IMG/VR virus record: IMGVR_UViG_3300037493_001706
Coordinates: 1 to 32,890 of that record
From: a virus
Length of the DNA: 32,890 nucleotides
Direction: 5' to 3' (one strand)
Below the pieces are notes generated by a model. That model was not told where the DNA came from. It did not search any database and saw only the letters and a program-made list of their open reading frames with translations. Positions 1 to 32,890 of the stretch are shown piece by piece. Position 1 is the first letter of the stretch, and every line of letters starts with the position of its first letter. The position numbers and the translations under genes are program-made.

Positions 1-41
1 CCGGCCACGATCCCGGCGTTGTTGCTAGGCATGACCATCAT
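1..41 (-). CDS. N-terminus of a gene cut by the left edge
   Basis: An ATG at 41-39 overlaps the TAA of queE as TAATG, with a GGAGG about nine bases upstream. The frame is open to the window edge and gives MMVMPSNNAGIVA. Tight coupling to queE suggests the product belongs to the same pathway. In phages that put 7-deazaguanines into DNA, the gene beside queC/queE is often dpdA, the DNA transglycosylase, and a short 'NN-G-V-G' stretch near the start is compatible with some such proteins from memory. Thirteen residues cannot establish this. The existence of the gene is well supported; its function is only a guess from position. Confidence 0.6.
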   Translation of the reverse strand, partial: MMVMPSNNAGIVA

Positions 42-637
42 TACTTGAACCCTCCAACCTTGTGCATCTGCATGGTGAGGCTCCACGGGTCGCCGACTTC
101 CTTCGCAAGATCGGCAGTGCTCGCAAGTGAGTGACCCCACAACGGGCAGAGGTAGTAGCACCAGAAGGAGGTAGATGCGACGAGTCGCTGCATCCGTTCT
201 CGGCTCAGGTCCCCCGTGTCGATAAGCACCAGTTCTTGCCCGAACGTCTGCTCAGGGATGTCCTGCTTCGGCGAGACGGTCAACCAGTCCCACTGAATCG
301 GGACGCGACGGATGCCGCTTGTCTGGAGGTGGACGTAGAGACCACGCTTGCGCGCTAGCTTCACCAGTTCTTGCAAGCCATCACCTTGATCGGTTGGTTC
401 GCCTCCAGTGATGTGAAGCCAGCCGCTTCGGCCAACACTTGCAAGAGCACGTTCCACGACTGCTTCGACCTCGACCTCAGCAGCACCGCGCCTCGTCAGC
501 GCATCTGGTTCATCGCACTCCTTGCGGATGGGGCATGAAGCAACGGAACACCCGGCGAAGCGTACGAAGTACTGCCTCGTGCCGATCAGGTGTCCGGTGC
601 CTTGGTAGCTCGTGAACTCATCGCGAACGAAGATCAT
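41..637 (-). CDS. queE: QueE-like 7-carboxy-7-deazaguanine synthase (radical SAM)
   Basis: The 198-residue product belongs to the radical SAM enzymes that turn CPH4 into 7-carboxy-7-deazaguanine, the step before QueC. Visible marks are three N-terminal cysteines (C30, C35, C41) for a 4Fe-4S cluster, the GGEP motif at 78-81 that contacts SAM, LQTSG at about 104-108 and a following SPK. The cysteine spacing C-x4-C-x5-C differs from the usual radical SAM CX3CX2C and from other QueE variants. The ATG at 637 overlaps the queC stop as ATGA and has a strong AAGGAGG site, so the start is secure. Pairing with queC argues for preQ0 synthesis. No queD or folE is seen, so CPH4 would have to come from the host or from genes outside the window. 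Confidence 0.85.
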   Translation of the reverse strand: MIFVRDEFTSYQGTGHLIGTRQYFVRFAGCSVASCPIRKECDEPDALTRRGAAEVEVEAVVERALASVGRSGWLHITGGEPTDQGDGLQELVKLARKRGLYVHLQTSGIRRVPIQWDWLTVSPKQDIPEQTFGQELVLIDTGDLSRERMQRLVASTSFWCYYLCPLWGHSLASTADLAKEVGDPWSLTMQMHKVGGFK

Positions 638-1185
638 ATTCCTGCCTCCTTCCTAGAAACGCATGGGCGACAGTTCCCGCACGGCTGGTCTCCGCCTTCG
701 TAGCACGACCAAGTGTCCTCGTATGGGACGTTACAACTGCGACCGATCTTGACCACCTGTCTCCTCGTCAGTTCAAGATATGGGGCGATCAGGGTGACTG
801 GCCGATCCCCAGCAAGCTCCATCACCTTCCTCGCAGCATCGACAAACTCTCGGCGGCAGTCTTGGAACGTGTCGAAGTCATCCTTGGTAGCGGCGAATCC
901 AACCGACCTCAAGTCGTAGCGGATCGCGTAGACGGTAGCGACCGACAGAAACACGAGGTTGCGAGCTGGAAAGACGTTGTGGAGCCCCGGTTCGCTCAAG
1001 AACGAGTGGACAGTGACAATATCCAGAGGCGTTCCCGTTCGCTCGCACAGTAGTTTTGCGTGCTCCAGTTCCTTCCTGTGCTTCTGACCGTAGTCGAAAG
1101 CAATGGCACGCGCGAACTGGACATTCCTATACTGGTAGAGCAGCGTTGCCGAGTCTGCTCCTCCGCTGACCATGATGAGCATCAT
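634..1185 (-). CDS. queC: QueC, 7-cyano-7-deazaguanine (preQ0) synthase
   Basis: QueC uses ATP and ammonia to convert 7-carboxy-7-deazaguanine to preQ0. The protein has the N-type PP-loop SGGADS at residues 7-12 and a C-terminal zinc site with C161, C169, C172 and C175 in the QueC arrangement C-Y-x-G-G...C-G-x-C-x-x-C. At 183 residues it is shorter than the roughly 220-230 of bacterial QueC, but both signature regions are present. The ATG at 1185 has GGAGG about ten bases upstream and lies three bases after the stop of the 92-residue gene. Its own stop overlaps queE. In phages this pair usually supplies preQ0 for DNA modification; supply of queuosine precursor for tRNA is the alternative. Confidence 0.9.
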   Translation of the reverse strand: MMLIMVSGGADSATLLYQYRNVQFARAIAFDYGQKHRKELEHAKLLCERTGTPLDIVTVHSFLSEPGLHNVFPARNLVFLSVATVYAIRYDLRSVGFAATKDDFDTFQDCRREFVDAARKVMELAGDRPVTLIAPYLELTRRQVVKIGRSCNVPYEDTWSCYEGGDQPCGNCRPCVSRKEAGI

Positions 1186-1188
1186 CTC

Positions 1189-1467
1189 TCAGTTCCTCCC
1201 GTAGATGGCTTGTGCCAGTTCTTCGATCTTAGACAGCATGGTTGCCATCTGTGCGCGTGTGGTGTCGATGCGTTCGCGGATCTCGATGATGCAGCGATGC
1301 ACGTTTGCCTCGCTCGACTTGGACGATAGGCCGTTGAACGTCACGGTCTTGGCGATGAGATCCATGTTGCCCTTGAGATCCTTGAGGGTCTTGGGATCAT
1401 GTACCCAGTTCTCGTTGACGGCGGCGACTATCTCTTGCGCCTGCTTGTTGAGTTCGTCTTCGCTCAT
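1189..1467 (-). CDS. Small helical protein of unknown function
   Basis: This 92-residue protein is not recognised. It is charged and predicted by eye to be almost wholly helical, with a C-terminal stretch (about 60-90) rich in Glu, Arg, Leu and Ile that could form a coiled coil. It has no signal peptide, membrane segment or cysteine pair. Its ATG at 1467 overlaps the MazG stop as ATGA and it ends three bases before queC, so it is co-translated between the pyrophosphohydrolase and the preQ0 genes. A regulatory or partner role in nucleotide modification is possible from position alone. Confidence 0.6.
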   Translation of the reverse strand: MSEDELNKQAQEIVAAVNENWVHDPKTLKDLKGNMDLIAKTVTFNGLSSKSSEANVHRCIIEIRERIDTTRAQMATMLSKIEELAQAIYGRN

Positions 1468-1793
1468 GCCCCATCCCCCTCCTCATGCCGCTGCCCGTGG
1501 AACCCGTTGGGGTAACGCTTGGCGAGCTTGTCCGCGTTGTGCTGTGCGATGTCTTCCAAGTGGAACCCCATCGTGTCGGCTACTGCGGTGAGATACCACA
1601 GCACATCTCCGAGTTCGTCCTTGATCTTGTCCAGATCCAGCGGCTTGCCGTGGAACAGGTGCTTCTTCACCGGCTCTGTCACTTCGCCGACTTCGCCAGC
1701 GAGTCCCATCAGGAAGTTGCACATCTGCTCGCGCCACGATGTTTTCATGTTCATCGTTCGCTGCACTGCTTCTTCGTAGTCTTGGAAGTTCAT
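1464..1793 (-). CDS. MazG-like nucleoside triphosphate pyrophosphohydrolase
   Basis: The 109-residue protein has the all-alpha NTP-PPase signature: E34 and E37 in GEVGEVTE and E60 and D63 in KDELGDVLWYL, the four acidic side chains that bind magnesium in MazG-type enzymes. The C-terminal KLAKRYPNGF is also typical of the single-domain phage forms. Such enzymes hydrolyse (d)NTPs to monophosphate and pyrophosphate, cleaning the pool of unwanted nucleotides. I chose the ATG at 1793, not an upstream in-frame start at 1826, because it forms an ATGA overlap with the preceding stop and has GGAG upstream. Position beside preQ0 genes is consistent with control of normal or modified nucleotides, but the substrate is not visible from sequence. 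Confidence 0.85.
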   Translation of the reverse strand: MNFQDYEEAVQRTMNMKTSWREQMCNFLMGLAGEVGEVTEPVKKHLFHGKPLDLDKIKDELGDVLWYLTAVADTMGFHLEDIAQHNADKLAKRYPNGFHGQRHEEGDGA

Positions 1794-2569
1794 GCGTCTT
1801 CGGTTTCTCCATCCATGCAGTCGCATGGGATCTGTGTTGATTCAGGAAACAGTTTGCCTTGGGCCTTGTCAGCTTTGACCAAGTTCTCCCACTTGTAGTT
1901 GCGACCAAGGCCAACAACCGTGTGCGCCACCGCGTTGCGTTCCAGTGCGATAGCCCTAGCGAACAGATCAGGGTGCTCTCGCTCCAACGCGAAGATCTCG
2001 CTCTTGCGCATCGCGGGGCAGAAGAAGCACGAAGACTTGCCGGGTGGTGGAAGCCCGACTCGCTTGATCGCGGCCACGCAATCCTCGCGATCCCAGTTCC
2101 ACTCCACTAGCGGGTATCGGTAGCGGTATCGCTTGTCCTCGGTCAGCACTGCACGGTGCCGCTCGCCAGCGTCGATACCGATGCACCGCTCGACCTTGCC
2201 GCCTTCCGCCCATACCGCCTTCGACTTCTCGTGCGCGGCGCAGAACTTGTCCATCGGGTATCGCTTCCACTTCTGGGAGCAGCCCTTGAACCCGTAGGCA
2301 AGCGAAGGAAGCTCCTTCCGCTTAAGGCTCATGTCCTCCAAGCTGCTGTATTGCGAGGTGTCAGCGTAGGTGACCACCTTGAACTCGCACGACGGCAGTT
2401 CCTTCGCCATCCAGTCGCGGAACGTATCCACGAACTTGTAGGTCTTTGGCTTCTCTGCGCCAGTGTCGGCAAACATAGTAAGGTCTGGTGGAGTTTGCTT
2501 CTCCATCAGACCGATCACCAAGGCGGCGCTGTTGACGCCACCTCCAAAGCTAACGACTCTGAAGTTCAC
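1790..2569 (-). CDS. PP-loop ATPase of the PAPS reductase/DndC-like family
   Basis: The 259-residue protein begins with a PP-loop (SFGGGVNS, residues 7-14), followed by FADTGAEKP and a conserved C97-S-x-K-W-K. C181 and C184 lie in SCFFCP. These are marks of the phosphoadenosine-phosphosulfate-reductase-like family that includes DndC, whose members adenylate a substrate and often hold an iron-sulfur cluster. It lacks the reductase features needed to call a true sulfate-assimilation enzyme. The GTG at 2569 overlaps the dnaC-like stop as GTGA. Such genes are common in phages and generally unassigned. Two PP-loop enzymes (this one and QueC) in one operon make a nucleic-acid modification role plausible, but that is inference. 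Confidence 0.8.
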   Translation of the reverse strand: MNFRVVSFGGGVNSAALVIGLMEKQTPPDLTMFADTGAEKPKTYKFVDTFRDWMAKELPSCEFKVVTYADTSQYSSLEDMSLKRKELPSLAYGFKGCSQKWKRYPMDKFCAAHEKSKAVWAEGGKVERCIGIDAGERHRAVLTEDKRYRYRYPLVEWNWDREDCVAAIKRVGLPPPGKSSCFFCPAMRKSEIFALEREHPDLFARAIALERNAVAHTVVGLGRNYKWENLVKADKAQGKLFPESTQIPCDCMDGETEDA

Positions 2570-3417
2570 TCCTCGTTCTCCTCTCTCTTGGTTTCGCGCT
2601 TGGCGTTGCGCTGACTGGCCCAGTTGAACTCAAATGCGCGACCGCCATTCTCGCGGATTCGATCTGTGAGAGCTTCGCCGATGAGTTTTTGGAACTCGGC
2701 CTTGCTCATGTTACTGATGAGAATCGTGGACTTGAACTCGTTGTATCGGCAGTTGAGCACATGGAACAACTGCTGCGTCGAGTAGGTGGTGTCCGAGTTG
2801 CGGCCCATCTCGTCGATCACGAGTAGGTCAGGCAGGATGAACACAGCGAGAGCCACGGTCTCGGTCTCGGTGGCGTTCGGGTTGTAGGTGGACTTCACCC
2901 GTGCCAGGAGGTCGATCGCGGTGGTGTATTTGCCGGTGCCGCCCTTCTCCAGAACGTGGCGCAGGATGCCGACCGCGAGGTGAGTCTTGCCGGTGCCGGG
3001 TGATCCCAGGAACACGGCAGACCGTCCACGTTCCAGGTTGTCCCCGATCGAGTTGCAGAAGTCGCGAGCCCAGTTCCAGATGAGGTTCTGGGCGTCCATC
3101 CCGTGCTGCCAGTTCCACATGCTCGACTCGGTGTAGCGAGCCGGGATGGTGGCGTCCGCCATGGCGGCGCTGATGGCGAGATCCTTGCTCGACCGCCCTT
3201 CACGGACGCGAGCGTGCGTCTCGTCCGCCTCCTGCTGCCAGATGGCATCGCACTTCGGGCAGTTCGCCCGGTGCGGCTTCAAGATCCAGTGCTTGGGGTT
3301 GACCTTCTTGATCCGGTCCACCGTCTCGGACTTGTGGACCCAAACGTCCGCGCTGAACTGGCCGTGGTCGGGACAAGTTCCCGACTCGCGTGCTACAACT
3401 TCGAATGTTCCTTGCAT
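2566..3417 (-). CDS. DnaC-like helicase loader (AAA+ ATPase)
   Basis: The 283-residue protein has an N-terminal cysteine/histidine module (C15, H18, C53, C56) and a C-terminal AAA+ domain. The latter shows Walker A GSPGTGKT (138-145), Walker B LLVIDEMG (198-205), a sensor-1 Asn in LISNM (about 236) and an arginine-finger-like DRIREN (252-257). DnaC proteins load the replicative helicase onto the origin. The zinc-binding N-terminus fits phage loaders rather than IstB, and no transposase is nearby. It lies directly downstream of the O-like initiator, the same order as lambda O-P. A 78-base untranslated spacer separates the two genes, the longest in this operon. The ATG at 3417 has GAGAGG upstream. 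Confidence 0.88.
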   Translation of the reverse strand: MQGTFEVVARESGTCPDHGQFSADVWVHKSETVDRIKKVNPKHWILKPHRANCPKCDAIWQQEADETHARVREGRSSKDLAISAAMADATIPARYTESSMWNWQHGMDAQNLIWNWARDFCNSIGDNLERGRSAVFLGSPGTGKTHLAVGILRHVLEKGGTGKYTTAIDLLARVKSTYNPNATETETVALAVFILPDLLVIDEMGRNSDTTYSTQQLFHVLNCRYNEFKSTILISNMSKAEFQKLIGEALTDRIRENGGRAFEFNWASQRNAKRETKREENEE

Positions 3418-3455
3418 CGCTATACGCCTCTCTGTTGCGTTATCTCGGTTCCAGG

Positions 3456-3479
3456 CTCTGGACGGTCAACCGACCAGAG
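3456..3479. other. Stem-loop in the spacer between initiator and helicase loader
   Basis: CTCTGG at 3456-3461 pairs with CCAGAG at 3474-3479, and a second inner pairing GGT/ACC lies within the loop. It sits in the only sizeable gap (3418-3495) of an operon whose genes otherwise overlap. There is no U-tract on either strand, so it is not a canonical terminator. An RNA processing site, an attenuator or an operator are all possible. Confidence 0.4.
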
Positions 3480-3495
3480 ATCGTCGATTCTAGGG

Positions 3496-4350
3496 CTATC
3501 CACGGCCTCCCACGGACAAGGGAAAGCCCCATTCATCACACGGGAGGTCAGGATCGGTGCTAAACTCGATCCGGCCAGCCTTCTGTTCTTCCCTCACCCA
3601 GTCTGCCTTGAAGCTCTGCCAACCACGGGTGACGCACTCGGTCAGCGCGCGGTCCAGTTTCCACCCCGCCTTCGTGGCTTCCTTGCGGATGCCAGCGAGC
3701 ACGGTCGCGGTGACGGGCGCACGCTTCGCCTTCCGGTGAGCGAGGAAGTCTTGCCACACCTGTTCAGCCACTTCGTCTGGCCGCTCAACAGCAGCGCCGC
3801 GCTTGACGCGGCGGGTAGTATCCTTGTCGGATGCCTTAGCGTGTACAGGAGACTCTGAGAGAACGGATGTACTACTCTTTGCTTCTGCCTCTGCTTGGGC
3901 AGACAAAAGTGGAATGTCCGGGACAGTCCGGGACATTCGGGACATTTCGCGGGACATCCGCTTGCGCTCGCGTTCGTAGGAACGACGGGACTCCTCGTCA
4001 CGCATGTTCCTGAAGCGGCTGTAGTTAAGGATGTTCCAGCCACGGTCAGCCACCTCGATTCTCCGACCTTCGTGTTCCTTGCTTCGGCTGTTCTCGTCGG
4101 GCGCAAGGAACTTGTCGATGGCGGTTCTGGCGGCTTCGACAGGGACACCAGCGAGGCGCGCGAGACCGATGACGCTCGCGCCGACGTAGCCATCGCGGTT
4201 GGTCATAGCCAGCATGGTGATCCACACGATTCGCACCTGATCGCTCTCGGACCAGATGGACGAGCAGAGGATGCTACTGAACAGCTTGGTGAAGGATTCG
4301 CTCAAGGTGTCCCGGACATTACGGGACATGTCCCGGACATCAAGGGACAT
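3496..4350 (-). CDS. Lambda O-like replication initiator
   Basis: The 284-residue protein resembles phage replication initiators. An N-terminal winged-helix segment (about 35-115) includes the WITMLAMTNRDGYV and GLARLAGV motifs seen in replisome-organiser and O-type proteins. A charged linker follows (about 118-200), then a C-terminal helical domain (about 200-265) rich in basic residues and Trp. It precedes a DnaC-like loader, as lambda O precedes P. The gene itself contains two clusters of GGGACAT repeats, like the iterons inside lambda O. The first cluster encodes the repeated heptads MSLDVRD and MSRNVRD at the N-terminus. The start at 4350 has no clear ribosome site, so initiation at the second Met (4329) is possible. 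A DnaT/DnaD-like label would also fit. Confidence 0.75.
   Translation of the reverse strand: MSLDVRDMSRNVRDTLSESFTKLFSSILCSSIWSESDQVRIVWITMLAMTNRDGYVGASVIGLARLAGVPVEAARTAIDKFLAPDENSRSKEHEGRRIEVADRGWNILNYSRFRNMRDEESRRSYERERKRMSREMSRMSRTVPDIPLLSAQAEAEAKSSTSVLSESPVHAKASDKDTTRRVKRGAAVERPDEVAEQVWQDFLAHRKAKRAPVTATVLAGIRKEATKAGWKLDRALTECVTRGWQSFKADWVREEQKAGRIEFSTDPDLPCDEWGFPLSVGGRG
3913..3957. repeat. Cluster of CGGGACA direct repeats (iteron-like), copy 2
   Basis: CGGGACA occurs four times, starting at 3919, 3929, 3938 and 3950, so at roughly one helical turn. An inverted copy (AATGTCC) lies at 3913-3919. The cluster is inside the initiator gene and encodes the MSREMSRMSRTVPD segment. In lambda-type phages the initiator binds iterons within its own gene, which is the origin. 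This cluster and the one at 4308-4352 are the best origin candidates in the window. Confidence 0.6.
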
Positions 4351-4352
4351 GT
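4308..4352. repeat. 21-bp tandem repeat with GGACAT every 10-11 bp (iteron-like), copy 1
   Basis: A 21-bp unit occurs twice in tandem (4308-4328 and 4329-4349) with two mismatches. Each unit starts with the near-palindrome TGTCCCGGACAT. GGACAT therefore recurs at 4314, 4324, 4335 and 4345, in phase with the DNA helix. The repeat overlaps the first codons of the initiator gene, so a protein bound here would cover both the candidate origin and the gene start. That would allow autoregulation as well as origin recognition. Confidence 0.65.
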
Positions 4353-4366
4353 GAGAAAAATCTCAC
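4351..4366. promoter_or_regulatory. Perfect 6-bp inverted repeat just upstream of the initiator start
   Basis: GTGAGA (4351-4356) and TCTCAC (4361-4366) flank four A residues and abut the initiator ATG. In the mRNA it would be a small hairpin with a U4 loop covering the ribosome-binding region, which otherwise lacks a clear Shine-Dalgarno. It could tune initiator translation or be a protein-binding site. Too short to be a terminator. Confidence 0.4.
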
Positions 4367-4563
4367 CCGCGCATCACGCTTTTCTCACGCTCCAGTCGAG
4401 CGTGGAGTTCTTGCCGACGCGATAGATCCTCGCGCCTCTCACAAGTCGCGCAGCGCGCGGTCCTCGTGTTGCGAACTCGGTAGCCACAGGTGTAGCACTT
4501 CGACCCTGCGTAGACGGGCTCGCCGCGTTCTAGGGCGGTACGGCGGAGGTCAGATTGGCCCAT
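4363..4563 (-). CDS. Small zinc-ribbon protein (paralogue A)
   Basis: The 66-residue protein has a four-cysteine zinc ribbon, C23-x2-C26 and C38-x2-C41, inside a pattern A-x3-G-x3-YAG-x2-C-x2-CG-x3-R...C-x2-C that is shared with the gene at 4828-5028. Similar 'GxxCxxCG...CxxC' ribbons occur in many phage proteins and at the N-terminus of some HNH endonucleases; no HNH motif is present here. Basic residues flank the ribbon, so nucleic-acid binding is likely. It overlaps the preceding gene by 14 bases and ends inside the inverted repeat upstream of the initiator. Function unknown. Confidence 0.65.
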   Translation of the reverse strand: MGQSDLRRTALERGEPVYAGSKCYTCGYRVRNTRTARCATCERREDLSRRQELHARLEREKSVMRG

Positions 4564-4831
4564 CGAGAAGGTATGGAATGGGACCAGATGGAACGTAGCG
4601 CGGTGCCAAACCCGTTGGATCGTTGCCGTAGAACACCAGATTGATGTCGGCTTCGCTCATGCGGATGCTGTTCAGGTAGCGATCGGGGTTCGCGCGGATC
4701 TTCGCATCCAACTCGGCACGAATCCGTTCGCGCTCCTCGCGAATGCGTCTGTTGCGACGGATCGTCTTCTCGCGACGGCGATCCTTCATCGTCATGCGGT
4801 GGACGATGGCACGTAGGTGGCGTGAGTTCAT
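4550..4831 (-). CDS. Small basic protein of unknown function
   Basis: The 93-residue product has a very basic, arginine-rich helical N-terminal half (about 1-50) and a C-terminal half ending in proline- and glycine-containing turns. It is not recognised. Its ATG at 4831 overlaps the stop of the zinc-ribbon gene as ATGA. It separates the two paralogous zinc-ribbon genes, so those are not a simple tandem duplication. The charge suggests binding to nucleic acid. Confidence 0.55.
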   Translation of the reverse strand: MNSRHLRAIVHRMTMKDRRREKTIRRNRRIREERERIRAELDAKIRANPDRYLNSIRMSEADINLVFYGNDPTGLAPRYVPSGPIPYLLDGPI

Positions 4832-5028
4832 TCCGACCTCGCCTTCTCCAGCAGCGCCCTGATCTTCGCGGTCTTACTCGCGTAGGTCGCCTTCGCCTTC
4901 TCACGCGCACACGCAGCGCACTTGTCGGTAAGCGTGTAGCGCCGCACGGTGCCGCACGCGGAGCACGCATCGCCTGCGTAGGTCTTGTCGCCGCGCTTGG
5001 CGGCTTCGGTTCGCTCGTCCTTTGTCAT
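4828..5028 (-). CDS. Small zinc-ribbon protein (paralogue B)
   Basis: This 66-residue protein has the same length and plan as the product of 4363-4563: a YAG-x2-C-x2-CG stretch with C22 and C25, then C37-x2-C40, followed by a basic helical tail. The two sequences match at most motif positions but differ between them, so they are diverged paralogues. The ATG at 5028 overlaps the previous stop as ATGA. Function unknown; likely a DNA- or RNA-binding accessory protein of the replication operon. Confidence 0.65.
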   Translation of the reverse strand: MTKDERTEAAKRGDKTYAGDACSACGTVRRYTLTDKCAACAREKAKATYASKTAKIRALLEKARSE

Positions 5029-5288
5029 TCTCTATCCCACATGCTCTTGAAGTTTGGCCGCATCCACGGCGGCAGGTTCTCTTGTTCGATCTGCCGCTCC
5101 ATGCGGCGAATCCTTCGGTTGCTGTCGATGCTCTGCTCGACCTCGCCCGTGTGCTCGCGCGACACGCGGCTGTGAATGCATGGGCGGCAGATGCTGTGCT
5201 CGCGACCGGGTGATGCCATGAACGGTTGCCCGCACTCGTCGCACTTCATCTCGACGCGGTGTCCTCCGGTCCATTTGCGCTTGGTCAC
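5025..5288 (-). CDS. Third small zinc-finger protein
   Basis: From the GTG at 5288 the product is 87 residues, with a zinc-finger-like CDECGQPF...CRPC (two CxxC pairs about 19 residues apart) and a charged helical C-terminus. I prefer the GTG at 5288 because it overlaps the TGA of the upstream mini-ORF as GTGA, the rule in this operon. An in-frame GTG at 5300 would add four residues. AGGAG lies only three bases before 5288, so translation probably depends on coupling. The finger differs from the YAG-type ribbons downstream. Function unknown. Confidence 0.6.
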   Translation of the reverse strand: MTKRKWTGGHRVEMKCDECGQPFMASPGREHSICRPCIHSRVSREHTGEVEQSIDSNRRIRRMERQIEQENLPPWMRPNFKSMWDRE

Positions 5289-5344
5289 AGGCTCCTCCAC
5301 ATCATGGCATCCCAGAAGTGCAGCGTGATCTGCGTCTCGGTCAT
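5285..5344 (-). CDS. 19-residue mini-ORF bridging two genes
   Basis: An ATG at 5344 overlaps the stop of the 55-residue gene as ATGA. After 19 codons (start MTETQITLHFWDAMM) the ORF ends in a TGA that overlaps the GTG at 5288 as GTGA. Both junctions follow the overlap pattern of the real genes around it, and GGAG lies about ten bases upstream. It may encode a micropeptide or simply relay ribosomes across the gap. Too short to judge by composition. Confidence 0.45.
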   Translation of the reverse strand: MTETQITLHFWDAMMWRSL

Positions 5345-5508
5345 GGTTCGATATTCTCCAGTTTGCTCAGAGCATGGGTGACAGCAGCATGAGGTGAATC
5401 GTCATCCTCCGCCGCCTCCCACAACTTAAGCAGCGCAAGCAGCACCGGGCGCAGATGCCATCGCGGGTCTGCGTGGTCAAGAATGGTGCGTAGGTCTGAT
5501 GGTTTCAT
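5341..5508 (-). CDS. 55-residue protein of unknown function
   Basis: The product is a small helical protein with a Leu-rich central helix (about residues 18-32) and an acidic segment after it. I take the ATG at 5508 because GGAG sits at good spacing upstream and the ATG overlaps the preceding 21-residue mini-ORF. A longer in-frame start at 5607 would run across the TM mini-gene and has an Arg-rich shadow-like sequence. Not recognised. Confidence 0.55.
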   Translation of the reverse strand: MKPSDLRTILDHADPRWHLRPVLLALLKLWEAAEDDDSPHAAVTHALSKLENIEP

Positions 5509-5570
5509 GGCAACTCCGTCTCGCGGATCAACGCGATGGCGCGGGTGATGGCTTCTTCGTCTGGGATCAT
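5505..5570 (-). CDS. 21-residue mini-ORF
   Basis: An ATG at 5570 shares its A with the TGA of the upstream membrane mini-gene (TGATG), and its own TGA overlaps the ATG at 5508 (ATGA). It encodes an amphipathic, acidic helix-like peptide (start MIPDEEAITRAIALI). As with the 19-residue ORF, perfect fitting at both ends is the main evidence that it is translated. Function unknown. Confidence 0.45.
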   Translation of the reverse strand: MIPDEEAITRAIALIRETELP

Positions 5571-5677
5571 CAGTCACGCCTCCGACGATGGAACAGGAAC
5601 TCGGCAAGGAGATTCCCTATCACGAGCCCGCCAGCGCCGCAGAGCATCGTGAAGAACAGTCCCTCGATGTCGCTCAC
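5570..5677 (-). CDS. 35-residue single-pass membrane protein
   Basis: The GTG at 5677 overlaps the stop of the 83-residue gene as GTGA and has AAGGAG eight bases upstream. The peptide begins MSDIEGLFFTMLCG and has one hydrophobic segment at about residues 7-29, rich in Leu, Gly and Phe. It ends in a strongly basic HRRRRD tail. The positive tail predicts a cytoplasmic C-terminus and a periplasmic N-terminus. Its location in an early replication operon is not typical of a holin. It could be an inhibitor, an exclusion protein or a membrane anchor. Confidence 0.6.
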   Translation of the reverse strand: MSDIEGLFFTMLCGAGGLVIGNLLAEFLFHRRRRD

Positions 5678-5925
5678 GGCTTCTGCTCCTTGTTGCCGTC
5701 GATGCCCGCCATCTCGGCGCGGAGGGCTGCACGGTTGCGGCGATACGCGAGGCTCAAGGCCATCTTGACATCTTCGGGGACCATGCAGTCTCCCATCGTG
5801 TTGTCGAAGGCATCCTCGGCATCATGCACCCGCCGCACGGCTGCGCGGAGGGAGAGGAGGTCGGACTTTACGTTGTTCGGGTAATCCCACGGGTCAACCT
5901 GTTCATCGTGCAGTTGCTGCGTCAC
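5674..5925 (-). CDS. 83-residue helical protein of unknown function
   Basis: The GTG at 5925 overlaps the preceding stop as GTGA and has GGAGG seven bases upstream, so I use it instead of an in-frame ATG at 6048 that would add an Arg/His-rich shadow. The product is helical and charged, with many Arg and Ala residues (about 23-75), and has no membrane segment. Not recognised. Confidence 0.6.
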   Translation of the reverse strand: MTQQLHDEQVDPWDYPNNVKSDLLSLRAAVRRVHDAEDAFDNTMGDCMVPEDVKMALSLAYRRNRAALRAEMAGIDGNKEQKP

Positions 5926-6326
5926 GGCTTGACCTCCGGCAGCACCTCGCGCATGAGGGCGACGGCGCGGGCGATGTCGCTCCACCCGACAATGGGGTCC
6001 CCTCGGCCATGCTGCCCAGTGGTCACTCTTGACACCATGTGCTGCCACTTCCTGACCGCCTCCTCCGTCAACTCGCCCGATGGCTGCTGCTCGGGTTGGG
6101 GCGTGATCGTCGTGCCCAGCGGTGTCACGACGGCACCTAGATCGCCCGTTGGAGTCGGCGACCCCACCCGCTTCCGCCGCTCGGCGATCATGGCCTCTGC
6201 TTGCCCGTAGGCCAATATCGCGCAGTCCTCATCGTTGCTGTCATCCGTGACGAGGGACCGTAGAGCCACGTTCGCGAACTCGTCCAGCAGCCGGATCTCG
6301 TCCGGTGAATAGTTCTCGTTGCTCAT
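5922..6326 (-). CDS. 134-residue protein of unknown function
   Basis: The protein has a helical N-terminal part (about 1-52), a Pro/Thr/Gly-rich linker (about 53-85) and a helical C-terminal part (about 86-134) ending near the GTGA junction. A GAGGAGG site precedes the ATG at 6326. The two-domain plan with a flexible linker is the only structural hint. It follows the SSB-like gene, so a role in DNA replication is possible. Not recognised. Confidence 0.6.
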   Translation of the reverse strand: MSNENYSPDEIRLLDEFANVALRSLVTDDSNDEDCAILAYGQAEAMIAERRKRVGSPTPTGDLGAVVTPLGTTITPQPEQQPSGELTEEAVRKWQHMVSRVTTGQHGRGDPIVGWSDIARAVALMREVLPEVKP

Positions 6327-6340
6327 GTTCTGGTTCCTCC

Positions 6341-6688
6341 TCAGAAGGGAATGTCGCCGTAGTCCTGCTGCTTGCCAAGCATCTCCTGCGCCTTCTTCGC
6401 GCCAGGGCTAGATGCACGTTGCTGGCGAGGGGCGTCACCGCCGCCGCCTTCGCCATCGCGTTCCTTGGGCGGGAACATCGAGACGAGGATGCTGCTGCGC
6501 CCAGCGCCATTGCCGCCGAGATCCGGCACACCAGCAGGGTTGAACCACTTCTCGATCATCAGGAACTTGCCGCCGTCCTCTTTCTCAAGGACGCATCCGA
6601 TGTTCTGATACTTTCCCTTCACCTTGCCCTCGCGGTCGGTGTATTCGCCCACCTTCACCGCCAAGTCGTAGACCTTCTTCGTAGCCAT
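6341..6688 (-). CDS. SSB-like single-stranded DNA-binding protein
   Basis: From the ATG at 6688 (AGGAG upstream) the product is 115 residues. The first ~70 look like an OB-fold-sized beta-rich domain with alternating strands. A Gly- and Gln-rich linker follows (about 75-105), then an acidic hydrophobic tip DYGDIPF at the extreme C-terminus. That tip closely mimics the DDIPF tail by which bacterial SSB recruits replication and repair proteins. The N-terminal domain is not a close match to E. coli SSB, so the label rests on the tail, linker and size. The gene starts one base after the stop of the nuclease-like gene. Confidence 0.6.
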   Translation of the reverse strand: MATKKVYDLAVKVGEYTDREGKVKGKYQNIGCVLEKEDGGKFLMIEKWFNPAGVPDLGGNGAGRSSILVSMFPPKERDGEGGGGDAPRQQRASSPGAKKAQEMLGKQQDYGDIPF

Positions 6689-6689
6689 C

Positions 6690-7055
6690 TCAGTTCTCCT
6701 CGTTCGTTGTGAGGTTGTTGTCGGAGTCCAGCTTGATCCAGATGGATCTGCACTGCCACGTTTTGCGCGCACCACGCGCGCCCTTCTTGCCCCAGGCTTG
6801 CACGACGAAGTAGCCGCCAGCAAGGAGCCAAGTCTTGAGCTTCGGTTCGGCCAGTGACTTCTTGACGCGGGCGCTGGCACTGCTAGCCGCGCACGCTTGG
6901 ACGCCAAGGATCGACATGGACCGGATCGCCACGATGTCGATGACGTTGAATAAGTCCTGCCTGACCATGGCGTGCGGGTTCCACTTCTCCACGACTTGCG
7001 CCGTGTAGCCATCTTTCCTGAGCATCGCGAGGCTGCGTTGAGTCGGGCTGACCAT
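6690..7055 (-). CDS. Putative PD-(D/E)XK-like nuclease
   Basis: The 121-residue protein starts TQRSL...RKDGY and has an E23-K-W-N-P segment, D34, an IDIVAI strand with D40, a beta strand ending in VQA (Q53) and a basic SARVKK. This order matches the core of small PD-(D/E)XK nucleases and resolvases (early helix with Glu, Asp strand, then the E-x-K strand). Here the E-x-K position reads Q-A, which occurs in some families but may mean weak or lost catalysis. It is the first gene of the leftward operon. The start at 7055 has no good ribosome site. I know related phage proteins but not a tested function. Confidence 0.45.
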   Translation of the reverse strand: MVSPTQRSLAMLRKDGYTAQVVEKWNPHAMVRQDLFNVIDIVAIRSMSILGVQACAASSASARVKKSLAEPKLKTWLLAGGYFVVQAWGKKGARGARKTWQCRSIWIKLDSDNNLTTNEEN

Positions 7056-7063
7056 GGGGGTTG

Positions 7064-7092
7064 ATCTTGTCGGCAGCGTGTCCCTACGTCAA
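7064..7092 (-). promoter_or_regulatory. Candidate promoter for the leftward early operon
   Basis: On the minus strand TTGACG (7092-7087) and CAAGAT (7069-7064) are separated by 17 bases, a good -35 with a weak -10. Transcription would begin within a few bases of the ATG at 7055, leaving almost no leader; this fits the missing Shine-Dalgarno. No better pair is obvious in 7056-7128. Confidence 0.35.
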
Positions 7093-7128
7093 CAGGAATC
7101 TTCCCCAAAAATCACTTCGCTTCACCTA

Positions 7129-7157
7129 TTGACACCAAGACTTCCGATCGCTACCTT
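7129..7157 (+). promoter_or_regulatory. Candidate sigma70 promoter for the rightward recombination operon
   Basis: A perfect TTGACA at 7129-7134 is followed after 17 bases by TACCTT at 7152-7157. The start point would be near 7164 and the first gene has AAGGAG at 7176-7181 before its ATG at 7190. The consensus -35, ideal spacing and position in the only divergent gap make this the most convincing promoter in the window. The -10 is imperfect, as expected of a regulated promoter. Confidence 0.6.
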
Positions 7158-7189
7158 CCGCGCTCAACCTCAACCAAGGAGCAGAGAAC

Positions 7190-7447
7190 ATGAACATCAG
7201 CTTCCACCGCGTCACCAGAATCGAGATCGAACCCGTGACCGGCCCGTACGCCAACGCCTTGTGCCGTCGCATGACCGTCTGGGACCACGATGGCGACGTA
7301 AGAACCGAGATCGACTTGTTCGGCGACGCCGTCACCGATCTGTCCCTCAACATGAAGGCGAAGGCCATCCCCGCCGACGTGTCGCCCGAAGGCGACTCGG
7401 CTTCCGCACCCGACGCGGCGGTTGCTACCAGCGAGGTGGCGCTGTGA
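7190..7447 (+). CDS. 85-residue protein of unknown function
   Basis: First gene of the rightward operon, with AAGGAG eight bases before the ATG. The N-terminal ~60 residues look like a small beta-rich domain (alternating hydrophobic and charged residues, WDHDGDV turn). The C-terminal ~25 are Ala/Ser/Asp-rich and probably disordered. First position after the promoter suits an early regulator or an anti-host protein, but nothing specific is recognisable. Confidence 0.6.
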   Translation: MNISFHRVTRIEIEPVTGPYANALCRRMTVWDHDGDVRTEIDLFGDAVTDLSLNMKAKAIPADVSPEGDSASAPDAAVATSEVAL

Positions 7448-7722
7448 TCGCCAACGTCTTCCCGCAGATCATCGGCATCGTCAGGATCGTGATGGATGAT
7501 CCGCGCGAGACCGGCGGTATTTCGCACGAGCCGATGAACTGGGCGCGCGAAGTCCACATCACGCACCGCGCAAACTACGTCGATCCTGCCGTGACCAGGA
7601 TCGACACCATGAAGCTCTATGGCCCCACCCGCGAGTCGCTGCTGCTGCCGTGCGAGATCGCGATGGACGCCGCACTGCGCCGCGTTGCCGCCGACGCCGT
7701 CGTGCCGGGGGCGTGCGAATGA
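7444..7722 (+). CDS. 92-residue protein of unknown function
   Basis: The GTG at 7444 overlaps the preceding stop as GTGA. An in-frame ATG much further upstream (7054) would cross the promoter and the first gene and is rejected. The product starts with a hydrophobic stretch (about 3-16) that is too short and too interrupted for a clear membrane segment, followed by a mixed alpha/beta sequence. Not recognised. Its stop overlaps the next ATG at 7719. Confidence 0.55.
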   Translation: MIANVFPQIIGIVRIVMDDPRETGGISHEPMNWAREVHITHRANYVDPAVTRIDTMKLYGPTRESLLLPCEIAMDAALRRVAADAVVPGACE

Positions 7723-8003
7723 GCCTACGCAAGCCGCTGTCCGAGATCGCGAAGGACCGCCGCATCAAGGTCGGGTCCGTCGTGCAACTGAACGAGCACG
7801 CCTCGTCGGATTGCATGGTCGGGTGCCTGATGATCGTGACCGAAGTCGGAGCTTGGGGCGTGCAAGGCTTCGTGTCGGTGATGCAGAGCATGGACAAGCC
7901 AGAGCCGCGTGCCTACTTCCGCCCGAAGTGGTACGCGATCGAATACGTCGGCACTGCTGTGCTGATGCCAGTTGAACCAGAGGAACAAGGAGAACAATCG
8001 TGA
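7719..8003 (+). CDS. 94-residue protein with a small beta-rich fold
   Basis: The ATG at 7719 overlaps the previous stop (ATGA), and the stop overlaps the GTG of the exonuclease gene (GTGA). The sequence has a KVGSVVQLNEH strand pair, a cluster of Val/Ile/Gly, FVSVMQS and a final FRPKWYAIEYVGTA, which together suggest an SH3- or OB-like barrel. The acidic Glu/Gln tail is typical of small phage proteins. Not recognised. Coupling to YqaJ suggests an accessory of recombination. Confidence 0.55.
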   Translation: MSLRKPLSEIAKDRRIKVGSVVQLNEHASSDCMVGCLMIVTEVGAWGVQGFVSVMQSMDKPEPRAYFRPKWYAIEYVGTAVLMPVEPEEQGEQS

Positions 8004-8947
8004 GCAAGCAAACCATCCCATTCACCGACCGCGCAACGTGGTTGGCCGAACGATCGAAGGACGTAACCAGCACCGAAGTGTCGGCGCTGTTCGGACTCTC
8101 GCCCTACTCAACCGAGTTTGAACTGTGGCACGCGAAGAAGAACGGCATCGTCGCGCCGTTCGTGGAGAACAACCGTGTGCGCTGGGGCAACCGGCTTGAG
8201 CCCGTGATCGCGCAGGGCATCGCGGAAGACCACGGCTGGACGATCCGCAAGAAGGACGAATACGTCCGCGACACCGTGACCCGTATGGGGGCGAGCTTCG
8301 ACTACGAGGTCAAGGACGTAGACAACGTCGGCGTCCTTGAAATCAAGAACGTCGATTGGAAGGTCTTCAAGGACCAGTGGTCGCAAGATGGCGAGAGCGT
8401 GGAAGCGCCGCCGCACATCGAGATGCAGGTGCAGCACCAGCTTGACGTTGCCGACATCGACTGGGCGGCGATCGGCGTGCTGGTCGGCGGCAACGAGCCT
8501 CGCGTGATCTTCCGCAAGCGCGATCGTGGCGTTGGCACTGCCATCCGCCAGCGCGTTGCCATCTTCTGGGACAGCGTCGAACGTGGCGTGCCACCGAAGC
8601 CTGACTACGTGCGCGACAGCGAGTTCATCACGAAGCAGTTGCGTGCGTCCGCTCACGATGGCGAGACGGTGGAAGTCGGCAGCGAGATCGCTGGCCTACT
8701 CGCCGAATACAGCGGCATCAGCAAGCAAGTGTCCGAACTGGAGGAACGCCGCAGCGCGATCAAGGCGATGGTGCTGGATCAGATCGGCACCGCCAGCAAG
8801 GTGCTGTCCCCGTTCGGCACGCTGACCGCTGGCATGACGAAGGACAGCCAAGGCACGCTCATCACGCCGGAGATGGTCGGCACCTACGTTGGTGCGCGCA
8901 GTGGCTACCGGCAGTTCCGCTACACGCCGAAGAAGGAGAAGTCGTGA
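8000..8947 (+). CDS. YqaJ-type viral recombinase exonuclease
   Basis: The 315-residue protein has the YqaJ/lambda-exonuclease fold motifs: an N-terminal SEV...GLSPY (24-36) region, E67 in GNRLEP, D101 in GASFDYE, E114 and K116 in VLEIKN and the glutamine motif HIEMQVQHQL (139-148). These form the magnesium site of a PD-(D/E)XK nuclease that digests 5' strands of duplex DNA to leave 3' single strands. A helical C-terminal domain (about 225-315) follows. RecT, encoded 750 bases downstream, would coat the product and anneal it. The GTG start overlaps the previous gene. Confidence 0.9.
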   Translation: MSKQTIPFTDRATWLAERSKDVTSTEVSALFGLSPYSTEFELWHAKKNGIVAPFVENNRVRWGNRLEPVIAQGIAEDHGWTIRKKDEYVRDTVTRMGASFDYEVKDVDNVGVLEIKNVDWKVFKDQWSQDGESVEAPPHIEMQVQHQLDVADIDWAAIGVLVGGNEPRVIFRKRDRGVGTAIRQRVAIFWDSVERGVPPKPDYVRDSEFITKQLRASAHDGETVEVGSEIAGLLAEYSGISKQVSELEERRSAIKAMVLDQIGTASKVLSPFGTLTAGMTKDSQGTLITPEMVGTYVGARSGYRQFRYTPKKEKS

Positions 8948-9351
8948 CCAACATCTACATCGTGTCGTGCGGCGACTACAGCGACCGGCACACAGTCGCT
9001 GTCTTCAGTGAGGAAGCGACGGCGAAGGAAGCCGCGAAGACCATGTCTGGCGATGTCGAGAAGTTCACGCTCAACCCGACGTTCATCAGTCGCGGCGAAG
9101 GCATGGGCATCTACACCATCACATCCAAACCGGGTTCGGTTGAGATCGACAGCGTCAAACTTGAAGCCAAACATTGTGACGAAGACTACGCCGCAGCCGC
9201 CGCGTTCGGCAAAGTCAAGGATTGGGGATGCGACATGATGGAAACCAAGTGCTTCGCTCGCGATGGGGCGCACGCCATCAAGATCGCAGCCGACCGCTTC
9301 CGCCAGTTCATCGCAGAGAACGGAACCAGCAACCAGAAGGAGAAGTCGTGA
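8944..9351 (+). CDS. 135-residue protein of unknown function (possible paralogue of the next gene)
   Basis: The GTG at 8944 overlaps the exonuclease stop. The product begins with a beta strand (NIYIVSCGDY), then helix and strand segments, and ends with ARDGAHAIKIAADRFRQF and a polar Asn/Gln/Lys tail. The next gene's product shows the same plan, including an A-x-D...AI-x-[IV]-[AG]-x3-FR helix near the C-terminus and an SNQ tail. The two may be diverged duplicates. Location between exonuclease and annealing protein suggests a recombination accessory. Confidence 0.6.
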   Translation: MTNIYIVSCGDYSDRHTVAVFSEEATAKEAAKTMSGDVEKFTLNPTFISRGEGMGIYTITSKPGSVEIDSVKLEAKHCDEDYAAAAAFGKVKDWGCDMMETKCFARDGAHAIKIAADRFRQFIAENGTSNQKEKS

Positions 9352-9698
9352 AGGTCTACCTAGTCACAGACATGAACGCTGTGATCCACGGCGGCTTTGC
9401 AAACGAGGCGCACGGGCGCGCTGCACTGCTAGCTCTGCACAAAACGATGAAGGTCTGCGGGCGGATCATCGAAGTGCAGCAATCACCAACATGGACCGTG
9501 TGGTCGAAGCCGAACTCAAGCGAGGCGAAGTCCGCAACGCTGAACGAGCGGATGCCCGCAGACTTCAATGTGATGATGCAGCTTGAAGGCGTCCGCACCG
9601 TGAACGTCTCGGCCAACGACATCAAGGAAGCCATCGACGTAGGCGAGTCCGCCTTCCGAATGCACCAGATCAGCAACCAACAGGAGGACAGCAAGTGA
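9348..9698 (+). CDS. 116-residue protein of unknown function (possible paralogue of the previous gene)
   Basis: The GTG at 9348 overlaps the previous stop as GTGA and has AAGGAG upstream; a longer in-frame ATG at 9222 is rejected as overlap. The product opens with KVYLVTDM, contains an alpha/beta N-terminal region and ends with VSANDIKEAIDVGESAFRM and a SNQQEDSK tail, matching the plan of the 135-residue neighbour. No catalytic motif is visible. Its stop overlaps the RecT start. Confidence 0.6.
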   Translation: MKVYLVTDMNAVIHGGFANEAHGRAALLALHKTMKVCGRIIEVQQSPTWTVWSKPNSSEAKSATLNERMPADFNVMMQLEGVRTVNVSANDIKEAIDVGESAFRMHQISNQQEDSK

Positions 9699-10570
9699 CC
9701 GACACCAACATCCCAGCGGCAGCGCCGCAACCCGTGCCCGACCAGACGCGAGCAGTCGCCCCGATCGAGCTTTTCCGTCAGACCCTGACCGCGATGAAGT
9801 CGGGATTCGCCGACGCACTGCCGAAGCAGATCCCAGCAGAGAAGTTCGTCCGCACGGTGATGACCAGCGTGCAGATGCAGCCTGATCTGTTGGGCGCTGA
9901 CCGGCGCAGTCTGTTCGGTGCCGCGATGAAGGCGGCGCAGGATGGGCTCTTGCCTGATGGCAGAGAGAGCGCGTTCGTGATCTTCAACACGAAGGCGGGT
10001 CCGCAAGTCCAGTACATGCCAATGATCGGCGGCGTGTTGAAGAAGCTCCGCAACAGCGGCGAGCTTGCCAGCATGTCGGCGCAAGTCGCCTACGAGAACG
10101 ACTACTTCGTCTACGAACTCGGCGACAACGAAGGCATCACGCATCGACCGCTGATGACGGGTGACCGTGGGTCTGTGGTGGCGGTCTACGCCATCGCCAA
10201 GACCAAGGATGGTGCGACCTACCGCGAGGTGATGTCATACGCCGAAGTGGAACAGGTGCGTGCCGTCAGCCGCGCTCGCAACTCTGGCCCGTGGACGCAG
10301 TGGTGGAACGAGATGGCCAAGAAGACCGTGATCCGCCGACTGTGCAAGCGGCTCCCGTCCAGTGCGGACTTGGAGCAGTTGTTCGCGCACGACAACGAGA
10401 GCACGGACTTCTCGCAGCAGGATGCGCCCAAGGCTTCCGCAACCGCCCCGCTGTCGCGACTCAAGACCAGCATGGGTCTGACCGTGGAAGTTGCGGATCA
10501 GGCTCCTGAGATCAAGGTCAGGAACGAGAACGACGATGACGATGGCGATGCCATGGCGGTCCCAACGTGA
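9695..10570 (+). CDS. recT: RecT-family single-strand annealing protein
   Basis: The 291-residue protein carries the RecT signature: Q-P-x-L-L-x-A-D-R-x-S-L, then GAAMKAAQDGLLPDGRESAF and a QYMPMIGGVLKKLRNSG segment (about 60-125). Further down, WTQWWNEMAKKTVIRRL (about 200-218) is the conserved Trp/Lys/Arg helix. RecT binds 3' single strands made by the partner exonuclease and anneals them to complementary DNA. The C-terminus is acidic (a run of Asp near 282-287), as in many annealing proteins that dock SSB or other partners. The GTG start overlaps the preceding stop. Confidence 0.93.
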   Translation: MTDTNIPAAAPQPVPDQTRAVAPIELFRQTLTAMKSGFADALPKQIPAEKFVRTVMTSVQMQPDLLGADRRSLFGAAMKAAQDGLLPDGRESAFVIFNTKAGPQVQYMPMIGGVLKKLRNSGELASMSAQVAYENDYFVYELGDNEGITHRPLMTGDRGSVVAVYAIAKTKDGATYREVMSYAEVEQVRAVSRARNSGPWTQWWNEMAKKTVIRRLCKRLPSSADLEQLFAHDNESTDFSQQDAPKASATAPLSRLKTSMGLTVEVADQAPEIKVRNENDDDDGDAMAVPT

Positions 10571-10806
10571 AGCCACCTAGCGCCAAGATCATCAAGCAAG
10601 CCATGGTTGCGATGCACGAGCACGGCATCGACAAGGACGAGGTGACCAACTTCATCCTCTACGTCAGCCTAGTGAAAGACGGGCTCAACGTGCTCAAGAA
10701 GGTGGCGACCAAGCCGCCGCATGGCTGGGATGGCGTTAGCGACCGGATGTGGTTCACGCACGCGACCGAGAAAGCGGTCGAGAGGCTAGTCAAGATCCTC
10801 GCATGA
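10567..10806 (+). CDS. 79-residue helical protein of unknown function
   Basis: The GTG at 10567 overlaps the RecT stop and the stop overlaps the ATG of the HTH gene. The product is mostly helical with basic ends and a PPHGWDG turn in the middle. No motif is recognised. It is co-translated with RecT and the HTH protein. Confidence 0.55.
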   Translation: MKPPSAKIIKQAMVAMHEHGIDKDEVTNFILYVSLVKDGLNVLKKVATKPPHGWDGVSDRMWFTHATEKAVERLVKILA

Positions 10807-11012
10807 GCCTGCTGACCACAGAAGAACTGGCGCAACGCTGGGGCTTGAGTGCTCGGACGCTCAAGGACTGGCGTAGGCGCGAAGTGGGACCGCCCTACAT
10901 GCGGATGCCAACATCTGCTGGAGGGCGTGCGACCATCCGTTACCACCTAGCCGAAGTCGCGAAGTGGGAAGCGGAACACACGATCAAGACCGAACACGAT
11001 CCCGCCGAGTGA
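10803..11012 (+). CDS. Small HTH_17/excisionase-like DNA-binding protein
   Basis: The 69-residue protein reads LLTTEELAQRWGLSARTLKDWRR (residues 3-25 region), a textbook MerR/excisionase-type helix-turn-helix, followed by a wing with GGRATIRYHLAEVAKWE. Proteins of this size and pattern include Xis-type directionality factors and small phage regulators. No integrase or attachment site is visible, so regulation of the phage's own promoters is at least as likely. I use the ATG at 10803 (ATGA overlap) instead of an in-frame ATG at 10749 inside the previous gene. Last gene of the rightward operon. Confidence 0.8.
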   Translation: MSLLTTEELAQRWGLSARTLKDWRRREVGPPYMRMPTSAGGRATIRYHLAEVAKWEAEHTIKTEHDPAE

Positions 11013-11043
11013 GGCGGCTGGGTCGCTAGAGGCGGGCGGTGCT

Positions 11044-11074
11044 ACGGGCGGTGGCATCGCCCGTCTCGCTTTCT
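11044..11074 (+). terminator. Hairpin terminator between convergent operons
   Basis: ACGGGCG (11044-11050) and CGCCCGT (11058-11064) form a 7-bp GC-rich stem with a 7-base loop. A short pyrimidine/T run (TTTCT) follows, ending near 11074. It lies just after the last rightward gene and before the end of the leftward late operon, where a terminator is expected. The T-run is weak, and there is no T-run in the leftward direction. Confidence 0.6.
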
Positions 11075-11076
11075 AG

Positions 11077-11415
11077 CTAGCTGACGCCGCGCTTGATCGG
11101 CGGCTCCTCGTGGACGAGGGCAGCAGGCAAGCCAACCTTCTGCGTCGGCGCACCGCGCTGGCGGCGCACGATCATCGGCCCGCCAACAAGGGCGAGCGCG
11201 ATGTTCAGACCGACCACGCCGAGCAGTTCCCAGTCGAACGGCTCGTCCTTCTCCAGCGCCTCGATGGCCGCATCACGCTGGGACCGGGTGATGTTCCCGG
11301 CTGCGTATTCGGATTCGACTTGAGCGGCAACGTTCGACCGTTGCTCAGGGCTCAGAACGCCGCAGGATGCCACCAGAAGCGACATCGCGAGCAGGATCGA
11401 CAATCGGGTCATCAC
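11077..11415 (-). CDS. Lipoprotein with a second membrane segment (spanin-like)
   Basis: The 112-residue protein has an N-terminal signal with lipobox VAS-C18, a short polar segment and a second hydrophobic stretch at about 63-83 followed by Arg-Arg and a polar tail. Lipid anchor plus transmembrane segment is the plan of a unimolecular spanin, which joins outer and inner membranes at lysis. The periplasmic part (about 45 residues) is short for spanning the gap. It could instead act as the outer-membrane partner of the upstream membrane protein. The start is GTG at 11415 (GTGA overlap) or ATG at 11412. Last gene of the late operon. Confidence 0.6.
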   Translation of the reverse strand: MMTRLSILLAMSLLVASCGVLSPEQRSNVAAQVESEYAAGNITRSQRDAAIEALEKDEPFDWELLGVVGLNIALALVGGPMIVRRQRGAPTQKVGLPAALVHEEPPIKRGVS

Positions 11416-11729
11416 TTGTCCAGGCGCGTTTCTACGCGCGTCAGGCGTTGCTGTAGGTCAGACTTCAGCGCGTCCATGCTGGCACGCAGCAGCTTGAGTT
11501 CGTCGATCACGGCGTTGTTGCCGCGATGCTCGCCTTCGATCTGCTGGCGAAGGCTGGAGATGTCGTTCCCCAAGACCGCGATCTTGTCGGTCATACCCCA
11601 TGCCCAACCGACCGCTGGGATCAGGATGGCGGTGCAAAGGATGGACGCGGCACGTAGCCATCCGTCGAACTTTGCAAGGTCGGGCTTCGCCATAGGATTG
11701 GGGGTTGACGGTAATGTCGTAGTGGTCAC
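11412..11729 (-). CDS. Membrane protein with coiled coil (inner-membrane spanin- or holin-like)
   Basis: From the GTG at 11729 (GAGGG about eight bases upstream) the product is 105 residues. It has a Thr/Pro-rich N-terminus, one hydrophobic segment at about 27-47 containing LCTAILIPAVGWAWG, and a C-terminal heptad-rich helix (about 48-105). A single membrane segment followed by a long coiled coil fits an Rz-type inner-membrane spanin, and the next gene encodes a lipoprotein, as expected of the partner. Holin is the alternative. An in-frame ATG at 12023 lies inside the giant gene and is rejected. No endolysin gene is visible nearby. Confidence 0.6.
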   Translation of the reverse strand: MTTTTLPSTPNPMAKPDLAKFDGWLRAASILCTAILIPAVGWAWGMTDKIAVLGNDISSLRQQIEGEHRGNNAVIDELKLLRASMDALKSDLQQRLTRVETRLDK

Positions 11730-11739
11730 GTTGTAGCCC

Positions 11740-14700
11740 TCACTGCTTGGAGTCCTTGGATGCTGCGCCAGTGATGGTTCCTCGGATCGCATCCCACGGA
11801 CCAGTCGGTTCCACACGGTCGGTTGCAACGTCCGTCCAGTAGATGAACGGCTTGGCGACAGCGTCGAGCGGGATCTTGAACCAGATCGAAAAGAAGGTAG
11901 CCGCATCGCTGATGGTCTTGCCCGATGGGTCGGTGAAGGTCTTGCCCGTGATGGTTTTGCCAGCGAACGTAGCCGCGCGTTCCAACGCGAAGATGCTGGG
12001 CGCAGAGCCGATGCGATCGTCATACGGCTTGTCGTTCAGCCGGTTGATGACACCGACCATCAGCGGACCCGCGTAGGGGATCGTGCCCGCCGTGCCGGTC
12101 AACGGTGCCGCAACCAAGGCGTCGAACCAGATGTCCGAGTAGCCATCCTCATCATCATCGTCGAACAGTGTGCCCTTGACGAAGGAGATGATCGCCGTGC
12201 CTACCGCGAACGGGATCATCATCGACCACAGATACATGTACGCAGCCTTGGCACCGCCGACCTTCCAACCATACTGCTCGATGTCGCCCTTGCCCTTCCA
12301 GTAGCCGTTGTTGAGGAGCATGACGAAGTAGTTCTGGAACTGCGTGAACCACTGGTGGAGAGCCGTGCCAGCCTCGTAAGCCGAGATCGACTCTGGGTTG
12401 AGCGCGCCTTGCGTCCGTCGCACCGTGCTTCCAGCCCTAGCCACCGCTTCCGCATCCGCATCCTCCTCGGACATGGCCGCGACCGATGGATCGGACATCG
12501 CCTTGTCGTATGCAGCCATCCACACCGTGGCGTCGATGATGTTCTGCACGAACGCTTGCGGCTTGTAACCCTTGGTCGCCGCCAAGTCCTGCAACTTGGT
12601 CATCCAGTTCGGGTCCTCAAACACGGCGCGGGTGTCAGCCGAGATGTCGAACATCTGGTTCTCAAACCGCTGGCGCATACCTTCGTCGGCTTCCGCGATC
12701 TTGCCGAACACATCACCGAAGTTGGTCATCACATGGTGCAGAGCCTTCGCCATGCGGTCGGCACCGACTTCGGGAACAGCAACGGCAAGCCCCGTGGACT
12801 GTCCGATGATGTTTCCGTAGTTGCCGACCATGCGAGTCAAGCCAACCGACTGCTTGATTTGCCGCGCCCACTTGTCGATGCCGGGGTACGAGCTAGGCGT
12901 GCTGGTGGATTGGAACGCGATGCGTTGCAGCCACTTGTCAATGGCGTCCGTGAACAGCGTCTCGTCGTAACGCTCCAGCGCCCCCATCACATTCTGGTGC
13001 TTCAGCAGTTTCATCACCTCGCCCAGCTTCGGCTGGATGTTGATAAAGCGGATCTGCTCGCCCAGCACAGACGGGATCTTCCGCAAGTCCATCAGCAGCG
13101 GATAGACCGCACCCGTGCGCTTCTTGCCTGCACCAGACTTCACGCGAGCGAGCGCAACACGGTGAGTCTTCAGGGTCTCTTGGTTCAGGTCGCGGAACTT
13201 TGCGTCCACGTTGCGCTCAGGGTCTGCACGCAGCGGGATGTAACCGCCCTTGAACGTGCCGATCGGGGTCACGATGTCCAAGTGCTCGATCGCTTCTGGC
13301 GGATGCCCGAACACCTTGCGCCATGCTTGGAAGTAGGGCTTCTGCAACTTGGCGAACAGCGCGAACAGCTTCTCTACAGCCTTGAAGTCCGCTGCCGTGA
13401 GCGTGCCGTTGAGCACGAGTTCGTTGATCGTCTCCTGCCATGCACTGTCATCAAGCGTGCCGTCATCGCGAACAGCACCCCATGGCGTGCGGTCGCTCGT
13501 GCCAGCGCGAAGGAGCTTGTCCTTGCCGGTGACGCTGCCGCTGTAGAGGATCGCGTGCAGCAGTTCCCACTTGTCGGCGAACTTGTATTTCAGCCGTGGC
13601 GCGTCGATGTCCTTCTGGCCAGTGTCGCGAATCGCCTTGAAGATCGCGTTGAACTCGGCGTTGAACTCGGCCCACTGCTTCCGGTAGGCAACCGACGCAT
13701 CGTTCAGCGGTCGCCACACCATCTTCGTCCATGGACCGGGCGTGCCACCGTCAAGGTAGAGGAACAGGTTCTCCAATCGCGTGACATGCGCGCGATGGCC
13801 CATGAACATGCCCATCCTCTTGCGAGCCTCAGTGCGCCTCGCATTCACGTTGTCGGCGACTTCTGGCGCACCACGGTCCACCAGCTTCTGCTCAAGCAGC
13901 GGTGCGGCTTCATCGACCAGCATCTGCTTGCCGTCGATCTCCACCTTCTTCATGTCCGACGCTTCTTGCCAGATGGCTTCGATAGCGTCCGTGGCGTTCT
14001 TGAACTCGTCCAGCGTGATCGACTTGTAGACTTGCTTCTGCGAGCGAGTCAGCTTGCCGCCGATGACGTTGCGCCGTGCGCGGGCTTCTTCCACGACGTT
14101 CGCGGCAACAGCGAGGATCTCCGCTAGCTCGCGGTGCATTTCCTCGTCGTAGGTCTTGATGTTCTCGATCTTGGCCTTGGCATCGACGAACTTGGCAGAC
14201 CCAGCGATCTCGTAGAGACCAGCGAGTGCGCGTGCGGCAAGTGCGGTCTCGTAGTGCCGACCCTTGCCCAGATCCTTGTCGCCGACCTTGCCCATCTTCT
14301 TGATGGACGCAATCCGCTTCTCGATCTCCTTCTTCTCCTGCGTAGCAAGGCGCGCAAGCTCGGTTTGCAGCAACTCCTGCCGCTTGTATTGCAGAGCCTC
14401 AAACGTGCCGTTGGGCTTGCCCATCGCCTTCTCTGCCATGCGGCGAGCGCGAACAGCAGCGGCGTCGAACTTGCGAACGTCGATGTCGCCGACGTTCATG
14501 CCGTTGAGGATCGTGATGGCAGCGATACGCGCAGCATCGCGCAGCACCCCCAGCGGCATCATCATCTTGCTGAGTGCCCGGAACTCCATCGCGATCATGT
14601 CAGCGCGAAGGTCGTTGTGGATCGCAGACGCGATCGTCTCCTCCACCTTCTGCGGATCAGACAGTTCGCTGAACTCGGCTTCGATACGGCGGTCGGTGAC

Positions 14701-17700
14701 TTCCTCGATCTTCTCCTCGATCGACGGGGATGCGATGATCTGGCGGATCATGGTCGCTGCGTCCTTGAAGCCGAAGGACTCGGCCACTTCGCGCGGGTCG
14801 AGACCGACCGTGGCGACCATGCCTTCCAGCTTGTCGAGAACCTGAGTCGCGACCTTGGGCATACCCAAGTCGATGCGGGCCGAAAGGTCCTTGATCCGGC
14901 TCTGAAGGGCAGGGATGCGAGCCTTCAGATCCTGCATCGAGGCTGCGCGGCTTTCCTTGAACGTCGAGTAGAGCGTCTTGACTGTGTTGCGCTCCTTCCT
15001 TGCCTCCTCGACAACTCGCTTGTTGTCATCAATCGCGTTCTCGCGCTTGACGTTGTAGTGCTCGCGATTGAACTGCTTGCTCCGGCGCTGCTTGTTGTAT
15101 GCCTCGGTCTCAGCGTCCCTGAACTCCTTCTTCTTCCGGCTCTCGACTAGCTGGAAAGTCTCAGGTTGCTTGAACAGACGAAGCGATTGGTCGAACTCGT
15201 TGCGACCGATCATCAACGGGTAGTCGGTCTCGCTCTCCTTTAGAGCCTCTAGCTTGTATCCCTTGGGGAGCAGCTTCTGGTGCTTCTTGACATCTTCAGG
15301 AGTCGCCTTCTTGGTTCCAGAAGAACCCCACTCCTTGATCTTGGCGTCGATGTCATCCGGCTCCTTCAGCCTCGGAGGAACCGGCTTCTTTGCACCCTTC
15401 TCCTTCTCGTTGATGGCAGCGATGTCCTTCTTGAACTGCGCATCCTCATCAGTCTGCGACTTCTCGATCTCATCGAGGTTCTTCTTCGCAGACACAAGGT
15501 CTTCAACAGCCTTGTCGCGCGCCTCGATGGCACTCTCGACAGACTTCGGGATCTGCTGCTGCTCAAGTTCGCCGACGTTCTGACCGAAGCCAACCATCGA
15601 CTCGATGGCGTCGATCTGCAACTTGTGAACGCCAGTGACGATCTTGCCTTCGCCCTTCTGGTTGGCGATGACGCGGACTCGCTTTGACTCCTTCTGCGTC
15701 CCGTCCGTGTAGAGGATCTTGCCGGTCAGCAGGTAGTTGATCGCTTGGTAGACCGGGCGGCTGCGAACTTCCCTCGCGGTCTCCTCGCGCAGAGCCTTGC
15801 GAACTTCCTGCTTCTGCCGGTCGATCTTGCTGCGGATCTCGTCAGCCTTTCGCTTGTAGTAGCCGACCGTGGCGAGCGAGTGCTGGTCAAGCGTGTTCAA
15901 CGCCTTCTCAAACTGCGACTGCGATACCTCCTGCAACTCGCTCCACTGCGCGTCCGACATGCCATCGGGCTTCGCCTCAAACATCGGCTGGAGCTTCCGA
16001 GCGGCATACGCCTCCTCGATCATCCGCTCGCTGGCCAGCATGTTGTCGAACCAACGGCGAATCTCTGGCGTGAGGATCGGCAAGTCCTCCAGCGGCAGTC
16101 CTTGCTTCGCAATCTCCTTGCGATACTGCTCGTTCATGCTGCCACGGATGTCCTTGTAGACATCCAAGATCCAGCGGCGCATGTTGTTGAACAGCTTCGC
16201 CAAGCCCTTGGTCGGTGCCTTGCCTTCCGCCCAGTAGATGGGGGCGTTGTAGGCGATCTGCTCGTAACGCTTGACGCGCTCTGGCTTCGACAGCGCGTTC
16301 CATTCGTCCATCGACTTCAAGCCGAAGAAGTCAAGCAACGTCTGCGCATCCTGCTTTGCGAAGGCGGGGGCGTTGGGATCTTGAGCCAGCGCCAACGTGA
16401 CATCGGTCCAGAAGTGCGAGAGTTCGTGCATGAACTCTGGCAGCTTTGCCGACTTCGTCAGCGTGATCTTGTGTTCGCCGACTGAGTATTGGGCGGTGGA
16501 GCCTGCTTTAAGCGTGCTCGGAGAACGCGACATCTGAGGGTCGCCAGCCTGGTTGATGACTTCACCAGTCGCATCGAATCCAAGTGACTCGTAAAACTTG
16601 ACGAGACCACTTCGGCTCGTGGCGTTGTCCAGTGGCGATGCGTCAAGCGTAAGGGTTACGTTTTGTGCATCTGCTTGGGCAACAAGTGCAGACATTGCAG
16701 CCCTGGCGCTACCGGTCCCCCTCTTGGCTTTCGTCGTACGAACGCTAGAGACCTTGATAGATCCAGACCGTGCGTCAAGAACAATCGTCGTGTCCCCGAC
16801 CTTGACGGTCCTTATTGCGTTGCCTTCGGAAACATATGACAGGTCAAACAACGGCTGAATGTTGGGTCCGGATTCTCCGATCGCATTCAGACCCACACCC
16901 GTAACATTCATCTCCCCCACCCCAATCTTGAGCGGGAACTTGGCGTAGACATCCTCGGGCGTGATGCGCGTCTTGCCGAACAGCGCCTGCGCTTCCTCGG
17001 GGCTCTGGTTGACGCGAGCCGCGAAGTTCTGGAACCAAGTCTTGGCGGCAAGGGTTGCACCGCGCACCTTGTCATCGGCGTCGAACACGCCGCTGCCCTT
17101 CACTTGCTCGTAGATCGACTTGCCAACGCGGGCTGCGGATTCGGCAAAGTCCTTGTCCTGCATCGCCATCTCGCCGTGAGCGGCGATGTTCTGCTGGAAC
17201 TGGCTGATGACTTCCTTCGCCTCAAACTGCGACATCGCGTCCACGGCGGTCTTGATGTGCGGCAGGATGGCTTCCTGGAAGCCTGTGCGGGCCGTCCTTG
17301 CCACGAAGTCGCCAGCAGGGATCTCGACTAGCCCACCGCTCTGGAGCGCCGCAGTCAGCCTTGCAGCCAGCCCAGGGATCACCTTGTCGGCGGACTCTGG
17401 CGTCTCGCCCAGTGCGTTCAGCACCTCGCCAAGTTTGTCGGGTGCGACGTAGAACGTGCCTGCACCGCTGGCGTCCGCCATGTCCTGCACGGTGTCCGCT
17501 GCGACATCGGGGTTGCGCTTCTTCGTAGCGGTCGCGTCTACCGCCTTGACCAGATTGCCAAGCGTCTGGAACGCAGCATCGGCACGCTTCGCCTTCGCCA
17601 AGTCCACGCGAAGCGCGAGACCGGGAGCGACAGCGCTCAGGAGACCGGCTTGGTAAAGCGTCTCCTCAAACATGCTGGCGAGCGAGTCCGACAGGTCATC

Positions 17701-18885
17701 CGCCTTCGACGGGTCGGCGAACTCGCGCAGCAAGACATCGGGCGAATACTGCTTCGCGATCTTGCGGCCAAGGTGTTCGACCACGGTCTGGCTGGCTTCG
17801 GTCAAACCTTCTGCGCCGAGCGTCTGCGCGTATCGCGTCAAGCCGGTCTTGAGCGCGCTGCGGGTGGTCAGTTGGGTGAAGGCTTCCGAGACACCTTCCT
17901 TGGTCAGTCGCTTGGCGATTGTGTCGCTGATGAGCCGCTTCGCCAACGGCTTCACGAGGAAGGACGTAGCGGTGCCCATGGACGCCGTTTCCAGCGCAGA
18001 GCCGATGATGCCAACGCCGAAGCTCGCGTAGTAGGCGGCGTCCTCGTCGTATCCTTCGTCCACCATCTGGCGGAACGCCGAGCCCGACATCGAAGTCTGC
18101 CAGCGGACGAATGCTTCCGAAGTGAAGCCGATGCCGAAGCCGGTGATGAACGAGGCAGGGACGGTAGCGACTGCGGCGGGCAACGTGGCAATGCCTGCCG
18201 AAGTCGCGATGCTCGTCATGGTCGCCGATGTCACGCCGAGCGCGATACCAGTCTTGATCGCAGACTCGGATACGACGCCCATCTGCCCAAGCGACCGTGC
18301 AGCGCCACCGAAGAAGCCTCCCGAAGTCATCGGCAAGTCTTCTTGCGCGGTGCGCAGCGACTCAAGTTGCGCCTCCTCCTGCGCTGTGGCGGTCTTCTGC
18401 GCCTTCTTCCACTCAAGCTCGCCAGCCTTCTGCGTCACCGCGCCAGCCTGGAACTGCTTCGTGATGTTCTCCACGAAGCCAAGGTTCGCAACGTCATCAT
18501 GCGTGATGCGCGCGAACTCCAGGTCCAGGAGCTTGCCAGCGAGCACCGGGTTGCTCCTGGTCATGTTCATCTCAGCGACCTTGCGCCGCTTGGCCCATTC
18601 GCGCATGACCGCGATGTTCTTCTCAACCAAGTCTGGCGTCTGCCCGATCTCGCCTGCGATACGCACGGCTTCCGCACGGAGGTTCGCGTCCTTCTTCACC
18701 GCTAGGCGGAAGGTGTTGAGCATCTGCTGCTCGCGCGCCGCGTCCATCTTGGCGAACACGGCATCGTCTTCTGCGTCGATCTGCGGGACCGACTGACGCA
18801 TCCGCTGCGCAGCCATGGGATCGCCAGGGCTCGGCATCTGGAACGGGAGCGGATCGCCACCTTGATTGGTGTCTAGGCTGGTCAT
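11740..18885 (-). CDS. Giant 2381-residue internal virion (polyvalent-type) protein
   Basis: The last structural gene of the late operon, after two smaller internal-protein genes. The order of segments is: a polar N-terminus (1-195); hydrophobic Gly/Ala/Thr segments (about 205-330) that could insert in membrane; a GNAT-like domain (about 680-785) with K-R-G-T-G at 721-725 and FYESLGF; a metallopeptidase-like domain with HELSH at 820-824 and a later Glu (E875 in YEQIAYN); a long charged coiled-coil region (about 990-1480); a helical domain with YLDGGTPGPW near 1705; and C-terminal hydrophobic segments near 2225-2300. This matches phage large polyvalent proteins ejected with the DNA. The ATG overlaps the previous stop (ATGA). 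Enzyme activities are inferred from motifs only. Confidence 0.8.
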   Translation of the reverse strand: MTSLDTNQGGDPLPFQMPSPGDPMAAQRMRQSVPQIDAEDDAVFAKMDAAREQQMLNTFRLAVKKDANLRAEAVRIAGEIGQTPDLVEKNIAVMREWAKRRKVAEMNMTRSNPVLAGKLLDLEFARITHDDVANLGFVENITKQFQAGAVTQKAGELEWKKAQKTATAQEEAQLESLRTAQEDLPMTSGGFFGGAARSLGQMGVVSESAIKTGIALGVTSATMTSIATSAGIATLPAAVATVPASFITGFGIGFTSEAFVRWQTSMSGSAFRQMVDEGYDEDAAYYASFGVGIIGSALETASMGTATSFLVKPLAKRLISDTIAKRLTKEGVSEAFTQLTTRSALKTGLTRYAQTLGAEGLTEASQTVVEHLGRKIAKQYSPDVLLREFADPSKADDLSDSLASMFEETLYQAGLLSAVAPGLALRVDLAKAKRADAAFQTLGNLVKAVDATATKKRNPDVAADTVQDMADASGAGTFYVAPDKLGEVLNALGETPESADKVIPGLAARLTAALQSGGLVEIPAGDFVARTARTGFQEAILPHIKTAVDAMSQFEAKEVISQFQQNIAAHGEMAMQDKDFAESAARVGKSIYEQVKGSGVFDADDKVRGATLAAKTWFQNFAARVNQSPEEAQALFGKTRITPEDVYAKFPLKIGVGEMNVTGVGLNAIGESGPNIQPLFDLSYVSEGNAIRTVKVGDTTIVLDARSGSIKVSSVRTTKAKRGTGSARAAMSALVAQADAQNVTLTLDASPLDNATSRSGLVKFYESLGFDATGEVINQAGDPQMSRSPSTLKAGSTAQYSVGEHKITLTKSAKLPEFMHELSHFWTDVTLALAQDPNAPAFAKQDAQTLLDFFGLKSMDEWNALSKPERVKRYEQIAYNAPIYWAEGKAPTKGLAKLFNNMRRWILDVYKDIRGSMNEQYRKEIAKQGLPLEDLPILTPEIRRWFDNMLASERMIEEAYAARKLQPMFEAKPDGMSDAQWSELQEVSQSQFEKALNTLDQHSLATVGYYKRKADEIRSKIDRQKQEVRKALREETAREVRSRPVYQAINYLLTGKILYTDGTQKESKRVRVIANQKGEGKIVTGVHKLQIDAIESMVGFGQNVGELEQQQIPKSVESAIEARDKAVEDLVSAKKNLDEIEKSQTDEDAQFKKDIAAINEKEKGAKKPVPPRLKEPDDIDAKIKEWGSSGTKKATPEDVKKHQKLLPKGYKLEALKESETDYPLMIGRNEFDQSLRLFKQPETFQLVESRKKKEFRDAETEAYNKQRRSKQFNREHYNVKRENAIDDNKRVVEEARKERNTVKTLYSTFKESRAASMQDLKARIPALQSRIKDLSARIDLGMPKVATQVLDKLEGMVATVGLDPREVAESFGFKDAATMIRQIIASPSIEEKIEEVTDRRIEAEFSELSDPQKVEETIASAIHNDLRADMIAMEFRALSKMMMPLGVLRDAARIAAITILNGMNVGDIDVRKFDAAAVRARRMAEKAMGKPNGTFEALQYKRQELLQTELARLATQEKKEIEKRIASIKKMGKVGDKDLGKGRHYETALAARALAGLYEIAGSAKFVDAKAKIENIKTYDEEMHRELAEILAVAANVVEEARARRNVIGGKLTRSQKQVYKSITLDEFKNATDAIEAIWQEASDMKKVEIDGKQMLVDEAAPLLEQKLVDRGAPEVADNVNARRTEARKRMGMFMGHRAHVTRLENLFLYLDGGTPGPWTKMVWRPLNDASVAYRKQWAEFNAEFNAIFKAIRDTGQKDIDAPRLKYKFADKWELLHAILYSGSVTGKDKLLRAGTSDRTPWGAVRDDGTLDDSAWQETINELVLNGTLTAADFKAVEKLFALFAKLQKPYFQAWRKVFGHPPEAIEHLDIVTPIGTFKGGYIPLRADPERNVDAKFRDLNQETLKTHRVALARVKSGAGKKRTGAVYPLLMDLRKIPSVLGEQIRFINIQPKLGEVMKLLKHQNVMGALERYDETLFTDAIDKWLQRIAFQSTSTPSSYPGIDKWARQIKQSVGLTRMVGNYGNIIGQSTGLAVAVPEVGADRMAKALHHVMTNFGDVFGKIAEADEGMRQRFENQMFDISADTRAVFEDPNWMTKLQDLAATKGYKPQAFVQNIIDATVWMAAYDKAMSDPSVAAMSEEDADAEAVARAGSTVRRTQGALNPESISAYEAGTALHQWFTQFQNYFVMLLNNGYWKGKGDIEQYGWKVGGAKAAYMYLWSMMIPFAVGTAIISFVKGTLFDDDDEDGYSDIWFDALVAAPLTGTAGTIPYAGPLMVGVINRLNDKPYDDRIGSAPSIFALERAATFAGKTITGKTFTDPSGKTISDAATFFSIWFKIPLDAVAKPFIYWTDVATDRVEPTGPWDAIRGTITGAASKDSKQ

Positions 18886-20801
18886 CGGTAGACACCAAAG
18901 AACACACCGTCAACGTAAGCGTCCATGATCGCCTTCTGGATGTCCTTGTTCATCTCGCCAGGGCGCTGCACTTGGTTGGGCGCAAGAGGGAACGTTGAGC
19001 CAGCGCGGGGCTGATCAAGATACCCAGGGCTCCCGCTGGCAACATAGAACTCGGCGATGCTCTGGCTTGTCACCATCATCCCTCGCTGTTGCAACGCGCG
19101 AGTCGCACGATCGACTTGCTCAGGCGGAATGCGAGCCATGAACACCGGCTTTCCGCTGACTAGGACGCTGATCTCGTTCGGGTCTGCGTTCCCGATGTCG
19201 ATCAAGCGGACAGGGTCGCCGTCGTTGAGCACGAAGTCGGTCTCGATAGTGTCAGCGATCTTCTGGATCTCTTGCACGAGAGCTTTGCGACCATGGCGGC
19301 TTGGGTCAGACTCAAGGCTAACGACAGCGGCATTCACCTTGGATCGGAGGTTGTCATACTTGACACGGTTATCGCCACCGTCTTCCTTGCCGATCGACGT
19401 TTCCTTGATGTAGCCAAGTCTCCGCGCCGCGTTGTTGATGACTTCGTCGCGATCGAAGATGCCGCGATCTTCCTCGGTCATCGAGCCCTTGGCACGGTTG
19501 CGCAACGCGCGAGCGTAGGCCATGTCCTGCGGATCAAGCTGCGTCGATAGCGTGGTCTCAAACACGGCATCGCTGCCAGACGCAAACGCGACAGGATCTT
19601 CTTCTGCGGCGCGCGTCACCATGCTCAGGACTTCTGGGTTGGTCACGACGCGCCCGTTGCGAGCGAAGTTGTTGATCCAGTCCCATGAGCCAGACTCGGT
19701 TGCCCACTTCTTGAGTTCGGCAGGAGCGCGCTCTGGCGTCAGGTTCTTGTTTTCCATCAGCCACTTCTGCCACTCGCCTTGCTTTGCAGCCTGCTGCTCT
19801 GCCTTGCCGATGTTGTTGATGCGGTGCTCGTCCAAGATGCGGCTGATGGCGTTGTCGCGAACGCCGACAGGAATGCCATCCTTGGCGGCATACAGCGACT
19901 GGATGTGATCGACCTTCTCTTGCAGAGACTTGCCAGCGATCTCGGGGCTGGACGCAAGACGCTGCGCTTGGTCGTTCTCAGTCGCGCCTTGAACCAGCTT
20001 CTTCAGGTCGGCGGCAACCTCGGGTGCGATCTCACCAGCAGCAGACGCGGCGTCCAGATGCTCCTGCGCCTTCTGCGGGTTCTGATCCGCCATGCCGCGA
20101 ATGATGGACGAATGGGCGTTCGTGGTCGCTTGCAGCCGGGTCTCGTTGTATTGCGCGCTGCCGATCGGGTGCCCGCTCAACTCAGCGATGCGGTCGGCTT
20201 CGCCTAGCAAGCCCTTCTTGGCAACGGAGTAGGCTGCAACACCTTCGGGGTCCGTCCTGGTGGCATTCCTCTCCATGTCTCGGACGAAGTTGCTACCACG
20301 AACCTGCGACTCGCCGATCTCCCACACCTTCGCCTGCTTGGTGTAGTGCTCGTTGGCATCGCTCGTCGCTTGGCGGATGCGCTTCTGCGCGTTCTCGCCC
20401 CAAATCTGCCGTTGCAGCGGGTTCTGCAAGCCCTTCTCGATGTCCTTCTGCTTCTTCGCCAAGGCGTCGAACGCAACCTGCCGGTTGTCCACGGCGACCT
20501 TACCGACTTGGTTGAGATACCCCGACTTGGGGTCGCGCATGATGCTCTCGATCTCGTCGGCGAGGATGTTGTCGTGCCGCTTGATGTTGGCCGAGTCCAC
20601 CTCGTCTTGGGCCTTCATGGCGCGGTCAATGACCAAGCCACCAAGCTCATGGACGAGACGCCCGGCTTCCTGCATCTGCTGCGGTGCGAAGTTCTGCATC
20701 GGGAGCGTCTGCTGCGCCTGCAACGGCACCATGCCGCCGACTTGCGGATCTACGCTCGGGACGAATGGTCGATGACCTCCGAGCCCTGGGACACGGGGCA
20801 T
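18882..20801 (-). CDS. Internal virion protein (639 residues)
   Basis: A largely helical, Gln/Ala/Lys-rich protein lying between a short internal protein and the giant protein, the place of T7 gp15-type internal virion proteins that form the ejection channel. I use the ATG at 20801, which overlaps the previous stop as TGATG and has AGGAGG six bases upstream; an in-frame ATG at 20837 would add 12 residues. There are no cysteines of note, no signal peptide and no lysozyme or transglycosylase motif that I can recognise. The role is inferred from gene order, size and composition. Confidence 0.7.
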   Translation of the reverse strand: MPRVPGLGGHRPFVPSVDPQVGGMVPLQAQQTLPMQNFAPQQMQEAGRLVHELGGLVIDRAMKAQDEVDSANIKRHDNILADEIESIMRDPKSGYLNQVGKVAVDNRQVAFDALAKKQKDIEKGLQNPLQRQIWGENAQKRIRQATSDANEHYTKQAKVWEIGESQVRGSNFVRDMERNATRTDPEGVAAYSVAKKGLLGEADRIAELSGHPIGSAQYNETRLQATTNAHSSIIRGMADQNPQKAQEHLDAASAAGEIAPEVAADLKKLVQGATENDQAQRLASSPEIAGKSLQEKVDHIQSLYAAKDGIPVGVRDNAISRILDEHRINNIGKAEQQAAKQGEWQKWLMENKNLTPERAPAELKKWATESGSWDWINNFARNGRVVTNPEVLSMVTRAAEEDPVAFASGSDAVFETTLSTQLDPQDMAYARALRNRAKGSMTEEDRGIFDRDEVINNAARRLGYIKETSIGKEDGGDNRVKYDNLRSKVNAAVVSLESDPSRHGRKALVQEIQKIADTIETDFVLNDGDPVRLIDIGNADPNEISVLVSGKPVFMARIPPEQVDRATRALQQRGMMVTSQSIAEFYVASGSPGYLDQPRAGSTFPLAPNQVQRPGEMNKDIQKAIMDAYVDGVFFGVYR

Positions 20802-21502
20802 CAGTAGCCTCCTCGGCTTGAACTGTAGTGATCCCATCTCCCAGACACTTGCCTAGCAGTCCCAAGCAAGTACGAAGCTCCTGCGTGGAACCCCGTCGCT
20901 CCAGGATTGATCGTGCGGGCCGAGGATCGCGCACTGCGCGCACTGAGACCGGCAAACGCCCCTTGGTTGCGGTAGTTGACAGCCTGCATCCTGGCGGCGT
21001 TTGCGGCCCTTACGGCGTTGACGTTGATCGTCATCGTGTCGATCTCCTTGATGATGTCGCTGCTGGCAACATGCTCGGCGGCAGAGCCAACACCGGCTTG
21101 GATACCGCGTGCGGCAAGGCTCGCTTCCTGCGATGCCTTCTCGGCACCAGCGCGCATGGTGTATTGCCCGATCTGCTTTTGACCGGCTTCCAGGATCTGC
21201 TGCGCCTGCACCTCGGCAGCGCGGGCGTTCATGTTGCTGACAGACTGCTGATACTCCAGCGACAGGGCTTCGCTCTTGAGCTTGTATTGGGCGCTCTTGG
21301 CTTCGTAGAAGGAGCCGATCGCGGTAGATGCGGCACCTACGATGGCAAGGATCATCCCGACAGGTCCACCGGCCATCAGCCCAGCGCCACCGCCGCCACC
21401 GCCCCCGCCGCTGTCACTGCCCATGTTGAAGGCAGAGTTCTGCCCCAGCGACCCGGCACCGTCGCCACCCCAGAATCCGTAAGAAGGTCCGCCACCAGCC
21501 AT
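20801..21502 (-). CDS. Small internal virion protein (gp14-like)
   Basis: The 233-residue protein starts with a Gly-rich region including eight consecutive Gly (about 32-39). A hydrophobic segment (about 43-65, VGMILAIVGAASTAIGSF) follows, then a long Ala/Gln-rich amphipathic helix (about 70-190). This plan and its place directly after the nozzle gene match the gp14-type internal virion proteins that insert in the outer membrane during ejection. GGAGG lies before the ATG, and the stop overlaps the next start. Confidence 0.72.
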   Translation of the reverse strand: MAGGGPSYGFWGGDGAGSLGQNSAFNMGSDSGGGGGGGGAGLMAGGPVGMILAIVGAASTAIGSFYEAKSAQYKLKSEALSLEYQQSVSNMNARAAEVQAQQILEAGQKQIGQYTMRAGAEKASQEASLAARGIQAGVGSAAEHVASSDIIKEIDTMTINVNAVRAANAARMQAVNYRNQGAFAGLSARSARSSARTINPGATGFHAGASYLLGTARQVSGRWDHYSSSRGGY

Positions 21503-21504
21503 GT

Positions 21505-24453
21505 TCAGCCTCCGATGCTAACTTCCGCCGTGATACTCACAACAGTCATGGGCAGCGGATCATCTTGCCTGATCCACACTTGCCCGCCTTGCTGCCAGCG
21601 TTTCAGCAGCAACGTATCTACCATGACGCTGCGCATTTCATCGCCCGTCTCGGTAGGGTTGAGGGGAATCAGTCGGTCCTCATCAGGTCCGATCTCGCCG
21701 CCAGCGGTTTGGTAGAACCGCACCCACGCGGCGTTGACGTTGAGCGTGCGACCTTGCGCGAAGCCTTCCATCTGGATCGCCATGGGCAAGGTCTTGAGGT
21801 CGCTGGTGTAGCCGAGCCCAGCATGGACCTTGACGTATGGGGCATTCAGCGAGATTGCGGCAGTGTCTACGGTCTGCGCAGAATGGACGGTCCCGTCTGC
21901 GAGGATCGACAACGACTCGCCTTCAATGTGCCCAAGACCCGACATCGTGTCGCGCGCCCAAGCCCACGTTGCAGTCGCTGCTGCACGAAGCTCGGCAGGG
22001 ATCGTGGCGGTGCAAGTGCCAGTCGCAACTGTGGCGCTAGATGTTGCCGCGATCGTGATTCGATACTCGGTCCCATCCGATCCGTAGAACACGACTTGAT
22101 CGCCAACGTCGCTCTGCGTCGGGAAGATGAACGGCGAGTGCGCAGTTGCCGTGATCGTGATGGTTGATCCTGCCGTCCACGTTGCCGCGCTCAGAGTCAT
22201 CAGCGCGGTGCCGACAGTGTTGGTGCCGTCGAACGTCAGGCCACTGTCCACGTAGAACGCATCCTCCAGCGCCGCGAACTCGTAGGGCGCGAACTTCTCG
22301 ATGTAGCGCACCGTGCTGCCGTCGATCGTGCGCTTCACGCTGACGTAGACGGAATCCTCCTCACCTTCTGGCACCGAGCATACGGACTCAAACTCGCCGT
22401 CCGTGTCGTGCCAGCACCATGCGCCAACCTGCTCCTCTGGCACGTAGGTCAGCGACAGCAGTTGCCCGCTCGTGCTCGTGAACCACAGGACCGGGATCGG
22501 ACACTTCGCGTAGGTCATGTCGCGAATCTCGTAGTTGTCGAACAAGTGCGCAGCGCGAAGCGACAGGTCGCCAGTCTGATACCCCTGCGCCTGCCAGTTG
22601 AACGCAAGCTCGCGAACGTGACCGCCACGGTTGGCGCAGAACACCAGCGAGTTGTTCACGATCTGCGGCTGCGCATGGTTCGCGCCGATGTAGCTCTGCG
22701 CGCGGATGCTGATGCTCGTAGGCGTCAGCGCCTCGCTGTTGACCGCAGTGACTCGCCACTCTGCCGAGTTGGTCAGCAGCAGAAGCTCCGACATCGGGAC
22801 GATGTGGCGAATCGTGTTCGACTCGCGCGCCGCGATCTGGACCTTGATGCGGTCGGTGTCGATGGTCGGGAGCGAGTAGGCAAGGTCGTAGTCGCTGCCG
22901 CTGCGCGTGAGGAACAGGCTCTGCGGCTCGGTCGGCGTGCCAGCGAAGCAACGGCGCTGCTCAAAGTAGGCAACGGCACCAGGGTAGTTGTCAGGCAGGA
23001 TCAACTCGCCGTTCGTGCGGATAGGCGGCGTGACGCCCATGTCTGGGGCGATGTTGTCATCAATGAACGACTCGGTCTCAGTCTGACCGATGTAGCCGTA
23101 GAGACCGCTCTGCTTCTTGTAGACCTTGTAGCGGGCTGCGCCTTCGACCTCGGCCCACTCGATTGTGTTGTAGGCTCCGGTGATGAACAGGTTGTTGGTG
23201 ACGCTCTGTTCGACAGATGGCTCGGACTCGTTGCCGTCAGCGGAGACCGCCGTCACCTTGTAGTATTTGGTGACATCGACGGTGCGGGAACCGAACTGGA
23301 CGTAGTCGGTGGCAGCGGTGTAGGTGCCAGTCGTTCCGATGACGCCGCCGCCGCTGTAGTCACGGACAGTCAATCGTGTAAACAGCGGAGTCGTATTGAC
23401 GATGTAGAACCCGTCAACTAGCCCGCCAAGCGAAGGGTTGATGCCTCCGATGTAGACTGGGTCACCAACCGACAAGCGGTGAGCGATGTCCGTGTCGATT
23501 AGTGCTGTGGCTGCGACAGAGATTGTGCTGATACTGATAGCCTCACCCCGCGAAGCCGTCAGCACGATGCTCTCTGGATGGCTCAACGCAGGCACAAGCT
23601 GCGGAGTCTCAAGCACCCACTCGGTCGCACTCAGGCGCTTGAGTTCGCGCGTGCCGCCGGTCGTGCCAGCGATGGTAAGGATGTCGTTGCTCTGCGCGTA
23701 GGTCAGGTTGAACAGTTCAGCTTCAAGCCACGGCGCGGGTAGCTCAAGCTCGCCTGTGGCTGGTTGCAGATACCACCATCCGTCGCCAGCGGTCGGGAAC
23801 GCAGGCGGAACGTCGCTGTCGTTCTCGGCTAGACAGATGTAGTTGTGCGTCAGGTATGAGATGAGCGTCCCTGGCTGGTAGCGGCGGTAGCCGGTTGGGA
23901 TGCCCGATCCAGCACCAGTGAACGTGATCCCGCCAGCGCCAGCCGTTTCGGCGAGCTTGATGCGGTTGCTGCTCTGGATCACAGCGTAGTAGGTCTGACC
24001 GACGTTGATGCCTGCCGGAGGGATGCCGCCGCTGACCGTGAACGACACCTCGTTGTCGGCGACCAGCGGGTGACTGTTCCAGACCACCTCATCAGTGGCG
24101 TCATCGAACGTGATCGTTGCGTTCGACGGGATGAACGCAGTCGGAACCGGCGTATTGTGAACCAGCGTCCCACCATCCGTGTGGAACCGGATGTGGCTGT
24201 CCCCCAACTCGATGACCATGGTCTGATCTGTCGAGTAGACGAACGGGATCAACCGCGACTTCTTCGTGCCATCCTTGGTCTCGCGCACGAACTGCGTGCC
24301 GGGACGCCGCACAGCAGGACCCTGCGGCTTCACCACGAAGTTGCGCAGACGCTCCGCACCAGTCTGGAACTTGGCATCGTCGATGCGCCCAAACATCTCG
24401 GTGCTGATCTCGCCACCGGAGAACGAACGCACGAAGGTCTTGGTCGATGCCAT
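21505..24453 (-). CDS. Tail tubular protein B-like nozzle protein
   Basis: The 982-residue protein begins with FSGGEIS, GRIDDAKF, RLRNFVVKPQG and RRPGTQFV, the conserved opening of podovirus nozzle proteins (T7 gp12 type). The middle contains a fibronectin-III-like unit (about 395-470: YYKVTAVSADGNESEPS, then YKVYKK) and other inserted beta domains, which make it longer than the ~790 residues of T7 gp12. A region near 500-700 has the RPGAV/ERRCF-type motif (AYFEQRRCFAGTP) typical of the family. It caps the tail tube below the adaptor encoded just upstream. The inserted domains may contact the host surface. Confidence 0.82.
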   Translation of the reverse strand: MASTKTFVRSFSGGEISTEMFGRIDDAKFQTGAERLRNFVVKPQGPAVRRPGTQFVRETKDGTKKSRLIPFVYSTDQTMVIELGDSHIRFHTDGGTLVHNTPVPTAFIPSNATITFDDATDEVVWNSHPLVADNEVSFTVSGGIPPAGINVGQTYYAVIQSSNRIKLAETAGAGGITFTGAGSGIPTGYRRYQPGTLISYLTHNYICLAENDSDVPPAFPTAGDGWWYLQPATGELELPAPWLEAELFNLTYAQSNDILTIAGTTGGTRELKRLSATEWVLETPQLVPALSHPESIVLTASRGEAISISTISVAATALIDTDIAHRLSVGDPVYIGGINPSLGGLVDGFYIVNTTPLFTRLTVRDYSGGGVIGTTGTYTAATDYVQFGSRTVDVTKYYKVTAVSADGNESEPSVEQSVTNNLFITGAYNTIEWAEVEGAARYKVYKKQSGLYGYIGQTETESFIDDNIAPDMGVTPPIRTNGELILPDNYPGAVAYFEQRRCFAGTPTEPQSLFLTRSGSDYDLAYSLPTIDTDRIKVQIAARESNTIRHIVPMSELLLLTNSAEWRVTAVNSEALTPTSISIRAQSYIGANHAQPQIVNNSLVFCANRGGHVRELAFNWQAQGYQTGDLSLRAAHLFDNYEIRDMTYAKCPIPVLWFTSTSGQLLSLTYVPEEQVGAWCWHDTDGEFESVCSVPEGEEDSVYVSVKRTIDGSTVRYIEKFAPYEFAALEDAFYVDSGLTFDGTNTVGTALMTLSAATWTAGSTITITATAHSPFIFPTQSDVGDQVVFYGSDGTEYRITIAATSSATVATGTCTATIPAELRAAATATWAWARDTMSGLGHIEGESLSILADGTVHSAQTVDTAAISLNAPYVKVHAGLGYTSDLKTLPMAIQMEGFAQGRTLNVNAAWVRFYQTAGGEIGPDEDRLIPLNPTETGDEMRSVMVDTLLLKRWQQGGQVWIRQDDPLPMTVVSITAEVSIGG

Positions 24454-24456
24454 GGC

Positions 24457-25449
24457 TTACCGCTTCGCCATCCATTCAGGGGTGTGAACAGGGTGCGTGT
24501 TGCGCTTGATCGCGTCCGACTGGCCTGCTTGGCCGAGATACATGCCCATCATCTGCAAGCACCGCTTGGACTCCTCAGCGCCTTCCTTGCCCTTCATGGT
24601 TGCACCGGCAAGCATCGACGCGAGGTGCCACGACAGCACGAGGCTGAACAGCGGCGTGAAGTCTCTCGCGTAGAGGATCTTCGTGCAGTAGCGAAGGACT
24701 GCATCCTCCTGATCCGTAAACAGGCGCAGCACACCGTCCGTGTCCTGCTCGATCACAAAGTCTTGCGCGTCCTTGCTGTCATCCGTGCTGCCGGTGGGAA
24801 GCACCGCGATCGGACGCTGGAAGTCGTGCGGGAGCATGTAGCAGTAGTCCCACGCATCTCGGTCGCACTCGTGAACGGTCAGCACCTCGGTGTTCGTGGC
24901 AAACGACCAGTGCTGCAAGTCCAACGTCGCTTGCAGAGCGATCGGGTAGAACATATGGCACAGGCGAGCCTGCGGCGAAGGATCGGGCGGATCGACCGAC
25001 AGCACATCCGCCGACTCGCCGATGAACGACAGAGCCATGTTGCAGATGTCCACATCGGTCTGAGGAATACACCCACACATATCCTCAAGGAACGTGAAGT
25101 TGCCGTTGATCAGGACGGTCGTTACCAGCCCGTCAATCTCGTGCAGTTCGTAGTAGTAGGTGCCGTGGTCGGTAGCAGCCTGCAAGCCGCTCAGGGCGAA
25201 CTCCACCACGCCGTTGGCTGCATCAGTCACGTTACCAACCACGATCTGCGGCTCGGCTGGCGTCACTTCCTCATCGTGCGTGTGCCCGCTAGCCGAGTGC
25301 GGATATGCGTAGATGTAGAGTTCAAAGTTGAGGCCAGTGATGTCTACGACTTGCCACGACGAGTTGCGGATCGTGAACGTCCACGGCTGGATGTCGTTCT
25401 GCGCGATGTAGATGTCGATGACGGTCGGGCAGAGATTGATGATGTTCAT
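24457..25449 (-). CDS. Tail tubular protein A (adaptor) with an added N-terminal beta domain
   Basis: The C-terminal ~200 residues (about 130-330) have the gp11-type adaptor pattern: CNMALSFIGE, DPSPQARLCHMFYP, LDLQHWSFA, YMLPHDFQRPIAV and LSWHLASMLA. This protein forms the ring that joins portal and nozzle. The first ~125 residues are an extra beta-rich domain (N-D-x-x-P-W-T-F-T-I-R...GLNFELYIY...GVVEFALSG...YYYELHEID) that resembles the N-terminal domain of BppU-type baseplate proteins. Such a fusion is not found in T7. The ATG at 25449 lies eight bases after the oxidase-like gene. Confidence 0.78.
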   Translation of the reverse strand: MNIINLCPTVIDIYIAQNDIQPWTFTIRNSSWQVVDITGLNFELYIYAYPHSASGHTHDEEVTPAEPQIVVGNVTDAANGVVEFALSGLQAATDHGTYYYELHEIDGLVTTVLINGNFTFLEDMCGCIPQTDVDICNMALSFIGESADVLSVDPPDPSPQARLCHMFYPIALQATLDLQHWSFATNTEVLTVHECDRDAWDYCYMLPHDFQRPIAVLPTGSTDDSKDAQDFVIEQDTDGVLRLFTDQEDAVLRYCTKILYARDFTPLFSLVLSWHLASMLAGATMKGKEGAEESKRCLQMMGMYLGQAGQSDAIKRNTHPVHTPEWMAKR

Positions 25450-25456
25450 CGGTGCC

Positions 25457-27487
25457 TCACAGCTTGAACCACAGAGCCTCGGCGGGGACGCCTTGGTCGG
25501 TCAGAACCCAGAGAAGGTGATACCCCTTCTGCCACGCGGACTCGTCGGCAGGGGTCGTGAACCGAATCGTGGTCGCGTTTGGCTTCGTGACCACGAGGAA
25601 CCGGATCTTGCTGTTCAGGTCTGCATGGTGCGTGCATGACCCGGTAGCGGTGATGCTGACTTGGTTCAGGTAGCGATACTGCGGAAGGTCATCGCAAGTG
25701 ATCTCGTACTGAGTCGCGTAGTTGAGCAGGTAGCAACCTTCCGCGTCCTGCGTTGGCGAACCAAGGCTTGTCAGCACAACGGTCGTAGGGCGCGTTGGCC
25801 GATACGGACTGTCATCCTGCGGACGCAGGTAGTGCGGCTCCCAAACCTCGTAGTCGTAGCCATCGAGCGGACCACCGTGGTCGCGCGACTCGCCGCCGCC
25901 GTTGATGACGCGGCCATCTGGAAGCAGGATCGTGGTCTGGTGGTAGTCCCTTCGCGACTGCGATGCCGTCCAGCTAGCGATGACCCACTTGGTTGCACCG
26001 GGGAACAAGACCTCCACCGCAGTGTGGTAGAGGAAGTTGTCGTTGTGCAAGCCACCGTGCTGCAAGAACTCGTGCGGCACTGGCGGCTCGTCGGTCGGTT
26101 GCCAGTCCACGCCACCGAACGCCACGATGCTGCCGTCAGGAAGCACAACGGTGTTCAGCATCTGGCGGGGAACGTTCATCGCAGGAGCCGGTGCCCACTG
26201 CTCAGTGCCGCCAGCGGTCAGGTTGATGCGCTCGACGGTGTTCGTGTCGAACTCGCGGTCGGGATCTACGCCAGCAGTCCATTCGATGAACGGTGGGATC
26301 TGCGCGCCACCCATGCGGTAGATGACATCCGCGTGCGTCTCAAAGTTCTGAAGCTGGACGCTGGAGCCGTAGTAGCGGAACTCGTTCAGCAGACCGACAG
26401 GTTCGCTGTGCCCTTGCGTCGTAGTCCACACGCCTGGGGCACCGTCATGGTCAGCAAGAGTCGCGCTCTTGTGAACCATGCCAGCCATGAACAAGTCCCC
26501 GTTGGTCTTGAAGTAGCTGCGCGAGTAGAAGTAGAGCGAGTCTTCAAACGGCGTGTTGTCAAGCAGGACGCCAGGGCCGGGCCAAACGTCGATGCCGTCA
26601 ACGTCCTTGATGAGACCTGATGCGGTAGCGGTCGGTGCCGCGTTCACGACGTAGGCTTCGTAGGTGTTCCACGTCGGGTTGTGCGCGTAGTCCTGGTTGG
26701 CAAGAAGCAAGTCGTTGCTGCCACCAGCCACGATCAGCACAGGCTTGTTGCCGGTGCGAACGAACGAAGGACTCAGGTTCACCGATGGGTAGTAGCGACC
26801 GAAGTCGAGCACTGCGGCTTGAACCCACGCGCCCTTGCCGGTCGTGTAGTGACCACCGGTCAGAGCCGAGTTGAACGTCGGCGTGCCAGCATCGTCGGTC
26901 GAGTAGCACGACATATCCAGCGACGGTGCCCAGATGTAGACCTTGTTGTCCGCATACTGGTTGACATCGGGATCCCAACTCATGCCGCCAGCGATCATCA
27001 AGTCGCCGTTCTGCGTCCAAGTGTGACCAGCACAGAACAGGTTGGGAATGCGAACGGTGGAAGGTGTTCCAAAGTCACCTTCGATCGGACCAACAGGGAA
27101 GAAGAAGTTCTGGAACCTAGCACCCGCTGGTTCATCAGCAGGGTCCACGATCGCCCACGCTTGCAGCGACCACAGCGTGTTAGCCGCAACCAGAGGATCG
27201 TTCGCGAGAGTCGCGATGACCGGCGCGTTGTCCCACACCACGACCTTGCCACGATTCGGTCCCTTCGGGATGAGGGACATATGGATCGCGTTGAATCGCT
27301 CAGGCCACTTGTATTCAAACAAGTAGGTGATGCCAGCAAACGCAGCGGCTGGATCAGTCTCAAGCGGATCGTGAATCCACGCACTCGTCCACGCACCAAA
27401 CCTCGACGCACGCCCCGTCAGGTCAACATCAGCAGTCGAGACGTTGAAGTTCGTGTTACGGCTACGCAGCCCGACGTTGATGTTCAT
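25457..27487 (-). CDS. Galactose oxidase-like (copper radical oxidase family) virion-region protein
   Basis: The 676-residue protein follows the plan of fungal galactose oxidase: kelch propeller then a C-terminal early-set beta domain. Matches include LFCAGHTWTQNGDLMIAGG, GRYYPSV, DYHQTTILLPDGRVINGGG, EVWEPHYL...RPTRP, CTHHADLN and GYHLLWVLTDQGVPAEAL. Residues C152, Y233, Y515, H516 and H620 line up with the known Cys228-Tyr272 cofactor, Tyr495, His496 and His581 that bind copper. Trp290 is not assignable. There is no signal peptide. It sits after the capsid genes and an intra-operon terminator, before the tail genes, so it may be a virion component acting on surface glycans. Oxidase activity is inferred. 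AAAGGA precedes the ATG. Confidence 0.85.
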   Translation of the reverse strand: MNINVGLRSRNTNFNVSTADVDLTGRASRFGAWTSAWIHDPLETDPAAAFAGITYLFEYKWPERFNAIHMSLIPKGPNRGKVVVWDNAPVIATLANDPLVAANTLWSLQAWAIVDPADEPAGARFQNFFFPVGPIEGDFGTPSTVRIPNLFCAGHTWTQNGDLMIAGGMSWDPDVNQYADNKVYIWAPSLDMSCYSTDDAGTPTFNSALTGGHYTTGKGAWVQAAVLDFGRYYPSVNLSPSFVRTGNKPVLIVAGGSNDLLLANQDYAHNPTWNTYEAYVVNAAPTATASGLIKDVDGIDVWPGPGVLLDNTPFEDSLYFYSRSYFKTNGDLFMAGMVHKSATLADHDGAPGVWTTTQGHSEPVGLLNEFRYYGSSVQLQNFETHADVIYRMGGAQIPPFIEWTAGVDPDREFDTNTVERINLTAGGTEQWAPAPAMNVPRQMLNTVVLPDGSIVAFGGVDWQPTDEPPVPHEFLQHGGLHNDNFLYHTAVEVLFPGATKWVIASWTASQSRRDYHQTTILLPDGRVINGGGESRDHGGPLDGYDYEVWEPHYLRPQDDSPYRPTRPTTVVLTSLGSPTQDAEGCYLLNYATQYEITCDDLPQYRYLNQVSITATGSCTHHADLNSKIRFLVVTKPNATTIRFTTPADESAWQKGYHLLWVLTDQGVPAEALWFKL

Positions 27488-27504
27488 GCCTTGCGTCCTT
27501 TACG

Positions 27505-27543
27505 AAAAAAGCCGCTCGCCCGCGAGAACAACAGGCGAGCGGC
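27505..27543 (-). terminator. Intra-operon rho-independent terminator
   Basis: In the leftward transcript GCCGCTCGCC pairs perfectly with GGCGAGCGGC (27511-27520 and 27534-27543 on the plus strand) and is followed by six U residues (A-tract at 27505-27510). It lies between the second cement-like gene and the oxidase-like gene, with the latter's ribosome site just after the U-tract. Read-through would give more capsid than tail transcript, as is common in late operons. No separate promoter is obvious for the downstream genes. Confidence 0.88.
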
Positions 27544-27588
27544 ACACAGGTCCGCGAAGCAGGTAGCGACTGCTGCGCGACAGAGAGA

Positions 27589-28161
27589 TCAGGCGATGGT
27601 GATGCCGGTCGGGTAGCACGGGACCGAACTGTAGTCCGCATCACCGCCGTATGCGGTCTGCGTGCAGATGTCGATGTCGAACGTCCCGGCGGTGAAGATC
27701 TCACCAGTCGGACCAAGGATGCCAACCGCACCGAAGATGTAGCGGCGTCCCGTGGTCGGATACGGATTCAACAGGTCGTTGAGGTCGTATCGAATCGTCG
27801 TGACTGGATGCAGCGGAACAACGATCTTCTGACCAGCGGTAAGCTGGTTTGGAATCGCACTCAAGCCAACAATGTTGCTGGCGTAGAAGTCGCTACGGCC
27901 AATCTCCTGCGCAACGCCAATGTCGTTCTGCGACGAAGATGGACTCGCGTAGAAGACCCAGTAGATGGCAGCATCATCACCAGTGTCCGAAACGAACGTG
28001 GTCTTGATGCTGATGACCGCGTAGAGCGGTTGACCGGAACCAAGTTCCAGGCTGTTCTGTAGGTCGATGACGTTCTGCGTCGGGTCCGTGGCGTTGGACA
28101 CACCGTCCAACCCCACGACCGACTGGTCCTTCGACAACTGGAGGAATGCGTCGGTAATCAT
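27589..28161 (-). CDS. Second Bbp16-like capsid cement protein
   Basis: The 190-residue protein shares overall plan with the 154-residue neighbour upstream: NVIDLQNSLELGSGQPLYAVI near the start, a beta sandwich-like middle, RRYIFGAVG, and a C-terminus ending GITIA (the neighbour ends GITIS). This suggests duplication. In BPP-1 a Bbp16 protein decorates the capsid made by Bbp17. The long form here has extra cysteines (DICTQ, VPCYP) that could help it extend outward or bind. GAGGAGG precedes the ATG. It ends just before the terminator. Confidence 0.65.
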   Translation of the reverse strand: MITDAFLQLSKDQSVVGLDGVSNATDPTQNVIDLQNSLELGSGQPLYAVISIKTTFVSDTGDDAAIYWVFYASPSSSQNDIGVAQEIGRSDFYASNIVGLSAIPNQLTAGQKIVVPLHPVTTIRYDLNDLLNPYPTTGRRYIFGAVGILGPTGEIFTAGTFDIDICTQTAYGGDADYSSVPCYPTGITIA

Positions 28162-28169
28162 GTGCCTCC

Positions 28170-28634
28170 TCAGGAGATGGTGATGCCGGATGCGTAGAAC
28201 TTGCGCCCGTCCTGAGTGTTGACCACCAAGTCAGCAGTGAACGACCCACCCGTCAGAGGTCCAGTCCCGATCACGTATCGAACGCCAAGGTAGCGCAGAC
28301 CGTTGCTCGCGACTTGCGGGTTGAAGGCAACCACGATTGGAGTCGCTGGGAGACCGAGCGAGACCGACGCTTGCAGAGCCGCCTTGCCGATCGCGACAGA
28401 CGTTCCGAGCACCAAGATGCCAGTGGTCAGAGCGTTGTCGGTAGCGCCAATCACCTGGAAGGTGACGGTCGCCGCACCGGCAGCGGTGACGTTCGCAGTC
28501 GGGATGAAGTGGAACTCCAGTTCCTGACCCTCACCGAGATCGCGAGCAACGCCGAGGTCGATCGTGTTGGTCGAGACGGCGTCCGTAGTCACGACCTGAG
28601 CCGCAGAAACCCGAAGGTTATTGTCAACGTACAT
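28170..28634 (-). CDS. Bbp16-like capsid cement (decoration) protein
   Basis: The 154-residue protein opens with VDNNLRVSAAQVVTTDAVSTN, then DLGVARDLGEGQELEFHF, and ends RYVIGTGPLTGGSFTADLVV...GITIS. From memory this is the Bbp16-family pattern found next to BPP-1-like major capsid genes. It is beta-rich and forms the outer stabilising layer of the shell. AAGGAGG lies at good spacing before the ATG. It is the first gene after the major capsid gene, as expected. Confidence 0.78.
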   Translation of the reverse strand: MYVDNNLRVSAAQVVTTDAVSTNTIDLGVARDLGEGQELEFHFIPTANVTAAGAATVTFQVIGATDNALTTGILVLGTSVAIGKAALQASVSLGLPATPIVVAFNPQVASNGLRYLGVRYVIGTGPLTGGSFTADLVVNTQDGRKFYASGITIS

Positions 28635-28652
28635 GTGTTGATCCTCCTTGGA

Positions 28653-29714
28653 TCAGGCGACCAGGGCTTCGGTGTTGACGAGGGCGTCACAGCAACGGAT
28701 CGGAACACCCATGAACGACAGCCACGACATCGGGCCGCCGAACTGGTTCAGACCTTGGTTGATGGCGAGCACGCTGCTCGACTTCTCCATCGCGAGTCGC
28801 GTGAGCGCACTGTGGACCGTCCGGTTCATGTAGAACACCGGGCGACCCATCGCGAGGTTGGGGATGCGGTAGACGGCACGAGCCATCTGGTGGATGATGT
28901 TCGTGGTGACGGGAGTCGCCGGAGTCACGGCTTGCGTGTTGGCGAGAGTGGACAGGTCGGTTGCACGCAGGTTCGGGATGCGGACGCAGTAGCGCCAGTC
29001 CTTGACCACGAGACCAGTCTTCCACTGGTAGCGCGTGACGAGAGCGCGCATACGCTCGGTGGACGAAGCGTTCGCGCTGCCAGCCGAAGCCGGGGTGTAG
29101 ACCGTCTCGGTTCCAAGGTTCTCGTGCAGGAGGCCAGCCTTGCTGCCCTTCGGGAACGGGCAGTAGACGGTGTTGTCACCCCAGCAGACGAGCCACACCG
29201 AAGTGTTGGCGTCCGCAGTCGCGCTCTGGCCGAGCAGGATGTTCTGGCCGTTGCCCGCCGTGGTCAGCGAGTAGCGGCTGGAAAGACCCAGCGGCTGCAA
29301 CGGGTCCGTTGCCGGATTGCCGTAGAACATCGTGGTCGCCATCGTCTGGTTCATGGCTTCCAGGAACGCGACATCCTCCGACAGACGGAACGCATCCGTG
29401 TTGCCGTTCAGCATCGCGAGGTCAACGTCGATCTCCGATCGCGCCTCCAGGATGCCGCAAGCCTCATCGACCTGAGCGGTCGTGCTCTTGCTGGACGGGA
29501 TGCCCTTGTTCAAGGCACGCCAGTAGACGGTGGGAAGACCAGTGCGGATCACGACTCGGTCACCGGTAGGAAGGTTGCCTTCCTTGAACACGGCGTCGGT
29601 CAGGATCTCGTTGGTCTGAGAGAGAAGTTCCGCGACGGTGGCAATCTTGCCATCCGGATCGACACGCTTCGACCAATCGGCGAGCGTCAGGTTGGTGCTG
29701 GTAAGAACGGCCAT
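28653..29714 (-). CDS. Major capsid protein (BPP-1 Bbp17-like)
   Basis: The 353-residue protein shows the Bbp17-like capsid sequence: MAVLTSTNLTLADWSKR, NEILTDAVFKEGN, TGLPTVYWRALNKGIP, a middle with MFYGNPATDP...GLSSRYS and a C-terminus with FYMNRTVHSALTRLA and GVPIRCCDALVNTE. This is an HK97-type fold protein in known relatives. Position between scaffold and cement genes agrees. Its start has only a weak ribosome site (TAGG) and probably relies on coupling with the scaffold stop eight bases upstream. Confidence 0.85.
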   Translation of the reverse strand: MAVLTSTNLTLADWSKRVDPDGKIATVAELLSQTNEILTDAVFKEGNLPTGDRVVIRTGLPTVYWRALNKGIPSSKSTTAQVDEACGILEARSEIDVDLAMLNGNTDAFRLSEDVAFLEAMNQTMATTMFYGNPATDPLQPLGLSSRYSLTTAGNGQNILLGQSATADANTSVWLVCWGDNTVYCPFPKGSKAGLLHENLGTETVYTPASAGSANASSTERMRALVTRYQWKTGLVVKDWRYCVRIPNLRATDLSTLANTQAVTPATPVTTNIIHQMARAVYRIPNLAMGRPVFYMNRTVHSALTRLAMEKSSSVLAINQGLNQFGGPMSWLSFMGVPIRCCDALVNTEALVA

Positions 29715-29721
29715 GGGTTAC

Positions 29722-30333
29722 CTACTTGGTGTCTCCGTAGAGTCTTGCTGCGTGGTCGTTGAAGGTCGCCGGGCCGACAGTGGCTCCAGGCTCCTTACCT
29801 CCAACGAACTTGTCTTCACTGACTGCCTTCCCGGCTCGGTAGAACGCCCTGATGATCTCAGGGTGATTGCCGAGACCGGAGTCCACCAGGAACTGTTGAA
29901 GCTCCGGGGTGCCGAACTTCTCAAGAGCAGCTTGCGCAACGGCAAGGTTCTCCTTGAGCTTGTCGCCTCCGAACTCCTTGTCAGTCTGGCTGGCTTGAGT
30001 CCACTCCGAGTGAATGGCTTCAAGAGCCTGCTTCTCGCCTTGGACTCGTCGCTCGTGAAGAACGGGAGCGACTTGATCCAGGAGCTTCTGCGCGGCTTCC
30101 GCCGGTAGCTTCAGATCCTTGACGGCGTTGGTGTATGCCTTGAGAGCTTCCGCATCGAACGACTTCCCCTCGGGAGCCTTGAGTTCGTACTTGATCTCCG
30201 CTGGCGCTTCGGTGGACGGTGCTTGCTTCTGCGGTTCCGCCTGCACAGCCTGCGGCTGCGCTTGCGTTTCCTGGGTCGCTGCGCCCTGGCCTTCAGTGGT
30301 CGTTGTGGCCGTTGTCAGCAATGTCTCGGACAT
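29722..30333 (-). CDS. Capsid scaffolding protein (Bbp18-like)
   Basis: The 203-residue protein has a Thr/Gln/Pro/Ala-rich disordered N-terminus (1-50), an acidic/basic helical middle (about 60-150) and a conserved segment TDKEFGGDKLKENLAVAQAAL then LVDSGLGNHPEIIRAFYRAGK (about 115-170). This composition and the order scaffold then capsid are typical. AAGGAG lies seven bases before the ATG. The start lies inside the end of the Bbp19-like gene (41-base overlap), so the two are translationally coupled. Confidence 0.8.
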   Translation of the reverse strand: MSETLLTTATTTTEGQGAATQETQAQPQAVQAEPQKQAPSTEAPAEIKYELKAPEGKSFDAEALKAYTNAVKDLKLPAEAAQKLLDQVAPVLHERRVQGEKQALEAIHSEWTQASQTDKEFGGDKLKENLAVAQAALEKFGTPELQQFLVDSGLGNHPEIIRAFYRAGKAVSEDKFVGGKEPGATVGPATFNDHAARLYGDTK

Positions 30334-30643
30334 CTCGATGCTCCTTGAGCATGGTTGCGAACTGTTTGGCGCAGTGCGCGTGAATCAGAGACAGCGTGCG
30401 GTTTCCGAAGTTTCGGTTCCCCTCCGCGAATGCCATCTGCATCGCGTTGGAGTTGAACGACAGACGGAACACACCTGCTTGATCCAAGAGCCGCCACAAA
30501 ATGCGGCGACCCTGCGGACTGCCCATGAGCCACTTGATGTCATCGACCTCGACACGAGCGTCAAAACGTGACCGTGCTTCTTGTTCAGCGCGGGTTTCGT
30601 CCTGACCTCGGAGGTCGGTAGGGTCGTGATCTTGCAGACTCAC
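30293..30643 (-). CDS. Bbp19-like protein
   Basis: The 116-residue protein contains DDIKWLMGSPQGRRILWRLLDQAGVFRLSFN and NAMQMAFAEGNRN, the pattern of Bbp19-family proteins that precede scaffold genes in BPP-1-like phages. Function of the family is unknown to me; proximity suggests head assembly. The GTG at 30643 has no Shine-Dalgarno, and a 15-base inverted repeat lies immediately upstream. The gene overlaps the scaffold start by 41 bases. Confidence 0.72.
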   Translation of the reverse strand: MSLQDHDPTDLRGQDETRAEQEARSRFDARVEVDDIKWLMGSPQGRRILWRLLDQAGVFRLSFNSNAMQMAFAEGNRNFGNRTLSLIHAHCAKQFATMLKEHRDVRDIADNGHNDH

Positions 30644-30649
30644 GCGGCG

Positions 30650-30664
30650 GACGCTATGAGCGTC
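30650..30664. promoter_or_regulatory. Inverted repeat upstream of the capsid genes
   Basis: GACGCT (30650-30655) and AGCGTC (30659-30664) flank a 3-base spacer in the 45-base gap between the exported protein gene and the Bbp19-like gene. On the minus strand TAGAAT (30691-30686) resembles a -10 but has no matching -35. It could be an operator, an RNA hairpin or chance. No T-tract follows, so it is not a normal terminator. Confidence 0.3.
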
Positions 30665-30688
30665 ACGACCCTGTCTGTAGCCCAGATT

Positions 30689-32617
30689 CTATTGAATGGC
30701 TCGCCAGCGTGATTCTGAGGCGTTCTTGGGGGCACCCATGAACGTCACGACACGCTTGGCTTGGATGCCGACAGGAGTCTTCTCCTCGGCAAGCAAGACG
30801 CACGCGGCGACCGTCCACGACGCTGCGGCGCTGCTCACGTAGACATCGTCCGTCCAGCCTTCGTTGTCGCGATTGAGCGCGGTAGGCCAACGCGGCTCAT
30901 CAGGAGTCCAGCGCAGGGCGTATGCGTGCCAGTAAGAAGATCCAAACTCGCGCCAGCCCTGTTGCACGCACACGCTGGCGAGCGAACGGCTTGCCCCTAG
31001 ATAGCGTGTGTCCTTGAGCACAAGACCGGCAGCGCGGAACCCGCCCATCTCGATGGTCTTCTGCCACGGTTGCCAGCCGTAGACGGGACCGCTCCCGTCC
31101 GACATCTGCCAGCCATACTTGGCTTCCTCGATCGCTGGCTCAGGACCGGAGGGCCACTTGCGCAGCGCGACATCGAGACCGTCACGCAGCGGACCCATGG
31201 CTTCCGCGAAGCCCAGCCACACCTGATTCGCACGGGTCAGCCCAAGGCGACCGACAGCACGAGGGCTAGGCGGCGCGTCGTTCTTCAGATACCAGTCTGT
31301 CAGGTCAAGCTGAATGTGGTCGGCAACGATTGCTTCCAGAGCCGGATCGCGGGTCAGCGCAATCGTGGCGTGCAGCAGGTTGTCGGCGCGGTGCTGGTCA
31401 TCGCTCGTAGTCCACAGCACCGTCGATGGTGCTGGAATCCAGCCAATCTGGTTGATACCCGGCCAGCCGAGACGGTCTTCCGGCCCCCACCCAAGATCCG
31501 GTCGCTGGTTCAGAGTCTCCGCACGCGGGTGCAGCGCGGCACGCATGGGGGCACCGCCGGGTTCCCGGTTGCCGGTCGGGCGTTGCGCGAAGCTCTGACA
31601 TTGCCAGAGCGCATCGTGGATCTCCCATGGGTCGTTGGTCACGACTGCGAGGTCCGATGCCCATCCGAAATCGGGCTGCTCGCCAGTCGTGCCGCTGGTC
31701 TGCATCTGCGCGCGAGGGCGAGACTGCGAATACGCCCCCCACTGCGGGTTCAAGTAGGACTGACGCTGCTGCGCTCTGACCGCAGACACCTCTCCGGTTA
31801 CTGCCGGGATCTTGCCAAGCGCCATCCACGAGCCCTGCCAGCCGGTGTAGAGCCCCTGCATGGGCCTTGCTTGCTCGCGAACCTCGTCGGGCATGGCAAG
31901 GATAGCCCCCCTCGTCTCAAAGCGACTGGCGCGGTGCCAGCGCGTTCCTGCGGCCACGAGCGTGAGCGTCCACCTTGGCCCTGCGCTCCATGACGCCAGC
32001 GACCCGCCGTTACGCTGCACGAAGTCAGGGTGGATCTTCGCGCCACTCACCATCGACAACTCGGAGAACGTAGCTACCTGCGCCTGCCCGTCGTTTGCCG
32101 TGGTCCCGTAGACCGCGTGGGTCACAAACTCGACCACAGGCGAGCCACTCAGCACAGTGGCCCAGCAGTCGAGCGTCACCTTCTTGGTGGGCCAATGGGC
32201 GCGGATGCGCCATACCTGCGCTGCGGCAGACGCACGGACTAGCTCAAGGGCAGGAGGTGCTGGCGCTTCGTCGCCAAGGAAGAACGACGGTGCGATGGCG
32301 AGGAGGTTGCTGCTGATGGCAGGGTGAAACGCAAACGGCTCGGGTGTGCCGTCGGAATCGTTGGCGGTCAGGGAAACAGTCTGCCCAGCAGCGAGCGACA
32401 CCATCACTCGGATGCCGCGATCCTCGCGAACGTATGGTGCCTTGATCGTCTCGCTGTCCGTCAGGTAGCCAGCCTTGCGAGGGAGCATGTGAGATGTCGG
32501 GATACCGACGAACACCCATGCCGTTTGCCGCGCTGTCCCGAGGTTCTGGAAGATGATCGGTGCCTTCTGCGAGAATGCGGCGGACACCAAGAGGATGAAG
32601 GCGAGAATGTGGCGCAT
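30689..32617 (-). CDS. Large exported protein of unknown function
   Basis: From the ATG at 32617 the product is 642 residues and opens with a classical signal peptide (MRHILAFILLVSAAFSQ, cleavage near SAAFS). An in-frame ATG at 32692 lies inside the preceding gene and would bury the signal, so I reject it. The N-terminal half (about 20-290) is beta-rich. The C-terminal half (about 370-640) is rich in Trp and paired helices such as HRADNLLHATIALTRDPALEA and resembles an alpha/alpha-toroid, the fold of many polysaccharide lyases and glycosidases, but I see no assigned catalytic motif. An exported protein among head genes is odd. It might be a surface glycan enzyme, or a virion protein whose signal-like segment has another use. 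Confidence 0.65.
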   Translation of the reverse strand: MRHILAFILLVSAAFSQKAPIIFQNLGTARQTAWVFVGIPTSHMLPRKAGYLTDSETIKAPYVREDRGIRVMVSLAAGQTVSLTANDSDGTPEPFAFHPAISSNLLAIAPSFFLGDEAPAPPALELVRASAAAQVWRIRAHWPTKKVTLDCWATVLSGSPVVEFVTHAVYGTTANDGQAQVATFSELSMVSGAKIHPDFVQRNGGSLASWSAGPRWTLTLVAAGTRWHRASRFETRGAILAMPDEVREQARPMQGLYTGWQGSWMALGKIPAVTGEVSAVRAQQRQSYLNPQWGAYSQSRPRAQMQTSGTTGEQPDFGWASDLAVVTNDPWEIHDALWQCQSFAQRPTGNREPGGAPMRAALHPRAETLNQRPDLGWGPEDRLGWPGINQIGWIPAPSTVLWTTSDDQHRADNLLHATIALTRDPALEAIVADHIQLDLTDWYLKNDAPPSPRAVGRLGLTRANQVWLGFAEAMGPLRDGLDVALRKWPSGPEPAIEEAKYGWQMSDGSGPVYGWQPWQKTIEMGGFRAAGLVLKDTRYLGASRSLASVCVQQGWREFGSSYWHAYALRWTPDEPRWPTALNRDNEGWTDDVYVSSAAASWTVAACVLLAEEKTPVGIQAKRVVTFMGAPKNASESRWRAIQ

Positions 32618-32618
32618 G

Positions 32619-32890
32619 TTAGTAGGCGGCGACCTCGGTCCAGGTGCAAGTGATTCCGAACTGCCAAGTGCCGGTGGCCGGCACGACAGCACGCACCACG
32701 AACCCCTCGTTCTGCGCGAGCACGATCGGGTGCTCGACGCCGGGGTCTACGTGCCACAGGTCAACTGGGTCTTGATACTGCACCGACACCACAGTGCCGA
32801 ACGACAGCGACACCTGACCGATCGACTGCGCGTCAAGCACCTTGGTGCCAGCGTTCAAAGCGCCCGTGCTGCTGATTCGCAGCGCGTTGA
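32619..32890 (-). CDS. C-terminal part of a beta-rich protein cut by the right edge
   Basis: The frame is open from the edge to a TAA at 32619, one base before the next ATG, and gives about 90 residues: NALRISSTGALNAGT, then a QYQDPVDLWHVDPGVEHPIVLAQNEGF segment and a final ATGTWQFGITCTWTEV. A TTG at 32858 could be an internal start but the reading frame continues upstream, so I treat the gene as partial. The beta-rich end with PATGTW resembles the C-termini of small virion surface proteins in metagenomic phages. Function unknown. Confidence 0.6.
   Translation of the reverse strand, partial: NALRISSTGALNAGTKVLDAQSIGQVSLSFGTVVSVQYQDPVDLWHVDPGVEHPIVLAQNEGFVVRAVVPATGTWQFGITCTWTEVAAY

Follow-up and report, generated by a model that had tools for sequence, protein, structure and literature searches.

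A minus-strand gene run at the left edge of a linear virus record raises the question of what its last gene, of which 13 codons are visible, encodes, and of what that gene and the two preQ0 genes before it do for the phage. The record is a fragment, and the whole of its 32,890 bases is here called the window. In order, the run comprises a replication initiator, a DnaC-like loader, a PAPS-reductase-like PP-loop protein, MazG, a 92-aa protein, queC, queE and the truncated gene; its features from the loader onwards are as follows.

2566..3417, minus strand: DnaC-like helicase loader, farther upstream in the run (phrog_50, 9.4e-55)
1790..2569, minus strand: PAPS-reductase/SspD-like PP-loop protein (phrog_424, 6e-37; PADLOC SspD, 1.4e-20)
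1464..1826, minus strand: MazG-like nucleotide pyrophosphohydrolase (PF03819, 2.7e-14)
1189..1467, minus strand: 92-aa protein between queC and mazG (no family matched)
634..1185, minus strand: queC (7-cyano-7-deazaguanine synthase), 183 aa (PF06508 and motifs)
41..637, minus strand: queE-like radical SAM enzyme (7-carboxy-7-deazaguanine synthase), 198 aa (phrog_2076, TIGR04508 and motifs)
1..41, minus strand: putative short DpdA-like (TGT-fold) transglycosylase gene, 13 codons, cut by the edge, MMVMPSNNAGIVA (N-terminal family match)

The initial annotation described queC, queE and a third, edge-cut gene as joined by ATGA and TAATG overlaps, and both the coordinates and the overlaps are confirmed: the stop codon of queC shares an ATGA at 634-637 with the start codon of queE, that of queE shares a TAATG at 43-39 with the start of the third gene, and a strong ribosome-binding site, GGAGGG, lies ahead of the third start. 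We consider it likely that what we see is the 3' part of a BPP-1-like early operon whose last genes are queC, queE and a short dpdA, that preQ0 is made and swapped into the phage DNA, and that restriction is partly blocked as a result. In the proposed pathway the host QueD would yield CPH4, which the phage QueE would convert to CDG and the phage QueC in turn to preQ0; the short DpdA would then replace guanine in the phage DNA with preQ0, and the resulting dPreQ0 marks would probably stop some of the restriction enzymes of the host. In Cellulophaga phage phiST, too, a MazG is part of the preQ0 cluster.

Up to the edge, the third frame reads MMVMPSNNAGIVA. Scored on a position matrix built from 29 distinct N-termini of a family of short viral proteins (MMVMPSNNSGIQI and similar), with the Met omitted from the score, this peptide reaches 30.9 bits, whereas the highest score among 15,907 background peptides, methionine-started 13-mers taken from other frames, is 5.7; 10 of the 13 residues of the window peptide are identical to those of the nearest family member. 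A scan for relatives of QueE found the viral record L026, whose QueE is 64% identical to that of the window and which encodes, just ahead of its own queC-queE, a complete family member of 218 aa with a GTG start (MIVMPTNNTGIVVGYLAG). Complete homologues adjoin queC-queE in L029, L031 and L047 as well. It had been suggested at the outset that the truncated gene may be of DpdA type; the 13-residue match and the complete copy beside queC-queE in L026, together with the TGT fold and DpdA motifs described below, bear this out, and the gene almost certainly belongs, as judged from its N-terminus and its relatives, to this short DpdA-like family. The family's proposed catalytic motifs come from relatives, 13 residues being all that is visible of the window's own enzyme, and a search with the exact 30-mer of the left edge for an overlapping contig returned no match.

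Further scans brought the number of viral loci with the short family to over 80, while a scan of bacterial genomes for it returned one 4.4-kb contig only. Its proteins are about 205 aa long. In PHROGs the family is phrog_15826, labelled 'unknown function', and no model of Pfam or NCBIfam matches it; some mycobacteriophage annotators label it 'DpdA-like tRNA-guanine transglycosylase', and phrog_887, 'queuine tRNA-ribosyltransferase', matches one member at 2.3e-4. In Escherichia phage phiG7 (L042:6932-7524), as also in SHIN8, the short-family gene is split over two overlapping frames and sits beside a DNA polymerase gene; phiG7, a Seuratvirus, has a complete preQ0 set and a classical DpdA as well.

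An AlphaFold model of the L026 protein, built from a 27-sequence alignment, has a mean pLDDT of 90.6, and its top 12 matches in the PDB are all TGTs, human and archaeal enzymes included (E 5.9e-5 to 1.8e-4). VIA-align returned 50 rows, TGTs throughout, at Z 14.3-14.7, with 202-204 of the 218 residues aligned at 3.3-3.5 A. An earlier model (9 sequences, pLDDT 76) had not told TGTs from generic barrels, matching both about equally well, a question that the model from the 27-sequence alignment settles, and the short family is thus predicted to have a TGT-type barrel fold. In the L026 model and in the family alignment, the protein ends right after the barrel. Searching the PDB by sequence with the short family found nothing relevant, and hhalign against E. 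coli TGT alone was uninformative for the short family and likewise for classical DpdA.

Against classical phage DpdA, hhalign gave a probability of 88-91%, with 91% in the comparison in which six unrelated control profiles stayed below 1%. The alignment pairs LDNG with DSGAF, PDV with LDxIGD, VGG with GG and CDGTGW with DSSxW (short family first), and sets the histidine of HVGRVN opposite a conserved DpdA histidine. D45, D84, G133-G134, H154 and D176 are aligned with or lie next to the DpdA motifs and are invariant across 27 short-family members. The active-site motifs of the L026 member follow the order of the TGT/DpdA superfamily, namely a first Asp (DNG), a second Asp (PD), GG and a last Asp, and from this order we take D45, D84, GG133-134 and D176 to be the counterparts of the TGT catalytic residues. 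H154 probably corresponds, as judged from the alignment, to the conserved histidine at position 196 of classical DpdA, which is absent from DpdA2 (PMC6884629). BLASTP of the short family against phiG7 DpdA yielded nothing useful (E 0.009, 26 residues only). The profile and motif match, the weak BLASTP and a length that stops at the end of the barrel together mark the family as a divergent short relative of DpdA and not a classical member, and the initial assignment is refined to this extent: the transglycosylase is of a short divergent lineage rather than a classical phage DpdA. A candidate transglycosylase of phiST (phrog_20335) was tried as a further relative and rejected, there being no profile similarity. 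In phiST, CGPG_00065 (L204:5600-6379), a 259-aa protein with no assigned function, is encoded near a MazG-FolE-QueE-QueD cluster, and a phiST protein of equal length matched the short DpdA weakly in fold; CGPG_00065 is a candidate transglycosylase of another type.

The fold by itself does not separate DNA from tRNA as the substrate, and action on tRNA is the main rival to the reading given above. In that case QueE and QueC would raise the level of preQ0 and the short TGT-like enzyme would act on host tRNA, boosting queuosine. The TGT fold is common to tRNA enzymes, and a similar boost to Q has been proposed for 48 phages that have preQ0/G+ genes without a DpdA (PMC6884629). However, it is with phage DpdA that the short-family profile aligns, the protein stops after the barrel at about 205 aa where E. 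coli TGT has 375 aa, and in phiG7 and R29Z the neighbours of the short gene are a DNA polymerase gene and a dpdA, classical or putative. Nor does QueF (PF14489), for preQ1, match anywhere in the window's 32,890 bases, although the host could supply preQ1. We regard the tRNA alternative as distinctly improbable and infer that the substrate is DNA.

The two enzymes upstream of the transglycosylase are those that would make its substrate. QueC scores 149.5 bits with PF06508, against a cut-off of 22, and 142.3 bits with the equivalog TIGR00364, which is 8 bits under the curated cut-off of 150.3; its P-loop is SGGADS, its four C-terminal cysteines (SCYEGGDQPCGNCRPC) are of the zinc-site type, and it consists of one 183-aa PP-loop domain without an amidotransferase domain. 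QueE matches phrog_2076 (QueE-like) at 2.4e-15 and TIGR04508 at 1.5e-19, the latter score of 70.7 bits being the top among all NCBIfam models and below the curated cut-off of 240. It has a TGGEP motif, and its three cysteines follow a CX4CX5C pattern (codons 30-42, at about 510-550), an unusual spacing that is one residue longer than in its nearest relatives, which have CX3CX5C. Identity to the QueE proteins of L026, L031 and L047 is 61-64%, and the window's QueC is about 30-32% identical to theirs.

This gene content resembles that of Escherichia phage CAjan and Mycobacterium phage Rosebush, whose dPreQ0 systems combine DpdA with FolE, QueD, QueE and QueC: the window likewise has QueC, QueE and a DpdA-type transglycosylase without an amidotransferase, and for this reason dPreQ0 is the predicted base (PMC6884629). 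The inserted base would accordingly be preQ0. Unlike those phages, the window has no detectable FolE or QueD, and the short enzyme, at about 205 aa against about 306-329 aa, is a distant relative of classical DpdA. In CAjan, dpdA is essential for the dPreQ0 mark and for restriction resistance, and its removal abolishes both (PMC6884629); by analogy, the phage studied here may have modified DNA and be protected from restriction.

A base beyond plain preQ0 is also conceivable, formed either by some further phage or host enzyme, with dADG as one example, or by a step added by the SspD/PAPS-like PP-loop protein. The gene for this orphan PAPS-reductase/SspD-like protein (1790-2569) is a conserved neighbour in L026 and L027 and lies close to the module both here and in L026, and in L053 a PP-loop gene lies directly 3' of the short dpdA. 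These positions would suit such a role, and Rosebush, a phage with the preQ0 set, also has a small amount of dADG (PMC6884629). Against this, phrog_424 is a general phage family, L027 retains the PP-loop gene with a mere relic of the module, and neither a Gat domain fused to QueC nor QueF/QueF-L, marks of an archaeosine-type dG+ module, was found in the window. It is possible that the PP-loop protein adds a second DNA modification step, but further processing of the base is, on the whole, unlikely.

Whether the short family is tied to preQ0 synthesis was judged from its gene neighbourhoods. Of 80 short-family loci, 42 have queD, queC or queC-queE as a preQ0 gene at a distance of at most 700 bp and on the same strand; when the loci are clustered at 90% identity, this holds for 17 of 31 clusters. 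About half of the loci are without such a gene nearby. Of the paired loci, 25 have queD downstream, 10 have queC upstream, five have queC-queE downstream and two are arranged otherwise; the farther flanks (at least 2 kb away) hold only three preQ0 genes in 395 kb. Because the pairing takes several arrangements and involves three enzymes of one pathway, a functional link between the short family and preQ0 synthesis is very likely. L026, L031 and L047 carry the short dpdA, queC and queE together, as does the window, but in the order dpdA-queC-queE where the window has queC-queE-dpdA. Mycobacterium phage StevieRay and its relatives have the same short family by sequence (phrog_15826); in StevieRay, unlike the window's lineage, in which the short dpdA is joined with queC and queE, there is no annotated preQ0 gene within 5 kb.

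The pathway as found is incomplete, and the claim that folE and queD are absent holds for the window, where neither PF01227 nor PF01242 matches anywhere in the 32,890 bases. Their absence from the whole genome is unproven because the record is a linear fragment, and the missing 7 kb or so could hold one. The relatives show the same pattern: in records of 42-61 kb the preQ0 genes present are queD alone, queC alone or the pair of queC and queE, while other records have none; folE turned up in none of the 15 records checked, and neither queD nor folE was found in L026, L031 and L047 (19-46 kb), absences that are provisional because any IMG/VR record may be a fragment. Since folE and queD were not found in the window and the relatives checked carry partial preQ0 sets, the host probably supplies CPH4, in keeping with what was first proposed for this phage. 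Hutinet et al. described phages with DpdA and a preQ0 set, with DpdA alone and with preQ0 genes without DpdA, partial sets being exceptional (PMC6884629). We suggest, tentatively and at slightly less than even confidence, that the short family may be a separate minimal lineage of DNA transglycosylases, distinct from the described DpdA subfamilies, in which preQ0 synthesis is split with the host, the phages contributing just one or two of the enzymes (queD, queC or queC-queE). Classical phage DpdA was the partner in the profile comparison behind this placement; a 2023 paper in Nucleic Acids Research reportedly defined DpdA3 and DpdA4.

The phage itself is a BPP-1-like podovirus, 'BPP-1-like' being a name that we ourselves assume for this type. 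Limnohabitans phage DC33, ctEw122, zth2-2 and ctQRb9, which are podoviruses of 39-40 kb, have major capsid proteins 66-69% identical to its own and have RecE, RecT and tail genes in common with it, but not the module; from their sizes, about 80% of the present phage's genome is in the window, with the missing part of the module expected in the stretch from the left edge to the terminase genes. By analogy with DC33, our guess is that the host is a freshwater betaproteobacterium. DC33, ctEw122 and zth2-2 are of the same podovirus type (capsid protein about 69% identical) but lack the module, a profile search finding in them no queC, queE, short dpdA or PAPS-like gene. DC33 (L118, PQ492659) is filed under Inoviridae despite its 39-kb genome and capsid and tail genes like those of the window. 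Elsewhere in the window, 11740-18885 encodes a giant protein of 2381 aa (phrog_9880, of unknown function in PHROGs).

Loss of the module may be seen in L027, where dpdA codons 1-50 are fused in frame to the last 57 or so codons of queE (L027:9851-10168); this relic sits before the replication initiator, unlike the module of L026, and is either a natural deletion or an assembly error. Together with a stop inside the dpdA of the relative L030, it could be read as a sign that the module is degenerating and non-functional in the present phage too. In the window, however, the frames are open, the overlaps and ribosome-binding sites intact and the QueC and QueE motifs kept, and we consider such decay highly improbable here.

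The most likely role of the module, then, is to make preQ0 and place it in phage DNA, and the module is probably a known type of anti-restriction protection in an unusually compact, host-dependent form. What the analysis adds is the assignment of the truncated gene, a short transglycosylase family tied to preQ0 genes, and the pattern of partial pathways. If this reading is true, an enzyme of about 205 residues adds many environmental phages to those predicted to have 7-deazaguanine DNA. The partial gene sets predict a dependence on the host, such that the modification should vanish in hosts without queD, and so small a transglycosylase would be easier to study and easier to use in DNA labelling.
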